Part shown: piece after piece, positions 1-64,000 of the stretch
Layout: each line of letters begins with the position of its first letter
Numbering within the stretch: position 1 is the stretch's first letter
NCBI GenBank assembly: GCA_026936105.1
Contig: JAIXKI010000031.1
Location: forward strand, 153,740 to 217,739
Source: Chitinophagales bacterium
Lineage (GTDB): Bacteria; Bacteroidota; Bacteroidia; Chitinophagales; Chitinophagaceae
Reading direction: 5' to 3'
Length of the DNA: 64,000 nt
The notes under the pieces: model-generated
The model's database searches: none
Told to the model about the DNA's origin: nothing
The model's input: only the letters and a program-made list of their open reading frames with translations
Program-made: the position numbers and the translations under genes

Positions 1-14
1 GCGGGGTACCCCGC
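1..14. repeat. Perfect 14-bp palindrome
   Basis: The window opens with GCGGGGTACCCCGC, which equals its own reverse complement. It lies 38 bases before the transposase start, inside or next to the left end of the IS30 element. Its role is unknown. It could be part of the element's leader or a target-like sequence. Confidence 0.5.
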
Positions 15-52
15 CCATACGGTTGAGCTGAAAAACAGATTTTTGTGTTGCT

Positions 53-1027
53 ATGAAATCAAAAAAATATTCCCAACTCAACCCGGAACAAAGATATCAG
101 TTATCTGCCTTACTCAAAGCAGGCCATTCAAACGGTTTTATTGCTAAGCAGCTTGGCGTACATCGCTGTACGGTTGGCAGGGAGATAAAAAGAAACAGTA
201 CTACGCGGCAACATTATGTACCTTCTTTGGCTCAGCAATTTTCAAATGACAGGCACAACGACAAACGCCATCGTTGTGTCTTCTCAGCTGAAATGAAATC
301 ATTTATTCAAATGAAAATGAGAGAAGAACAATGGTCGCCTGAGCAAATTAAGGGTTATTGTAAGGTGCAGGGTATTCCAATGGTCAGTCACGAATGGATT
401 TATCAGTATGTGTACCGGGATATGAAACAAGGTGGAGAACTCTATAAACAGCTCCGTACACAGCACAAACGAAGGCGAAAGCGAATCCATCGTAAAGACA
501 AGCGAGGTTTGATCCCTAACCGGGTATCCATTCATCAGCGCCCTAAAGAAGTAGATGAAAAACAACGATTTGGCGATTGGGAAATTGACCTCATCGAAGG
601 AGCCAATCATAGCAATTTTGCAGTAACATTCGTAGAAAGAAAATCACAGTTTGCTCTCATTGTAAAAACGCCGGATAAACATGCCCAGACCATTCAAACT
701 AAAATTATCAATACCCTGGCCCCCTACAAGGAGTTAGTACATACCATTACCTCCGATAATGGAAAGGAATTTGCCAATCATGAATATGTGGCACAAAAAT
801 TAAATGCCGACTATTATTTTGCAGACCCCTACAGTTCCTGGCAGAGAGGGCTAAATGAATATACCAACAAGCTCTACCGGCAATATTTACCTAAAAAAGC
901 TAACCTCAATCATTATGACATTCAATACTTCGTAACCATCACTAACAAGTTAAATAACAGGCCCAGAAAATTATCAGGATACAAAACACCTCTACAGGTT
1001 TTTATGGCTAATTTTAAACCCAATTAA
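53..1027 (+). mobile_element. IS30-family transposase
   Basis: Complete 324-residue transposase. An N-terminal helix-turn-helix of the IS30 type (about residues 8-50) binds the element ends, and a DDE integrase-like catalytic core follows. The catalytic residues are visible as D179 (in WEID), D235 (in TSDNGKEF) and E269 (in LNEYTNKL). The 33-residue spacing between the last two is the IS30 pattern, and RQYLPK follows the glutamate as in the family. The usual NENT motif reads NEYT. Only 52 bases lie upstream, so the left inverted repeat is outside the window. The right end probably lies in the TGTTGCACTTATGACTTG stretch just after the stop (about 1030-1062). The gene appears intact. Confidence 0.93.
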
Positions 1028-1116
1028 CTAACTGTTGCACTTATGACTTGAATCTGCGCAAACAAAAATGCCCCGCACCGGAGTAAAACCTGAAAAGTAT
1101 AATACTATGTTCTCTA

Positions 1117-1245
1117 TCAGAGGTAAATACCGTTGCTTAAACGATAATGCTTCACTCCCCGACAATCTCTTTTAGTGGCCGAGCAGGATGAGAAAATGAA
1201 CGCAACAAAGATCGCAGCAAGGGCGAATACAAAAATCTTTTTCAT
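1117..1245 (-). CDS. Small predicted lipoprotein (42 aa)
   Basis: A 42-codon frame on the minus strand, starting at the ATG ending at 1245. It begins MKKIFVFALA and continues with a hydrophobic stretch that ends in the lipobox FSSC (cysteine 21). A short polar tail (SATKRDCRGVKHYRLSNG) follows. This is a textbook Bacteroidota lipoprotein signal with almost no mature protein. Very short lipoproteins of this shape are often missed in annotation. Function is unknown. A weak hairpin followed by T residues on the minus strand near 1060-1085 could end its transcript. The call rests on the signal peptide alone. Confidence 0.6.
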   Translation of the reverse strand: MKKIFVFALAAIFVAFIFSSCSATKRDCRGVKHYRLSNGIYL

Positions 1246-1476
1246 ACCACGTTTTAATTGGTCAACGAATCAGTTCGGGGAATTTCAAAAGAGGGATCTG
1301 TAAAGTTGGTTCATCAGAGGGTAAGGCGAAAATAATATGCGTTTGTCGTTTTTCAAAACTTCATGGGTCTTTTTCCTAAAACCTGTTGTTAATTTATTTC
1401 ATTAATTTTTTTTTATCGTAAAAACACTAAATTCCATATATTTATACTATTAATAATTCAACAATAAATAAAGCAT

Positions 1477-2076
1477 ATGAAACAAATAATATTCTTTCTA
1501 CTCACATCCTTTGTGGCTCTGACGGCCTGTAATAACAATGCAAAACAGGACAAAACCACTTCAGGCACTGAAACCGGAACAACTACGAACCCTCCGGCTG
1601 AAACTACTTTACCTGCAACAGATATGGCAAAGGCTCTGGAAGCCATGAAGAATTTACCGGCATTAAGTACCGACCAGTTGAAAGCCATGTTGCCGGAAAC
1701 ATTGTTGGATATGAAACGTTCCGGATTTTCAGTCAACAGCGGAATGGGTTTTGGTGTTGCCGAAGCAGATTATAAGAATGAGGATGACAGCAAAAGATTC
1801 CGAGTACAGATTTTTGATTGTGCCGGTGCTGCAGGTGCAGCTTATTACAGCATGATGTACTGGGGATTTAATATGGAACAGGAAGATGATAACGGCTATA
1901 AAAAGACGGTCACTTTCAACGGCAACAAAGCCGTTGAATCTTATGAAAAGAATTCAGACCAGTACAGTCTGCTCTTCCCTGCAAGTAATCGCCTCCTGGT
2001 ACAGGTAGAAGGAGATAATACAGGGTTGGATGCAGTAAAACAAGCAGCAAACAGCCTGAACCTGAAAGTGAATTAA
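1477..2076 (+). CDS. Hypothetical lipoprotein
   Basis: 199 residues. The signal peptide starts MKQIIFFLLTSFVAL and has the lipobox LTAC with cysteine 18, so the mature protein is probably anchored in a membrane facing the periplasm. A Thr/Pro-rich linker (about residues 20-50) leads to a compact domain (about 75-199) with hydrophobic and aromatic segments (FGVAEADY, AYYSMMYWGF, SLLFPASNRLLVQVEGD). No enzyme motif was recognised and no function is assigned. The upstream DNA (about 1370-1470) is very AT-rich, and a strong terminator follows directly. Confidence 0.8.
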   Translation: MKQIIFFLLTSFVALTACNNNAKQDKTTSGTETGTTTNPPAETTLPATDMAKALEAMKNLPALSTDQLKAMLPETLLDMKRSGFSVNSGMGFGVAEADYKNEDDSKRFRVQIFDCAGAAGAAYYSMMYWGFNMEQEDDNGYKKTVTFNGNKAVESYEKNSDQYSLLFPASNRLLVQVEGDNTGLDAVKQAANSLNLKVN

Positions 2077-2093
2077 ACAAACATTTCATTAAA

Positions 2094-2126
2094 AAAACGT
2101 TTTGCAATTCCGTGCGAAACGTTTTT
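2094..2126 (+). terminator. Rho-independent terminator
   Basis: A 12-bp stem (2094-2105 with 2114-2125, one G-U pair) and an 8-base loop, ending in a T run. It lies 18 bases after the lipoprotein stop. Because the left arm starts with an A run, it may also act on the minus strand after kbl. Confidence 0.85.
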
Positions 2127-2183
2127 CCTTTTTCATTTATCTGATTTTTTAATGACCGCCGGTATCCGGTTGCTGAAGCCTCT

Positions 2184-3371
2184 TTATTTCAATACCCCCA
2201 GCTCCTTACCGATCTTGGTAAATGCTGCAATGGCTCTGTCCAGATGATGTTGTTCATGAGCAGCGCTCAACTGTACTCTTATCCTTGCCTGGCCTTTAGC
2301 AACAACCGGATAGAAAAATCCGATCACATATATTCCTTCATCCAGCAATTTAGCTGCAAAGTTCTGTGCCAGCACCGCCTCGTACAACATGATAGGTACA
2401 ATAGGATGATCGCCGGGCTTGATATCAAATCCGGCTTCAGACATTTTTGTTCTGAAATATTTTGTGTTGAACTCAAGTTTATCACGAAGTTGAGTAGTTT
2501 CTGTCAACATATTTAGCACTGCAATACTGCCGCCTACAATAGAAGGTGCCAACGTATTGGAAAATAAATAAGGCCTTGATCTCTGACGCAGCATCCCGAT
2601 GATCTCTTTTCTTCCGGAAGTAAATCCTCCCGAAGCACCACCCAAGGCTTTTCCCAAAGTACCGGTGATGATATCTATTCTCCCCATTACACCACGGTAC
2701 TCATGTGTTCCTCTGCCGGTTTTACCCAGGAAACCAGAGGAGTGGCATTCATCTATCATCACTGCAGCATCATATTTATCGGCCAGATCACAGATCTTAT
2801 CCAACTGTGCGATCGTTCCATCCATGCTGAACGATCCATCCGTAACAATGATACGACTACGGGCACCTGAAGCTTCTTTCAGTTTTACTTCAAGGTCGGC
2901 CATGTTGTTATGATCATAGCGGTAACGCTGTGCTTTACACAAACGCACCCCATCAATGATGGAAGCATGGTTCAATGCATCGGAAATGATCGCATCTTCT
3001 TCCCCGAACAGAGGTTCAAACACACCACCGTTTGCATCAAAAGCAGCAGCATATAAAATGGTGTCTTCCGTGCCGAGAAATTCAGAGAGTTTTTTCTCCA
3101 GTTCTTTATGTATATCCTGAGTGCCGCAAATAAAACGCACACTGCTCAATCCATAACCTCTCGAATCAATAGTCTTGTGTGCAGCTTCGATCACTTTCGG
3201 ATGCGAAGAAAGGCCGAGATAATTGTTGGCGCAGAAATTCAATACTGTTTTCCCCCCTACTTTTATTTCCGCACCCTGTGGGCTTTCAATGATGCGTTCA
3301 GATTTGTAAAGTCCTGAAGCTTTGATGCCTTCGATCTCTCCGGCAAGACGTTTTACTAAATTTTCGTTCAT
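2184..3371 (-). CDS. kbl: Glycine C-acetyltransferase (2-amino-3-ketobutyrate CoA ligase)
   Basis: PLP-dependent alpha-oxoamine synthase that cleaves 2-amino-3-oxobutyrate with CoA to glycine and acetyl-CoA, the second step of threonine breakdown. The reading frame is open from an ATG at 3392, but the start at 3371 (MNENLVKRL) is preferred. It matches the family N-terminus, and a TATCTTTG promoter box at 3390-3397 overlaps the upstream ATG. From this start the protein has 395 residues, the usual length. The PLP lysine is K241 in [10 protein letters not shown], the cofactor aspartate lies in [10 protein letters not shown], and the glycine-rich N-terminal signature [10 protein letters not shown] is present. 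The usual partner threonine dehydrogenase (tdh) is not in the window. Confidence 0.95.
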
Positions 3372-3389
3372 AACTATGGATTTGAAGGA

Positions 3390-3397
3390 CAAAGATA
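3390..3397 (-). promoter_or_regulatory. Candidate -7 promoter box of kbl
   Basis: TATCTTTG on the minus strand matches the Bacteroidota TAnnTTTG element exactly and lies about 19 bases before the preferred ATG at 3371. A clear -33 TTG partner at the usual spacing was not confirmed. Confidence 0.45.
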
Positions 3398-3496
3398 CAG
3401 GAGCACTTCAAACGGTTTTTAGCCTTATTATGATAAAATTTAGATTTTCTGTAACCTTCAATTCTCTATTTTCGTCAAAAACATAAACCAACCAAT

Positions 3497-3703
3497 ATGA
3501 GATGGAATAATTCCCGGAGCATCGCTATCGCTGTCATCCTGATCTTTGCAGGCCTGATATTTATCCCATCTTCTCCGAAAACCCAACATCCTACATGGCA
3601 AAAAGGCCCGGATAAAGTTTGTTGTAAGTGCACAGTGCCCCAAAATGACCCGGGAAATAACAATATGATCTGGGAAAACCTGTCACGTCAATTCATTTCT
3701 TAA
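3497..3703 (+). CDS. Small membrane-anchored protein with a Cys motif (hypothetical)
   Basis: 68 residues. It starts MRWNNSRSIAIAVILIFAG, giving one N-terminal hydrophobic segment (about 8-25) that may be a membrane anchor or signal peptide. A short polar tail follows with three clustered cysteines (KVCCKCTV), which could bind metal or form disulfides. No family was recognised. A TATTTTCG box at 3467-3474 could be its promoter. The overlapping minus-strand frames lack such a signal. Coding status is likely but unproven. Confidence 0.5.
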   Translation: MRWNNSRSIAIAVILIFAGLIFIPSSPKTQHPTWQKGPDKVCCKCTVPQNDPGNNNMIWENLSRQFIS

Positions 3704-3842
3704 TACTCCACTCATTGATTTCCAGGCATTGGGAGCCTTAAAACTATTTTCACCCGGAATGTAACTTTTTGACATTCTGATCGTAATACACAAGATCCCT
3801 GAATATCCTGATTAAATTTGTTATGGGAAAGCCAGCTGTTTT

Positions 3843-4328
3843 ATGACCGAAAGAGAATATAACGAATGTGTGACCAGTTATGCGGATAACGTGTACCGCT
3901 TCATCCTGAAGAACCTCAGACATGAAGAAGATGCACGGGATGTGGTGCAAACGGCTTTTGAAAAAATGTGGCGCAATCGTGAAGAAGTGGATGCTGAAAA
4001 AAGCAAGTCTTATCTTTTCACCGTTGCCTACCACCAGATGATAGATCATATCCGCAAAGTAAAAAGGATACAACTCCAGGAAGAATTCAGTGATTCAGTA
4101 AAGGTCCAGAACAAACCGGTTCATAACCTGAAAAAAGTATTGGAAGATGCATTGGAAAGACTAAATGAAACTCAACGTTCTTTGGTATTGTTGAAAGATT
4201 ATGAAGGCTACAGTTATGAGGAGATCGGGAAAATTACCGGATTGAATGACAGCCAGGTGAAAGTGTACCTGCACCGGGCCAGGCTGCAACTAAAGGAATA
4301 CATTGTTAAGCTGGAGAACGTGATATAA
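3843..4328 (+). CDS. RNA polymerase ECF sigma factor
   Basis: 161 residues, the normal size of an extracytoplasmic-function sigma-70 factor. Region 2 spans about residues 10-75, including the core-binding and -10-recognition segment (DARDVVQTAFEKMWRNRE, then YHQMIDHIRKVKR). Region 4 spans about 105-155, with the helix-turn-helix YSYEEIGKITGLNDSQVKVYLHRAR. It lacks an N-terminal region 1. It lies 29 bases before a membrane protein that looks like its anti-sigma factor, and an outer-membrane barrel follows. The three genes probably form an envelope-response operon. Confidence 0.9.
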   Translation: MTEREYNECVTSYADNVYRFILKNLRHEEDARDVVQTAFEKMWRNREEVDAEKSKSYLFTVAYHQMIDHIRKVKRIQLQEEFSDSVKVQNKPVHNLKKVLEDALERLNETQRSLVLLKDYEGYSYEEIGKITGLNDSQVKVYLHRARLQLKEYIVKLENVI

Positions 4329-4357
4329 AAACTGAAGTGTAAGAAACTGAAGAAAGA

Positions 4358-5497
4358 ATGAATATCAACCGCCATAATTACGAAGAATTCTTTATCCTGT
4401 ACATGGATAATGAACTGAGCAGCGAGGATCGCCTGCAGGTGGAGTCATTCATTCAGCAGAACCCGGACCTGAAAGAAGAGCTGGAATTGCTTTTACAATC
4501 CAGGTTGGTTCCCGAATCATATATCGTTTTCGAAAACAAAGAAGAGTTGTTGCAACCGGAAGAAAATGGACTGATCAATGTATCCAATTACGAAGAGTGG
4601 CTGCTGTTGTATGTTGATGATGAATTGAGCCAAAAAGAAAGAAACGATGTTGAAAAATTTATTGCCGCTCATCCTGAAGCTAAAAAAGAACTGAAAGTTC
4701 TGATCAAAACAAAATCGGTTCCTGAAGAAAGTATTGTATTTCCCGATAAAGAATCTTTATACCGAAGAGCAGAAAAAGTAAGGGTTATAAGCATCCGTTA
4801 TTGGAGAGCCGCGGCGGCTGCTATACTGATCCTTGGAATAGGTATCACTGCGTTCTTTTCACTGAATAATAAAAAGGGTTCTGTTTCGGGCCCTGTCGCT
4901 TCTCATGGAGTGAAAACCGCCAATGATACCAATGCCGGTGTGGCCAATAAAATCACGGTTAATAATCCTGTTGCACAAACTGAAATAAAAGAAGAAGTCT
5001 TAAGGAAAGACATGCCACAGCAAACAGACAATCTCACTTTCTCTAAAAAAGAAAATAACGGGATAACTGCTCCGCATAATATTCCTGTTAAAACGCCGGA
5101 GCCTATTATAGATAATCCTATTATAGATAATAAAGTGCCATTGCTCACAGATAATACACCTGCCAATAATTCAATGGCCACACAACCGGATCCGGGCATT
5201 AAGATCATCGCTTCCTCTTCGGTGCCTGACTTAGCCGTAAATGAAATTCCCAATAATGTTATTGCCAATTTAAATGAAGCTCCTGCTGTAACAAACTCTC
5301 CCGAGAATTCGTATATCAATAAAGGAATTACAGCAGGCTCTAATGCAGATTTTGCTGAGCAGGATGAAAAAGGCAATAAAAGAATTCGTGGCCTTTTTCG
5401 CAAAGTGACCCGTTTCTTTGAAAAGACCACCCGTATCAATCCTACTAATAATGACGATCAGTTGTTGATCGGAGCTGTGGCTGTAAAACTGAAATGA
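4358..5497 (+). CDS. Membrane anti-sigma-like protein with duplicated N-terminal domain
   Basis: 379 residues. The cytoplasmic part holds two similar units of about 60 residues (7-66 and 77-136). Both begin NYEE(F/W), continue with LYxD(N/D)ELS, and end in VPE(S/E) followed by IVFxxKExL. One transmembrane helix (about 151-169, AAAAAILILGIGITAFFSL) is followed by a long low-complexity Asn/Pro/Thr-rich periplasmic part and a basic C-terminus. Position directly after an ECF sigma gene and the topology suggest an anti-sigma factor. The classical zinc HxxxCxxC motif is absent, so the sigma-binding mode is not certain. The tandem duplication is the notable feature. Confidence 0.7.
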   Translation: MNINRHNYEEFFILYMDNELSSEDRLQVESFIQQNPDLKEELELLLQSRLVPESYIVFENKEELLQPEENGLINVSNYEEWLLLYVDDELSQKERNDVEKFIAAHPEAKKELKVLIKTKSVPEESIVFPDKESLYRRAEKVRVISIRYWRAAAAAILILGIGITAFFSLNNKKGSVSGPVASHGVKTANDTNAGVANKITVNNPVAQTEIKEEVLRKDMPQQTDNLTFSKKENNGITAPHNIPVKTPEPIIDNPIIDNKVPLLTDNTPANNSMATQPDPGIKIIASSSVPDLAVNEIPNNVIANLNEAPAVTNSPENSYINKGITAGSNADFAEQDEKGNKRIRGLFRKVTRFFEKTTRINPTNNDDQLLIGAVAVKLK

Positions 5498-5538
5498 TTT
5501 ATTTAAGAAAAAACCGATATAAATACTATTACAAGAAT

Positions 5539-6366
5539 ATGAAAAGGATATCTATCATTTTAGTAATGCTATGTTTCACAATACTGGGATCATCACAAGA
5601 AAAAGCAGATACAGTGAAAGTCGGAGGCATGATCATTATCCGTAAACATGGAAATGAAGAAAAGAATAAAGAATACAAAATGCCCGAAAGAAAACGATCC
5701 AAACCTTCCAATCTGAGAACAAACTGGTGGATCGTGGATCTTGGCTTTGCCAATTATACAGACAACACCAATTATACCGGTTCTGATGCACAACAATATG
5801 CGCCGGGCAGTAATGACAGCTGGCTGAAACTGAGCAGTGGGAAGTCTGTGAATGTGAACGTGTGGGTCTTCATGCAAAGGCTGAACATGATCAAACATGT
5901 GGTGAATCTTCAATATGGACTGGGATTTGAGCTGAACAACTACCGCTACAAAGAACCGGTACGTTATGACCCCAATCCTCCTGCAGTATCCAACCCTCCT
6001 ATTCTCTACCTGGACCAAGCTCTTAACCGCAGTTATAAAAAAGATAAACTGGCAGCAGACTATATTACTGTCCCCCTGATGCTAAATTTCAACTTCACTC
6101 CCAAACGTACTTCTGACGGGTTCGGTATAAGTGCAGGCGTCAGCGCCGGCTGGCTTTACAGCGCCAGAAATAAAACCGTCACATCCGATGAAGGAAAGAA
6201 GAAAGCCAAAGATGATTTTGACCTGGAGCGCTGGAAGATTTCTTATGTGGGAGAACTTTCCCTGGGTCCTGTCAAATTGTACGGATCCATTTCAAGCAAA
6301 AGCATGTATAGCCGCGGACTGAATATAACACCTTACAATGTTGGCATCCGTCTCAGCAGATGGTGA
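5539..6366 (+). CDS. Outer-membrane beta-barrel protein (hypothetical)
   Basis: 275 residues from the start at 5539. An in-frame ATG at 5494 overlaps the previous stop, but it would put 15 basic and aromatic residues before an otherwise perfect signal peptide (MKRISIILVMLCFTILGSSQ), so the later start is chosen. The mature protein has alternating hydrophobic stretches typical of a small outer-membrane barrel (WIVDLGFANY, NLQYGLGFELNNYRY, FGISAGVSAGWLYSAR) and ends in an aromatic residue (NVGIRLSRW), as barrel proteins do. It is probably co-transcribed with the sigma and anti-sigma genes and may be their target or sensor partner. Ligand and function are unknown. Confidence 0.75.
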   Translation: MKRISIILVMLCFTILGSSQEKADTVKVGGMIIIRKHGNEEKNKEYKMPERKRSKPSNLRTNWWIVDLGFANYTDNTNYTGSDAQQYAPGSNDSWLKLSSGKSVNVNVWVFMQRLNMIKHVVNLQYGLGFELNNYRYKEPVRYDPNPPAVSNPPILYLDQALNRSYKKDKLAADYITVPLMLNFNFTPKRTSDGFGISAGVSAGWLYSARNKTVTSDEGKKKAKDDFDLERWKISYVGELSLGPVKLYGSISSKSMYSRGLNITPYNVGIRLSRW

Positions 6367-6392
6367 TCAATCCAAACTTTTTAACTCTGAAA

Positions 6393-6427
6393 AGGCTATC
6401 TCAAAAGTTAAGATAGCCTCCTTTTTT
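6393..6427 (+). terminator. Terminator hairpin at the start of interspersed repeat copy 1
   Basis: A perfect 9-bp stem AGGCTATCT / AGATAGCCT (6393-6401 with 6411-6419) is followed by a T run. It lies 26 bases after the barrel gene. The same hairpin occurs at 24.45 kb and 47.82 kb as part of a repeat family. Confidence 0.85.
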
Positions 6428-6722
6428 GTTTGTATTCCACTAGGAGTAGGTTATCGCTTATGCGATCATAGAAGTGAATTTTTTACTACTGCTACAACCT
6501 TCTTCATTTATGCCGCGTTGGTCATCGGGAAGAGCGCAGCGACGAAGCGATCTGCCCTGAGTACAGTTTGCTTCGGCAATTTTTGTATCCCGGGTCATCG
6601 CGAGGAACGAAGCGATCTTCTTTCTTTTATTACCTCGCAAAGACCCACGCTCTTTTTTGCAGCCCGGATCATCGTTTATGCGATCGTAAAAGTGAACTTT
6701 TTACTTTTGATACAGCCCTTTT
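6393..6722 (+). repeat. Interspersed hairpin-rich repeat, copy 1
   Basis: About 330 bp. In order: the terminator hairpin; ATCGCTTATGCGAT (palindromic, 6453-6466); an AGAAGTGAATTTTTTACT hairpin-like unit; a unit reading ACGAAGCGATCTGCCCTGAG; a TTTGCTTCGGCAATTTT stretch; and a unit GCGAGGAACGAAGCGATCTT. The ATCG-TTATGCGAT plus GAAGTGAA unit then appears a second time at about 6671-6718. Copy 2 (24251-24484, inverted) matches along nearly the whole length and copy 3 (47821-47938) matches the left part. This explains the gap between the barrel gene and the L,D-transpeptidase gene. Long open frames across it are by-products of the repeat. Confidence 0.85.
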
Positions 6723-6862
6723 TTATCCACAGAAGCAATAGAAAAACTTCATTGCATTCTCACTCAGGGTATTTTCTAAATAACACGTTAAAAGACAACT
6801 GTAATCAAAATATTAAATTGTGGCATTGCGTTTGAAATAATAACGGATTGCGGGACATTGAT

Positions 6863-7429
6863 ATGAAGAAAATAATCGTACTCAGTTTGATCTTCACAGC
6901 GGGAAGCTTGCTGGCGTCCAACAAGCATAATACTTTCTCTCCCCTACATTTCAGTGCAAAAAGGATCGGTAACGGCGATGGGCCTATAGGAATAATCTAC
7001 ATCGTCATTGACAAAAACAAGTATGAACTGAGTGTATTTGACGATAAAGGCTGGTATGCTACTTATCCAGTCGTTTTCGGAAACAACAATCTGGGAGATA
7101 AAAAAATGCAGGGTGATAAAAAAACACCTGAAGGAACTTTCCGTATCGTTGATAAGCGATTCCATAAAAACTGGGACCGTTTTTTAGCATTGGACTATCC
7201 TAATAAAGAGAGTTGGGAAAAATTCAATCAAAGAAAAGTGAGAGGTGAGATCCCTTTATCGGCACAGATTGGCGGCGGCATTGGCATTCATGGCACCTGG
7301 CCGCATGAAGATTTTGTGGTGGACAAATACAAAAACTGGACTCAGGGCTGCATCTCCATGAAGCGCAGTGATGTGGAAGACCTTTACAACTATACTCCGG
7401 TAGGAACCAAAGTGATCATAAGGAAATAA
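6863..7429 (+). CDS. L,D-transpeptidase (YkuD domain)
   Basis: 188 residues from the ATG at 6863. The frame extends upstream to a TTG, but the signal peptide begins at MKKIIVLSLIFTAGSLLAS, so this start is chosen. The YkuD catalytic domain forms meso-DAP crosslinks or attaches proteins to peptidoglycan in the periplasm. The signature residues are visible: H143 in GIHGTW and the nucleophile C163 in TQGCISMKRSDVEDLY. An early TPEGTFRI segment is also typical. It is transcribed alone, between a repeat and a convergent hydrolase gene. Which crosslink it makes cannot be told from the sequence. Confidence 0.9.
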   Translation: MKKIIVLSLIFTAGSLLASNKHNTFSPLHFSAKRIGNGDGPIGIIYIVIDKNKYELSVFDDKGWYATYPVVFGNNNLGDKKMQGDKKTPEGTFRIVDKRFHKNWDRFLALDYPNKESWEKFNQRKVRGEIPLSAQIGGGIGIHGTWPHEDFVVDKYKNWTQGCISMKRSDVEDLYNYTPVGTKVIIRK

Positions 7430-7433
7430 ACTT

Positions 7434-8408
7434 TCATTTCCGGGTGCTCAAAAATCCGGATACTTCTCTCTCCCATTTAATAGGATCCACTTCTACATAA
7501 ATAAAATGACCCACACCTTCATATTCCACTAATTTTTTTTGTGAAGATTTGATATGATCAAAAATACATAGGGTCTCGCTTCGCATAACGAGCCCGTCTT
7601 TTTCACCAAACTCAAGCAACACCGGGCAATCTACTTTTTCTACATAGCGGCAGGCTGATAACTTAAAACCGTTAAATCCTCTTTCGATACCGGACCAGAA
7701 AGTGGTCAGTGTGGCAAAAGGCTCAGTCGGAAAGCCAAGTACTCTTGCCCTGGCCCGGAAATGATCCCTGAGTGTGGCAAATGACGCATCCATGATCAGC
7801 CCCGAAGGCTTTAATCCATAATCATAGATCGTTTTGGCGGCAAGTACTGCTCCCATTGAAAAGCCATAAAAGAAAATATTTTTCTCTCCCTGAGAAGAGA
7901 CATAATCATATGCCAGCTTTACTTCTTCTGTTTCCCTTATTCCGTAGGTAAACACCTGGCCTCCGCTCAAGCCGTGTGCCCGGTAATCTATCATCATTAC
8001 ATTATAGTGCATTCCATGAAAACTATAAACCACTTTCAATATCGTTTCCATGTTTCCTCCCAACCCGTGAAGAAGGATAACACTTCCTTTCGATGAATCT
8101 GCAGGGATATACCATCCGGTAATTGCTATGCTGTCTTTTGTGTAAAATGTCTGTTGACGGTAAGAATAGTCAGGTGTTGACTTTTCTACAGACCGGTAGC
8201 TCCGTGGTCCACGGAATAAGTGCCAGGTCTTTACAAATATATTTTTTGACCCGGAAGAAGGAGGTGGTGGGCTATCATGGATATAAGTGAATTTATAAGC
8301 ATACAAAGCTGCGCTCATATTGATCAGGATAAATTGCACTAATAAAATCCAGCCTATCCATCGTAATGCTACTCTTATTTTATTTTTCGGGAGACTATCT
8401 GCCATCAA
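7434..8408 (-). CDS. Membrane-anchored alpha/beta hydrolase
   Basis: 324 residues. An N-terminal hydrophobic helix (about 15-38, ALRWIGWILLVQFILINMSA) anchors a serine hydrolase domain. The oxyanion region is LLHGLGGN (112-119), the nucleophile is S184 in GFSMGA, and the likely acid and base are D271 (FGEKDGLV) and H301 (GVGHFIYV). This resembles the BEM46/YqkD-like hydrolases, whose substrates are mostly unknown. It converges with the L,D-transpeptidase gene, leaving only 4 bases between the two stops. The start has an alternative one codon later (MMADS). Confidence 0.85.
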   Translation of the reverse strand: MMADSLPKNKIRVALRWIGWILLVQFILINMSAALYAYKFTYIHDSPPPPSSGSKNIFVKTWHLFRGPRSYRSVEKSTPDYSYRQQTFYTKDSIAITGWYIPADSSKGSVILLHGLGGNMETILKVVYSFHGMHYNVMMIDYRAHGLSGGQVFTYGIRETEEVKLAYDYVSSQGEKNIFFYGFSMGAVLAAKTIYDYGLKPSGLIMDASFATLRDHFRARARVLGFPTEPFATLTTFWSGIERGFNGFKLSACRYVEKVDCPVLLEFGEKDGLVMRSETLCIFDHIKSSQKKLVEYEGVGHFIYVEVDPIKWEREVSGFLSTRK

Positions 8409-8549
8409 TATTTTGTCAGTTGGGAGTCAAAAATAATTTCCACAATGCAGATCTTCTAATAAATGAAATTATTTTTTGGAATGGGTATGATTTTTGCAGA
8501 CTTGTTCCGGCAAAAAATTATTCTTTCATATAATTTGGAAAAACCTTTT

Positions 8550-8580
8550 AAAACAGCCCCATCCGTGGCTGTTTTATTTT
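8550..8580 (-). terminator. Terminator after acs
   Basis: A perfect 9-bp stem AAAACAGCC / GGCTGTTTT (8550-8558 with 8567-8575) with an 8-base loop. It lies about 50 bases after the acs stop on the minus strand. T runs flank both sides, so it could work in both directions. Confidence 0.75.
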
Positions 8581-8627
8581 TTAGTACTGCTCTTAAAAAT
8601 ATTATTAATACCGGATCAACAGACCTC

Positions 8628-10565
8628 TTACAGCCTTCCGTTTTTAATTTCTTCAACAACCGATGGATCCAAGAGAGCAGTTATGTCACCCAGGTTTGAA
8701 GTATCACCTTCTGCAATCTTTCTCAGGATCCTGCGCATGATCTTCCCGCTTCTTGTTTTGGGGAGGCCGCGGACAAACTGGATCTTATCCGGCTTGGCAA
8801 TGGGACCAATGATTCTTGACACTGTTTCCGTAATATCTTTTTTTGTTCTTTCGTCATCATGGCTCTTTCCAGTAAAGATTACATAGGCATAAATTCCCAG
8901 GCCTTTGATATCATGCGGGAAGCCGACAACAGCGCTTTCCACCACACCCGAGTGCATGTTGATGGCATTCTCAACTTCTGCAGTACCGATTCGGTGGCCG
9001 CTTACATTCAGTACATCATCCACGCGGCCGGTGATACGATAGTTCCCTTTGGAATCTTTTAAGGCTCCGTCACCACTGAAATATAGGTTGTCATAAGTAG
9101 CGAAATAATTCAGGCGGCAACGTTCATGATCGCCATAAGTAGTGCGTATCATGCCGGGCCATGGAGCTTTCATGCATAAATTCCCTGATGCTATCTCACC
9201 TTCTTTCGGATCAGGAACCGGTTTGCCTTCTTCATCCACCAATAACGGTTGCACTCCCGGCAAAGGAAGCGATGCCCATGCCGGTATTGCCGGTGTAATT
9301 CCTGCCATAGTTGAGATCATGATACCTCCCGTCTCTGTCTGCCACCACGTATCCACGATCGGGCATTTCTTTTTACCGATATTATCATTATACCAATGCC
9401 AGGCTTCTTCATTAATGGGTTCACCCACAGATCCCAACACTTTCAGGGAGGATAGATCTTTCCCTTTCAATGGCTCCATTCCAAACCCCATCAGACTTCT
9501 GATTGCAGTAGGAGCTGTATAAAGAATATTCACTTTGTATTTGTCAACTATATCCCAGAATCTTCCTGCATCCGGCCAGGTGGGAATGCCTTCAAACATA
9601 ACAGACGTGGCTCCTACGCTGAGTGGCCCGTATAAAATATAACTGTGGCCTGTCACCCATCCGATATCTGCCGTACAGAAATAAATATCGCCGGGTTTAT
9701 ATTGAAATACGTTGACAAAAGTGTAGGCATTCCAGATCATATAACCCGCAACAGTGTGAACTACGCCTTTGGGCTTTCCCGTACTTCCGGAAGTGTATAA
9801 AATATAAAGCGGATCTTCTGCATCCATAACCTCTGCCTGAAATTCAACCTTCCCGTTTTTTTCCACCTGTGTCTCGGCATATTCCATTTCATCTTCCCAC
9901 CATACATCCCTCCCTTTGATCATGGAGACCGGGGTCCTTGTCCGGGTATAAACAATTACTCTTCTCACTGTCTTATTCCCCACCAAAGCATCATCAATCA
10001 CACTCTTCAATGGAATATCCTTTGCACCACGGTAAGCTCCGTCACAGGTGATAATCACTTCTGCCTGTGCATCTTCCAGGCGGTTGGCAATACTCTGTGC
10101 AGAGAACCCCCCGAATATGACACTGTGAATGGCGCCGATCCTGGCACATCCTAACACGGCATAAGCCAACTCGGGAACCATGCCCATGTAAATACAGACC
10201 CTGTCTCCTTTTTTTACTCCGTTGTTTACAAGCATCTGTGCCACCTGGCAAACTCTTTTGTGCAGCCTGCTATATGTAACCACTCTTGTTCTGTCTTCCG
10301 GATTGTTGGGTTCCCAGATAATGGCAGGACGGTCTCCCAATTCTTCCAGATGACGGTCAATACAATTTTCAGTGATGTTCAACTTCCCGCCCCGGAACCA
10401 TTTTACATTCGGCTCTTTGAAATTCCACTCCAGTACCTTGTCCCATTTTTTTCTCCAGTAAAAATGTTCGGCAATGGAAGCCCAGAAACTTTCGGGCTCA
10501 TTTACGCTGACACGGTACGCTACCTGGTATTCATCAAAACTGCGGATCTGGTAAGGATATGACAT
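8628..10565 (-). CDS. acs: Acetyl-CoA synthetase (AMP-forming)
   Basis: 645 residues, full length. It converts acetate, ATP and CoA to acetyl-CoA through an acetyl-adenylate. It has the N-terminal ACAS_N segment (YPYQIRSFDEYQVAYR onward), the AMP-binding loop YTSGSTGKPKGVVHT, the adenylate-binding WWQTETGG and the C-terminal lysine region PKTRSGKIMRRILRK, where acetylation regulates the enzyme in other bacteria. The gene is divergent from an MHS-type transporter, a small membrane protein and carbonic anhydrase, which suggests linked organic-acid uptake and activation. The minus-strand box TAATTTTG at 10609-10616 is a good promoter candidate. Confidence 0.96.
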   Translation of the reverse strand: MSYPYQIRSFDEYQVAYRVSVNEPESFWASIAEHFYWRKKWDKVLEWNFKEPNVKWFRGGKLNITENCIDRHLEELGDRPAIIWEPNNPEDRTRVVTYSRLHKRVCQVAQMLVNNGVKKGDRVCIYMGMVPELAYAVLGCARIGAIHSVIFGGFSAQSIANRLEDAQAEVIITCDGAYRGAKDIPLKSVIDDALVGNKTVRRVIVYTRTRTPVSMIKGRDVWWEDEMEYAETQVEKNGKVEFQAEVMDAEDPLYILYTSGSTGKPKGVVHTVAGYMIWNAYTFVNVFQYKPGDIYFCTADIGWVTGHSYILYGPLSVGATSVMFEGIPTWPDAGRFWDIVDKYKVNILYTAPTAIRSLMGFGMEPLKGKDLSSLKVLGSVGEPINEEAWHWYNDNIGKKKCPIVDTWWQTETGGIMISTMAGITPAIPAWASLPLPGVQPLLVDEEGKPVPDPKEGEIASGNLCMKAPWPGMIRTTYGDHERCRLNYFATYDNLYFSGDGALKDSKGNYRITGRVDDVLNVSGHRIGTAEVENAINMHSGVVESAVVGFPHDIKGLGIYAYVIFTGKSHDDERTKKDITETVSRIIGPIAKPDKIQFVRGLPKTRSGKIMRRILRKIAEGDTSNLGDITALLDPSVVEEIKNGRL

Positions 10566-10608
10566 GATCTTAATAATTTTTATTGAAGTCTTAAAGGTAC
10601 GAAAGCTC

Positions 10609-10616
10609 CAAAATTA
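10609..10616 (-). promoter_or_regulatory. Candidate -7 promoter box of acs
   Basis: TAATTTTG on the minus strand matches TAnnTTTG and lies 43 bases before the acs ATG, which would give a leader of roughly 35-40 bases. The divergent gap 10566-10780 also has to hold the transporter promoter, which was not pinpointed. Confidence 0.45.
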
Positions 10617-10780
10617 TAAATGACAATATTGAAACGATATACTAATAATTGCGGAATTTTATAAATAAGCAAATGAGTGTTACTAACGACCGTTCATTTT
10701 AAATAAAGACACTGAATAAAAATTCTGTTCATCTGTTTTCATTTTATTTATAGCTTTAATGATTTATGTAATTTAACCGC

Positions 10781-12319
10781 ATGAACCAAACCAACGAAGC
10801 TTTCAGCATTCGTAAGGTGATCGCTGCATCCTCTGTCGGCACCCTTATCGAATGGTACGATTTTTACATTTTCGGGAGTCTGGCAACCGTCATTGCCAGC
10901 CAGTTTTTTCCAAAAGAAAATCCCACTGCTGCATTACTGTCCACACTGGCAACATTTGCTGCCGGCTTTGTAGTCCGCCCGTTCGGTGCACTGGTATTCG
11001 GAAGATTGGGAGACCTGATCGGGCGCAAGTACACATTTCTGCTTACGCTGATCATCATGGGTGGATCCACATTTGCCATAGGTCTGGTGCCGGGCTATGC
11101 GCAAATCGGTTTTTTTGCTCCTGTCATCATTCTGATCCTGCGCTTGCTGCAGGGCCTTGCTTTAGGCGGGGAATATGGCGGGGCTGCCACTTATGTTGCG
11201 GAGCATTCACCTGCGGAGAAAAGAGGTTACCTCACATCCTGGATACAAACCACAGCCACTCTCGGGTTATTCCTTTCCCTCGGAATAATCCTGATAACAC
11301 GTCATGGTCTGGATGAAGACCTTACCCGCTCCATCAGCAAGTTTAACGATTGGGGATGGAGGATTCCTTTTCTCTTTTCCGTCATCCTTGTTGCCATTTC
11401 TGTTTACATCCGGCTGAAGATGAAAGAATCTCCCTTGTTCGCACGAATAAAGTCAGAGGGGAAAATTTCAAAGAACCCATTAAAAGAAAGCTTCAGTCAC
11501 AGATCAAATCTGAAAATGGTATTGCTGGCTTTGTTCGGCGCAACTATGGGACAGGGAGTCGTTTGGTACACCAGCCAGTTTTATGTGATGACCTTTATGG
11601 AAAGCACCTGCAAGCTGGATTTCGATCAGACCCGCACCATTATCATCTGGGCCATACTTTTTGCCACACCCTTCTTTGTATTGTTCGGAAAATGGAGTGA
11701 CCGGGTTGGAAGAAAATGGATCATGATGGCAGGCTTGTTGCTGGCAATTGTTACCTACAGGCCTCTCTTCGGGAAACTCATATCCATAACCGATACACAA
11801 GCTAAAACCGAGATCGCAGAAAAGAAACAGATCAAAAACAGTTTTCAGATTCTTGATAACAGCAACGATACATTGCATACCAAAACCACAACTCAATTCT
11901 TTACTGACGGGACCAGCCTGACGGAAACCAAAACGGATACACTCTATTCCACTCCGGGAAAAGTGACGCTGAAGCCTGAGATAAAAACATCAAAGGTCCT
12001 GGATACCGGAAATTATTGGAAAATCATCGGCATCGTTTTCATCATGATCTTTTATGTGACCATGGTTTATGGCCCGATAGCGGCTTTCCTGGTGGAGTTA
12101 TTCCCCACCAAGATCCGTTACACTTCCATGAGCCTGCCCTATCACATAGGCAATGGCATCTTCGGCGGACTTACGCCTTTTATCGCTACATTGCTGAGTA
12201 CAATTTATACCGGCGATAAACTGGTGGGCTTGTATTATACCATAATCGTTGCCGGCATCTGTTTTCTGATCGGCACTTTATATATCACCAATAAAATTGA
12301 CAAAGACGTAAGCGATTGA
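10781..12319 (+). CDS. MHS-family MFS transporter (organic acid or osmolyte symporter)
   Basis: 512 residues, a 12-helix major facilitator of the metabolite:H+ symporter type (ShiA/ProP/KgtP relatives). The family signatures are present: GTLIEWYDFYIFG near the start, GRLGDLIGRKYTF between helices 2 and 3, RLLQGLALGGEYGGA and the WIQTT segment. It is 70-80 residues longer than most family members because of a hydrophilic insert (about residues 338-408, rich in Lys and Thr) after helix 8. The substrate is not shown by the sequence. Its divergence from acs suggests a carboxylate such as acetate, but this is inference. A small membrane protein follows 26 bases later. Confidence 0.88.
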   Translation: MNQTNEAFSIRKVIAASSVGTLIEWYDFYIFGSLATVIASQFFPKENPTAALLSTLATFAAGFVVRPFGALVFGRLGDLIGRKYTFLLTLIIMGGSTFAIGLVPGYAQIGFFAPVIILILRLLQGLALGGEYGGAATYVAEHSPAEKRGYLTSWIQTTATLGLFLSLGIILITRHGLDEDLTRSISKFNDWGWRIPFLFSVILVAISVYIRLKMKESPLFARIKSEGKISKNPLKESFSHRSNLKMVLLALFGATMGQGVVWYTSQFYVMTFMESTCKLDFDQTRTIIIWAILFATPFFVLFGKWSDRVGRKWIMMAGLLLAIVTYRPLFGKLISITDTQAKTEIAEKKQIKNSFQILDNSNDTLHTKTTTQFFTDGTSLTETKTDTLYSTPGKVTLKPEIKTSKVLDTGNYWKIIGIVFIMIFYVTMVYGPIAAFLVELFPTKIRYTSMSLPYHIGNGIFGGLTPFIATLLSTIYTGDKLVGLYYTIIVAGICFLIGTLYITNKIDKDVSD

Positions 12320-12345
12320 TTTTTTGATGAAAGAAATAAAAGACC

Positions 12346-12591
12346 ATGGACAGCATAAAAAAAGCAGCAGGCATTATCTGGATCTTACTCGGGCCTCTCA
12401 GTATTTACTATCTTGTAAAAACTGCCGCCGGTGAGATCGCAAAAAAGCCTGTTATAGACACCAGGATACAATGGATCGTATTCGTGGTCATCTTTATACC
12501 GATAGCAATCGGCATCATGATCTTCGGATACTACGCTTTGAAGGGAGAATACAAACATCTTCCAAAAAACTCTGCCGAGATCGAAGACTGA
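12346..12591 (+). CDS. Small two-helix membrane protein
   Basis: 81 residues with two predicted membrane helices (about 5-23, AAGIIWILLGPLSIYYLV, and 42-66, IQWIVFVVIFIPIAIGIMIFG) and a charged C-terminal tail. It sits between the MHS transporter (26 bases) and carbonic anhydrase (31 bases) on the same strand, so it is probably in their operon. The position suggests an accessory subunit or stabiliser of the transporter, as with other small partner proteins, but no function is proven. Confidence 0.8.
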   Translation: MDSIKKAAGIIWILLGPLSIYYLVKTAAGEIAKKPVIDTRIQWIVFVVIFIPIAIGIMIFGYYALKGEYKHLPKNSAEIED

Positions 12592-12622
12592 TCTGATCTT
12601 TTTATCAAAAAAATTCCGGGCA

Positions 12623-13258
12623 ATGAAGAAGCATCAAAAATTACTGCAGGAAAATAAACTCTGGGCTGAAAGCCAGATAGAAAAAGATCCGGAATATTTC
12701 AGGCGGCTTGTCAAAGTCCAGTCTCCCGAATTTTTATGGATCGGATGCAGCGACAGCCGAGTGCCGGCCAACCAGATCACCAATACGGAACCCGGCGAGA
12801 TCTTTGTACACCGCAATGTTGCCAATCTCGTTATCAACAACGATGTGAACCTTCTCAGTGTTCTTGATTTTGCGGTCACCATTCTGAAAGTGAAACACAT
12901 CATTGTCTGCGGGCATTACGGATGCGGAGGCATCAAAGCGGCCCTCACCAATCATGATCACAAGGCAATACTGAACATGTGGCTGCGCAGCATTAAAGAT
13001 GTGTACCGCATTCACCGTTCCGAACTGGATAATATCAAAGACCCGCATGAAAAAGAGAATCGTCTTGTGGAATTGAATGTGCAGGAACAGGTATTCAACC
13101 TTGCCAAAACTTCCATAGTTCAAAAAGCCTGGAAAGAAGAACAGAGGCCTCATTTGCATGGCTGGGTGTACGGGCTGGCTAACGGATTACTGAACCCCGT
13201 TTATGAAATAAGGCCCGGCACTCACATCGAACCCCTGTATGAGTTTGATGATCTTTGA
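12623..13258 (+). CDS. can: Beta-class carbonic anhydrase
   Basis: 211 residues. It interconverts CO2 and bicarbonate. The zinc ligands and catalytic pair are all visible: C42, D44 and R46 in GCSDSRVPANQ, and H98 and C101 in CGHYGCGG. The length and the WVYGLANG segment near the C-terminus fit the Can (YadF-like) subgroup. It is the last gene of the probable transporter operon. Bicarbonate supply could support carboxylation reactions, or pH balance during organic-acid uptake. The link to the transporter is inferred from position. Confidence 0.95.
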   Translation: MKKHQKLLQENKLWAESQIEKDPEYFRRLVKVQSPEFLWIGCSDSRVPANQITNTEPGEIFVHRNVANLVINNDVNLLSVLDFAVTILKVKHIIVCGHYGCGGIKAALTNHDHKAILNMWLRSIKDVYRIHRSELDNIKDPHEKENRLVELNVQEQVFNLAKTSIVQKAWKEEQRPHLHGWVYGLANGLLNPVYEIRPGTHIEPLYEFDDL

Positions 13259-13303
13259 TAACGCTACTTTCATCATTAACAAAAATGTGTTGAGCATAAG
13301 CCT

Positions 13304-13311
13304 TAATTTTG
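13304..13311 (+). promoter_or_regulatory. Candidate -7 promoter box of gldA, very close to the start codon
   Basis: TAATTTTG matches TAnnTTTG and ends 4 bases before the gldA ATG at 13316. Transcription would then begin at or next to the start codon, giving a leaderless mRNA. A TTG lies upstream at about 13290. Confidence 0.45.
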
Positions 13312-13315
13312 GCGC

Positions 13316-14245
13316 ATGTCCATAGAGGTAAAAAATCTTCTTAAGATATACGAAGAACAAAAAGCGGTTGACGATATTTCTTTTGGTCTGAAGAGCGGTG
13401 AGATCGTTGGTTTTCTTGGCCCCAATGGTGCCGGCAAATCCACCACCATGAAGATCATAACAGGCTATCTGAAACAGGACGGAGGAGATGCTTTTGTATG
13501 CGGAATCAATGTTTCTAAAGATCCGTTGTCGGCAAAAGAAAAGATCGGCTACCTCCCCGAAGGCAATTCACTGTATTTTGACATGTATGTAAAAGAATAC
13601 CTGGGATTCATTGCAGAGGTGCACCGCATCAAAGACCGAAAGGCAGCCATTGCCAATGCGATCGAAATGGTAGGGCTTACCCCTGAGGCCAGGAAAAAGA
13701 TCGGCCAGCTCTCCAAGGGATATAAACAAAGAGTGGGCCTGGCAGCGGCTTTGATCCATGATCCCGAAGTGCTGATACTGGATGAGCCAACCAGCGGACT
13801 GGATCCCAACCAGATTATTGAGATCAGGGATGTGATCAGGCAGCAGGGAAAAAACAAAACGGTCTTGTTTTCTTCTCATATACTTCAGGAAGTGGAAGCA
13901 ATCTGCGACCGTGTCATCATCATCAACAAAGGAAAGCTGGTGGCTGATGATACATTGAGTAACCTGCAGTCGAAAAATAAAAGCAGGCATTCCATATCCG
14001 TTCAGTTTAAAGAACCTTTTTCAAAGATTGTATTGGAAAAAATTCCGCTTACGGAAGGAGTGGAAGAATTAGCAACCGGGCATTTCAGAATTGCAACATC
14101 TGATCCGGAATCGGTAAGGAAGCAACTTCTTGAAATAGCTTTGCAGAATAACCTCAACATCGTTTCTTTGCAAAGCGAAAATCAAAGCCTGGAAGAGATC
14201 TTCCGGTCTTTGACCCGCCAAAAAGAACCAGTCTCAGAAAACTGA
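13316..14245 (+). CDS. gldA: Gliding-motility ABC transporter ATPase GldA
   Basis: 309 residues, an ABC ATPase. Walker A is GPNGAGKST (35-43), the signature is LSKGYKQRVGLAAAL, Walker B is VLILDEPTSGLDP and the H-loop is SSHILQEV. The sequence around YLPEGNSLYFDMYVKEYL and the overall length fit GldA, which in flavobacteria pairs with the membrane proteins GldF and GldG. These two are not in the window. GldA-type transporters are common across Bacteroidota, including non-gliding ones, so motility cannot be concluded. It lies 24 bases before eno. Residues 215-309 form the regulatory C-terminal domain typical of the subfamily. Confidence 0.85.
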   Translation: MSIEVKNLLKIYEEQKAVDDISFGLKSGEIVGFLGPNGAGKSTTMKIITGYLKQDGGDAFVCGINVSKDPLSAKEKIGYLPEGNSLYFDMYVKEYLGFIAEVHRIKDRKAAIANAIEMVGLTPEARKKIGQLSKGYKQRVGLAAALIHDPEVLILDEPTSGLDPNQIIEIRDVIRQQGKNKTVLFSSHILQEVEAICDRVIIINKGKLVADDTLSNLQSKNKSRHSISVQFKEPFSKIVLEKIPLTEGVEELATGHFRIATSDPESVRKQLLEIALQNNLNIVSLQSENQSLEEIFRSLTRQKEPVSEN

Positions 14246-15559
<1,314 letters not shown>

Positions 15560-15602
15560 ATGAACTGATTAAGAGTTTCTTCCTAAAACCCATTCCGATA
15601 TC

Positions 15603-15914
15603 ATGAAACTGCCGGTCCGCATTCCATCCTGGTTAAAAAACAAATACCTGATCTCATTCATTGCATTTGCCACCATTTTGTTTTTTTTCGACAAAAACGA
15701 TCTTTTTACTCAATGGGCCAGGCAGAATGAATTGAAGGAACTGCAGCAGAGCAAGGAATATTACAGCAGGCAGATTGCCATCGAACGCAAAGAATTAGAA
15801 GAACTTAAAACCAATCCCGCCACACTGGAAAAATACGCTAGAGAAAAATACCTGATGAAAAGGGATAATGAAGACCTTTTTTTAATACCGGAAGCTCCTC
15901 AAAAAGACAAATAA
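15603..15914 (+). CDS. Septum formation initiator (FtsB/DivIC-like)
   Basis: 103 residues. A short basic N-terminus is followed by one transmembrane helix (about 15-29, YLISFIAFATILFFF) and a coiled coil (about 38-75, LKELQQSKEYYSRQIAIERKEL is typical heptad sequence, given here only as type). The end, EKYAREKYLMKRDNEDLF, matches the DivIC/FtsB signature. Such proteins join FtsL and FtsQ in the divisome and activate septal wall synthesis. It follows eno by 43 bases and is probably co-transcribed. Confidence 0.88.
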   Translation: MKLPVRIPSWLKNKYLISFIAFATILFFFDKNDLFTQWARQNELKELQQSKEYYSRQIAIERKELEELKTNPATLEKYAREKYLMKRDNEDLFLIPEAPQKDK

Positions 15915-16003
15915 TTAGTACATTAGTACAATAAGAGGCACAAAACAGCGTTTCAATTACGGACGTTTCACATTTTCTGACATTCACTTTTTTAAGGACA
16001 TTA

Positions 16004-16246
16004 ATGGATTTACCTATGACAAGTTTCACAACTGAGGACCTTTTATTGTATTTGTACAATGAGACCACTCCTGAGCAAACCAAAAACATTCAGGACGCTT
16101 TGCTGAAAGACTGGACGCTCCGTGAAAAACTTGCCGTTCTCAGGGTTTCAAAAGAACGGCTCGACCGCATTATTGAAATGCCACGCACAGAATCTGTGCT
16201 GAATGTATTGAACTATGCACGGGAAAAATCAGCAGAGAAAGTATAG
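16004..16246 (+). CDS. Small conserved-looking cytoplasmic protein (hypothetical)
   Basis: 80 residues, without signal peptide or membrane helix. The N-terminal part (FTTEDLLLYLYNETTPEQ) resembles the helical start of anti-sigma-like domains in Bacteroidota, followed by a charged helix (LLKDWTLREKLAVLRVSKER). An alternative start four codons later (MTSFTTEDL) is equally possible. It is followed by a strong terminator, which supports a real transcription unit. Function is unknown, and binding to a regulator is only a guess. Confidence 0.7.
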   Translation: MDLPMTSFTTEDLLLYLYNETTPEQTKNIQDALLKDWTLREKLAVLRVSKERLDRIIEMPRTESVLNVLNYAREKSAEKV

Positions 16247-16277
16247 CCCTGATAGCTGAAGATCCCGCAAAGTATGT

Positions 16278-16310
16278 AGCATCTGCCTTTTCAGACAGAT
16301 GCTTTTTTTA
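16278..16310 (+). terminator. Rho-independent terminator
   Basis: An 8-bp perfect stem AGCATCTG / CAGATGCT (16278-16285 with 16296-16303) followed by seven T residues. It lies about 30 bases after the small hypothetical gene. Confidence 0.9.
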
Positions 16311-16818
16311 TTCTTGTTAAACACTATGGATAGTTGAATAAGGAACGGACTGAAACAAAATAGTTAAAAGTTAGGCCGTTGTTGGTGTTCAAATTTAAAG
16401 TTTTTTCTTCCATAGTTCTTTCACACCAACAAAAAGAACTTCTTCCCGGCTGTCGTCTCACCGCCCGGGTCTTGTGGATGGCGTGGGCCCGGCATCAATT
16501 GGAACAAATATGCTGATTCACGACGGGTTCGTCAGTTAGATTTAATTAGCCCGAAAATCCATTCTGCCGAGGCACCGCCTGTAAAAAATCGCTTTTTAAA
16601 CTCCTTCTTCCCTGCCTTCTGCGAACTGCTGGACCAGTTTAGGGTTGTAATTATTCCTGAAGTTGCAGTTGCGTTTGAGATCACTGCTGATAGAGCACTC
16701 ATCAATTGAACTTACAGTTTATAAAAATTACCTCTTAATTTCATATTTATTTTTACAGTGCTTTAATCAGGCATTACTTAACTTGATTTTTCTAAAACCA
16801 ACCAAAACCTGAACGATT
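16311..16818. other. 508-bp region without a confirmed gene; possible degenerate element
   Basis: The left part (about 16380-16560) has a GC-rich stretch (CCCGGCTGTCGTCTCACCGC, then GCGTGGGCCCGGCATC) unlike its AT-rich surroundings. On the minus strand a frame from the ATG at 16702 to the stop at 16532 codes 56 residues with a basic, aromatic tail (KKEFKKRFFTGGASAEWIFG). A second open minus-strand stretch to its left contains HPQDPGGETTAGKKFFLLV. Neither has a signal peptide or a known motif. They may be remnants of a decayed gene or a dispersed repeat. The last 100 bp is AT-rich and should hold the promoter of the amine oxidase. Confidence 0.4.
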
Positions 16819-18462
16819 ATGAAAAAACCCAAAAGCAGCTTGTTGAGAAAATTAATGTTTTCACTCAATAAAGAAATTCATCAAATTGAAGATTCCTCAG
16901 AAAAATCCAATACAAAGAAATATGGACGTAAAGAATTTTTAGAAAAAACGGCAATTTCAGCATTAGGCGCTTCCCTGGCATTAAGCTTTCCTTCTTTACT
17001 TTCTTCCTGCAATGACAGCAAGACTAGTAAAACAAAAACCAACGATGTTCTCGATATTGCAATTCTTGGCGGCGGGATAGCAGGCCTGAATTGTGCCAAT
17101 CATTTACTGGATTCCGATCTTTCTTTTAAAATATTTGAAGCACAAAATCGTGCAGGTGGCAGAATTCTTACTCATTATAATGATCCGCTGGGATTAAAAA
17201 TCTATCCTGAATTCGGAGGCGACTTTATAGACACCGGCCATGAAGATATGCTGGCACTTGCAAAAGAATTTAACCTGGATCTGATAGATCTTGAAGAAGA
17301 ACAAAAGACCGGTAATCTGATAAAAGACATTTACTATTTTGATAACAGAATCATCAGTGAAAAAGAAATAATAAATGAGTTTAAAAAAATTGCAGGGAAA
17401 ATTGCAGCTGATAAAGATTCTTTGGGAGAAAACTATGACACAGAAGACGCAGTCAAACTGGATAATATGCCTTTATCCGGATACATCAAATCTTTAAAGT
17501 GCAAACAATGGCTGAAAGACCTGTTTACCGCGGCCTTCATTGCAGAGTTTGGGCTGGATTGTTCTGAACAATCAACGCTCAATATGCTGGACATGGTGGA
17601 TACTGATACAGACAAGGGCTTCAGAGTATTTGGCGACAGTGATGAAAGATTCAGGATCAAAGGCGGCAATTCTAAAATCATTGAAGGTTTAACAAAAAAG
17701 ATCGGAGCAGACAAAATTGAAAAAGGATATGAAATATCAGAAATCAATGAAACGGATAATGGCGCCTATAAAATATCTTTCAGAAACGGCAAACAGATAT
17801 TGGCAAAATATGTAGTGTGTACAATCCCGTTTACCATTTTAAGAAAGCTGAAACTAAATCTGAAAAATATTTCTCCTGAAAAGCAAAAATGTATCAACGA
17901 ATTGGGATATGGAATGAATACAAAACTGATCCTAAACTATGATGGTGAACCCTGGAAAAACAAAGAGAACAATGCAATGGGTTATCTGTTTCACAAAGAA
18001 ATAGTAAACGGATGGGATGGCGGCCATAATAAACCTGAAAGCTCTGCCAACGGTGCCTATGTTTGTTATTTCGGAGGCGCCTTTTCACAAAAACTTCATG
18101 ACGAAGCGACAAAGAATCAATATTCTCCTGCAAATCATACATGGGGAACTGAGCTCACAAAAGAAAAAATTGATGGCTTTGTAACAGAGTTGAATAAAGT
18201 CTTTAAACACTCAAAAGAAAAATTTCTCAATAAGCACATCTTTGTCAACTGGATAGGCTTTCCGTACATACAAGGCAGTTACACATGTTTTAAGCCGGGA
18301 CAATGGACAGCTTTTTCAGGCCTGGTGATGGAGCCTGTTGGCAATTTTTATTTTGCGGGTGAACATTGCAGTGAAATGTTTCAGGGATTTATGAACGGTG
18401 GCGCTGAAACCGGAAGAAGAGTTGCCGAAACATTGAAACAGGTTAAAACTGAAAAAGCATAA
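16819..18462 (+). CDS. Exported flavin amine oxidase (FAD-dependent)
   Basis: 547 residues. The dinucleotide-binding motif ILGGGIAGLNCANHL (82-96), the FAD contact EAQNRAGGRI (107-116) and the C-terminal FYFAGEHCSEMFQGFMNGGAETGRR place it in the monoamine oxidase/phytoene desaturase-like superfamily. It oxidises an amine or related substrate, not identifiable here. A long N-terminus contains GRKEFLEK, a hydrophobic run and LSSC (C64). This looks like a single-Arg Tat-like or lipoprotein export signal preceded by an unusual 35-residue cytoplasmic extension. Start M1 is kept because the upstream context is clean, but an internal start (M13) is possible. A second exported protein follows. Confidence 0.82.
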   Translation: MKKPKSSLLRKLMFSLNKEIHQIEDSSEKSNTKKYGRKEFLEKTAISALGASLALSFPSLLSSCNDSKTSKTKTNDVLDIAILGGGIAGLNCANHLLDSDLSFKIFEAQNRAGGRILTHYNDPLGLKIYPEFGGDFIDTGHEDMLALAKEFNLDLIDLEEEQKTGNLIKDIYYFDNRIISEKEIINEFKKIAGKIAADKDSLGENYDTEDAVKLDNMPLSGYIKSLKCKQWLKDLFTAAFIAEFGLDCSEQSTLNMLDMVDTDTDKGFRVFGDSDERFRIKGGNSKIIEGLTKKIGADKIEKGYEISEINETDNGAYKISFRNGKQILAKYVVCTIPFTILRKLKLNLKNISPEKQKCINELGYGMNTKLILNYDGEPWKNKENNAMGYLFHKEIVNGWDGGHNKPESSANGAYVCYFGGAFSQKLHDEATKNQYSPANHTWGTELTKEKIDGFVTELNKVFKHSKEKFLNKHIFVNWIGFPYIQGSYTCFKPGQWTAFSGLVMEPVGNFYFAGEHCSEMFQGFMNGGAETGRRVAETLKQVKTEKA

Positions 18463-18631
18463 ATATCCACTGCCCTGGTTCGTGGGGCACGAAGGCTCAG
18501 GAGCATCAAAATATTTTTTAAATTCACAATACGTTTTTTCGTATCTCGTTATTTATATATACGGGAGAAAATTTTTATCAAAAAAACCAAGAGATTAACT
18601 CCATCATATTCGAAGTAAAAAATTAAAGACC

Positions 18632-19447
18632 ATGAACAGAAGAAACTTTATCCGCAAATCCGGAGCGCTTTCAATAGCTATTGCCGGATTACCTCTTGCC
18701 AGAAAAATATCTAATCAAAACTTCCCGGTTGCTTATGAAAGTAAGAAAAACTCTGAACTACCCGATCAATATGAATATAATATTGAAATATTTCATGAAG
18801 CAATAAAGGATTTTCCTAATGCAAGTCCTGCGGATAAACAATTAAAACTCTATTGTTTTTATTATAAAGAACCCAAACAGGATGTCGCGACGGATTATTT
18901 GCATTACGAATTTACCATAGCATCTGTAACCAAAGCGCCGAAAGAAGATGCGGTTTATATCATAAAAACAACAAAGAGTACCAAAAAATCAGGTGAACTG
19001 GCCTGGCCCCAGGAATTACCTGCCAATCCGGTATTTAAAGTGTCAATGAATGAATATGCAAAACTGCTCAATAAAAAAGGGGAAGTTTTTATTGAAATGA
19101 AATATAAGACAACCATTGATGATGATATGGACTGCTTTATCACCACAGCTTGTGTTACCGAAAGAGGACTGGCTGATGATTGTGAAGAACTGACTACGCT
19201 CCGATATTTGAGAGCAAATTATATGAGCAAAACAGAGCAGGGCAAAAAATTGTTAGATGAATATCAAACGCTGGGGCCTGATGTAGTTACTGCTATTGCC
19301 AATTGTGAAAACAGAAATGAAATTTATGATTACCTGTATCAGCACATGATTACCCCTGCCGTTAAAATGATTAAGAATAAAGAATACCAAAACGCAGTAG
19401 ATTGGTATCAGGGTTTTGCAGAGCAGTTGAAGAAGAATTATTGCTGA
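18632..19447 (+). CDS. Exported CFI-box protein (hypothetical)
   Basis: 271 residues. It opens MNRRNFIRKSGALSIAIAG, a twin-arginine-type signal (RRNFIRK) with a hydrophobic core, so it is probably exported folded. The middle (about 50-165) is a beta-rich domain of unknown type. A CFI-box begins at C168 (CFITTACV) and is followed by C184 and an ELTTLRYLRANYM helix. This short helical module is common at the ends of otherwise unrelated bacterial proteins, and its role is unclear. It lies 169 bases after the amine oxidase on the same strand, and both carry Tat-like signals, so they may act together outside the cytoplasm. Confidence 0.75.
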   Translation: MNRRNFIRKSGALSIAIAGLPLARKISNQNFPVAYESKKNSELPDQYEYNIEIFHEAIKDFPNASPADKQLKLYCFYYKEPKQDVATDYLHYEFTIASVTKAPKEDAVYIIKTTKSTKKSGELAWPQELPANPVFKVSMNEYAKLLNKKGEVFIEMKYKTTIDDDMDCFITTACVTERGLADDCEELTTLRYLRANYMSKTEQGKKLLDEYQTLGPDVVTAIANCENRNEIYDYLYQHMITPAVKMIKNKEYQNAVDWYQGFAEQLKKNYC

Positions 19448-19462
19448 TCTTTCTCCCCCCTG

Positions 19463-19520
19463 CTATCCTGAATATTCAAATACTTAATGGAACAACAAAA
19501 GCTGTCCTGAGTTTGCAACT
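19463..19520 (+). repeat. 58-bp direct repeat, left copy
   Basis: It starts CTATCCTGAA and ends TCCTGAGTTTGCAACT. It matches 20509-20566 in the same orientation at all but about three positions. The two copies enclose the LpxR-like gene. Confidence 0.85.
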
Positions 19521-19523
19521 TAT

Positions 19524-20456
19524 TTACCACATGACAGCCATCTGAATGCTGCCATAGCATTGCGGACGTCTTTGTTTCAGCGACTGTTTGCTTTCATACA
19601 CTGCATTGTATCCTATGGTAAATTTATTGCCGGCATACATGAAGCCTGCTTTCATCTGAAAAAAATATGGATTCAGTTTTCCCAGCAGAGGAGAAGGATC
19701 ATGTTTAAACATATTGCCCTGAACGGTAACATCATAAGCTTTCAGGTAAAACGCAGGATATAAATAAAAGAAAGATTCACGATCATTTTTTGAATTGCCT
19801 GTATGATTGCTCCAAAACACGGTGGCCGAATTTTTATTCATACGTCCAAAGATAAAAGCAGCACCGGCCATGGCATTGACAAGCATGTTGCCAACAGATC
19901 CTCCAAGCACAGGCTTGAAGTCAAATTCATTTGAAGGATCAAACTTACCAACCTGTGGCGACCATGTCATCGAGAATGTTCCGCCCCAGGCAGGTTGTAA
20001 CTGATATTTCCATTCAGGTGTCCGGTACGAATTCCAGAATTGATGAATAGCTGTCTGAACCTCTTCTCCCATTGCAGGTTTACCAATTACACCGGCTGAT
20101 AAACTCCATTTAAAAAGATTTTGTTTCGAGGTATAAACTTTTTGCTGAAATCCGCAGTATAAATAACCGGTAACCGGTCGGTCAATCTTTTCAAAATCAT
20201 AACTTCCATCTTCAGCATTGTAGATCATCTGGCTCCATTCAAAAGAATTATATTTAGTTTTAAGTTCATCTTTTTTTCCGGGCATCCATTGCAAAGAAAG
20301 TATTAAGCCATTGGTATAATAACCGTCACTACTGAGTGATATATAACAGTCATTCTCGGTAGTAATCTGGAATTGGTGATTATGCCGCCAGGTTTGAGCA
20401 GCAACAATTGAAGTGCTAAACAATAACAATATTATGATCCGATAATGCAATGTCAT
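19524..20456 (-). CDS. LpxR-like lipid A deacylase family protein (DUF2219)
   Basis: 310 residues with a signal peptide ending near VAAQ. LpxR is a 12-strand outer-membrane barrel that removes the 3'-acyloxyacyl chain of lipid A. The first strand carries the conserved residues ITTENDCY (N35, D36) and then DGYYTNGL (D44, T48), and the HQFWN segment supplies the likely catalytic histidine. The C-terminus ends in a strand with an aromatic residue (IQMAVMW). The length fits the family. Enzyme activity is inferred from these motifs. The gene is enclosed by 58-bp direct repeats, which hints at insertion or duplication. Confidence 0.82.
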   Translation of the reverse strand: MTLHYRIIILLLFSTSIVAAQTWRHNHQFQITTENDCYISLSSDGYYTNGLILSLQWMPGKKDELKTKYNSFEWSQMIYNAEDGSYDFEKIDRPVTGYLYCGFQQKVYTSKQNLFKWSLSAGVIGKPAMGEEVQTAIHQFWNSYRTPEWKYQLQPAWGGTFSMTWSPQVGKFDPSNEFDFKPVLGGSVGNMLVNAMAGAAFIFGRMNKNSATVFWSNHTGNSKNDRESFFYLYPAFYLKAYDVTVQGNMFKHDPSPLLGKLNPYFFQMKAGFMYAGNKFTIGYNAVYESKQSLKQRRPQCYGSIQMAVMW

Positions 20457-20508
20457 TATTAAATATTACCAAGCTGCCAATCTTTAATTTTCTATTTTCA
20501 ATAACCTA

Positions 20509-20566
20509 CTATCCTGAATGTTCAAATACTTAATGAAACTACAAAAGCTGTCCTGAGTTTGCAACT
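20509..20566 (+). repeat. 58-bp direct repeat, right copy, with hairpin
   Basis: This is the second copy of the repeat at 19463-19520. Here the right end continues into a perfect hairpin with 10-bp arms GTCCTGAGTT / AACTCAGGAC (about 20550-20572) and a 3-base loop. The left copy lacks the second arm. Confidence 0.8.
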
Positions 20567-20739
20567 CAGGACTTAAAATTTTTCCCCCACCCTTGTTATC
20601 TTTTTATAATCACATTGACGAAGACACAGCCAGGGAAAAACCAATAAAGGAAAGCAAGTCATGGATTTGACATATTTCTTCCCTCAAAGCTGAAAATATC
20701 TTACTTTCATCTCTCATTCATCACCATCAACCCATACGA

Positions 20740-21840
20740 ATGCTTATGAAACGACTGCTGACTTCGGTCTTTACTGTTTTCCTGGCAAGTTCAATTATCA
20801 TGAATGTAAAAGGCCAAAAGATAGATTCCCTGTTTCCGGTACGGGGCCTGTGCATAGAAGCTCCTGCACCGTCCAAGGTGGATTCTTTCATCACCTTTAT
20901 CAATAATGAACTGGCCCCGAGAAAGATCAACACGCTGATCCTGCGGGTAGACTACAACTATCAATTTACATCCCATCCTGAACTAAGGGATACCATGCCG
21001 CTTTCAAAATCAGATGTAAAAAAGCTTGTATCCGTTTGCAGGAAAAACAAAATAAGGCTTATCCCGCAGATTAATTTGCTGGGACATCAATCATGGGCAA
21101 GTCATCTTGGAAAACTCCTGGCAGCTTACCCCGGATTCGACGAGACACCTCATGTAGTCATTCCTGAAAAATATGTATGGCCCAACAGTGATGGCCTGTA
21201 TTGCAAGAGTTATTGCCCTCTTCATCCTGATGTTCATAAAGTGGTGTTTGCTGTAGTTGATGAAGTATGTGATGCCTTTGAAACAGATGCCTTCCATGCA
21301 GGCATAGATGAAGTGTTTTATTTGGGTGATGATAAATGCCCGAGATGCCAGGGAAGAGATAAAGCAGAACTCTTTGCCGGCGAAGTAAGGACCATCCGTG
21401 ATCATCTGGCAGGCAAGGGTCGTGAGCTGTGGATCTGGGGCGACCGCCTGCTGGAAGGAAAAACAACCGGCCTCGGAATGTGGGAAGCCAGTTATAATAA
21501 TACACACAGGGCCATTGATATGATCCCCAAAGATGTTTTTATCTGCGACTGGCATTATGAACGTCCGGATAAGACTGCTGTTATCTTTGCCAATAAAGGC
21601 CTGCGTGTTGCCACATCTCCCTGGAGGATCCCGGGAGTTACCTCGCAGCAGGTTCAGGACATCGCCGATTTCAGAAGAGATGCTACTCCGCAGGTAAAGA
21701 ATAATTATGCCGGAGTAGTTCAAACGGTATGGTCAGCGGCAATTGATTTTGTAAGAGAATCCTACCAGAATAATTTGAAAGGCGGACAGTGGGCTTCGTT
21801 TGTAGCCATGACGGATAAGATGAATGAACTCAGTAAATAG
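20740..21840 (+). CDS. GH20-like glycoside hydrolase (beta-hexosaminidase-like)
   Basis: 366 residues with a signal peptide (LLTSVFTVFLASSIIMNVKGQ). The TIM-barrel sequence matches the catalytic region of family 20: RGLCIEAPAP at strand 1, LIPQINLLGHQSW in the middle and HAGIDEVF with the Asp-Glu pair D190-E191, which in GH20 positions the substrate acetamido group and acts as general acid. The protein is shorter than typical hexosaminidases and lacks the N-terminal GH20b domain. A CPRC pair (C200, C203) is unusual. The substrate is likely an N-acetylhexosamine glycan, by family only. Confidence 0.78.
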   Translation: MLMKRLLTSVFTVFLASSIIMNVKGQKIDSLFPVRGLCIEAPAPSKVDSFITFINNELAPRKINTLILRVDYNYQFTSHPELRDTMPLSKSDVKKLVSVCRKNKIRLIPQINLLGHQSWASHLGKLLAAYPGFDETPHVVIPEKYVWPNSDGLYCKSYCPLHPDVHKVVFAVVDEVCDAFETDAFHAGIDEVFYLGDDKCPRCQGRDKAELFAGEVRTIRDHLAGKGRELWIWGDRLLEGKTTGLGMWEASYNNTHRAIDMIPKDVFICDWHYERPDKTAVIFANKGLRVATSPWRIPGVTSQQVQDIADFRRDATPQVKNNYAGVVQTVWSAAIDFVRESYQNNLKGGQWASFVAMTDKMNELSK

Positions 21841-21926
21841 AAATGATCTTACAGGCCTGAATCGTTTTTAAAAAAAATCAACCGGTCTTTGATACGGATC
21901 TTTTTTTGTCCGGTAAATAATTGATA

Positions 21927-23411
21927 TCAATTTATTTTATTGATCTTTTTCTCATCCGGTTTGCCGTCATTGGGAACAAAAAGCATGCAAACCAGCGTGA
22001 GCAGGGAAAACAACACCAGGCTGTAATAGATATGATGAGTAGCTGTATTGATCGCTTTTTCCAGAAAGATCTTTGAGCCGGCACTGATGGACGGGCTTTC
22101 CAGTGATCTTAATATCTGTGATGTATCCACCGAAAGATCTTTGGGAGCAGAAGCCATCTGTGCAGAAAGCGAGTTGTTGAATATAGCCCCGAAAATGGCA
22201 GCGCCCAGGCTACTCCCCAGGTTCCTTGTAAAAACTACCGAACCGGTGGCCACACCTCTTTTTTCCCATTCCACCATTGACTGCACGCCTACAAGTGTGG
22301 GAGTGGATAAAAGCCCGAAGCCTGCACCCAGTATCACCTGGTCGGCCACCACCATCCATACAGGCTGAGGCCAGGGTATCAGCAAAAATGCAATGCAGGA
22401 AAGCGTCAGAACTATGGTTCCTATAAGAGCCGTGTTCCTGAATCCAATTCTCAGGTAAATGATTCCCGACAGGCTGGATGCGGCAGGCCAGCCGATGCTC
22501 ATACTTGCCAGAACAAAACCCGAAGCGATGATACCTAAACCAAGGGATGCCTGGGTAAAGGTTGGTAAAAAAGTATCGGGGCCCATGTTCACAATACCCA
22601 TTCCCACCATGGCCAACCCGATGTAGGCAAATGTTTTATTCTTCCATAACCATGAAGGAAAGATGGGATCCAGGGCTTTCTTTTCAATGCGGTACGTGTT
22701 GATCGCCAGAAATACGATCACTGCCAGCATGCCGAAGCTTGCCGGGGAAAGCCATGGCCAGCTAACCCCGGATTCCAATAAATAAACGATCAGTAAACCA
22801 AGGGTGAGCATGATGTGGACGGCTCCGTTGTAATCAATCTTAGGTTTTTTAGGAATAATGATCTCGTTAAAGAAAACAGCAAGAAAGATGATGGATATGA
22901 TGCCGATCGGGATATTGATAATAAAGATCCATCTCCAGCTTACATATTCTGCCAAAGCGCCTCCCAATGCAGGCCCGACAATGGCGCTGATGCCCCAAAT
23001 ACTGGAAAGCAATCCCTGTATTTTTGCTCTTTCTTTTACCGTGTAAATATCGCCGGCAATAGTATTGACGGTTGCCATGATGGAGCCGGCGCCAAACCCC
23101 TGTATGCCACGGAAGATAATCAGGCTGAGAATATTCCAGGAAATAGCCGAAGCTGCCGATCCTGCAAGAAAAATTATGATGCCTAAGATCAGTATGACCT
23201 TGCGGCCAAAAATATCGGCCAGTTTTCCGTAGATGGGAATACTTGCTGTTTGTGTAAGCAGGTAAATGGAAAATACCCAGGAGAATTTGGAAAAGCCTCC
23301 GAGGTCGGAAACGATCTGCGGAATGGCAGTGGATACGATCGTGGTGTCCATTGCAGCAAGAGCCATCGTCAGCATTAATGCGGCAAGGATCCAGTTTCGT
23401 TTCAACGGCAT
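21927..23411 (-). CDS. DHA2-family MFS drug efflux transporter
   Basis: 494 residues with 14 predicted helices, the EmrB/QacA type of proton antiporter. Visible signatures are LDTTIV-like AAMDTTIVSTAIPQI in helix 1, GKLADIFGRKVI in loop 2-3, FRGIQGFGAGSIMATV in helix 4 and the helix 5 antiporter motif SIWGISAIVGPALGGAL. It has no linked EmrA-like adaptor or regulator in this stretch, so it probably works alone in the inner membrane. Substrates cannot be predicted. It is transcribed against the GH20-like gene. Confidence 0.9.
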   Translation of the reverse strand: MPLKRNWILAALMLTMALAAMDTTIVSTAIPQIVSDLGGFSKFSWVFSIYLLTQTASIPIYGKLADIFGRKVILILGIIIFLAGSAASAISWNILSLIIFRGIQGFGAGSIMATVNTIAGDIYTVKERAKIQGLLSSIWGISAIVGPALGGALAEYVSWRWIFIINIPIGIISIIFLAVFFNEIIIPKKPKIDYNGAVHIMLTLGLLIVYLLESGVSWPWLSPASFGMLAVIVFLAINTYRIEKKALDPIFPSWLWKNKTFAYIGLAMVGMGIVNMGPDTFLPTFTQASLGLGIIASGFVLASMSIGWPAASSLSGIIYLRIGFRNTALIGTIVLTLSCIAFLLIPWPQPVWMVVADQVILGAGFGLLSTPTLVGVQSMVEWEKRGVATGSVVFTRNLGSSLGAAIFGAIFNNSLSAQMASAPKDLSVDTSQILRSLESPSISAGSKIFLEKAINTATHHIYYSLVLFSLLTLVCMLFVPNDGKPDEKKINKIN

Positions 23412-23560
23412 ACAGCGAAGTTAAAGCCCATTTTCTTTTCATTACTGCTGAAGGCGGAGAAACAAAAAACAGTTTATAAATTTTCTTCAACGAAAGAATC
23501 TATTTCATGATGTAACTTTTTTTGAATGATCACAAAAAACGTTTCCTCTTAACTTGCAGC

Positions 23561-24229
23561 ATGACACGTAAAGAAAAATATGAGTTTGTGACCAATTATT
23601 TTCAGAAGAATTCTCCCGATGCCGGCACAGAACTCATCTATGACAATCCTTATGAATTGCTGGTGGCCGTTATTCTATCGGCACAATGCACCGACAAAAG
23701 GGTAAACATGACCACTCCCGCTATTTTTGAAAAATATCCGGATATAAGATCGCTCAGCAAAGCAAAATATGATGACCTGTTTTCATTGATAAAAAGCATT
23801 TCCTACCCCAACAATAAAACAAGGCATCTTACCGGCATGGCGAAAAAAGTCATGAAAGATTTCAACGGAAAAATTCCAATGACCGTGGAAGAGCTCATGA
23901 AGCTTCCGGGCGTGGGAAGAAAAACTGCCAATGTCATCACATCTGTGGTTGACAAGCAACCGAACATGGCGGTGGACACACATGTGTTCCGGGTAAGCAG
24001 AAGGATAGGGCTGGTTCCTTTATCTGCATCCACGCCTCTTGCCGTGGAGAAAGAACTGGTGAAATATTTTCCCAAAGAGGTCATTCACAAAGCGCATCAC
24101 TGGCTGATACTTCACGGACGTTACATCTGTGTGGCAAGAAAACCTCATTGCGACCGTTGCGGCCTGAGGCCTGTCTGCAATTATTATAAGAAATATGTTG
24201 CCAAGGATTCTATCCTCAAGGATAAATGA
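23561..24229 (+). CDS. nth: Endonuclease III (DNA glycosylase/AP lyase)
   Basis: 222 residues from the ATG at 23561. An upstream in-frame ATG at 23522 adds 13 unalignable residues and is not favoured. It removes oxidised pyrimidines and cuts abasic sites in base excision repair. The helix-hairpin-helix LPGVGRKTANVI holds the catalytic lysine K121, and MAVDTHVFRV holds the aspartate D139. The four cysteines C190, C197, C200 and C206 form the 4Fe-4S site with the classical 6-2-5 spacing. The gene is followed by interspersed repeat copy 2. Confidence 0.96.
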   Translation: MTRKEKYEFVTNYFQKNSPDAGTELIYDNPYELLVAVILSAQCTDKRVNMTTPAIFEKYPDIRSLSKAKYDDLFSLIKSISYPNNKTRHLTGMAKKVMKDFNGKIPMTVEELMKLPGVGRKTANVITSVVDKQPNMAVDTHVFRVSRRIGLVPLSASTPLAVEKELVKYFPKEVIHKAHHWLILHGRYICVARKPHCDRCGLRPVCNYYKKYVAKDSILKDK

Positions 24230-24250
24230 TAACAAACCCGGGCAACGTGA

Positions 24251-24484
24251 AGTGTGTGTCTTTGCGAGCTAATAAAAGAAAGAAGATCGCTTCGTTCCTC
24301 GAGATGACCAAGACTACAAAATTGCCGAAGCAAACTACACTCAGGGCGGATCGCTTCGTTCCTCGAGATGACCCGGGCTGTATCAGAAGCAAAAAAAATC
24401 ACTTCTACAATCACATAAACAATAACCTACTTGTAGGGGAATACGAATAAAAAAGAGGCTATCTTAACTTTTAAAACAGCCTCT
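24251..24484 (-). repeat. Interspersed hairpin-rich repeat, copy 2 (inverted)
   Basis: About 234 bp. Read on the minus strand it follows copy 1 from the terminator hairpin through the TATTCC, AAGTAGGTTAT and AGAAGTGA units to two GAGGAACGAAGCGATC units and the TTTGCTTCGGCAATTTT link. It lies between the convergent genes nth and the M1 peptidase. Small open frames across it are repeat by-products. Confidence 0.85.
24455..24483 (-). terminator. Terminator hairpin of repeat copy 2
   Basis: GAGGCT (24455-24460) pairs with AGCCTC (24478-24483). T or A runs flank both sides, so it may end both nth and the M1 peptidase transcript. Confidence 0.65.
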
Positions 24485-24522
24485 TTGGTTTTATTTCTTT
24501 AATTTTTTTCAAATCTGGGTCA

Positions 24523-26583
24523 TCATTGTTTTTTCCATACATTATTTGCCGGATTGAAATCGGGCATCACTTTATCAGGATCATAAGTGACCGATTCGAT
24601 CTCTTCGGTAGAAGGATATTTGAAAGTCCAGCTTGTATTGCGTTCCCAAACTTCAACCGGGTATTTCACCCTGTCGGTCTTGCCGCTCTTTAATTTTATT
24701 TCCACGATCACCGGCATCGCCATTTTCTCCAGGTTATCCAGAGTGATATAAGCTCCTTTGGAAAGATCATTATTGTCCACATATTTCACACTGCGCACTG
24801 CCACATCCAGTCGCCAGTTGTTGACAAACCAGCCACGCCAGAACCATTGCAGGCTTTCACCCGCAACATTTTCCATGGTTCTGAAGAAATCATCGGGAGT
24901 AGGATGTTTATAGGCCCAGCGTTTGATATAAGTTCTGAAAGCATAATCGAATCTTTCAGGCCCCAGTATCTGATCACGCAGTAAGGTCAATCCTGCTGCG
25001 GGTTTGCTGTACAGCAATGTTCCGTTATTTCTTTCTTTCAGATTATCCGGGCCGTTGACCATGATAGGTTCCAGTGTGGGAGCAGTAAAAAATTGTGCCT
25101 GGCGTTCTGCATCCACCGGCCTTGCAGGTTTGAATTCACCATTGTTGAAATTGGCAGTGGAAATACCATTGATGAACGTATTGAATCCTTCATCCATCCA
25201 TCCGTATAATCGTTCGTTGGAACCTACGATCATCGGGAACCATGTATGGCCGAATTCATGATCATGAACTCCCCACAGTCCACGGCCTTTTGCCGTAGCG
25301 CCGCAAAAAACAATGCCGGGGTATTCCATTCCACCGGGAGCGCCGGCCACAGCGGTAGCTGCGGGATAAGGATATGGATACCACATCTTGGAATTGTATT
25401 CAATGGAGCCTTTCACAAATTCGGTGGAACGCCCCCATGCTGCCTCACCTGCACTTTCCGTAGGATACGCAGAGATAGACAATGATCTTTTTCCATCCGG
25501 AAGATTTATTCTGGCCGCATCAATAACAAAAGAAGAAGAAGCAGCCCATGAAGCATCTCTTGCATTTTTTATTCTGAAATGCCAGGTCAGTTCTGATTTT
25601 CCTGCAGGACGTGACTTCGGATCCGTCACTTCTTCCGGTGTACGGATCATCACAGTCTTATCACTGTTGGCAGCCTGTGACCAGCGTTTTACCTGTTCGG
25701 GGGTGTACACTTCCTGGGGATTCAACAGTTCACCGGAAGCAACAACAATATCTTTTGCAGGCGCCGTGATCTTCAGATCAAAGTCACCATATTCTAAATA
25801 AAACTCACCCGGACCGGTGTAGGGCAAAGTATTCCATCCCGTCACATCATCAAAGACACACATTCTCGGATACCACTGTGCCACCGTAAAGATCTTCCCG
25901 TTTTTTGTCGGCAGAATTCCCATCCTATCCGATCCGTAATCAGGGGAAATGAAGGAGAATTCGATTTTCAGTTTCAGCACTCCGCCATTGGCAGCAAGCG
26001 TCTTTGGAAGATACACCTGCATGCGTGTATCATTGATCAGGAACTTAGCATCGGATACCACTGCATTTGTGGGACCGCTTACCACCTTCACTGATTTGAT
26101 CTTAAATCCTGCATCGAAATCCTGCCCGTGGCCTGCATTACGGCTCCCGCCAACCGGCACTATTTCACTACCGCGGGAGTCCAGTTTAAAAAGATTCTGA
26201 TCCAGTTGCATCCAGATGAAATCCATTTTCAGCGGACTGTTGTTGGTATAAGAAAGTATCTCTGTTCCTGAGATCTCATTGGCAGCGTCATTCAGCTTTG
26301 CCGCTATCTGGTAATCGGCACGGTTCTGCCAGTATTTGGGACCGGGCTCTCCGGTAGCCGCCCTGTATTCATTTCCATTCTTTGAATAAAAGAACGGAGC
26401 AAAAGCTTCCAGGTAACTGTATTTTGTGGGAGGAGCCGCTGAGTCAACAAATTCAACAAAACGTGGACGGATCACTCTGCCAAATGTATCGGTCCTTACT
26501 TGTTGTTGTTGCCGGGCAGGCTGCTGTGCTTCTGCAATACCTAATGCAAAAAATACCAAAGCAAATGCTACTACATTTTTCAT
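24523..26583 (-). CDS. M1-family zinc metallopeptidase (exported)
   Basis: 686 residues from the ATG at 26583. A further ATG at 26613 would put ten residues before a clean signal peptide ([20 protein letters not shown]) and is not chosen. The gluzincin motif HEFGH (H442, E443, H446) with the third zinc ligand E465 in WMDEGFNTF is intact. The upstream GMEYPG takes the place of the exopeptidase GAMEN motif. An N-terminal beta-rich domain and C-terminal helical part fit an aminopeptidase N-like enzyme acting in the periplasm or outside the cell. Cleavage preference is unknown. Confidence 0.9.
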
Positions 26584-26686
26584 CTGAATAGTTTTTATAA
26601 AAAGAGATTGCAATGTTACTGGAAAATGATAAAAATCTTCCCGGAGTTTGACGAATGGTAAATGAGAAATATTTGATATGTCCTGA

Positions 26687-26715
26687 AGAAAAAAAGACCG
26701 GCTATTGGGCCGGCC
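26687..26715 (-). terminator. Terminator after korA
   Basis: GGCCGGC / GCCGGTC form a 7-bp stem (one G-U pair) around a 6-base loop at 26696-26715. On the minus strand a run of T residues follows (26687-26695 as A residues on the plus strand). It lies 15 bases after the korA stop. Confidence 0.85.
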
Positions 26716-26729
26716 GCTGATTATTTTTC

Positions 26730-28574
26730 TCAGAGCATTTTTTTGATATGCTCCACCAATTCTGTTTTTGTGATGGGAATACCCATGATCTTATTATAAC
26801 CCCTGGCATCCACAAGGTAAATATCACGAATGATCTTTACCAGTTGTCCATTGTTTATTTCCGGTATGAGTATTTTCTCAAAGCTCTTCATGATGTCGCC
26901 AAGATTTTTCGGGAACGGGCGCAGGTAACGGATATGAGCATGGCTCACCGCATGGCCCTGTGCCTGCAATTCCTCGACAGCAGATTTAATGGCGCCATAA
27001 GTGGAGCCCCAGCCGATCACCAACACTTTTCCTTTGTCAGGGCCGCTGTCTAATTTCTGCTCGGGAATAAAATCTGCGATCTTATCCACTTTTGCCTGGC
27101 GGATCTTCACCATGTGCTGATGGTTGTCCGGATCATAACTTACATTTCCTGTTCCGTCCTGTTTTTCCAAACCACCGATACGGTTTTCCAATCCGGGAGT
27201 ACCGGGCACTACCCAGGGACGCACATGATTTTCATCACGCTTATAAGGAAGAAATGCTTCTTCCCCTTCATCCAGTTCCTTTTTAAAGTTGACTTTTATT
27301 TCGGGCAGGTCATCCGATTGAGGAAACTTCCAGGGTTCTGCTCCGTTGGCAATATAACCGTCGGTCAGGCAGATCACCGGAGTCATGTGCTGGAGAGATA
27401 TCCTCGCAGCTTCAAATACGGTATCAAAACAATCGCTCGGAGTGGATGCGGCCACCACCGGCATAGGACATTCACCGTTTCTTCCATAATATGCCTGCAG
27501 GAGATCGCTCTGTTCGGTTTTTGTCGGTAATCCTGTTGAAGGCCCGCCTCTCTGAACGTTACAGATCACCAACGGTATCTCCAACATCACCGCCAAGCCC
27601 ATGGCTTCAGACTTCAATGCCAGTCCTGGGCCTGAAGTTGTCGTCACTCCCAATGCACCTCCGTAAGAAGCCCCGATGGCGGAAGCGATGGCAGCTATTT
27701 CATCTTCTGCCTGGAAAGTACGGACTCCAAAATTTTTATGTTTGGAAAGTTCATGCAAAATATCGGATGCAGGCGTGATAGGATAAGAGCCGAGAAACAA
27801 TGGCAATCCGCTTTTTTGTGATGCAGCGATGAGGCCATAAGCTACTGCCTGGTTTCCCATGATAGAACGGTAACTGCCCGGTTCCATCTTTGCCTTCTCC
27901 ACTTTGTAAGTGGTGGTGAAGGTCTCGGTGGTATCGCCATAATTATATCCTGCCTGCAAGGCAAGTATGTTGCTGTTCAGAATATCATCTTTCTTCCCGA
28001 ATTTTTCTTTCAGAAATTTGACCGTACTCTCCATATCACGGCTGTACATCCAATATAAAAATCCCAGCACAAACATGTTCTTGGCCCGGTCTTTTTCTTT
28101 CATCCCCATGGTGAAATCTTTCAATGCCTCACGGGTCATCCGGGTTACGTCCATGCGTATCACTTCATAATTATCCAAAGTGCCGTCATCCAATGGGCTG
28201 ATGCCGTCAGCATAATTGGCCAGCCTGAGATTTTTTGAATCAAATCCATCCGTATTCACAATGATCTTTCCGCCTTTCTTTAACTGGCGCAGATTTGTTT
28301 TTAAAGCAGCGGCATTCATGGCCACCAACACATCGTATGAATCGCCGGGAGTAAAAACCTGTTTACTTGAAAAATGCAGTTGGTATCCGCTCACTCCGGG
28401 CAAAGTACCTTGCGGGGCACGGATCTCTGCCGGAAAATCCGGAAAAGTGGCCAGGTCTATTCCAAGAAGAGCTGTATTGTTGGTAAACTGGCTGCCGGTC
28501 AATTGCATTCCGTCACCGCTGTCACCGGCGAACTTGATAACTACATCACTGATTGTTTCCTGTTTACGGGTCAT
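26730..28574 (-). CDS. korA: 2-oxoacid:acceptor oxidoreductase, fused gamma-alpha subunit (KorA-like)
   Basis: 614 residues. The N-terminal third (about 8-200) is the gamma domain ([16 protein letters not shown], with the ADG-rich segment). The rest is the alpha domain, including [20 protein letters not shown] and [17 protein letters not shown]. The enzyme oxidatively decarboxylates a 2-oxoacid, probably 2-oxoglutarate, to its acyl-CoA using ferredoxin. The beta subunit carries the thiamine diphosphate and iron-sulfur sites and usually sits next door, but no such gene is present on either side. A terminator follows the stop directly, so korB must be elsewhere or lost. Confidence 0.9.
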
Positions 28575-28765
28575 GAAAAGTTTTATTTAATTATTTGGGC
28601 GAATTTACAACAGGAATGTCAATACTACACACTGAGAAATGTCATGAGAATATTTTCTTTACAACAGTCATTTCCGATGTCACATTGAAAATTTTTATAT
28701 CCCGATCCGGATAAAATGATCACAAATCTTTTCGGGACTCAGATCCTTTCCCTGATCAACTGCCA

Positions 28766-29902
28766 TTAGCGGTAACGGTTATATTTTTTTAAAATGGAGA
28801 TCACTTTTTCTTTAGGTAATTCCTCAACGACCCTTCCGTTTTTCCCTTTCATTGTCCTGGCTGCAAACAAGGAATTGATTATGGCCTGCTCGGTGGCTTC
28901 AATGGCCGCCAGGAATAAAGGAGACAAATCATCATTGAACAATACAGAAGTATTATATAATTTTTCTTTGGGCTCATAGGGAATGCGAACGCCGGGATTT
29001 GAAGAAAAAGCGATCACATAATCTCCGCTCCCATTGCTGGCAATCCCTCCCGTTTTGGCCAGACCCATAAACGCTCTCTTGGCTAGCCTTTCCAGGCTCC
29101 TTGAATCGAGCGGTGCATCGGTGGCCACCACGATCATACAACTTCCATCAGCAGGATCATTCAACTGATCGCTCAGGTAATATTTTCCCAACTCTTTCCC
29201 CACGGGCACACCATCTATCTGCAGCACACCGCCGAAATTCGTCTGCACCAATACCCCAACAGTGTAGCCCCCCGATTTTTCAGGAAGCACTCTCGATGCA
29301 GTGCCGATGCCTCCTTTGAATCCAAAGCATACCGTTCCGGTTCCCGCACCGACATTTCCCTGCTGCACCGTTCCAGATGATGCATTCTTTATGGCTTCCA
29401 GAACATAAGCCTCTTTCACATGCCTTCCACGGATGTCATTGAGGTACCCGTCATTCGTTTCACCCACCACTGCATTCACGCTTTGCACATCCTCATTTCC
29501 TTTTTGCTGCAGTGTGTAAGAGATCACAGCATTCATGGCTGTAGGAACACTCAATGTATTTGTAAGAACAATGGGAGTTTCGATATTTCCCAATTCCATC
29601 ACCTGTGTGCTTCCGGCAAGTTTTCCAAAACCATTGCCTGTAAAAATGGCTGCAGGCACTTTTTTCTGAAAGATATTTCCGCCATGCGGTAAAATGGCGG
29701 TCACTCCGGTGCGTACCGAATCTCCCTGTACCAACGTGTACTGACCTACCATCACTCCTGCAACGTCAGTGATTGCATTGAACTTTCCCTGAGGAAGAAT
29801 GCCGGTCTTCACCGGCGCCACTTCATTATCCGTCTGTTGTGCCATAGGAATCTGAACAGAAAATGAAAAAAGAATTGCAGATACAATTGCCGGTGACTTC
29901 AT
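28766..29902 (-). CDS. P1-family (DmpA-like) aminopeptidase/esterase
   Basis: 378 residues with a signal peptide (ending near PMAQQ). The DmpA/BapA family consists of Ntn-like hydrolases that cut themselves before a serine, which then becomes the nucleophile. The conserved region GGIASNGSGDYVIAFSS is present and supplies the probable cleavage site and nucleophile. Also visible are GVMVGQYTLVQGDSVRTGVTAI at the start and the glycine-rich VGAGTGTVCFGFKGGIG. Substrates are peptides with small or beta-amino N-termini in known members. An exported form fits a peptide-scavenging role alongside the neighbouring peptidases. Confidence 0.87.
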   Translation of the reverse strand: MKSPAIVSAILFSFSVQIPMAQQTDNEVAPVKTGILPQGKFNAITDVAGVMVGQYTLVQGDSVRTGVTAILPHGGNIFQKKVPAAIFTGNGFGKLAGSTQVMELGNIETPIVLTNTLSVPTAMNAVISYTLQQKGNEDVQSVNAVVGETNDGYLNDIRGRHVKEAYVLEAIKNASSGTVQQGNVGAGTGTVCFGFKGGIGTASRVLPEKSGGYTVGVLVQTNFGGVLQIDGVPVGKELGKYYLSDQLNDPADGSCMIVVATDAPLDSRSLERLAKRAFMGLAKTGGIASNGSGDYVIAFSSNPGVRIPYEPKEKLYNTSVLFNDDLSPLFLAAIEATEQAIINSLFAARTMKGKNGRVVEELPKEKVISILKKYNRYR

Positions 29903-30007
29903 TTTTAATTTTTATTGGCAACAGAAACAGGTTTTGTAAAAAAGAACCACTCAGGAATCAATTATTTCAAAAGCAAAAAACGGCTTTTAAAAATTTTCTT
30001 CACTTTA

Positions 30008-32137
30008 CTATTTGTTGATCCCCTCCAGTGTCAAAAGGAAAGCATAATCCCTTGCCACATCTTTCAGGTAATCGAAACGGCCGCTGGCGCCGCCATGACC
30101 GAAATCCATTTCGGTATGCAACAGCAGAATATTCTTGTCCGTTTTCATATCACGCAATTTGGCCACCCATTTTGCCGGTTCAAAATATTGCACCTGGCTG
30201 TCGTGAAGCCCTGTCGTCACCAGGATATTGGGATAGTTTTTCCTTTCCACGTTCTCGTAAGGATTATAACTTTTCATGTACCAATAGGCATCTTCATTTT
30301 TCGGGTTGCCCCATTCATCAAATTCATTGGTCGTGAGCGGAATGCTTTCGTCCAGCATGGTATTGATGACATCCACAAAAGGAACTCCGGCAATCACTCC
30401 ATGCCACAGGCCGGGCGCCATATTGGTAACTGCGCCCATCAGCAAACCTCCTGCACTTCTTCCCATGGCATACAGGTGCGGTGAAGAAGTGTATTTTTCT
30501 TTTATTAAAAATTTTGCGCAGTCAATAAAATCGGTAAAAGTGTTTTTCTTTTTCATCAGCTTGCCATCCAGGTACCATTGTCGTCCCATTTCCTGCCCTC
30601 CCCTGATGTGTGCAATAGCATAAACAAATCCCCGGTTCAGCAAGCTTAAAATATTCATATTAAAAGAAGGATCGGTACTGGAGCCATAACTTCCATAACC
30701 GTAAAGAAGCAAAGGAGCTTCACCATCCTTTTTCAGTCCTTTTTTATAAACAATGGAGATCGGTACCTTAGTGCCATCAGCTGCTACAGCATAGATCCTT
30801 TCATTCTGATAATCGCCTGAATGAAAACCACCACCCACTTCAACTTGTTTTTTCAGTTCTTTAGCATGGCTTACCATATTGTAATCAAAAACGGATGCCG
30901 GGGTGATGAGCGAAGAAAATGCGTATCTCATTTCCTTGCTTCCGTATTCATGGCCTCCCATGATCATTGCTATATAATCGGGCTCGCCAAAATCAATATA
31001 ATGATCGTTGCCTGATTTCAGGTCACGGATCCTGATCTGCGGCAATCCGTCTTTCCTTTCCTGAATGGCCAGAAAATCTTTGAATTCATCAACACCTTCA
31101 AGCAACACATCATTACGATGAGGGATCACATCTTTCCAGTTGTCGGATGAGGTGGAGGTAAGCGGGCATTCCATCAACTTGAAATTCTCGGCGCCGTCTT
31201 TATTTGTCAGAATATAAAACCGGTCATCAACAGGGTAAACAGAATAAAGAACATCTTTCATCCTTGGCTGAAACGTTGTGAATGCCTTTCCCGGGTTGTT
31301 GGCATCGGTCAACAGCCATTCCGAAGAAAGGGTTCCTTCGGAAATAATAAAAATATATTTCTTGTCCTTGGATTTTTCAACCGCTATATAGTTCGTATTA
31401 TCTTTTTCGTGATACACCACCGCATCTTTTGAAACATCACTGCCCAGCTGGTGGCTCTTTATCGTTTCCGATAAAAGAGTAACCGGATTTTTGGAAGTGT
31501 AAAAGATCGTTTTGTTATCATTGGCCCAAACAGGATCACCTTCCGTATTCGGAACTTCGTCTTTCAGTGTTTCTCCTGTCACCAGGTCCTTTACATAAAG
31601 AGTATAGCGCCTGCGGCTGACATTATCCACGCCGTAAGCCAGGTACCTGCTGTCTTCACTTACAGCCAGTCCCGAAACTGCATAATAAGGATGGCCTGCG
31701 GCCATGGCATCTACATCCAGCAGTATCTCTTCAGCAGCATTCATGCTGCCTTTTCTTCTGCAGTATTTATAATATTGTTTTCCTTTTTCCGTACGGGTAT
31801 AATAATAATAACCGTTTTTCAAAACAGGCACACTCTGGTCATCTTCTTTGATGCGGGCTTTCATCTCATCAAAGAGTTTTTGCCTCAGTCCTTCGGTGGG
31901 CTTCATCACCGCATTGAAGTAATCATTCTCTTTGGTTAAATATTCAACTACTTTGGCGCTGTCCGGCCCTTTGCCGAAATAATCATACATCCAGTAATAA
32001 TTATCCAGAACCTTATCACCATGTATCTCTCTCCAGTGAGCTTTCTTTTCAGCTACCGGAGGTGTGGCCTTTCCAAATTGTGCATCAGCAGAAATTGAAG
32101 TAAGCATGATCAAAGAAAAAAGGATTTTATGATTCAT
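30008..32137 (-). CDS. Oligopeptidase B-like S9 serine peptidase (exported)
   Basis: 709 residues with an N-terminal signal peptide (MNHKILFSLIMLTSISADAQ). A seven-bladed propeller (about 70-440) precedes an alpha/beta-hydrolase domain. The nucleophile is S561 in MGRSAGGLLMG, with the aspartate in TGLHDSQVQYFEPAKW and the histidine in MDFGHGGASGRF. The DYYAWL-like entry near the start reads NYYWMYDYF. Oligopeptidase B cuts after Lys or Arg in short peptides. The export signal shows that this copy acts in the periplasm, as is common in Bacteroidota. Confidence 0.92.
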   Translation of the reverse strand: MNHKILFSLIMLTSISADAQFGKATPPVAEKKAHWREIHGDKVLDNYYWMYDYFGKGPDSAKVVEYLTKENDYFNAVMKPTEGLRQKLFDEMKARIKEDDQSVPVLKNGYYYYTRTEKGKQYYKYCRRKGSMNAAEEILLDVDAMAAGHPYYAVSGLAVSEDSRYLAYGVDNVSRRRYTLYVKDLVTGETLKDEVPNTEGDPVWANDNKTIFYTSKNPVTLLSETIKSHQLGSDVSKDAVVYHEKDNTNYIAVEKSKDKKYIFIISEGTLSSEWLLTDANNPGKAFTTFQPRMKDVLYSVYPVDDRFYILTNKDGAENFKLMECPLTSTSSDNWKDVIPHRNDVLLEGVDEFKDFLAIQERKDGLPQIRIRDLKSGNDHYIDFGEPDYIAMIMGGHEYGSKEMRYAFSSLITPASVFDYNMVSHAKELKKQVEVGGGFHSGDYQNERIYAVAADGTKVPISIVYKKGLKKDGEAPLLLYGYGSYGSSTDPSFNMNILSLLNRGFVYAIAHIRGGQEMGRQWYLDGKLMKKKNTFTDFIDCAKFLIKEKYTSSPHLYAMGRSAGGLLMGAVTNMAPGLWHGVIAGVPFVDVINTMLDESIPLTTNEFDEWGNPKNEDAYWYMKSYNPYENVERKNYPNILVTTGLHDSQVQYFEPAKWVAKLRDMKTDKNILLLHTEMDFGHGGASGRFDYLKDVARDYAFLLTLEGINK

Positions 32138-32445
32138 ATTAAAAAAATTAGACCGGATATGGCGAACTTTTAAAGATTCGCTTAACCAATTAAAAAAGAT
32201 AAAATAAAAAAGAGTAATGATCTTTTATTTCTCCTCTCATCTGTTTCAAACCAGGTAAAACCGAAGATAGAAGAAATTTGCAAGAATTCAGGAGACCTGG
32301 CTATTCCGTTGTATTGATCACTATCCCGGTGCTATTTTATAAAGTCTCTTCATTCAGCAAATTACATAGTATTAACACCGGAAAATTTAAAATTCCCCAC
32401 CTTTACCGGATTGAAATCTATTTATAAACTCAAAAACTCGGCATT
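32138..32445. other. Divergent intergenic region
   Basis: 308 bp of AT-rich DNA between the S9 peptidase (minus) and the S10 peptidase (plus). No open frame, repeat or hairpin stands out. The minus-strand TATCTTCG at 32262-32269 is one base from TAnnTTTG and is a possible distant promoter for the S9 gene. Nothing clear was seen for the S10 gene. Confidence 0.5.
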
Positions 32446-33992
32446 ATGAAAAAGATCAAATCTATGCTACTCTTTGCCGGTGCGAGCCTGTTGCTCTATC
32501 CGGAACTCAATGCACAGCCCCCTCAGATGATGCAGCAGGCACAGTCAAAGACCGAAACCACCAAAGCGAAACTACCTAAGTATCCTCCCAATGAAACCAC
32601 TACAGGAACCGTTACCATTGATGGCCAGAAACTGAATTACAAAGCTGTTGCAGGCACCATGCCCTTGCTGGATAATGATGAACAGGATACCACGGCAAGA
32701 ATGTCATTCGTTGCTTATTTCAAAGACGGCGTTACAGACCTTTCCACCCGCCCGGTAACCTTCTTATACAATGGCGGCCGGGATCTTCTACCCTATGGCT
32801 TCACATGGGATCGTTCGGACCTAAAAGAGTGGTAGCTGACGGAACCACTCACTTGCCCGGCCCTCCTTACAAATTAGTGAACAATGATTACAGCCTTCTC
32901 GATGCGACTGACCTTGTGTTCATTGATGCACCAGGCACCGGATTCGGAAGAATTGAAAAAGGAAAAGAAAGTAATTATTACGGAGTGGATCAGGATGCCC
33001 TGGCTTTTTCACAGTTCATTCAGCGCTTCATCACCATCTATGAAAGGTGGAACTCTCCCAAATTTCTGTTCGGAGAAAGTTATGGCACCACAAGATCTGC
33101 CGTACTTGCCAAAATGCTTCAGCAAAACAGTATTGACCTGAATGGAGTGATCCTGCTTTCTCAGATACTCAACTTTGGTTTTTCGGTTGACGGGCCTGCA
33201 AGGGACCCCGGGAACAACAAGCCTTATGAACTTTCATTACCCACTTATGCAGCCACTGCATGGTTTCATAACAAGCTTCCCAACAAAAACAGCAACCTTC
33301 AGGCTTTCCTGAAAGAAGTGGAACAGTTTGCCATGAATGATTATGCACTTGCCCTGGATAAGGGAGCCAAACTGGATGCTGCTTCATTTGATAAAATTGC
33401 CAACCAGCTTCATCAATATATAGGCCTGCCTGTTGATTATATCAAAAAAGCAAACCTCAGAATTGACGGCGGCGAATTTGAACAACAACTTTTATCGGCA
33501 GACGAACTGGCCACCGGTCGTCTTGATACACGATTCAGCGGGCCCATTTCAGATCCGCTGGCTCAGCGTTCTTTCAGCGATCCTCAATCCGATGCAATCA
33601 GCGGCGCTTATGTAGCCCTGCTGAATGATTACATGAGAAAGGAACTGAAGTTCGGAAATACCATGGTGTACCGCCCCAACATTTACGGAAGATCCAACTG
33701 GGATATGAAACACTTCGGTTCTCCCGGCACACTGAATGTAATGGGTGACCTGGCAAGCGCCATGAAAGGAAATCCTTTGATGAAAGTGATGCTGGCTACC
33801 GGTTATTATGACCTGGCCACTCCGTTCTATGAAGGAGTTTATGAACTGGAGCACCTCCCTATCACTTCTGCCCTGCAAAAGAACATCAGCTATGCATTTT
33901 ATGAATCAGGCCACATGGTGTACCTGCATGTGCCTTCATTGAAGAAATTACATGATGATGTAAAACAATTCATCAACAGCAGTTTTAAATAA
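32446..33992 (+). pseudogene. S10-family serine carboxypeptidase, frameshifted
   Basis: The frame from 32446 codes a signal peptide (MKKIKSMLLFAGASLLLYP) and the N-terminal domain up to VTFLYNGG, then loses homology and stops at 32835. A second frame resumes at about 32780 with GSFGPKRV and runs to 33992. Adding one C in GGCGGCCGGG at about 32778 restores the family sequence GGPGSSTLWLHMGSFGP exactly. The second part carries the serine in GESYGTTR, the aspartate in GYYDLATPF and the histidine in ESGHMVYLH. Everything else is intact, so the loss is recent or is an assembly error. The product, if repaired, would have about 515 residues and act outside the cytoplasm. Confidence 0.92.
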
Positions 33993-34025
33993 CTATCCAT
34001 AATATCTCAGATCATTCTTTGATCA

Positions 34026-34056
34026 AAAGCCGGTTCGCAAGGACCGGCTTTTTTTA
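34026..34056 (+). terminator. Rho-independent terminator
   Basis: A 9-bp perfect stem AAAGCCGGT / ACCGGCTTT with an 8-base loop and a T run. It follows the S10 peptidase by 34 bases and separates it from the restriction island. Confidence 0.9.
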
Positions 34057-34142
34057 TTATGCATGAATAACAGAAATGTTCAGAATTACAAGAATCTGAA
34101 ATTGATAATGAGTGATGTCTTGGTATAAAATGCTTATTTTGT

Positions 34143-37100
34143 ATGATTAAATTATGGCGCCATTCAATGACCTTTAATGAAGATTCGAGGGTAAAAATTC
34201 CTGCAATCGTGCATCTGACACGATTGGGATTTACTTATGTGCCTAAGTTTGGCATTACTAATCTTCATGCAGACACTAATATTTTCAAAGACCTGTTTAA
34301 ACAAGGACTTTCAAAGATTAACGGAACTGAGTATTCGGACAGTGAAATTGAAACTTTCCTTTCTGAACTCAATATCCAGCTGGACAATTCAGACCTTGGA
34401 AAAGCATTTTATAAAAGCTTGCAAGGTGACTTTACTTGCAAACTGATTGACTTAGAGAATTTCGACAACAATCTTTTTCATGTTGTAACCGAACTGACTT
34501 ACAAAAATGACGAAGAAGAATTCCGACCTGACATTATTTTGCTCATTAACGGAATGCCTTTGGCTTTCATTGAAGTAAAGAAACCGAACAACCGTGAAGG
34601 AATTTTAGCGGAACGAAACCGAATCAACACCCGATTCAAAAATCCGAAGTTCAAAAAGTTCATGAACATTACTCAGTTGTTGGTTTTCTCCAACAATCAG
34701 GAGTATGACGAAGAAAACATCACACCCATTCAGGGAGCATTTTACGCAACACCCGACCCCGAACATGTAAACTTCAACTGTTTCAGAGAGGAAGACAATT
34801 CAGTAATTCACAATGTTCCGCAAGAGGACAGCGAAATAGAAAAACAAATACTGCTCGACAACAACATTGTTTCCATTCTTGGAACAACGGAATATGAAAC
34901 TGCAAAGGAACTCAACTCCCCTACCAATCGGGTTTTGACTTCGCTGTTTAGCAGACAACGCTTTAAAACTTTGCTTCGCTATGGCTTTGCTTATGTGAAC
35001 ACAGTTACCAACGGAATAACAAAGATTGAAAAGCACATCATGCGTTATCCGCAATTGTTTGCGTCTTTAGCAATCGAGAAAAAGTTAAGTGCAGGAGTTA
35101 AAAAAGGAATCATATGGCATACACAGGGAAGCGGAAAAACCGCTTTGGCTTACTATAATGTATACTACCTGAAAGACTATTATCAGAAACAAAATGTAAT
35201 AGCCAAGTTCTATTTTATAGTTGACCGTTTGGATTTAGCCACTCAAGCCAAAAATGAATTTGAAGCAAGGGGCTTGAAAGTTGAAATGGTAAGTTCCAAA
35301 GATGATTTCATTAAAAACATCAGAACCGCAGGAGCAACAGCAGGAAACACAGGTGCTCAAACCATCACGGTGGTAAACATTCAAAAGTTTTCGGCTGAAT
35401 CCATTTCACAATCTGCCGACTATGATTTGAATATTCAACGGATTTATTTTTTAGATGAAGTTCACCGAAGCTATAATCCGAAAGGTTCTTTCCTATCAAA
35501 TTTAATTGCATCAGACAGACAAGCCGTTTTGATTGGCTTAACTGGCACACCGCTTATTTCACAAGATTATAAGAGCAAGGACATCTTTGGCGATTACTTC
35601 CATAAATACTACTACAACAAATCTATTGCAGACGGCTACACGCTGAAACTTTTGAGAGAAGCCATTGAAACCAAATTCAGGGCTGAAATCAATCAGGTTT
35701 ATGATGAAATTGTAAAGCAAGGGGAGTTTACAAAAAGCCAAATTTTTGCTCATCAGAAATTTGTTGAGCCATTGGTGGATTACATCATTACTGACTTCAA
35801 GAAAAGCAGAGTGTTGCACAACGACCAAAGTATTGGCGGTATGATTGTTTGCGACACTTCCGACCAGGCGAAAATGATTTTTGCTGAAATTCAGAAATAC
35901 AATGAACGTCTGGAATCGCAGCACTCAGTAAACCAAGAGCCACAATCCAATTATAGTATTGCAGCCGAACCAAGAGAGAGTTACTTATCGCCTGAATTAG
36001 CTCCCATTTCAGCCGCTTTGATTTTGCATGATGTGGACACCAAAGAAATCCGTAAGGAACATCAAACCGATTTCAAACAAGGTAAAATTGATTTGTTGGT
36101 GGTTTACAATATGCTGCTTACAGGATTTGATGCCAAGCGACTGAAAAAGCTTTACCTGACCCGTGTTGTAAAAGAACATAACCTTTTGCAGACACTCACA
36201 AGGGTAAACCGACCTTACAAAAATTTCAAATACGGCTATGTGGTTGACTTTGCAGACATCCGCAAAGAGTTTGACAAAACCAACAAGGAATATTTTAAAG
36301 AATTGCAGCAGGAATTGGGTGACGAGACCAAAAACTATTCTAACCTTTTCAAATCAGCAGATGAAATAGATCAGGAAATTCAGGAAATCAAAGAGAAGCT
36401 TTTCCTGTATGATTTTTCAAACCTTGAAGATTTTCAGAAAATAGTCAGCCAGATAACCGACAAGAAGGAGATCACCGAACTGAAAAACTGCCTGGAGAAC
36501 CTGAAAAACTTATACAACATCATCAAAATAATGGGCTACACCGAGCTGTTAGATAAGTTCTCGTTTGACAGGGTGAACAAGTTGTATTATGAAGTGACCA
36601 ACCGGATTGATATCATTAACCTGAAAGAGAACTTAGAAAACGCATCGGACAACACCAATTTACTGAACATAGCACTGGAGAAAATGCAGTTCACCTTTAG
36701 GAAAATTGCCACACATGAATTGCAGATTGCCGACAAATTCAGAAGCGAACTGGAGCGGGCAAGAGTGGAACTGGAATTGAATTTTGACAAGAAAGATCCG
36801 CATTTTATTTCATTGTTTGAAGAGCTGAAACGGATCTTTAAGAAAAAGAATATCGAGGAACTGACTTCCGAGGAAATGGATGAAGCCACGCAAAAACTAA
36901 AAACGATTTACTCAGAGGCACACTCGCTTAACAACAAAGATGCAATGCTGGCTGCCAAATATGAGAACGACACCAAATTTGCCCGCATTCACAAACGCAT
37001 CAAAGAACACAACATGAATGTGTTGAACAGCGATTTGGCATTACACGAAACTTTGCTATTCATTAAACATGAAACCGATAAAACGGTAGTAAACAATCAG

Positions 37101-37250
37101 GCAATACTGAACAATCAGGACTATTTTGCCGAAGCTACCAAACGAACGATTCTGGAAACTTTGGAAGACAAAGGCATCCGCGACCTGAATGTGGTTCACT
37201 TTTTCAACAAAGCTTTGGTCAATGAATATTTGTATCAAAGAGCTATTTAG
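34143..37250 (+). CDS. hsdR: Type I restriction endonuclease subunit R
   Basis: 1035 residues. The N-terminal nuclease domain has the PD-(D/E)XK motif as P129-D130 and E144-x-K146 (FIEVKKPN). The motor has Walker A TQGSGKT (327-333), the Walker B box DEVH (438-441) and LTGTP (467-470), the set needed for ATP-driven translocation before cleavage. The C-terminal helical part binds the methylase core. The start is taken at 34143, and M9 (34167) is a fair alternative. It is the first gene of a co-directional island. A GxxExxY cassette separates it from hsdM, so expression of hsdM may no longer depend on this promoter. Confidence 0.95.
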   Translation: MIKLWRHSMTFNEDSRVKIPAIVHLTRLGFTYVPKFGITNLHADTNIFKDLFKQGLSKINGTEYSDSEIETFLSELNIQLDNSDLGKAFYKSLQGDFTCKLIDLENFDNNLFHVVTELTYKNDEEEFRPDIILLINGMPLAFIEVKKPNNREGILAERNRINTRFKNPKFKKFMNITQLLVFSNNQEYDEENITPIQGAFYATPDPEHVNFNCFREEDNSVIHNVPQEDSEIEKQILLDNNIVSILGTTEYETAKELNSPTNRVLTSLFSRQRFKTLLRYGFAYVNTVTNGITKIEKHIMRYPQLFASLAIEKKLSAGVKKGIIWHTQGSGKTALAYYNVYYLKDYYQKQNVIAKFYFIVDRLDLATQAKNEFEARGLKVEMVSSKDDFIKNIRTAGATAGNTGAQTITVVNIQKFSAESISQSADYDLNIQRIYFLDEVHRSYNPKGSFLSNLIASDRQAVLIGLTGTPLISQDYKSKDIFGDYFHKYYYNKSIADGYTLKLLREAIETKFRAEINQVYDEIVKQGEFTKSQIFAHQKFVEPLVDYIITDFKKSRVLHNDQSIGGMIVCDTSDQAKMIFAEIQKYNERLESQHSVNQEPQSNYSIAAEPRESYLSPELAPISAALILHDVDTKEIRKEHQTDFKQGKIDLLVVYNMLLTGFDAKRLKKLYLTRVVKEHNLLQTLTRVNRPYKNFKYGYVVDFADIRKEFDKTNKEYFKELQQELGDETKNYSNLFKSADEIDQEIQEIKEKLFLYDFSNLEDFQKIVSQITDKKEITELKNCLENLKNLYNIIKIMGYTELLDKFSFDRVNKLYYEVTNRIDIINLKENLENASDNTNLLNIALEKMQFTFRKIATHELQIADKFRSELERARVELELNFDKKDPHFISLFEELKRIFKKKNIEELTSEEMDEATQKLKTIYSEAHSLNNKDAMLAAKYENDTKFARIHKRIKEHNMNVLNSDLALHETLLFIKHETDKTVVNNQAILNNQDYFAEATKRTILETLEDKGIRDLNVVHFFNKALVNEYLYQRAI

Positions 37251-37253
37251 AGT

Positions 37254-37276
37254 TTAACCACAGAGTTACACGGAGT
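37254..37276 (+). repeat. Left terminal inverted repeat of the GxxExxY cassette
   Basis: 23 bp running from TTAACCACAG to ACACGGAGT, four bases after the hsdR stop. It is the perfect reverse complement of 37723-37745. A second near-identical copy lies in direct orientation at 37281-37303. Confidence 0.9.
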
Positions 37277-37280
37277 GGGT

Positions 37281-37303
37281 TTAAACACAGAGTTACACGG
37301 AGT
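37281..37303 (+). repeat. Second left repeat copy
   Basis: This is a direct copy of the repeat at 37254-37276, differing at one position (AAACACAG for AACCACAG). It ends 5 bases before the GxxExxY start codon, so it also forms the leader of that gene. Confidence 0.85.
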
Positions 37304-37308
37304 AGATT

Positions 37309-37689
37309 ATGAATTTTACAGAGATTAACCATATAACTGAGCAGATTTTGAAATGTGCTTTTAAGGTACATTCTGAATTGGGTCCGGGGCTTTTGGAAAG
37401 CGCTTATGAAGAATGTCTATACTATGAATTGAAACAATCAGGGCTGTTTGTTGAAAAGCAAAAGGCATTACCGCTGGTTTATCATGAAGTGAGGCTGGAT
37501 GCAGGATACAGAATTGACTTATTGGTGGAGAATAAGGTGGTGATTGAAATAAAAGCTGTGGAAGCGTTTACAGATGTACATACTGCACAACTGCTTACTT
37601 ACCTTAAACTATCAAAATGCAAAATCGGATTACTTTTAAATTTTAATGTAGCATCGCTAAAAAATGGAATTAAACGATTAGCCAATTAA
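37309..37689 (+). CDS. GxxExxY protein (PD-(D/E)XK-like)
   Basis: 126 residues, the family's usual length. The naming motif is GLLESAY (G..E..Y), and the predicted nuclease core shows D in RIDLLVENK and ExK in VIEIKAVEA. The family is small, often multicopy within a genome and of unknown function. A nuclease role is only a fold-based prediction. The gene lies between hsdR and hsdM. It is enclosed by inverted repeats that begin 4 bases after the hsdR stop and end 27 bases before the hsdM start, which suggests it moved in as a unit. Confidence 0.88.
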   Translation: MNFTEINHITEQILKCAFKVHSELGPGLLESAYEECLYYELKQSGLFVEKQKALPLVYHEVRLDAGYRIDLLVENKVVIEIKAVEAFTDVHTAQLLTYLKLSKCKIGLLLNFNVASLKNGIKRLAN

Positions 37690-37722
37690 CCCTCTGTGTT
37701 ACTCTGTGAAACTCTGTGCAGC

Positions 37723-37745
37723 ACTCCGTGTAACTCTGTGGTTAA
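37723..37745 (-). repeat. Right terminal inverted repeat of the GxxExxY cassette
   Basis: 23 bp, a perfect reverse complement of 37254-37276. Just left of it (37690-37722) are decayed copies of the same unit (CTCTGTGTTACTCTGTGAAA). No clear target-site duplication was seen outside the pair. Confidence 0.9.
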
Positions 37746-37772
37746 TAAGTGTAACTCTCTAAAAAAACAAGC

Positions 37773-39413
37773 ATGACAAAACATTTAGAATACACACAAA
37801 AAACAAAAGACCTGATAGACGGGCTAAAAACCGTTTGCAGTAATTACGGGTTGGCAAATTCTGGTAATGAATACAAAATCATTACGGAAGTTTTTCTCTA
37901 CAAATTTTTGAACGATAAATTTCTGCATGAAGCACGGAACGCCAACAAGAAACTGAAAGACAGCAAAAACATTGAAGCCGACATTCAGAGAATGAGTGAC
38001 AGCGACTATGAATGGATGCTGGAGAAAATCGGGGAAAGAAGTGCCAAACTGCAAAAGCATCATTTCATCAGTGCCTTGTTCAACAAGCAGAATGACGAAA
38101 GCGAAGAAAAGTTTTTTGAACGCTTCGACCGCACTTTGATTGAAATTGCCGACCTGAACATCAAACTGTTTTCGGTAGCTACCATTGACAAAGAACGCAT
38201 CCGTTTATTTGACCGCCTTTCGCCTTATATTATTGAAAGCAATCAGAAAACACCTTTCTGTAAAGCCATTATCAACAAACTGGTAGCGTTTAGTTTTGAA
38301 CCGATTTTTGAAGAAAAGTATGATTTCTTTTCTACCATTTTTGAATACCTGATTAAGGACTACAACAAAGACAGCGGACAATATGCCGAGTATTACACAC
38401 CGCCAGCGGTGGCTAAAATTATGGCGAAAATATTGGTGCCAAAAGAAACGCATAACGTAACGCTATACGACCCCGCAGCAGGTTCAGGTAGTTTGTTGCT
38501 GGCATTGGCACATCAGATTGGCGAAGACAAATGCACCATTTATTCGCAGGATATTTCGCAAAAATCATCCGAGTTTCTTCGTTTGAATTTGATTTTGAAT
38601 AATCTGGTGCATTCGCTGCATAATGTGATAAAAGGTAATACACTTACCAATCCTTACCATGTAAACGATGCAAAAACCGATTTGAAAAAGTTTGTCTACA
38701 TCGTAAGCAATCCGCCTTTCAAAACCGATTTCAGCGATGACCGTGAAACTTTAGCCAGCGACCAACATAAGAAACGATTTTTTGCAGGTGTTCCGGCTAT
38801 TCCAAACAAGAAGAAGGAATCCATGGCGATTTATCAGGTGTTTTTGCAGCATATCATTTATTCGCTTGATGAAAAAGGTAAAGCAGCCATAGTAGTTCCA
38901 ACAGGTTTTAATACGGATAAGAACGGAATTTCACCTACCATACGTAAAAAGATTGTAGATAGTAATTGGCTGCATGCAGTAGTTCAAATGCCACCGCACA
39001 TTTTTGCCAACACAGGAACAAATGTTTCAGTCATATTTATTGACAAAAGCCGAAAGTCGGATAAAGCAATTTTGGTTGATGCAAGTAAACTTGGAACGAA
39101 AGTAAAAGAAGGTAAAAATCAAAAAACGCTATTGAGCAGTGATGATGAGAACAAAATCATTGAAACAATAAATAACTTACAAAACATTGAAGGTTTCTCA
39201 ATTATCCTTGACACCGATAAAATAAAAAGTAAGAAATACTCATTTGCAGCAGGTCAATACTTTGAAACTAAAATTGAGTATAGCGAATTGAGCCCTGATG
39301 AATTTGAAGAGGTTTTAGTAACCAGTAAAGAAAATTTAGAAAGCATGTTCATGGAAAGTGAAAAGCTTGAAAAGACCATTCTAAAAAACCTCAAATTGCT
39401 TTCTTATGAATAG
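37773..39413 (+). CDS. hsdM: Type I DNA methyltransferase subunit M
   Basis: 546 residues. An N-terminal helical domain (about 1-170) contacts the specificity subunit. The adenine-N6 methylase core follows, with YTPP (208-211), the AdoMet-binding DPAAGSGS (233-240) and the catalytic NPPF (313-316). The order of motifs is that of gamma-type N6-adenine methylases. Its stop overlaps the hsdS start by 8 bases, so the two are translationally coupled. It protects host DNA and joins the restriction complex. Confidence 0.96.
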   Translation: MTKHLEYTQKTKDLIDGLKTVCSNYGLANSGNEYKIITEVFLYKFLNDKFLHEARNANKKLKDSKNIEADIQRMSDSDYEWMLEKIGERSAKLQKHHFISALFNKQNDESEEKFFERFDRTLIEIADLNIKLFSVATIDKERIRLFDRLSPYIIESNQKTPFCKAIINKLVAFSFEPIFEEKYDFFSTIFEYLIKDYNKDSGQYAEYYTPPAVAKIMAKILVPKETHNVTLYDPAAGSGSLLLALAHQIGEDKCTIYSQDISQKSSEFLRLNLILNNLVHSLHNVIKGNTLTNPYHVNDAKTDLKKFVYIVSNPPFKTDFSDDRETLASDQHKKRFFAGVPAIPNKKKESMAIYQVFLQHIIYSLDEKGKAAIVVPTGFNTDKNGISPTIRKKIVDSNWLHAVVQMPPHIFANTGTNVSVIFIDKSRKSDKAILVDASKLGTKVKEGKNQKTLLSSDDENKIIETINNLQNIEGFSIILDTDKIKSKKYSFAAGQYFETKIEYSELSPDEFEEVLVTSKENLESMFMESEKLEKTILKNLKLLSYE

Positions 39414-40686
39414 AATTCCACTTTCACAAGTCTGCAATTATTCTGATGCATCTGTTCCGATTAGTGAGTTGGACTTGAATAATTTCATCTCTACCGATAA
39501 CATGCTTCCAAATAGAGGTGGCATAGTTGAGGCGGTAAACCTACCACCTGCAAATACTTGTTCTGCTTTTACCAAGAACGAAATACTTATATCAAACATT
39601 CGCCCCTACTTTAAGAAAATTTGGTTCGCAGAATTTGATGGCGGTTGTTCAGCAGACGTTTTAGTGCTAAAAACTACAAACCCAAAGTTTGATGCAAAAT
39701 TCGTTTATTACAACCTTTTTCAGGACTTGTTCTTTAAACATCAAATGACTGGCTCTAAAGGCAGTAAAATGCCAAGAGGAGATAAAGACCAGATAATGAC
39801 TTTCCTAATCCCTGAATTTGATAAATCATATCAACAGCGGATTGCAGATTTTCTCACAGTTATTGATGATAAGATTGCTTTGAATAAAAGAATCAACAGC
39901 GAACTAGAAACTCTTGCCAAAACCATTTACAACTACTGGTTTGTTCAGTTTGATTTTCCTGATGAAGAAGGCAAGCCCTACAAAACCAGTGGCGGTGAAA
40001 TGGAATGGAATAAAGAATTGAAAAGAGAGATTCCAAAGGGTTGGAGGCAAGGCACATTCAATGATATTGCAGAAATAGTTGGAGGAAGCACTCCATCAAC
40101 AGCAGACAAACGAAATTTTACAAAAAATGGAACAGCATGGATAACGCCAAAAGACCTTGCCCAAAACATCGGAAATAAATTCATCACCAAAGGCGAGAAT
40201 GATGTATCAGAATTGGGAATAAAATCTGCTTCGCTTACTATAATGCCTAAGAACACAATTTTAATGAGTTCAAGAGCACCAATAGGGTATCTGGCAATTT
40301 CAAGAAGGGACGTAACTACAAATCAGGGCTTTAAATCCTTTATTCCAAAGCAAAACTATTCTACTTCATTTATTTACTACTTGGTTCAATCATATATTCC
40401 AACATTTATTAAACATGGTTCGGGTTCTACATTTAAAGAGATTTCCAAGTCATTGATTGAAGAAATAAAGATTTACATTCCTAAAATGAATGTAATAAAT
40501 GATTTTACCGAAAAGATGAATCCAATCTTTAGGAAACAAGATTTTCTTGAAATTGAAAATCAAGAACTCATAAAACTTCGTGACTTTCTATTGCCCATGC
40601 TGATGAACGGACAAGTGAAAGTAAAAAGCGAAGCAAAAGAACAATTATCCATGGCAGCCGAGCCGCAGGTAAAATATGGGAAATAA
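39406..40686 (+). CDS. hsdS: Type I restriction specificity subunit S
   Basis: 426 residues with two target-recognition domains, about 1-145 and 205-375. Each is followed by a conserved helix (IADFLTVIDDKIALNKRINSE is the central type, and a similar helix starts near FTEKMNPIFRKQ). The recognition site will be bipartite and cannot be read from the sequence. The second domain begins IPKGWRQGTFNDIAEIVGGSTP, a typical start of such domains. The next gene starts 2 bases after the stop, which shows tight coupling to an accessory protein. Confidence 0.95.
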   Translation: MNRIPLSQVCNYSDASVPISELDLNNFISTDNMLPNRGGIVEAVNLPPANTCSAFTKNEILISNIRPYFKKIWFAEFDGGCSADVLVLKTTNPKFDAKFVYYNLFQDLFFKHQMTGSKGSKMPRGDKDQIMTFLIPEFDKSYQQRIADFLTVIDDKIALNKRINSELETLAKTIYNYWFVQFDFPDEEGKPYKTSGGEMEWNKELKREIPKGWRQGTFNDIAEIVGGSTPSTADKRNFTKNGTAWITPKDLAQNIGNKFITKGENDVSELGIKSASLTIMPKNTILMSSRAPIGYLAISRRDVTTNQGFKSFIPKQNYSTSFIYYLVQSYIPTFIKHGSGSTFKEISKSLIEEIKIYIPKMNVINDFTEKMNPIFRKQDFLEIENQELIKLRDFLLPMLMNGQVKVKSEAKEQLSMAAEPQVKYGK

Positions 40687-40688
40687 TA

Positions 40689-41177
40689 ATGGCTAAGAAT
40701 GAACTAAAAGATAAAGCAAAGGCTCTTGACAATTTCTTCATTGCCATGAAGGAACTTAGAGAACAGAATATTCTAATCAATAAGAAAGACTTTACTTGTC
40801 AAATTGGTGAATGGCTGGTTGAGATGATTTATGAGGGTAAGAGAGCAATCAGTGGTATTCAAAAAGGATGGGATGTTGATGTGAAAGGTAAACACATTCA
40901 GGTGAAAGCCCACGCAAAAGCGGAAACCAATAATGCCAAGTTCTCAGCAGTGGATAAGGATTCAACAGAGCGAATTGATGAACTGATAATTGTGGTTTTT
41001 ACTTTTGACTATAAGTTGAAAGCTTTTTACAAGGTGCCATGGAATATCGCCTTGCCACTGATTAAGTTAAGAGGTAAGAAAACCCCAAGAAATGAGATTA
41101 CTTGGAGTTCGATTAAAGCATATAAAATCGAATTGAAACAACTTCCACATCAGGAAATTGTTTCTTTATTTATGTAA
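40689..41177 (+). CDS. PD-(D/E)XK-like accessory protein (DUF6998-like) after hsdS
   Basis: 162 residues, cytoplasmic. A helical N-terminus leads to GEWLVEMIYEG (E41), then GWDVDVKGKHIQVKAHAK with D62 or D64 and Q71-x-K73. This is the arrangement of a PD-(D/E)XK nuclease fold, here with Q in place of the usual acid. The sequence resembles proteins filed as DUF6998, recalled rather than checked. It begins 2 bases after hsdS, so it is very likely made together with the restriction system. It could be an extra nuclease, a regulator or an anti-restriction balance, and the sequence does not decide. Confidence 0.75.
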   Translation: MAKNELKDKAKALDNFFIAMKELREQNILINKKDFTCQIGEWLVEMIYEGKRAISGIQKGWDVDVKGKHIQVKAHAKAETNNAKFSAVDKDSTERIDELIIVVFTFDYKLKAFYKVPWNIALPLIKLRGKKTPRNEITWSSIKAYKIELKQLPHQEIVSLFM

Positions 41178-41190
41178 TTATCTTTATGCC

Positions 41191-42321
41191 ATGAGAAATG
41201 AAGTAAATGTAAACAACAACATGCTCACCTGGGCTATTACCCGGGCAGGGTATGATGTGCCTGCATTTGCCGAAAAATTTCCTAAAATATTGGAGTGGCT
41301 CGAAGGACAAAAGAAGCCTACTGTAAAGCAGTTAGAAGAATTTTCCAAGAAAGTTTACCTGCCTTTTGGTTATTTGTTTTTGCCACAGCCACCACAAGAA
41401 AGACTCCCAATTCCTTTTTTCCGCACCAACGGAAACCAAGGAGACCGCATCAGTATCAACGTGTATGATACTATTTTGCTTTTACAGCAAAGGCAGGATT
41501 GGTTGAAAAACCATTTACAGGACAATGATTTTCAGCGTTTGCCTTATGTAGGTAAATTTAGAAATAGCAATGATGTAAATGCCATAGTTGCGGACATTCG
41601 CCAAACCCTGCAATTACCTGAAAATTGGGCAAGTCAATTCAGAACATGGCAGGAAGCTCAAGACCATTTGGTTCTGCATATTGAAGACAAAGGAATCATT
41701 ACCATATTCAACGGAATAGTTGAAAACAACACACATCGCCCAATTCCTGTTAATGAGTGCAGAGGTTTTGTTTTGGTAGATGAATATGCTCCATTCATGT
41801 TCGTAAACAGTTCCGATTTCAAATCTGCTCAGATGTTCACCATTGTGCATGAGTTAGCTCATATTTGGACAGGGCACAGTGCAGGTTTCGATTTCAGAAG
41901 ATTGCAACCAGCCAACGACCCGATTGAAATTCTTTGCGATAAAGTTGCTGCTGAATTTTTAGTCCCTGCACAGGAGTTTGATGAAGTATGGAATCACAGA
42001 CCAAATAATTACGCTTATGCTTCCCGATATTTCAAAGTAAGTGAAATTGTAATTGCCCGCAGGGCATTAGACACAGGCAAAATCAGCAGACCACAGTTTT
42101 TTGATTTCTATGAAGATTATTCCAATCGGGAATTTGCAAAAAAAGAAAGTCAAGGCTCTGGTGGCGACTTTTACGCAACAACCAAAAAGCGTATCAGTAT
42201 CACATTTGCCAGCCATGTTAATCAGGCTGTAAAATCCGGTAGTTTATTATATCGTGATGCCTATAAACTTACGGGCTTAAAAGGCGACACGTTTGAAAAT
42301 TTCTTCTCTAAACACTTGTAG
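41191..42321 (+). CDS. Xre-ImmA/IrrE protein (HTH plus zinc metallopeptidase)
   Basis: 376 residues from the ATG at 41191. An upstream ATG overlaps the previous gene and is not favoured. The N-terminal part (about 10-65) is an Xre-type DNA-binding domain with ILEWLEGQKKPTVKQLEEFSKK. The second part is an ImmA/IrrE peptidase with HELAH (H220, E221, H224) and the later ILCDKVAAEFLVPA segment for the third ligand. Such proteins cut repressors to switch on genes, or act as antitoxins. It lies 5 bases before a PIN-like DUF4411 gene, a pairing known from predicted toxin-antitoxin modules. Confidence 0.88.
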   Translation: MRNEVNVNNNMLTWAITRAGYDVPAFAEKFPKILEWLEGQKKPTVKQLEEFSKKVYLPFGYLFLPQPPQERLPIPFFRTNGNQGDRISINVYDTILLLQQRQDWLKNHLQDNDFQRLPYVGKFRNSNDVNAIVADIRQTLQLPENWASQFRTWQEAQDHLVLHIEDKGIITIFNGIVENNTHRPIPVNECRGFVLVDEYAPFMFVNSSDFKSAQMFTIVHELAHIWTGHSAGFDFRRLQPANDPIEILCDKVAAEFLVPAQEFDEVWNHRPNNYAYASRYFKVSEIVIARRALDTGKISRPQFFDFYEDYSNREFAKKESQGSGGDFYATTKKRISITFASHVNQAVKSGSLLYRDAYKLTGLKGDTFENFFSKHL

Positions 42322-42326
42322 CCCGA

Positions 42327-42827
42327 ATGCCGGTATATGTCTTAGATAGCAACTTTTTTATTCAGGCTCATCGGTTCCACTATCCGATAGACGTTGCTGC
42401 GGGATTTTGGAATAAGGTTCGACAATTGGCAGAAGAAGGCAGAGTTATCAGTATTGACAAGGTAAAGAAAGAGCTTTACGACAAAAACGATGCACTTGAA
42501 GACTGGTGCAGAAATAATTTACCCGAGGACTTTTTCAAAGACACATCAGTAGTAATGGGTGCTTATGCACAGGTAACGGCTTGGGCAATGTCGAGAAGCG
42601 GACATTACTTACCAAATGCATTAAATGAATTTCTGAATGCAGACGAAGCAGATGCTTTTCTTGTGGCTTATTGCCTTGCTGACAACGCTAACAGATTTGT
42701 AGTTACACAAGAAGTAAGCGAACCAAACAGACAGAATAAAGTTAAAATACCAGATGCTTGTGTTGCTTTGAATGTTTCGTATGTAAACACAATAGAAATG
42801 TTCAGACAATTAGGAGAAACGTTTTAG
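42327..42827 (+). CDS. DUF4411 PIN-like protein (probable toxin)
   Basis: 166 residues. The start YVLDSNFFIQAHR (D7) and the later acidic positions E49, D109 (DEADAFLVAY) and D143 (IPDACVAL) match the metal-binding set of a PIN ribonuclease fold. DUF4411 proteins are predicted RNA-cutting toxins. It is the last gene of the island and follows the Xre-ImmA/IrrE gene by 5 bases. That protein is the expected antitoxin or regulator. Toxicity is inferred from family and context. Confidence 0.85.
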   Translation: MPVYVLDSNFFIQAHRFHYPIDVAAGFWNKVRQLAEEGRVISIDKVKKELYDKNDALEDWCRNNLPEDFFKDTSVVMGAYAQVTAWAMSRSGHYLPNALNEFLNADEADAFLVAYCLADNANRFVVTQEVSEPNRQNKVKIPDACVALNVSYVNTIEMFRQLGETF

Positions 42828-43006
42828 TTTATAAATCAAAAAAAATTATTTGCCAAGAAAAGATATCCTTTACGTGAGAGCGTAAAAGGTGTAGCCATCC
42901 TAACCCAAGAAGAGTTTTAAAAATTTTGTCCATGGCTTTTAGAAGGAAAACAAATCACACCAGTAACCAGTCTAATAACTACTTACAATAAAATATTCAA
43001 TACCTG
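42828..43006. other. Right edge of the defence island
   Basis: 179 bp without a gene. A hairpin TCCTTTACG / CGTAAAAGG lies near 42868-42890. A short plus-strand frame (about 42930-43010) reads PWLLEGKQITPV and onward, but has no start, and may be the remnant of a lost gene. No integrase, tRNA or attachment repeat was seen. Confidence 0.4.
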
Positions 43007-43870
43007 TCAATTAAAATGCTTCCACAACAAAGCTGAAATTTTCCGGGTCAGCGTCCATGCTTCATTACTTTGATTCCAGCTTTTGTCTTTATTGTTTTTG
43101 GTGAATACAGAAAAAATATAGGGTGTCTTTTTCCCATTCACATATAGCACTTCATTGCGGTTGGCATCCAGCGCTCCGTGTTTATCCGCAACAAACACCC
43201 CGGCAGGTATCTGGCTGATCGCCATTTCGTCCCAGTATTGCCTGCCCAGCACCCGCAGCATTTTATCACTGACCTCTTTGCTGAAAACTTTTCCGTCAAC
43301 GATCTGCTTCATCAGTGTGGCAATTTCTCGTGGAGTGGTCTGCCCCCAGCCATACACGGAACAGTTGGCTTCTCGTCCTCCTGTCCTGCTGTTCACCCTT
43401 GTAAACTGATAACCCATGCTGTCCAGTATCCGGTTGATGCGGATGCCTCCGCCCGATAATCCCTGAAGCCACAGGCTTGCACAGTTATCGCTGATGGTAA
43501 GCATCAGCATGATCACTTTGCCCAGCTCGATCTGCGAACTGTCTTTGAACCTGGAAAGTATGTCATCCCCTTCACTGTAGTAAAGAGAATCAGTGTACAT
43601 CACATGCTGATGATAATCCAGTTCGCCTTTCCTGATCTTATCCATGATGCCGATAAGAATGGGGATCTTCACAATACTTGCCGTAGGAAAAAGAGTGTCG
43701 GCATTGATGGCAACGGTCCTGTTGTGCTTCAGATCATAAACATAAAGCCCTACATCACCATGAAAACCCGAAATGAGTTCTTGCAATTGCCTTTGCAGTT
43801 TTTTATCCGTCTTTTGTGCGTGGGAAAAAAGAACAAAAAAAACAACAGGCAGAAAAATAAGTCTCTTCAT
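43007..43870 (-). CDS. Class A beta-lactamase-like serine hydrolase
   Basis: 287 residues with a signal peptide (MKRLIFLPVVFFVLFSHA). The penicillin-recognising motifs are SIVK (S65, K68), SDN (127-129) and KHG (230-232) in place of KTG. A possible deacylating acid is E167 in GGREAN, but the usual ExxLN omega-loop motif is not clear. It therefore belongs to the class A superfamily, but real beta-lactam hydrolysis is uncertain and it could be a peptidoglycan-related hydrolase. It is a single gene with no ampR-type regulator beside it. Confidence 0.8.
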   Translation of the reverse strand: MKRLIFLPVVFFVLFSHAQKTDKKLQRQLQELISGFHGDVGLYVYDLKHNRTVAINADTLFPTASIVKIPILIGIMDKIRKGELDYHQHVMYTDSLYYSEGDDILSRFKDSSQIELGKVIMLMLTISDNCASLWLQGLSGGGIRINRILDSMGYQFTRVNSRTGGREANCSVYGWGQTTPREIATLMKQIVDGKVFSKEVSDKMLRVLGRQYWDEMAISQIPAGVFVADKHGALDANRNEVLYVNGKKTPYIFSVFTKNNKDKSWNQSNEAWTLTRKISALLWKHFN

Positions 43871-43992
43871 ATAATGGTTTTGAAAAATAAAAATGTCTTT
43901 CCCCTTCAGCGAATGACCTAAGCTAAAGATGACAGCTAAAATAAGGCAGATAGAGTGAACAGTGTAATTGAAAAGGATTTTTTACAGGATCA

Positions 43993-44784
43993 TTATTCTT
44001 TTCCGTCAAACAGGTTTCCTAAAATACCACCTTCTTCTTTGCGGTGCCAGGTGCCGTATTCCACCAGCCTGGCGGCAAGCCTGCTGATCGGCAATGATTG
44101 TATCCATACTTTTCCCGGGCCCCGCAATGTAGCGAAGAACAAACCTTCGCCGCCAAACATCCAGTTCTTAATTCCTTTTACAAATTCGATATTAAAATCA
44201 ACACCGGCAGTGTAGGCCACTATGCATCCGGTGTCAATTTTCAGCAACTCGCCGGATGTTAAAACTTTTTCGATTACATAACCGCCTGCATGAACGAAAG
44301 CCATCCCGTCGCCTTCCAGTTTTTCCATGATGAATCCTTCGCCGCCGAAAATTCCCGTACCCAGTTTTTTTTGAAAGGCTATACCAATGCTCACTCCTTT
44401 TGCTGCCACAAGAAAAGCGTCTTTCTGTGCAATGAGTTTTCCTTCATGCTGCATCAGGTCTATGGGAATGATTTTTCCCACATAAGGGGCTGCAAAAGAA
44501 ACTTTCTTCTTTCCCTGCCCTTCATTGGTGAAAGCGGTCATGAACAAACTCTCACCCACCAGCACTCTTTTACCGGCTGACATCAGTTTCCCTAACAAAC
44601 CTCCTGATTGCTGCTGCGAGCCATCGCCAAAGATTGTGTCCATCCGGATACCGTCATCCATCATCATCATGGCGCCGCTTTCGGCTATGGCTGTTTCTCC
44701 GGGGTCCAGTTCTATCTCCACAAACTGCAACTCCTCACCGTATATCTTATAATCAATTTCATGGCTTCGCCTTGCTTTGTCCAT
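43993..44784 (-). CDS. AIM24/TIGR00266-family protein
   Basis: 263 residues without signal peptide. A repeated glycine-rich beta domain shows the family's pattern: LDPGETAIAESGAMMMMDDGI near the start, then GKIIPIDLMQHEGKLIAQKDAFLVA and GGEGFIMEKLEGDGMAFVHAGG. The bacterial members are cytoplasmic or membrane-associated proteins of unknown biochemical role. The yeast mitochondrial relative AIM24 helps organise inner-membrane complexes. A start a few residues later is possible. It is transcribed alone and divergent from the M16 peptidase. Confidence 0.88.
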   Translation of the reverse strand: MDKARRSHEIDYKIYGEELQFVEIELDPGETAIAESGAMMMMDDGIRMDTIFGDGSQQQSGGLLGKLMSAGKRVLVGESLFMTAFTNEGQGKKKVSFAAPYVGKIIPIDLMQHEGKLIAQKDAFLVAAKGVSIGIAFQKKLGTGIFGGEGFIMEKLEGDGMAFVHAGGYVIEKVLTSGELLKIDTGCIVAYTAGVDFNIEFVKGIKNWMFGGEGLFFATLRGPGKVWIQSLPISRLAARLVEYGTWHRKEEGGILGNLFDGKE

Positions 44785-44911
44785 CCATAAAAATAATTTA
44801 TATAAAGTTAAAAAATCCGGACTCTTTTGACATCAAATTGACAAGTGGCAGTCTTTATATCTCCTATTTATCCTATCTTGAAAACCTTTCAGAAACCAAA
44901 ATATTTTTATT

Positions 44912-47800
44912 ATGAAAAACAGTTTCTTGCTGATGGCTGTCGTAGCATTTTTCTTTTCCCATGTAGCATCAGGCCAGGCCAAACTGGTGGAAAAGGTTAC
45001 GAAGAAAGGAGACGAGATCGTCATCCCGTTTGTAAAATATGTTTTGCCCAACGGGCTCACGGTGATCGTGCATGAAGACCACAGCGACCCGGTGGTGCAT
45101 GTGGACGTGACTTATCATGTTGGGTCGGCAAGAGAAGAGATCGGTAAATCGGGCTTTGCCCATTTCTTTGAACACATGATGTTCCAGGGAAGTGATCATG
45201 TGGCCGATGAAGAACATTTCAAGATCATAACCGAAGCAGGAGGAACACTGAACGGTTCCACCAATAGGGACCGTACCAATTATTATGAGACCATACCGAG
45301 CAACCAGGTGGAGAAAGCGCTTTGGCTGGAAGCCGACCGCATGGGGTTCTTACTGGATGCAGTGACACAACAAAAATTTGAAGTGCAGAGAGCCACCGTG
45401 AAAAATGAAAGAGGGCAGAACTATGACAACCGTCCTTACGGGCTGGTCAGCGAGTACACGGCTAAGAATCTGTATCCTTATGGCCATCCTTATTCCTGGC
45501 TGACCATCGGATATATCGAAGAACTGAATAAGGTGAATGTAAACGACCTCAAGAATTTTTTTCTGCGCTGGTATGGGCCCAACAATGCCACACTCACCAT
45601 TGGAGGTGATGTGAATACAAAACAGATCCTGAAATGGGTCGAAAAATATTTTGGAGGCATTCCACGCTGCCCTGATGTAAAACCCGTGAAGCCTGAGCGG
45701 GTAGTACTGGACAAAGACCGTTATGTTAGCTATGTGGACAACTATGCAAGGACATCGCAACTGCGGTTGACCTATCCTACAGTTCCCCAATACGACAAAG
45801 ACGAAGCAGCACTGGCCTGCCTTGCCCAGGTATTAGGCGGTGGTGGAGGTTTTGGAGGATTCGGAGGAGGAGGAAACAGGAGTTCTGTTTTCTATCAATA
45901 TATCATCAAACCGCAAAAAGCTTTACAGGCAAGTGCCTTCAGTCAGCTTTCAGAACTGGCCGGTGAGTTTGCGATTTCCATCACTCCTTACCCGGGCAAG
46001 TCATTGGCCGAAATGGAAAAGCTGGTCAATGAAGCTTATACCGAATTTGAAAAGAGAGGTGTAACGGATGATGATGTTCAGAAATTTAAAAGTGCATTTG
46101 AAAACAGGGCGATCAACGGATTGGCCAGCGTATCGGGAAAAGTAAGTCAGTTAGCAGCTTTTCAAACCTATACAGGCGATCCAAACATGATACAGAAGCT
46201 TTTGAAGATGTATAATAATCTGACCAAAGAAGATGTCATGAAGGCTTATGTGAAATACATCAAAAACAAACCTCATGTTGTATTGAGTGTATTAGCCAAA
46301 GGACAGGAAAACCTGATCGCTGCTGCTGATAATTACACTATTGATCAATCACATTACAAGGCGCCCGATTACGGTTACAAAGGATTGAAATATGTAAAAG
46401 CAAAAGACAATTTTGACAGAAGCAAGATGCCCGGAAACGGTCCCAACCCGGTAGTGAAAGTTCCGGCATTCTGGAAAAAAGATCTTTCCAACGGAGCAAA
46501 AGCCATTGGAACAGAAAATACGGAAATACCCACGGTCACCATTTCCATCACCATACCCGGCGGACATTTGCTCCAGGCCAATGATATGTCGAAAGTTGGG
46601 CTGGCAAATTTATTTGCCCGAATGATGAATGAGGATACTAAAAACTATTCGGCAGAACAATTTTCGGAAGAACTTCAAAAACTGGGAAGCTCAGTGAATG
46701 TTAGCAGCGGTAAAGACGCAATCTCATTCAGTGTACAGACTTTGAAAAAGAACCTGGATAAAACCCTGGCGCTTCTTGAAGAAAGAATGCTTCATCCTAA
46801 GTTTACCGAAGAACCTTTCGACCGTATCAAGAGGCAAACCATGGAAGGCTTCAAGAACATGAAATCACAACCGGCGGCTGTTGCCAGCAATGTGATCGCA
46901 AAGATCAACTACGGTCCGGATAATATCCTGGGAGTAAGCGCCGGGGGTTCTGAAACCACTATACCCAATATCACCTTGGCCGACATCCAGCACTACTACG
47001 ACAACTACATGACTTCGGAAGGGGCAAAAGTGGTTGTGGTAGGTGATATTAAAGAAAAAGAGATTCTGCCGAAGCTTGCTTTCCTCGATAAACTTCCGAG
47101 AAAGAAAATCGAATTGCCTGAAGTGGCTGCCACTCCGATCCCCAATGATCAATCCAGGATCTATATCGTTGACATACCCAAAGCGGCGCAGACAGAATTC
47201 AGGGTGGGTTACAATACCGGATTGAAATATGATGCCACGGGTGAATTCTACAAAGCGGGTTTGATGAATTATGTTTTAGGCGGAGCCTTCAATAGCAGGC
47301 TGAACCTGAACCTGCGTGAAGACAAAGGATGGACCTATGGCGCCCGTTCATCATTCAGCGGTGATGAATACGACGGTGATTTTGAATTCAGCTCGGGAAT
47401 TAAAGCAGATGCAACCGACAGTGCACTGGTGCAGGTGGTGAAAGAATTAAAAGACTATGCTTCCGGTGGCATCACCAATGATGAACTTGCTTTTATGAAA
47501 AGCGCCATCGGACAAAGGGATGCACTGCGCTATGAAACAGGAATGCAAAAAGCAGGATTCATCCGTACTATTCTTGATTATGATCTTCCTGCCAATTACA
47601 CGGAGATACAGCAGGACATTCTGAAAAAAATTTCGAAAAAAGAAATTGATGCCCTGTCAAGAAAATATATTGACGTTTCCAAACTCAATATGTTACTGGT
47701 CGGCGATAAAGCCAGAATCCTTCCGGAACTTCAGAAACTCGGCTATCCGATCGTGGAGCTGGATGTACAGGGAGTTCCTGTAGAGAAAAGAGCTTTTTAA
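44912..47800 (+). CDS. M16-family zinc metallopeptidase, two-domain fused form
   Basis: 962 residues with a signal peptide (LLMAVVAFFFSHVASGQ). The first half is an active pitrilysin-type domain with the inverted zinc motif H84-F-F-E87-H88. The second half (about 515-962) is a second M16 domain without HxxEH, so the protein joins the active and inactive halves usually found as two subunits. A flexible glycine-rich loop (LGGGGGFGGFGGGG) lies near residue 315. It should cut peptides in the periplasm. Repeat copy 3 follows. Confidence 0.93.
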   Translation: MKNSFLLMAVVAFFFSHVASGQAKLVEKVTKKGDEIVIPFVKYVLPNGLTVIVHEDHSDPVVHVDVTYHVGSAREEIGKSGFAHFFEHMMFQGSDHVADEEHFKIITEAGGTLNGSTNRDRTNYYETIPSNQVEKALWLEADRMGFLLDAVTQQKFEVQRATVKNERGQNYDNRPYGLVSEYTAKNLYPYGHPYSWLTIGYIEELNKVNVNDLKNFFLRWYGPNNATLTIGGDVNTKQILKWVEKYFGGIPRCPDVKPVKPERVVLDKDRYVSYVDNYARTSQLRLTYPTVPQYDKDEAALACLAQVLGGGGGFGGFGGGGNRSSVFYQYIIKPQKALQASAFSQLSELAGEFAISITPYPGKSLAEMEKLVNEAYTEFEKRGVTDDDVQKFKSAFENRAINGLASVSGKVSQLAAFQTYTGDPNMIQKLLKMYNNLTKEDVMKAYVKYIKNKPHVVLSVLAKGQENLIAAADNYTIDQSHYKAPDYGYKGLKYVKAKDNFDRSKMPGNGPNPVVKVPAFWKKDLSNGAKAIGTENTEIPTVTISITIPGGHLLQANDMSKVGLANLFARMMNEDTKNYSAEQFSEELQKLGSSVNVSSGKDAISFSVQTLKKNLDKTLALLEERMLHPKFTEEPFDRIKRQTMEGFKNMKSQPAAVASNVIAKINYGPDNILGVSAGGSETTIPNITLADIQHYYDNYMTSEGAKVVVVGDIKEKEILPKLAFLDKLPRKKIELPEVAATPIPNDQSRIYIVDIPKAAQTEFRVGYNTGLKYDATGEFYKAGLMNYVLGGAFNSRLNLNLREDKGWTYGARSSFSGDEYDGDFEFSSGIKADATDSALVQVVKELKDYASGGITNDELAFMKSAIGQRDALRYETGMQKAGFIRTILDYDLPANYTEIQQDILKKISKKEIDALSRKYIDVSKLNMLLVGDKARILPELQKLGYPIVELDVQGVPVEKRAF

Positions 47801-47820
47801 AAAGTTTAGATGAATAAGAA

Positions 47821-47938
47821 AGAGGCTGACTTAAGAGTTAAGGTAGCCTCTTTTTTATCCATATTTCTCTGCGAATAGGTTATCGTTTATACGATCGGAG
47901 AAGTGAATTTTTACTTCTGATACAGCTCCTTTTTATTA
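47821..47938 (+). repeat. Interspersed hairpin-rich repeat, copy 3 (short)
   Basis: About 118 bp. It holds the terminator hairpin GAGGCT / AGCCTC plus T run (47822-47857), AATAGGTTATCG, the palindromic ATCGTTTATACGAT unit and AGAAGTGAATTTTTACTTCT, then a TGATACAGC tail. It lacks the GAGGAACGAAGCGATC units of copies 1 and 2. It lies between the convergent M16 and M14 peptidase genes. Confidence 0.85.
47822..47857 (+). terminator. Terminator hairpin of repeat copy 3
   Basis: GAGGCT (47822-47827) pairs with AGCCTC (47845-47850) and a T run follows. It lies 21 bases after the M16 peptidase stop. Confidence 0.75.
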
Positions 47939-47957
47939 TAGCAATTATGTAAAAGAA

Positions 47958-50696
47958 TTATTTTCTGTTATAAAGCTGGTTAAACAGGAATTTAAAAGTT
48001 CCGTGAGATTGCGCTCTGAATGTTATCTCCGGGCCGAAAGCAAAGAACTTACCTTTTCCGAGCGTGGCTTCAAAGGCGGCAACTCCATCTTTAATATAGT
48101 TCTGCCCCCATGCCCATCCGCTTCGCAGCAGGTCTCCATCACCAAACCATACCAAAGGTTTCACATCATCTGCTCCCGGTAGTATTTTGAACACAGGGCT
48201 GTTGTCGAAGATCAGGTCTGTTTTACCGGCCATTCCCCAGCAGGCAGGATCGCTGACATTCACTTCCGCTTCCAGTACACTGGTAGGGATATAATACTTA
48301 TCACTGGCCACTGGTTTTTCCTTTCCTGAATTATCTATTGTCAGCAAAGCATTTTTTACCGGCAACCCGAAATGATAGGCAAGGTTTGTATTATTGCCAA
48401 CAGTAATGATATGGCCTCCGTTTTCAACAAATTTTTTCAACTGGGGGATTGACTTATCGGGTGTGATCCTGCCCAGCATGGAAACATACTGTTGCGGTAT
48501 ATCTTCAGGCTTAGGCTCAGGGAAATTGAAAAATCCGCTAAATCCTGAAGGAGCCTGTGTTCTAGGCTGAGGAATGCCATCATCAATGAACAGTATGGCA
48601 TCATATTTTGTATTAAGGTCTCCCTTATCTATCTCCTGCGGATAAATGACCGAGTATTTAAAATGAAACTGCTCCAGCAGCCAACGCACCCAGCCCGAAG
48701 GAATGGAACCTCCATAACGATCGAACAGCGCTATCCTTGAAGGCAAAATATTTTCAGAGCCTGCAGGAATCGAAACAGCAGGTGTAACAGTAACTCCCCA
48801 TTTCGCAGCAGATTCACTTAATATTTTAAAACCATTTTCAGGAACATAAAAGGAACCTGCGGGAACATCTTCGGTTGCGGAAGTGATCCTTTTGATCTTT
48901 ATGCCTGCATTCAAAAGATCATTCGCCACGATAAATGAATTATTCACCGCTGCATTCAGGAAATATCCTTTGGATGATCTCTTCACGTTGGTGCCGGGAG
49001 GTGATTGAATTTCTCCGTAAGGAACCTGGTCAAAAGGCCCGTCAAAGCCGTTAAGAATCCTGTCAAACTTCACTCCCATTTGATAGGCAAGTGTCCATCC
49101 TGCCGCATCATAAGGGCGAATGGGAGGGCCGCCCGGATATTGAAAGTCGTTTCTGTAATTCTGAGGTTCAAACATATCCAGAACAAAAGGACGGAATGCC
49201 TGGTTGGTTTTTACTACGTAGCTACCGGCGGGATAAGTTTTGTTTTCAACATTGAACGAAGCATTTGCCTTGTACACTTTGATTCCTGATTTGATCAGTG
49301 CATTGATGAACTTAACCGCTGTAGGAAAATCAGTCTGATCCGAAGGGATGATGTATCCTCTCGGGTCACGAAGTGAAGAATCTCTCAATACCTTGTCAAA
49401 ATATTTCAAAGGCACTTTGGGCTCCCCGAAAGAAGGAGCCGGTTTCTTTTCAATCCCTTTTGCCACATCCTCATTATAAACCTTTTTTACTTTTTCAATT
49501 TCACGGGGCACTATCGTCCAGTTGTCCTGATTTCCTTTTGCAATGGAGTTCTTCCCCATGATGTAAATATTCTCCAGCAGCCGTTTGGCCATCATTTGTG
49601 CATAATCCAAAATGGCATAGTTAAGAGAAAGGGAGTAATCTATTGACTGTTTCATGTGCCACTTCTGAGGGAGCACCGGAAAGGGTGTGTTGTTATCAGC
49701 AATAAGCCGGTCGGGAACAAAGGGAACTGATGAAGGTGTAGGGCTTCCGATTATTTCCGTCAGTATGCCGATCATGTTGTGGAAATAGGGCGTGGTCCTC
49801 AACCCTCCGTTCCACCAGGTATTGAAACTGGATCCACCAAGTCGGGTATATCCCGGCTTGCCTTCTTTATTCAGCCTGTTGATCATTGCGGTTCCCACAC
49901 CGTCAAGGCCTGTTACCAGCAAGGGATCATATACATAATTAAAAGGGTCACGGTACGGAGGGCCGGCCAAAACCGATCCGTCAGGACCTGCCTGGTGATG
50001 GTTGTAAACAATCTGCGGCATCCATTCCACATACAATTGCCGTGAAATATTTTCTGACTCTTTCATGTTGTTCATATAAAAATCCCGGTTGTTATCATGA
50101 CCGATATATTTATTATACACTACGGGTAGCCTCAGGTTTCTTTTCAGTGTATCGGCAGGCCTCATGTACCAGTCTGCCGTCAGTTCCAGTCCGTCGGGGT
50201 TCACCTCGCATAATAATATGATCACATTATTCAATATGGAAAGCGTCTCCTCATCATTTGAACTTAACAGTTTATAATACAAAGCAACCAGTTCCTGAGA
50301 GGGAACGGTTTCTGTGGCATGCAATCCGCCATCAATCCATACCACAGGTTTTCCTTCCTGCTCCAGTTGTTTTGCTTCGGCATCAGAGATCCCGGCCCTG
50401 GCCAGCTTCTGTGAAATTTCTTTATAACGGGCAATATTTTTCAGATTCTGCGGGGAAGAAACAATTGCCATATACATGGTGCGTCCTTCTTCCGTCTTGC
50501 CGATATCCTGCAAGATCGTCCTGTTGGAATTTTTTGCCAGTTCCTTGAAATACTTTTCAAACTGAGTGTAGTTCACAAGATGATAATCCTGCCCGATGTC
50601 AAATCCGAAAAATTCTTTGGGCGATGGAAGCTTTTGTGCAACAACAAAGGTGATGGACAAAAAGAGAACCGTAAAAAATGAAATAAGTTTTTTCAT
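47958..50696 (-). CDS. M14-family zinc carboxypeptidase (exported)
   Basis: 912 residues with a signal peptide (LISFFTVLFLSITFVVAQ). The zinc ligands H126 and E129 appear in GGLHATETVPSQEL, and the later segments NPDGLEL and QIVYNHHQAGPDG supply the substrate arginine region and third ligand. The long C-terminal part (about 400-912) includes a ThuA- or GATase-like stretch (AILFIDDGIPQ, GGHIITVGNNT) and a beta-rich end. Very long M14 proteins with extra domains of this shape are common in Bacteroidota. Substrate specificity is unknown. Confidence 0.88.
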   Translation of the reverse strand: MKKLISFFTVLFLSITFVVAQKLPSPKEFFGFDIGQDYHLVNYTQFEKYFKELAKNSNRTILQDIGKTEEGRTMYMAIVSSPQNLKNIARYKEISQKLARAGISDAEAKQLEQEGKPVVWIDGGLHATETVPSQELVALYYKLLSSNDEETLSILNNVIILLCEVNPDGLELTADWYMRPADTLKRNLRLPVVYNKYIGHDNNRDFYMNNMKESENISRQLYVEWMPQIVYNHHQAGPDGSVLAGPPYRDPFNYVYDPLLVTGLDGVGTAMINRLNKEGKPGYTRLGGSSFNTWWNGGLRTTPYFHNMIGILTEIIGSPTPSSVPFVPDRLIADNNTPFPVLPQKWHMKQSIDYSLSLNYAILDYAQMMAKRLLENIYIMGKNSIAKGNQDNWTIVPREIEKVKKVYNEDVAKGIEKKPAPSFGEPKVPLKYFDKVLRDSSLRDPRGYIIPSDQTDFPTAVKFINALIKSGIKVYKANASFNVENKTYPAGSYVVKTNQAFRPFVLDMFEPQNYRNDFQYPGGPPIRPYDAAGWTLAYQMGVKFDRILNGFDGPFDQVPYGEIQSPPGTNVKRSSKGYFLNAAVNNSFIVANDLLNAGIKIKRITSATEDVPAGSFYVPENGFKILSESAAKWGVTVTPAVSIPAGSENILPSRIALFDRYGGSIPSGWVRWLLEQFHFKYSVIYPQEIDKGDLNTKYDAILFIDDGIPQPRTQAPSGFSGFFNFPEPKPEDIPQQYVSMLGRITPDKSIPQLKKFVENGGHIITVGNNTNLAYHFGLPVKNALLTIDNSGKEKPVASDKYYIPTSVLEAEVNVSDPACWGMAGKTDLIFDNSPVFKILPGADDVKPLVWFGDGDLLRSGWAWGQNYIKDGVAAFEATLGKGKFFAFGPEITFRAQSHGTFKFLFNQLYNRK

Positions 50697-50976
50697 GCGT
50701 TGAATTTAATGATCTGATAAATAATGTGGTTATACGTAAAAACGAATTTAAAGCATTGTTGTGATAGCATTTTCTGTTACAGCTCAATCTTCCGGATGCA
50801 CACAACTAATTTCCGAGAATCTATTTCCATTATTTTATTTGATAAGAGAGCGTGTTCAAATATAAACTTTTCAATATCTGAAAAGGATATTCAGTTTATA
50901 ACTCCAGGATTTTTGAGAGAAAGCAGGAATGGAATTTTCGTATTGTCTGTTTCAGGATGAAGCAAGAAGCAAACGA
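50697..50976. other. Upstream region of the M14 peptidase gene
   Basis: 280 bp of AT-rich DNA with no supported gene. Short frames on the plus strand lack signal peptides or starts with context. It should hold the minus-strand promoter of the M14 gene, but no clear TAnnTTTG box was found. The efflux operon terminator lies at its right edge. Confidence 0.4.
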
Positions 50977-51010
50977 AAAGAGGCCGGTCCATTTTAGAAC
51001 CAGCCTCTTT
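50977..51010 (-). terminator. Terminator of the efflux operon
   Basis: Twelve-base arms (50977-50988 with 50999-51010) pair at eleven positions, with A and T runs at the two ends. It lies about 110 bases after the RND pump stop on the minus strand. It is bidirectional in form. Confidence 0.7.
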
Positions 51011-51120
51011 TATTTCACCAAAACCCCGCCTGCGATTGATAACCGACAGGCATTAACAGACAGTATTGAAAAAATTGGTTGCAGTAATAAGACAAGCGCC
51101 TTTTCAAAATTGCTGCATGG

Positions 51121-54100
51121 TTATGAAACTGTTTTTAATTTTCCCATCCAGACGGGTTTACCCTGGATTTTCCGCACCAGGAACATGATCCCGACAAAGA
51201 GGAAGAACAAGGGGCCCAGGAATCCGAGCAGGGCCACATATCTTGTTCCGTAAAATTTTTCCATCGGCCTTCTCAGCCTGTGGCCGATCAGGTACATGCT
51301 CGGCACCATCACCAGCGTCAGGAAAAATGAAAAGATCAGCCCGAAGATGATTGTCCAGCTCAGCGGGCCCCAGAATACCACTGTATCGCCGCCAAAGAAG
51401 ATCTTTGGATTCAGGTGCTGGAACAAGGTAACAAAATTGATGTTCAAACCTACTGCCAGCGGTATCAATCCCAGCACAGTTGCCAATGCTGTCAGCAATA
51501 CGGGAATGATACGGATCTTCCCGGCTTGTATCGCTGCTTCCCTGGTACGTAGTCCACGATTTCGCAATTCATCGGTAAATTCAATTAACAGGATCCCGTT
51601 CTTGACCACAATACCTGCAAGGCCCACAATTCCCACGCTGATCATGATGGAAGGCATGGTCATGCCGGTAATGGCATAACCAAGGAACACCCCGATGACA
51701 GAAAAGAAAATTTCAGTAAGTACAATGAACGGCTTGCTCAGGCTGTTGAATTGCAGAACTAGTATCAGAAAGATCAGCAGTAAAGCTATGATCAAAGACC
51801 GGCCAAGGAATGAAAGTGTCTCTGCTTCCTGTTCACTTTGTCCTGATAATTTGATCGTCACATCAGAAGGAATCCTTGATCTGGATTTGAAATCAGCTAT
51901 CTTAAAACCAAGCTCTTTGTTAATGCCGGTTACTCTGGACATATCCAGCACATTGGATTGCAACTGGATCGTCCGTTTTTCATTTTTCCTGTTGATAGCT
52001 CCTGCCGTGCTGGTGTACTCCACTTTTGCAATGGCATTCAGCGGAACCTGTTTCACCGCCATGGTATTAAAATCACGGAAGGTGATCCGCATGTTCATCA
52101 GGTCGGTAATATTATTCCGTACCAGATCGGTGTAGCGCAACTGAATTTTGTACTCATCTTCTCCCTGTTTCAGTTTGCTCACTTCTTTTCCAAATACAGC
52201 GGTGCGCAGATACATTCCCACCTGTGCCGTACTCAACCCTTCTCTCAATGCCCTTTCCCTGTCCACACTGATGGTGATCTCTGGGTTATTCAGGTCCACA
52301 TCCATTGTCAGCTTTTCTATTCCGTCCACTTTGTTTGTGTCCAGATAGTTTTTAAGATCGGTTGCTACTGCAGCAATTTCCTGGAAATCATCTCCGGCAA
52401 TTTCTATATTGACCGGCGGATCAGTCGGCGGGCCGTTGTCTTCTTTATTTACAGTGATTTCTGCCCCGGGAATTCCTTTCATGGCTTTACGGATCTGGTT
52501 CAGGTAATCACTGGTGTTTACGCCATGGCGTTTTTCAAATTCAACAAAAGAAACCTGGATACGGCCGAGATTCGGCTGAATACTTTTGTTCTGGTCTCTC
52601 GGGTTATTAGCTCCCAATGCCACATTGGAAATGATACTTTCTACAACGGACCCCGGTTGGCCCGGATTTTCTTTCTCCAAAACTTTATAAACTTTCTTTT
52701 CCAATACACCCGTCACTGAATCGGTGTAGCTCACACTTGTTCCAACAGGTAATTTCAAATAGACATAAATGAAATTCGGGTCTCCGTCAGGGAAGAAAGG
52801 CTTGGGGTTGTTTCTTAATACCAGGAGCAGTACCGAAACAAAAAACAATACAAACAAATAGATCAGCAATCTCACCGGCCTTGCTTTGTACAATGCCCAG
52901 CGTAATAGTTTTTCATATTGCTTCATCAGCATAGGCAGCAGGTGATTCTGGAACCAATGAATGGCGTCACGCAGAATGAAAACATTCAGTATTGCCGCCA
53001 GCGAAATAAAAATCAGGAAATTTCCAAAGCCATGCCAGCCGGCAAAATTCAGGATGATACCTGCTATAATGAAAAACCAGAACCACCATCTTTTGAACAG
53101 ATGCATTTTCGGTTTTTCAAATTCTTTCCCTTCCGGTTTCATGAAGCTCACCGCAAAAACAGGGTTGATGAGAAATGCCACGATCAGTGATGCCGTCAAT
53201 GTCAATATCAGCATTGTGGGCAGATAGATCATAAATTTCCCGATAAGCCCGGTCCATAATAATAGCGGAAAGAAAGGAGCTAACGTGGTCAATGTTCCTG
53301 AAAACACCGGCATGAATATTTCTCCTGCAGCCATCTTTGCCGCCCGTTCTATCGGCACTTTGCCGTTGGCATAAATGCGGTGCGTGTTTTCAATGACTAC
53401 AATGGCATCATCCACTATGATCCCAAGTCCGAATAGCAGAGCAAACAATACAATAAAATTGAGTGTAACGGATGTGCCTACCACAAAATCTGCCACTGGT
53501 AAAAAGAGAAACGCCACAAATACACTGAGCGGCACACTTAGCGCCACAAAGAATGCATTGGTTACTCCCATAAAAAACATCAGCACCAGCAACACCAGAA
53601 TAAATCCGATCACAATAGTATTGACCAGGTCATTGAAAGATGTTTTGGTTTGCCTGCTCTGATCACCTGTGAAATCCACCCGCAGGTCAGCAGGCAGATC
53701 GTTCTTTGCTTTCATATCAGCCACAATCGCCTTGATCTGATCTGCTGCATCAATGAGATTTTCACCCGTACGCTTGATGATATTCAGCGTCACCACATTC
53801 TTGCCATTCAACCTTGCATAGCTGTCTCTTTCTTTTACCGTATCTTTTATTTGTGCAATATCCCTGAGATAAACAATCGCATTTGCCTGGCTTCCTTTCA
53901 CTACAATGTTTTGCATGTCAACAGGTGTGGTAAACTGCCCTCTCACGGTCAGGTTTCTCTTCATATTCCCCACTTCTATCTGCCCGCCGCTGATATCATG
54001 GTTTTCCCTCGAGATCGAATTTTCAATATCATCAAAAGTGACTTTGGCGCTTTGCATTTTAAAAGGATCCACATTCACCTGTATCTCTCTTTCCGGAGCT

Positions 54101-54675
54101 CCGACTATATCTGCACGGCTGATCTCCTTTAATTCCTCAAACCGATCCTGCATTTTGTCGGCAAACTGTTTCAGTTTAATCCCATCATAGTCGCCGCTTA
54201 TATTCACAAACATGATCGGAATCTCACTGATGGAAAATTCCTGCACATCCGGTTGAGAAGTCAGGTCATTCGGAAGATCGGACATTGCTTTATCCACCGC
54301 ATCTTTTACTTTCTGGTGAGCCACATCATTCTTTACATCGGTGCTGAACTCAACGACAATGAGTGAATAATCCTGTTGGGAAATAGATTGTACTTTATTC
54401 ACCTTGGCTCCGCTGATACCCTTTATCTGTTTTTCAAGAGGGCGGGTAACCAGGTTCTCAATATCTTTGGGAGAATTGCCGACATACACCGTAGTAACGG
54501 AAATGGTGGGAACCACCACATCGGGAAATTGTTCTTTGGGTAATGTGACGAATTTATAAAAACCAAATAAAGTAATAATGATCGTAATGATATAAATAGC
54601 CGTACGGTTATCCACCACCCAACTGGTTGGTTTAAACTGCTTGAAATTTCCCTTAATTCCTTCCCATGCTTTCAT
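51121..54675 (-). CDS. RND efflux pump inner-membrane transporter
   Basis: 1184 residues, an AcrB/MexB-like proton antiporter. Helix 1 is preceded by the amphipathic start and followed by the porter domain (about 50-340). Helix 4 carries the proton-relay pair D422-D423 in GLGIIVDDAIVV. The protein is about 130 residues longer than AcrB. Two extra hydrophobic segments (FWFFIIAGIILNFAGW and FLIFISLAAILNVFIL) lie between helices 6 and 7, and one more follows helix 12 near the C-terminus. It works with the adaptor (36 bases upstream) and TolC-like channel of the same operon. Substrates are unknown. Confidence 0.92.
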   Translation of the reverse strand: MKAWEGIKGNFKQFKPTSWVVDNRTAIYIITIIITLFGFYKFVTLPKEQFPDVVVPTISVTTVYVGNSPKDIENLVTRPLEKQIKGISGAKVNKVQSISQQDYSLIVVEFSTDVKNDVAHQKVKDAVDKAMSDLPNDLTSQPDVQEFSISEIPIMFVNISGDYDGIKLKQFADKMQDRFEELKEISRADIVGAPEREIQVNVDPFKMQSAKVTFDDIENSISRENHDISGGQIEVGNMKRNLTVRGQFTTPVDMQNIVVKGSQANAIVYLRDIAQIKDTVKERDSYARLNGKNVVTLNIIKRTGENLIDAADQIKAIVADMKAKNDLPADLRVDFTGDQSRQTKTSFNDLVNTIVIGFILVLLVLMFFMGVTNAFFVALSVPLSVFVAFLFLPVADFVVGTSVTLNFIVLFALLFGLGIIVDDAIVVIENTHRIYANGKVPIERAAKMAAGEIFMPVFSGTLTTLAPFFPLLLWTGLIGKFMIYLPTMLILTLTASLIVAFLINPVFAVSFMKPEGKEFEKPKMHLFKRWWFWFFIIAGIILNFAGWHGFGNFLIFISLAAILNVFILRDAIHWFQNHLLPMLMKQYEKLLRWALYKARPVRLLIYLFVLFFVSVLLLVLRNNPKPFFPDGDPNFIYVYLKLPVGTSVSYTDSVTGVLEKKVYKVLEKENPGQPGSVVESIISNVALGANNPRDQNKSIQPNLGRIQVSFVEFEKRHGVNTSDYLNQIRKAMKGIPGAEITVNKEDNGPPTDPPVNIEIAGDDFQEIAAVATDLKNYLDTNKVDGIEKLTMDVDLNNPEITISVDRERALREGLSTAQVGMYLRTAVFGKEVSKLKQGEDEYKIQLRYTDLVRNNITDLMNMRITFRDFNTMAVKQVPLNAIAKVEYTSTAGAINRKNEKRTIQLQSNVLDMSRVTGINKELGFKIADFKSRSRIPSDVTIKLSGQSEQEAETLSFLGRSLIIALLLIFLILVLQFNSLSKPFIVLTEIFFSVIGVFLGYAITGMTMPSIMISVGIVGLAGIVVKNGILLIEFTDELRNRGLRTREAAIQAGKIRIIPVLLTALATVLGLIPLAVGLNINFVTLFQHLNPKIFFGGDTVVFWGPLSWTIIFGLIFSFFLTLVMVPSMYLIGHRLRRPMEKFYGTRYVALLGFLGPLFFLFVGIMFLVRKIQGKPVWMGKLKTVS

Positions 54676-54711
54676 AAAATAGTTTTGACCTTGTTTTTTC
54701 TGATCTTTTTT

Positions 54712-55872
54712 TTATTGAAGCGTTACCGGTTGCCCGTCATACAACTGCTGGTATCCTTCCGTGATGATCTGATCACCATCCTTTAATCCGTTTTTGATCT
54801 CCATCTGGCTTTCATAAGTCTCGCCGGTTTCCACCACTCTTTTCCTGGCTACAAAACGGTCTCCTTCTTTTACCATCACATAGACATATTTTCCTTTTTC
54901 ATCTGTCTGAACAATGTTGAGCGGTACCACGATCACATTTTTAGAAGAATAGTCTTCTATCCGCACTACGGCCACCTGATTTACTTTCAATGCAGGATCA
55001 GACGGAATTCTTGCTTCTGTGGTGAAAGCCCTTGTATTCGGATTGATGGTAACGCTCATTACTTTAATGGCAGATGTAAAAGTCTTACCAATATCGGGTA
55101 CGGTTACTTTAAGTACTGTTCCTTTCGAAATTCCTTTTTGATAATTCTCGGGAACTTCGGTGACCACTTTCATGCTGTTGGTGTTTACAATACGGATCTG
55201 AGGGCCGGCTGCAGTAGCGCCGGTGAACGTTTCTCCGGCTTTTATATCCACTACATCAGCCTGACCGGAAATAGGTGCATAAACCGAATATGTTTTCCAG
55301 CTTTCTTTTACAGTGGCTATCTGTCTGTTCAGTGCATCCATGTTATTCTTAGCGCTGATCAACTGCACTTCTGTGCCAATGCCCTGATCCCACAGATTTT
55401 TCTGGCGATTGTAAATATTCTCCGCATAATCAAGCTGGGTTTTCAAAGCATCTATCTGCTGAAGGATAACGGCATCATCGAGTTTGGCAAGCAATTGCCC
55501 CTGTTTTACATGATCTCCCTGTTTCACAAACAATTCTCTTACCTGGGCCGGTGCTCCCCTCGGAGTGACCACGACACTGTTATCAGCATCAATTTTTCCC
55601 TGCAGTTCTATATAATGAGTGAAATCCTGCGGAGACACTGTGCTTACTGCCACCAGCTTTCTGTTTTGTTCATTGGCAGCATTTGTATCCAGCTTAGCAA
55701 TCTGCTCTTCCAGGCTTCTGATCTCCGATTCCAGGCCCGACTGATCTTTCTTTTTCAATTCCAGTTTTTTCTTCAGGGAAGCGAGATCATTTTCGCTGCC
55801 TTTTTTTCCGCCGTTGCAGCCGGAGATCATCAGTGCAAACCCTATTGTGATCAGGACAAGAATTTTCTTCAT
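54712..55872 (-). CDS. RND efflux membrane-fusion adaptor (lipoprotein)
   Basis: 386 residues. The lipoprotein signal ends LMISGC with cysteine 19. A short coiled coil (about 30-65) precedes the lipoyl-like hairpin (PRGAPAQVRELFVKQGDHVKQGQLLAKLDD), an alpha-hairpin, and the beta-barrel and membrane-proximal domains (TEARIPSDPALKVNQVAVV). This architecture is that of an AcrA-type adaptor, which joins the inner-membrane pump to the outer-membrane channel. It lies 25 bases after the tolC-like gene in the operon direction. Confidence 0.93.
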   Translation of the reverse strand: MKKILVLITIGFALMISGCNGGKKGSENDLASLKKKLELKKKDQSGLESEIRSLEEQIAKLDTNAANEQNRKLVAVSTVSPQDFTHYIELQGKIDADNSVVVTPRGAPAQVRELFVKQGDHVKQGQLLAKLDDAVILQQIDALKTQLDYAENIYNRQKNLWDQGIGTEVQLISAKNNMDALNRQIATVKESWKTYSVYAPISGQADVVDIKAGETFTGATAAGPQIRIVNTNSMKVVTEVPENYQKGISKGTVLKVTVPDIGKTFTSAIKVMSVTINPNTRAFTTEARIPSDPALKVNQVAVVRIEDYSSKNVIVVPLNIVQTDEKGKYVYVMVKEGDRFVARKRVVETGETYESQMEIKNGLKDGDQIITEGYQQLYDGQPVTLQ

Positions 55873-55897
55873 AAAATTTATTGTTATGGTAATTGAA

Positions 55898-57244
55898 TTA
55901 CAGTTTTCCTAATGATTTTAAATAATCCACTTTGGCAATGATGGCATCATACAGTGCGCTGATGTAATTGCTTTGTGCCGCTTTCAGGTCTGTTTGTGCT
56001 GCCGTGATCTCTGTATTGGAACCGACACCTGCATCAAACTTTTTCCGCGTCTGGTTATACACTTCTTCAGCCAGTTGCATGTTCTTTTTCTGAAAGTCAA
56101 GTGTGGAAACAGCGGTTGTGAAATTATTCCTCGCCGTTTCAATATCGTTGTCAATGGAAAGCTTCAGGGCATTTTGCTGATTGATACTTTGTTGAAGTTC
56201 CAGGGAAGCTTTCCTGATTTTTGCCCTGATCGAGTTTCCATGAAAGATCGGTATGTTCACCCGAAGGCTGATCGCAGAGATCGGTATCCAATCCACACTA
56301 CCCGAAAATATAAACTTATTTCGCTGAGCATTTTCGTTATAATATGCATTCAGCATCAGGGTAGGATACCGGCTCAGTTTATACCGCCTGACGTTATACT
56401 CTCCCAGCCTGATACCTATTTCCGAATATTGAAATTCTTTTCTGTCATTGTATTTAAAGTCGGAGATCTGAGGTAAATTTTCCCGCACCTGTTCATAACT
56501 GATAGTGTCGGTAAGCTTCAAAGAATCTTTCACCGGCATCCCCATCAGCAATTTCAGACCGAGATAACCATTATTGACCTGGCTGATCACTTTCAATCTT
56601 TCAGTTTGCAGATTGGCCAGTTGAACCGAAACTTTATCAATATCCAGCTTTTCGGCAAAGCCGTTTTTGTAGATCTCTTTCGTGTCACTCAATAATTTTT
56701 CCAACCGGTCAATATTGGCATCCAGCAAACCGATCTGTGTCTTGCTGGCCTGCAACTGGTAATAGATCTTATAAATATTGGCTTTGATTGTTTCTTCAGT
56801 TACCTCCACTCCTTTCATGGCAAAATCAAGAACAGTTTTTCTTGCCTGCAAGCCAACAAATACCTGCCCGTCGAACAGGATCTGGTCCAATGTTATGCCG
56901 CCTGTTGCCGCCCATTTGATCCCGAAAGGGAATTTTTCATATTCACCTGCAGGTCCGCCAAAAAACTCTGCCGGCACCAGGGTTACCGGTATCTTTGCTG
57001 TATATACTGTCGAAAAACTTCCGTTGATCTGCGGGAAAGCTGCTGAAGTCACATCACGGTTAGTCTGATCCTGAATCTGCACATCCAGCAATGCATTCTT
57101 TACCTGCACACTGTTTTTCATTGCATAGTCCACGGCCTGCTGCACTGAAAATTCATAAACAACAGGAGGCTGCTGCGCCATAACCGAACCTGCCAGCAGC
57201 AAAGCTGCCGGAACTAACTTTATCTTGATCCTGTGTCTATTCAT
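55898..57244 (-). CDS. TolC-family outer-membrane efflux channel
   Basis: 448 residues with a signal peptide ending near VMAQQ. The two outer-membrane efflux protein repeats (about 30-225 and 235-445) are visible by their long helices and the conserved start VQQAVDYAMKNSVQVKNALLD. The C-terminal half ends with KKFDAGVGSNTEITAAQTDLKAAQ, typical of the family. The trimer forms the exit duct for the pump. The gene overlaps the end of the TetR gene by 8 bases. Confidence 0.93.
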   Translation of the reverse strand: MNRHRIKIKLVPAALLLAGSVMAQQPPVVYEFSVQQAVDYAMKNSVQVKNALLDVQIQDQTNRDVTSAAFPQINGSFSTVYTAKIPVTLVPAEFFGGPAGEYEKFPFGIKWAATGGITLDQILFDGQVFVGLQARKTVLDFAMKGVEVTEETIKANIYKIYYQLQASKTQIGLLDANIDRLEKLLSDTKEIYKNGFAEKLDIDKVSVQLANLQTERLKVISQVNNGYLGLKLLMGMPVKDSLKLTDTISYEQVRENLPQISDFKYNDRKEFQYSEIGIRLGEYNVRRYKLSRYPTLMLNAYYNENAQRNKFIFSGSVDWIPISAISLRVNIPIFHGNSIRAKIRKASLELQQSINQQNALKLSIDNDIETARNNFTTAVSTLDFQKKNMQLAEEVYNQTRKKFDAGVGSNTEITAAQTDLKAAQSNYISALYDAIIAKVDYLKSLGKL

Positions 57245-57866
57245 GTGCCTGTGATTTTTTTTCCTGTTGATATTTTAAGATCAGTTTATGGCCTTTGATG
57301 GTAGCAAGGCCGAAAAGATAATTTTCAAAACTCTGCAATATCACATCGGTAAGATTATACCTGCGGGGAGGGAACAGATCCATGTTAAATATGAGCAACA
57401 TGGACTCCAACCTGAAACGGGAAATGATCTCTGCATTGATCTCCGGCCGGAACAATTCCTCTTTTATGCCCCGTTCGATATTCTTGCGGACCACTTCTAA
57501 TAAAAATTCATCTTTGTACTTTAAAAATTTCCGGTAAGCATTGTGATGGAATTTTTCTAGATCATAGAGAACGGCAGGATTCATATGTTGAAATTGTCCC
57601 ATTATGTTTTCCATGGTCAGAAAAATTTCTTCAATAGCATCTTTTGACCGTAAAACACAATCTCCGCAATCCTGTTTTCCCCTTTTGATCTCCATTTCCA
57701 CTGCAGCCTCCACCAGTTCATCCTTATCATTAAAATACTGATAAACCGTTTTCTTGGACATGCCCAGATGAGTGGCGATATCATCCATGGAAACAGAACG
57801 GATCCCATATCTGAGAAACAGGTCATAAGCTTTTAACCGTATCCTTTCTTTTGCCTCCGGTTCCAT
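57237..57866 (-). CDS. TetR/AcrR-family transcriptional regulator
   Basis: 209 residues from the ATG at 57866. The frame is open to 57917, but the family N-terminus starts at MEPEAKERIRLKAYDLF, and a start at 57917 would lie inside the candidate operator. The helix-turn-helix is VSMDDIATHLGMSKKTVYQYFNDKDEL (about residues 24-50). The ligand-binding C-terminal domain is unlike its neighbours, as usual. It is the first gene of the efflux operon, so it probably represses itself and the pump until an inducer binds. Confidence 0.93.
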   Translation of the reverse strand: MEPEAKERIRLKAYDLFLRYGIRSVSMDDIATHLGMSKKTVYQYFNDKDELVEAAVEMEIKRGKQDCGDCVLRSKDAIEEIFLTMENIMGQFQHMNPAVLYDLEKFHHNAYRKFLKYKDEFLLEVVRKNIERGIKEELFRPEINAEIISRFRLESMLLIFNMDLFPPRRYNLTDVILQSFENYLFGLATIKGHKLILKYQQEKKSQAHE

Positions 57867-57898
57867 AATTCTTATCAATTCGGGGCGCAAAACTATGG

Positions 57899-57922
57899 AA
57901 ACTTTGATTGTTACCAAAGTTT
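57899..57922. promoter_or_regulatory. Candidate TetR operator (palindrome)
   Basis: AAACTTTG and CAAAGTTT are perfect 8-base inverted arms separated by 8 bases. The site lies 32 bases before the tetR start codon, between that gene and the divergent DUF502 gene. Size and place fit an autoregulatory operator. Confidence 0.65.
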
Positions 57923-58011
57923 TCTACCTCTTTTTTTTCCGTACCCCGAAGTCCTCTTGGATCAGCAACGTAAAAGCCCTTATTTTCTTATAACTTTACC
58001 GAACTATTGGT

Positions 58012-58647
58012 ATGGCAACAACTTCAAAAAACAAGCGCCACTCTTTTTTAAAAAAGATCCTCCAGTACTTCGTGCAGGGAGTGATCGTGCTCGCACCTAT
58101 CGGCGTGACCGTCTGGGCCATTTACTGGCTTTTTGACCGGGTGGATAATATCCTGCGCCCTTATGTAAATATTCCCGGCCTGGGCTTTGTGATCATTATG
58201 CTTTTCATTTTGCTGGTGGGTTGGATCAGTACCAAATTTTTTGTGGGAAGCCTTATTGATATTTTCGATCATTGGATGGACAAGACACCCGTCATCAAAT
58301 TCATTTATACATCCACCAAAGATTTTTTTGAAGCCTTCGGCGGACAAAAGAAAAAATTCAATAACCCGATACTGGCCAATGTCTTTTCAGAAGACGTTTG
58401 GGTGGTGGGTTTCCTTACCGATGAAGAGCTGGAAAAGCTGGACATGGGAGCGGAGATGGTTTCCATTTATATTCCGCAGGCTTACCATTGGGCCGGCCAG
58501 CTATATGTGTTACCAAGGCATAAGATCAGGAAGATTGATAAGCTGGGGCCGGGCGAAACAATGAAATACGCCGTGACAGGCGGTGTGGTGGATTTGGAGG
58601 AAGAGCAAACAGAAGTAAAACAAAATGGAGTTGGCGAATCCAAGTGA
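58012..58647 (+). CDS. DUF502-family membrane protein
   Basis: 211 residues with two N-terminal transmembrane helices (about 17-38, GVIVLAPIGVTVWAIYWLF, and 54-75, GFVIIMLFILLVGWIS). The cytoplasmic or periplasmic domain carries the family landmarks PVIKFIYTSTKDFFEAF and the motif VFSEDVWVVGFLTDE. The family has no known biochemical function. The stop overlaps the next start by 4 bases, so the two genes are likely coupled. It is divergent from the efflux operon. Confidence 0.9.
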   Translation: MATTSKNKRHSFLKKILQYFVQGVIVLAPIGVTVWAIYWLFDRVDNILRPYVNIPGLGFVIIMLFILLVGWISTKFFVGSLIDIFDHWMDKTPVIKFIYTSTKDFFEAFGGQKKKFNNPILANVFSEDVWVVGFLTDEELEKLDMGAEMVSIYIPQAYHWAGQLYVLPRHKIRKIDKLGPGETMKYAVTGGVVDLEEEQTEVKQNGVGESK

Positions 58648-59606
58648 AAAAAAACCTTTTCATAATCATAGCCTGTTTGTATGCACAACAATGTTTCTGC
58701 TGGGGCTTCTTTGCTCACCAGGAGATCAATCGCTATGCAGTTTTCCTTTTGCCTCCGCAAATGATGGTATTATATAAACCGAATCTTGATTTCATAACAA
58801 TACATGCTGTTGATCCCGATAAGAGAAGGTATGCCATTGCAGCCGAAGGCCCGAGGCACTATATAGACATTGATCATTACGGCGCTTATCCGTATGATTC
58901 TCTTCCGAGAAAATGGAAAGATGCAGTCGCCAGGTTTTCTGAAGATACATTGAACCAATATGGCACCGTGCCCTGGTGGGTGCAAACTATGCTTTACCGC
59001 CTTACCGATGCATTCAAAGAAAAAAACCAGGCAAAGATCCTGAAACTGTCAACCGAACTGGGCCATTATATTGCCGATGCTCATGTGCCATTGCATGCCA
59101 GCAGCAATCATAATGGTCAGTATTCTGATCAAGTAGGCATACATGGTTTCTGGGAAAGCCGTATTCCTGAATTGCTTGCCGATAAAGAATGGGATTTTTT
59201 CATTGGCAAAGCAGATTACATTTCCAATCCCGGCGATTTTATCTGGAAACGGGTATTGGAAAGCGCTGCGGCAGCCGACACTGTATTGAAGTTTGAAAAA
59301 GAACTTTCCAAACAATTTCCTGCCGATCAGAAATTTTCTTATGAAAACAGGAATGGCATTCAGATTCGCCAATATTCCTCTGCTTACACCAAAGCGTATA
59401 ATGAAAAAATGAAAGGCATGGTGGAACGGAGAATGCGCCAATCCATTTTTGCCGTGGCTTCTTTCTGGTACACGGCCTGGGTGAATGCAGGCCAGCCCGA
59501 CCTTACCAAACTGAACAACAAAGAATTCTCTGCGGCAGACCAGAAAGAATTTGAAGACCTGAACAATGCCTGGCGATCCGGCAAGATCATAGGAAGAGAA
59601 GATTAA
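58644..59606 (+). CDS. Exported zinc-dependent phospholipase C/S1-P1 nuclease-like protein
   Basis: 320 residues starting with GTG, which overlaps the DUF502 stop. The signal peptide ends at CFCW. In this superfamily the mature N-terminal tryptophan is the first of the zinc ligands, and W20 (in CWGFFAHQEIN) is well placed. Further ligands appear in AHQEIN, HYIDIDHYG, ELGHYIADAHVPLHA and GIHGFWESRIPE. Family members cut phospholipids or single-stranded nucleic acids, and the sequence does not tell which. It probably acts outside the cytoplasm. Confidence 0.85.
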   Translation: MKKNLFIIIACLYAQQCFCWGFFAHQEINRYAVFLLPPQMMVLYKPNLDFITIHAVDPDKRRYAIAAEGPRHYIDIDHYGAYPYDSLPRKWKDAVARFSEDTLNQYGTVPWWVQTMLYRLTDAFKEKNQAKILKLSTELGHYIADAHVPLHASSNHNGQYSDQVGIHGFWESRIPELLADKEWDFFIGKADYISNPGDFIWKRVLESAAAADTVLKFEKELSKQFPADQKFSYENRNGIQIRQYSSAYTKAYNEKMKGMVERRMRQSIFAVASFWYTAWVNAGQPDLTKLNNKEFSAADQKEFEDLNNAWRSGKIIGRED

Positions 59607-59673
59607 GAAAATTTCCTTTTTACCAATCCCTGTAAACTTCCCTTCCGGTCCCTGAAACCTGTAATCTTGATTG

Positions 59674-59681
59674 TATCTTTG
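59674..59681 (+). promoter_or_regulatory. Candidate -7 promoter box of serC
   Basis: TATCTTTG is an exact TAnnTTTG match. It ends 23 bases before the serC start codon. Confidence 0.5.
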
Positions 59682-59704
59682 CAGTTCCAATAAAAACATC
59701 AAAA

Positions 59705-60802
59705 GTGTCAGAAACAAAAAGTTCTTTAGTTCATAATTTCAATGCCGGCCCATCCATTCTCCCGAAAGAAGTGTTTGAAGAAGCCAGCCACGCCATCCTG
59801 AACTTTAATAATTCCGGGTTATCCATTTTGGAAATTGGCCATCGTACTCTCTTGTTTCAGCAGGTGATGGATGAAGCAAGATCACTGGCAACAGAACTGA
59901 TGCACCTGGATAGTGATCATGAAGTATTGTTTCTTCATGGCGGCGCTTCCACACAGTTCATGCAGGTGCCGATGAACTTGCTGAACGAAAATGAGTCTGC
60001 TGCTTTTACTGATACAGGCGTCTGGGCTACCAAGGCCATAAAGGAAGCAAAACTTTTCGGGCATACAGAGATAGTATGCAGCGGAAAAGAAAATAATTAC
60101 ACTTTCCTTCCAAAAAAATTCAATGTACCGGACTCTGCCAAATACCTTCATATCACCACCAACAATACGATCTATGGCACACAGTGGCAGGATCTATCAT
60201 TGTTCTATCAGTTCAAAGTGCCGCTGGTGGCAGACATGAGCAGTGACATACTGAGCAGGGAAATTGATTTCAATAAATTCGATCTGATCTATGCCGGTGC
60301 ACAGAAAAATATAGGTCCGGCGGGAGTGAACATTGTGGTGGTGAATAAAAACATTTTAGGAAAAGTGAGCCGGTCCATCCCCACCATCATGGATTACCGC
60401 AATCATATCGAAGCCGGTTCATTGCTGAATACTCCGCCGGTATTTGCCGTGTATGTATGCATGCTTACCTTGCGCTGGCTCAAAGGGCAGGGCGGTGTGG
60501 CAGCCATTGAAAAAATCAATAACGCCAAAGCAAAATTGTTTTACGATACGCTGGACAGCCTTCCTGTATTCAAAGGAAAAGCAGCAAAAGAAGACCGCAG
60601 CAGGATGAATGCTGCCTTCATCATAGAAAATACAGAACTGGAAAAAGAATTCCTTGATCTCTGCAAAAATGAAGGGATGGTGGGTGTGAAAGGCCACCGA
60701 TCCGCAGGAGGCTTCCGTGTTTCCATGTACAACGCTTTGCCTGTTGAAAGTGTAAAAGCTTTGACGGATCTCATGAAAGAATTTGCCAATAAAAAAGGAT
60801 AA
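59705..60802 (+). CDS. serC: Phosphoserine aminotransferase
   Basis: 365 residues, starting with GTG at 59705 (MSETKSSLVHNFNAGPSILP). It converts 3-phosphohydroxypyruvate and glutamate to phosphoserine in serine synthesis and, in organisms that need it, takes part in PLP synthesis. The PLP-binding lysine is in YAGAQKNIGPAG, with the substrate-binding GGASTQFMQVPMNLL upstream. The protein ends with the conserved HRSAGGFRVSMYNALP. The DUF1015 gene follows 22 bases later. The usual third neighbour, serA, is not here. Confidence 0.97.
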   Translation: MSETKSSLVHNFNAGPSILPKEVFEEASHAILNFNNSGLSILEIGHRTLLFQQVMDEARSLATELMHLDSDHEVLFLHGGASTQFMQVPMNLLNENESAAFTDTGVWATKAIKEAKLFGHTEIVCSGKENNYTFLPKKFNVPDSAKYLHITTNNTIYGTQWQDLSLFYQFKVPLVADMSSDILSREIDFNKFDLIYAGAQKNIGPAGVNIVVVNKNILGKVSRSIPTIMDYRNHIEAGSLLNTPPVFAVYVCMLTLRWLKGQGGVAAIEKINNAKAKLFYDTLDSLPVFKGKAAKEDRSRMNAAFIIENTELEKEFLDLCKNEGMVGVKGHRSAGGFRVSMYNALPVESVKALTDLMKEFANKKG

Positions 60803-60824
60803 ACAACCAATACAAGCATAAGAG

Positions 60825-62069
60825 ATGGCTATTATTAAACCCTTTAACGCATTAAGACCAAGACCCCGACTGGCATCCAAAGTGGCATCCAGGCCCTATG
60901 ATGTACTGAACAGCACCGAAGCAAAAACGGAAGCGAAAGACGATCCTTATTCTTTTTTGCATATCACCAAATCAGAGATCGATCTTCCTGAAACCATTGA
61001 TGTGTACAGCACAGCCGTATATGAAAGAGCAAAGCAAAATCTTGAGTCTTTCATCAGGGACGGAGTGCTTTTTAAAGAAGAAAAACCTTGTTATTACATC
61101 TACCGGCTGATCATGCCTGCCACACCTGAATTGGGCGGTAAAGAAAGAAACCAGACGGGGCTAGTTTGTATTTCATCGGTTGACGATTATTTCAATGACG
61201 TGATCAAAAAACATGAATTCACCCGGCCGGAAAAAGAAAAGGACCGTATTGAACACATGAAGACGATTAAAGCCCAGACCGGAAATGTGTTTCTGGCTTA
61301 CCGTGATGTACCTGAGATAAATGAGCTGATCGAAAAATGGAAATCAGAGCATGAACCTGAATATGATTTCAAGGCAGCCGACGGGGTGCAGCATACAGTG
61401 TGGATCATTGACTCAGATTCTGTGACCGACGCCATCAGCGATCTTTTTAAAATAAAAGTTCCGAATACTTACATAGCCGATGGTCATCACCGTGCCGCAT
61501 CGGCAGCAAAAGTGAGCAAAGAATTCAGCGGCAATGAAAATGCAAAATATTTTCTGACTACTATTTTCCCTGCAGGACAGTTAAGCATCCTCGACTACAA
61601 CCGCGTGGTGAAAGACCTGAATGGCCTTGATCCTGATGATCTAATCAGCGCCTTGCAGGATGATTTCATGATCACGCTGAGTCCGGAACCCGTAAGACCT
61701 TCCCGGCTTCATGAAATGGGAATGTACCTGGAAGGCAAATGGTATATTCTTACAGCAAGGGAAGAATCTTTTGAAAAAGATCCGATCCATGTGCTGGACG
61801 TCAGCATTCTTTCCGAAAACATTTTAAAAAAACTGCTGGGAATAAAAGACCAGCGCACTGATAAAAGAATAGATTTTGTTGGCGGCATCCGCGGTTTGAA
61901 AGAACTGGAGAAAAGAGTGGACAGCGGAGAGATGAAGATCGCATTCAGTTTATTTCCGGTCAGCATTGAGCAACTGTTTGACATTGCCGACAGCGGCAAT
62001 GTGATGCCTCCGAAAAGTACCTGGTTTGAACCGAAACTCAGAGACGGTTTGCTGACGCATCTGCTCTGA
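60825..62069 (+). CDS. DUF1015-family protein (SerC-associated)
   Basis: 414 residues, cytoplasmic. The family signatures are RPYDVLNSTEA near the start, a middle IADGHHRAASAAKV and the KSTWFEPKLRDGL end. The function is unproven. In many Bacteroidota the gene lies with serC and serA, which suggests a link to serine or phosphoserine metabolism, perhaps as a kinase-like activity seen in some relatives. Here it follows serC by 22 bases and is probably in the same operon. Confidence 0.88.
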   Translation: MAIIKPFNALRPRPRLASKVASRPYDVLNSTEAKTEAKDDPYSFLHITKSEIDLPETIDVYSTAVYERAKQNLESFIRDGVLFKEEKPCYYIYRLIMPATPELGGKERNQTGLVCISSVDDYFNDVIKKHEFTRPEKEKDRIEHMKTIKAQTGNVFLAYRDVPEINELIEKWKSEHEPEYDFKAADGVQHTVWIIDSDSVTDAISDLFKIKVPNTYIADGHHRAASAAKVSKEFSGNENAKYFLTTIFPAGQLSILDYNRVVKDLNGLDPDDLISALQDDFMITLSPEPVRPSRLHEMGMYLEGKWYILTAREESFEKDPIHVLDVSILSENILKKLLGIKDQRTDKRIDFVGGIRGLKELEKRVDSGEMKIAFSLFPVSIEQLFDIADSGNVMPPKSTWFEPKLRDGLLTHLL

Positions 62070-62141
62070 CCACTCCTAAAATATTTGTTATTTTGCGGCG
62101 GCGGTTTTCCTATTCAGTGGCCGATGCTCTTAATTTGCGTT

Positions 62142-63158
62142 ATGAAAAAAATCTTTGTCCTCTTTTTTGTTTCCCTGCTTGCTTTTACCGGTTTTGCACA
62201 AAATGATGATCCGAAAACTTTGTACGAAACGGCAAAGAACTTCATGCGCACCGGTGATTTCAACAATGCGGTCATCGTGCTGAATCATGCCCTGCAGCTC
62301 GATAAGAATAACCTGGACATGCAGAAAGACCTTGTGATGAGTTATTATTACAAAAGGGATTACAGCACAGCGCTGGAAGGGGCAAAAAAGCTGATAGACA
62401 GGGATGATGCCGATGTAGTCTGCTTTCAGATAGCCGGTAATGTGTATAAGGCATTGGAGATGCCGAAAGATTGCGAAAAGGTTTATAAAAAAGGATTAAA
62501 GAAATTTCCGAACAGCGGCCCCCTCTACAGTGAATATGGGGAACTGCTCTGGTCCACCAAAGATTATTCCGCCATCAATCAATGGGAAAAAGGAATAGAA
62601 GCAGCGCCATCATACAGCGGCAACTATTACAATGCCGCATTATATTATTTCTATACAAAAGATAAAGTGTGGAGCGTTTTGTACGGTGAAATCTTTATCA
62701 ATATGGAAAGCCTGACCGAAAGAAGCACGGCCATGAAACAATTATTGCTCAAAGCGTACAAAGAAAAATTATTTGCAGACCCCAACTTCATGAAAGGGGA
62801 AGAGAAAAATAAAAGTGAATTTGCCAAAGCATTTCTCGAAGAGATGGGCAAGCAGTATTCTCTTGCATCAAAAGGAATTACCACAGAAACGCTGACGATG
62901 ATCCGCACCCGGTTCATCCTGGACTGGTTCAATAAGTATGCTTCAAAATTTCCGTTCCGCTTATTCGATTACCAGCGCCAGTTGATGCAGGAAGGCCTTT
63001 TTGATGCTTATGACCAATGGCTGTTCGGCATTACAGAAAATCCTGCAGCTTATGACAAATGGACCAAAACACACGAGAAAGAATACAATGCCTTCAATGA
63101 TTTTCGCGGGAACCGCGTGTTCAGGATCCCTGCAGGGCAATACTACCAGTCGAAATAA
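62142..63158 (+). CDS. Exported TPR-repeat protein
   Basis: 338 residues from the ATG at 62142. An upstream ATG at 62085 is less likely because the signal peptide (MKKIFVLFFVSLLAFTGFAQ) starts at this one. Several tetratricopeptide repeats span about residues 22-180 (FMRTGDFNNAVIVLNHALQLD and following). The C-terminal part (about 200-338) is helical and ends with FRIPAGQYYQ. Such proteins act as scaffolds for envelope complexes. No partner is evident from the neighbours. Confidence 0.8.
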   Translation: MKKIFVLFFVSLLAFTGFAQNDDPKTLYETAKNFMRTGDFNNAVIVLNHALQLDKNNLDMQKDLVMSYYYKRDYSTALEGAKKLIDRDDADVVCFQIAGNVYKALEMPKDCEKVYKKGLKKFPNSGPLYSEYGELLWSTKDYSAINQWEKGIEAAPSYSGNYYNAALYYFYTKDKVWSVLYGEIFINMESLTERSTAMKQLLLKAYKEKLFADPNFMKGEEKNKSEFAKAFLEEMGKQYSLASKGITTETLTMIRTRFILDWFNKYASKFPFRLFDYQRQLMQEGLFDAYDQWLFGITENPAAYDKWTKTHEKEYNAFNDFRGNRVFRIPAGQYYQSK

Positions 63159-63221
63159 GAAACGGCTTCATTTCCATTTATCTTTTTTTGGTTAAATTGT
63201 CCGTCAAATGACGATCACATC

Positions 63222-64000
63222 ATGACGGAACCGAAAAGGCTGTTTGATTGCCTGCAATATCATCTGGAAAGAAAACCGCTGGAAGTAATGCTGGCCGGCA
63301 AAGAAGCCGGGCAATGGAAAAAATACAGCACCGGACAGGTATCGGAAATAGTAAACAACCTGAGCGCCGGATTATTGAATCTTGGATACGGTCCCGGTGA
63401 TGAGACCATTGAAGGCAGGGATAAGATCGCTATCATTTCAAAAAACCGCCCGGAATGGATCATGCTCGATCTGGCCGTGCAACAGACCGGGGCGATATTG
63501 GTTCCCGTTTATCCCACCATCAATGTAAATGAACTGGAATTTATTTTAAATGATGCCGGGGTAAAAGGGATCTTTGTCAACGATGAAGAGCAATTCCTGA
63601 AAGTACTGAGTTTAAAAGAACGTGTTCCTTCTCTGAAAGATATTTTCACTTTTGAACATGTGCCTAATGCACGGTACTGGAAAGAAGTGACCGATGCTGC
63701 CACTACTGAAGCAAAAAACAAGATCATATCCATTGCAGAGAAAATAGATCCCGAAAGCCTTGCCACCATTCTTTATACATCCGGCACCACCGGAACGCCT
63801 AAAGGAGTGATGCTTTCCCACCGGAACATAATGAGCAATGTAATGTCCTGCATGAGCTATTTCCCTCCCGGAAACAGAACACTGAGTTTCTTACCATTGA
63901 ATCATAGTTTCGAGCGGATGATCACTTACCTGTATCTGTTCAAGGGCCTATCCGTTTATTATGCAGAGACCCTGGATACCATTGCGGAAAATCTCCTGGA
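63222..64000 (+). CDS. Long-chain fatty acid CoA ligase (partial, runs off the window)
   Basis: Starts MTEPKRLFDCLQYHLERKPL at 63222 and is cut by the window edge after 259 codons. The ANL-superfamily ATP loop LYTSGTTGTPKGVMLSH is present, followed by PLNHSFERM, the pattern of FadD15-type long-chain acyl-CoA synthetases. The enzyme activates fatty acids with ATP and CoA for breakdown or lipid synthesis. Length and C-terminal domain cannot be judged. Confidence 0.93.
   Translation, partial: MTEPKRLFDCLQYHLERKPLEVMLAGKEAGQWKKYSTGQVSEIVNNLSAGLLNLGYGPGDETIEGRDKIAIISKNRPEWIMLDLAVQQTGAILVPVYPTINVNELEFILNDAGVKGIFVNDEEQFLKVLSLKERVPSLKDIFTFEHVPNARYWKEVTDAATTEAKNKIISIAEKIDPESLATILYTSGTTGTPKGVMLSHRNIMSNVMSCMSYFPPGNRTLSFLPLNHSFERMITYLYLFKGLSVYYAETLDTIAENLL

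Follow-up and report, generated by a model that had tools for sequence, protein, structure and literature searches.

RAYT genes are reported to lie always between two inverted REPs, to be vertically inherited, and not to have been seen on plasmids (PMC2817692, PMC8049555). The Coxiella IVS is a 428-nt element within the 23S rRNA, in which an S23 ORF is held in a stem-loop (PMC4990558). Short inverted-repeat elements, many of them gene-less, are also found among MITEs and non-autonomous IS. Integron cassettes carry a single 3′ attC, unlike the GxxExxY cassette described here, whose gene stands between two arms in inverted orientation. In open-licence PMC full text, we found no description of repeats at the flanks of GxxExxY genes (TIGR04256/PF13366), of the ends of the cassette, or of relatives lacking the gene, and an earlier account elsewhere is possible; this operon-inserting kind of cassette, widespread across bacterial phyla, is apparently undescribed.

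The window (the whole 64,000-nt stretch of Chitinophagales DNA that was analyzed) holds a GxxExxY gene between hsdR and hsdM, as the original prediction had proposed from the letters alone and as both profile matches (TIGR04256/PF13366) and the hsd neighbors bear out (Table 1). The three genes run in one direction, with hsdS also a neighbor, and the cassette begins 2 nt after the hsdR stop codon. The arms leave the GxxExxY gene no room for a promoter, and it is probably expressed as part of the hsd operon. The inverted repeat had been described as perfect and 23 bp long; it is perfect, but its length is 24 nt (37254-37277, TTAACCACAGAGTTACACGGAGTG, with 37722-37745). The second direct copy proposed on the left was found, as were the decayed copies on the right, one at 37700-37718 (89%) and another, overlapping, at ~37691-37709. 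The cassette is best delimited, by DNA similarity, as running from TTTAACC to GGTTAA. Pattern searches of the cassette's own genome, allowing up to three mismatches, returned no second copy of the repeat, which speaks against the outside partner transposase with matching ends that had been envisaged. The lack of another genome copy had also been named beforehand as evidence against mobility; it holds in the own genome, and mobility is nonetheless retained because other genomes have the same cassette at different loci. Downstream of the hsd genes (41158-42827), we noted an IrrE-like (Peptidase_M78) gene beside a DUF4411 gene, possibly a toxin–antitoxin-like pair.

Table 1. Parts of the GxxExxY cassette and its operon neighbors, in window positions.
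Feature	Position	Strand	Basis or remark
hsdR, upstream operon gene	34143..37250	+	Pfam HSDR_N, SWI2_SNF2, ResIII
Whole cassette, ~493 bp, TTTAACC ... GGTTAA	37253..37745	+	Ends of DNA similarity with L058 and L060 (unrelated loci); shared end consensus
Left outer arm with first word array, CACAGAG-TTA-CACGGAG	37253..37278	+	Perfect 24-nt inverted repeat with 37722-37745
Second copy on the left, in direct orientation, 93% identity	37279..37305	+	Repeat comparison
GxxExxY gene, 126 aa, predicted PD-(D/E)XK nuclease	37309..37689	+	Profile matches, alignment, structure model
Inner decayed right copies of word array	37691..37719	-	2-3 mismatches
Right outer arm, perfect inverted match to left arm	37722..37745	-	Repeat comparison
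hsdM, downstream operon gene	37773..39413	+	N6_Mtase, TIGR00497

The encoded protein matches TIGR04256 (GxxExxY; E 3e-46, 156.4 bits against a curated cut-off of 35) and, as its only Pfam match, PF13366 (PDDEXK_3; E 8e-44). Its motif reads G25xxE30xxY33 ... D70 ... E80xK82 ... H91xxQ94xxxY98, and in an alignment of 41 sequences G25, G27, E30, Y33, D70, E80, K82, and N111 are invariant, with H91, Q94, and Y98 nearly so. A sequence search of solved structures gave weak, implausible matches only. The structure model is confident (pLDDT 95.8), and the solved folds nearest to it are those of Cas4, Bax1, lambda exonuclease, AdnAB, and HsdR (best E 3e-3). The alpha-beta core with a D ... E-x-K active site that characterizes the PD-(D/E)XK class is present in this model, and we confidently assign the protein a RecB/Cas4-like PD-(D/E)XK fold and predict it to be a nuclease. 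A search of 61 related genomes detected GxxExxY genes in 41 of them, with several to a genome, and we know of no function for these genes.

Though it could be taken for a one-off oddity of a restriction–modification (RM) operon, the arrangement proved to be family-wide, occurring in many operons and several phyla. We assembled flanks from the relatives in the genome search and from 80 further loci (63-88% protein identity) in named Bacteroidota and Chlorobi-related genomes, and computed an inverted-repeat score between the 160-nt flanks of each gene. A score of at least 12 was reached by 58% of 121 GxxExxY loci, compared to 4.9% of 326 neighbor genes and 6.7% of mismatched flanks, so the inverted flanks of GxxExxY genes are not due to chance. 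The flanks are built of words such as CACAGAG, CGCAAAG, CACAAAG, CGCAATGG, and CACAGAT in inverted arrays, and the 7-nt family word C[AG]C[AGT][AG]AG has a left-flank density of 1.65 per 110 nt and, read in the inverted sense, a right-flank density of 1.87; the value for control DNA is 0.065, which makes the enrichment 25-fold. Left and right arms share 13.0 6-mers within loci and 5.8 between loci (0/2000 permutations). Repeats of this kind also border the Bacteroides, Bernardetia, and Sphingomonas genes, and the Gemmatirosa copy has a hairpin of such a repeat next to it; in Treponema, Prevotella, and Fusobacteria, the flanking repeats are weaker or different. No relatives were found in phages or viral contigs, nor in a distant search of E. 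coli genomes starting from a Sphingomonas copy, and GxxExxY matches were present on only 8 of 72,556 plasmids.

In comparisons of window-like cassettes at unrelated sites, and of other close pairs, DNA similarity usually extends from TTTAACC to GGTTAA, which argues that the gene and its arms moved as a unit of ~493 bp to unrelated operon sites; the alignments of a few pairs (L120/L129, L100/L106) run past the repeat ends. Movement as a unit is well supported on these alignments, as is the small mobile cassette of the original prediction, since similarity is usually bounded by the repeat ends and, as described below, the word tracks the protein. For the suggested comparison of empty and filled hsdR-hsdM junctions, homologous junctions in two genomes (G202 and G005) lack the cassette and have spacers of ~-4 and +3 bp. 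The L038 site is too heavily rearranged in the sister species to serve as a clean empty counterpart. Of 84 loci that have both neighbors within 400 bp, 70 run in the direction of both and 2 against both. The fit is snug, with medians over 34 loci of 10.5 nt from upstream stop to arm and 18 nt from arm to next ORF, the start of the latter being a longest-ORF call. The contexts include leuB, argF, nuoFG, hemW, gmd-fcl, ABC-transporter, arsC-arsB, fabD-fabG, and radA genes. As in the original prediction, no target duplication was found: across 68 loci, flush direct repeats of at least 5 nt were not in excess of the shuffled expectation. Insertion into pre-existing hairpins was considered and rejected, inverted repeats in the outer flanks not being in excess at 44 clean loci. 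One cassette (L129) does lie inside a second, unrelated palindrome of ~22 nt; a general preference for such sites was not found.

We consider it reasonably probable that the window holds one of a set of widespread small mobile cassettes belonging to a RAYT/REPIN-like system that employs a PD-(D/E)XK nuclease. The unit has entered the hsdR-hsdM junction, with its gene oriented like the rest of the operon. The GxxExxY protein would recognize the word arrays as DNA, a form of recognition proposed because mismatches between the arms show no wobble bias, and would cut at or near them. Cleavage and subsequent host repair or recombination would then copy the hairpin, rarely with the gene, making the GxxExxY nuclease the putative mobilizing enzyme.

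The hemW site of Flavobacterium provides a view of one insertion site in several states, in that some spacers are filled, others contain a short hairpin but no gene, one (L313) is free of any hairpin, and some are occupied by other genes. A hemW tree shows the filled state on deep branches, alternating with the hairpin-only state among close species; ancestral filling is likely but not proven, because support is weak on many branches of the tree and recombination of hemW itself is possible. Median dN/dS is 0.119 in the 15 filled orthologues, compared to 0.055 for hemW. By this measure, the GxxExxY orthologues at the site are demonstrably under purifying selection, and the cassette can be inherited vertically once in place. 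The arms are also more conserved (identity 0.76 and 0.71, the right-arm value being lowered by two imperfectly cut sequences, L202 and L208) than the inner spacer (0.54) or third codon positions (0.665) in the same orthologues. The words of the gene-less hairpins at the hemW site are mostly unlike those of the cassette there.

Hairpins may instead be copied by other host or element machinery, by slippage, or by template switching, with the gene a passenger or a regulator in the loop, an account that we place on the unlikely side. Of 395 Bacteroidia genomes, 15 contain the window's word, CACAGAGTTACACRGAG (a reversed control pattern gave 0 matches), and only 2 of its ~22 distinct places there have a GxxExxY gene, the others being gene-less, as a passenger gene would have it. 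Hairpins of this word class are abundant, related words reaching tens to more than 150 copies per Flavobacterium genome, and the presence or absence of the hemW-site cassette makes no difference to hairpin number (median 39 vs. 43 per genome, p 0.68), which again favors a passenger and lends no support to mobilization in trans. GxxExxY paralogues within a genome are at most 67% identical in the best pair (11 genomes), and no recent transposition was seen, since within-genome copies are never close.

Against a passenger stands the specificity of the vocabulary to the protein family. As a control, we measured 24 loci of S23 four-helix-bundle genes drawn from a search that covered the own genome as well as its genus and family and further families within the order, a set that shares some genomes with the GxxExxY set but is unmatched to it genome by genome. 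The S23 flanks are inverted too (46% of the 24 loci scored at least 12), but the vocabulary differs in these cassettes, most of which come from related genomes within the order: the GxxExxY word occurs at S23 genes only 0.08 and 0.21 times per 110 nt, with two on both sides in no locus, and S23-type words occur 0.73 times per 110 nt at S23 genes vs. 0.10 at GxxExxY genes. Words also co-vary with the protein clade at non-orthologous sites. Repeat similarity rises with protein identity when pairs with homologous neighbors are excluded (Mantel r 0.36, 0/1000 permutations), and window-like proteins (78-85% identity) at unrelated sites have repeat words in common. As far as sequence comparison can tell, the repeat word belongs to the protein and not only to the genome. 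The invariant active site and the purifying selection on the Flavobacterium hemW orthologues likewise argue against a mere passenger. Regarding the S23 genes themselves, the search of the own genome (G000) gave 14 matches to the family, of which some contain internal stops, and the family is thus multicopy here too. In four genomes, S23 genes with inverted words lie upstream of the start of a similar aminotransferase-like gene (L322, L323, L325, and L332), which suggests a common S23 insertion site.

An account at the RNA level, which we regard as distinctly unlikely, would treat the cassette as 23S IVS-like, with arms that pair in the transcript and are cut by RNase III; tolerance in mRNA would then explain the location and orientation in operons. 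The orientation bias (44:4 when each site cluster is counted once), the strong stem predicted for the arms (z -5.4), and a size and anatomy that match the Coxiella IVS (PMC4990558) agree with this account. Mismatches between the arms, however, are not biased to G-U wobble (91 to 89), the fold of the encoded protein resembles that of a DNA nuclease, and the cassette has no match in Rfam, while the orientation can also be explained by operon expression and the avoidance of polarity.

That the gene is a type I RM accessory acting with hsdR and hsdM, its repeats being regulatory, is barely credible and was rejected on the spread of contexts. In its favor, the two genes adjoin the cassette here and some other copies are apparently beside type I RM genes; against it, the cassette also sits in leuB, argF, nuoFG, hemW, and further non-RM contexts, and two of the homologous hsdR-hsdM pairs read at the junction carry no cassette.

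For the RAYT/REPIN-like system with its own nuclease, we counted, among the comparative evidence, the bounded similarity, the co-variation of word and protein, the matching arms, and the specificity of words relative to S23, together with the empty junctions, the hemW-site states, the purifying selection, and the conservation of arms above spacer. The invariant active site, the RecB/Cas4-like fold, the lack of wobble bias, the absence of matches in phages, and their scarcity on plasmids point the same way. Counted against it were the independence of hairpin number from the hemW-site cassette, the lack of close within-genome copies and of a target duplication, the mostly differing hairpin words at hemW, and the alignment overruns.

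In both RAYT/REPIN systems and GxxExxY cassettes, a small gene lies between inverted repeats, the same repeats are scattered as gene-less hairpins, and orthologues long keep their place; RAYTs are reported as unseen on plasmids (PMC8049555), and GxxExxY matches are scarce there. The enzymes differ, RAYT being a Y1 HUH protein (IS200/IS605-type) and GxxExxY a PD-(D/E)XK protein with no HUH assignment, as do the repeats, REPINs being GTAG-tagged palindromes and the GxxExxY repeats arrays of 7-nt words. In the own genome, the window's word is found only at the cassette, in place of the many gene-less copies of a RAYT/REPIN system. Unlike RAYTs, the GxxExxY gene and its repeats moved as a unit to unrelated sites and show a strong operon orientation. 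GxxExxY cassettes thus resemble RAYT/REPIN systems but are not members, because their enzyme is not of the HUH type and gene and repeats travel together.

With the 23S IVS, the cassette shares a length of ~0.4-0.5 kb and one short ORF between inverted arms, in the sense direction of the host transcript (PMC4990558), and S23 genes in the relatives have the same inverted-word design outside rRNA. The differences on the GxxExxY side are another fold, protein-coding operons, other words, and no sign of an RNA pairing constraint; the cassette here lies at an hsdR-hsdM site and encodes a PDDEXK_3 protein, where an IVS would be a 23S rRNA insertion with an S23 ORF. MITEs and non-autonomous IS are similar in form, but neither a target-site duplication (68 loci) nor a transposase with matching ends (own genome) was found for the GxxExxY cassette, and its coding form is a PD-(D/E)XK protein.

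Possible, though short of probable in our judgment, is the broader proposal of a new class of mobile element with GxxExxY proteins as its enzymes, in which a stand-alone RecB/Cas4-like PD-(D/E)XK nuclease with its own word code would spread hairpins and cassettes through operons across phyla, and S23 cassettes would form a second class of the same design with another code. If true, this would provide a PD-(D/E)XK counterpart to RAYT/REPIN and place the old S23/IVS puzzle in the same architectural class. GxxExxY genes exist as several divergent copies in many genomes, and a cassette that can be delimited, along with a family repeat code, makes mobility and DNA recognition testable.

Finally, we noted an 85-bp intergenic repeat with small hairpins that is present in many copies, some clustered, in the window's genome and genus (L038:2850-2934; in G000, C9:545080, C9:545254, and C28:236669-238670).
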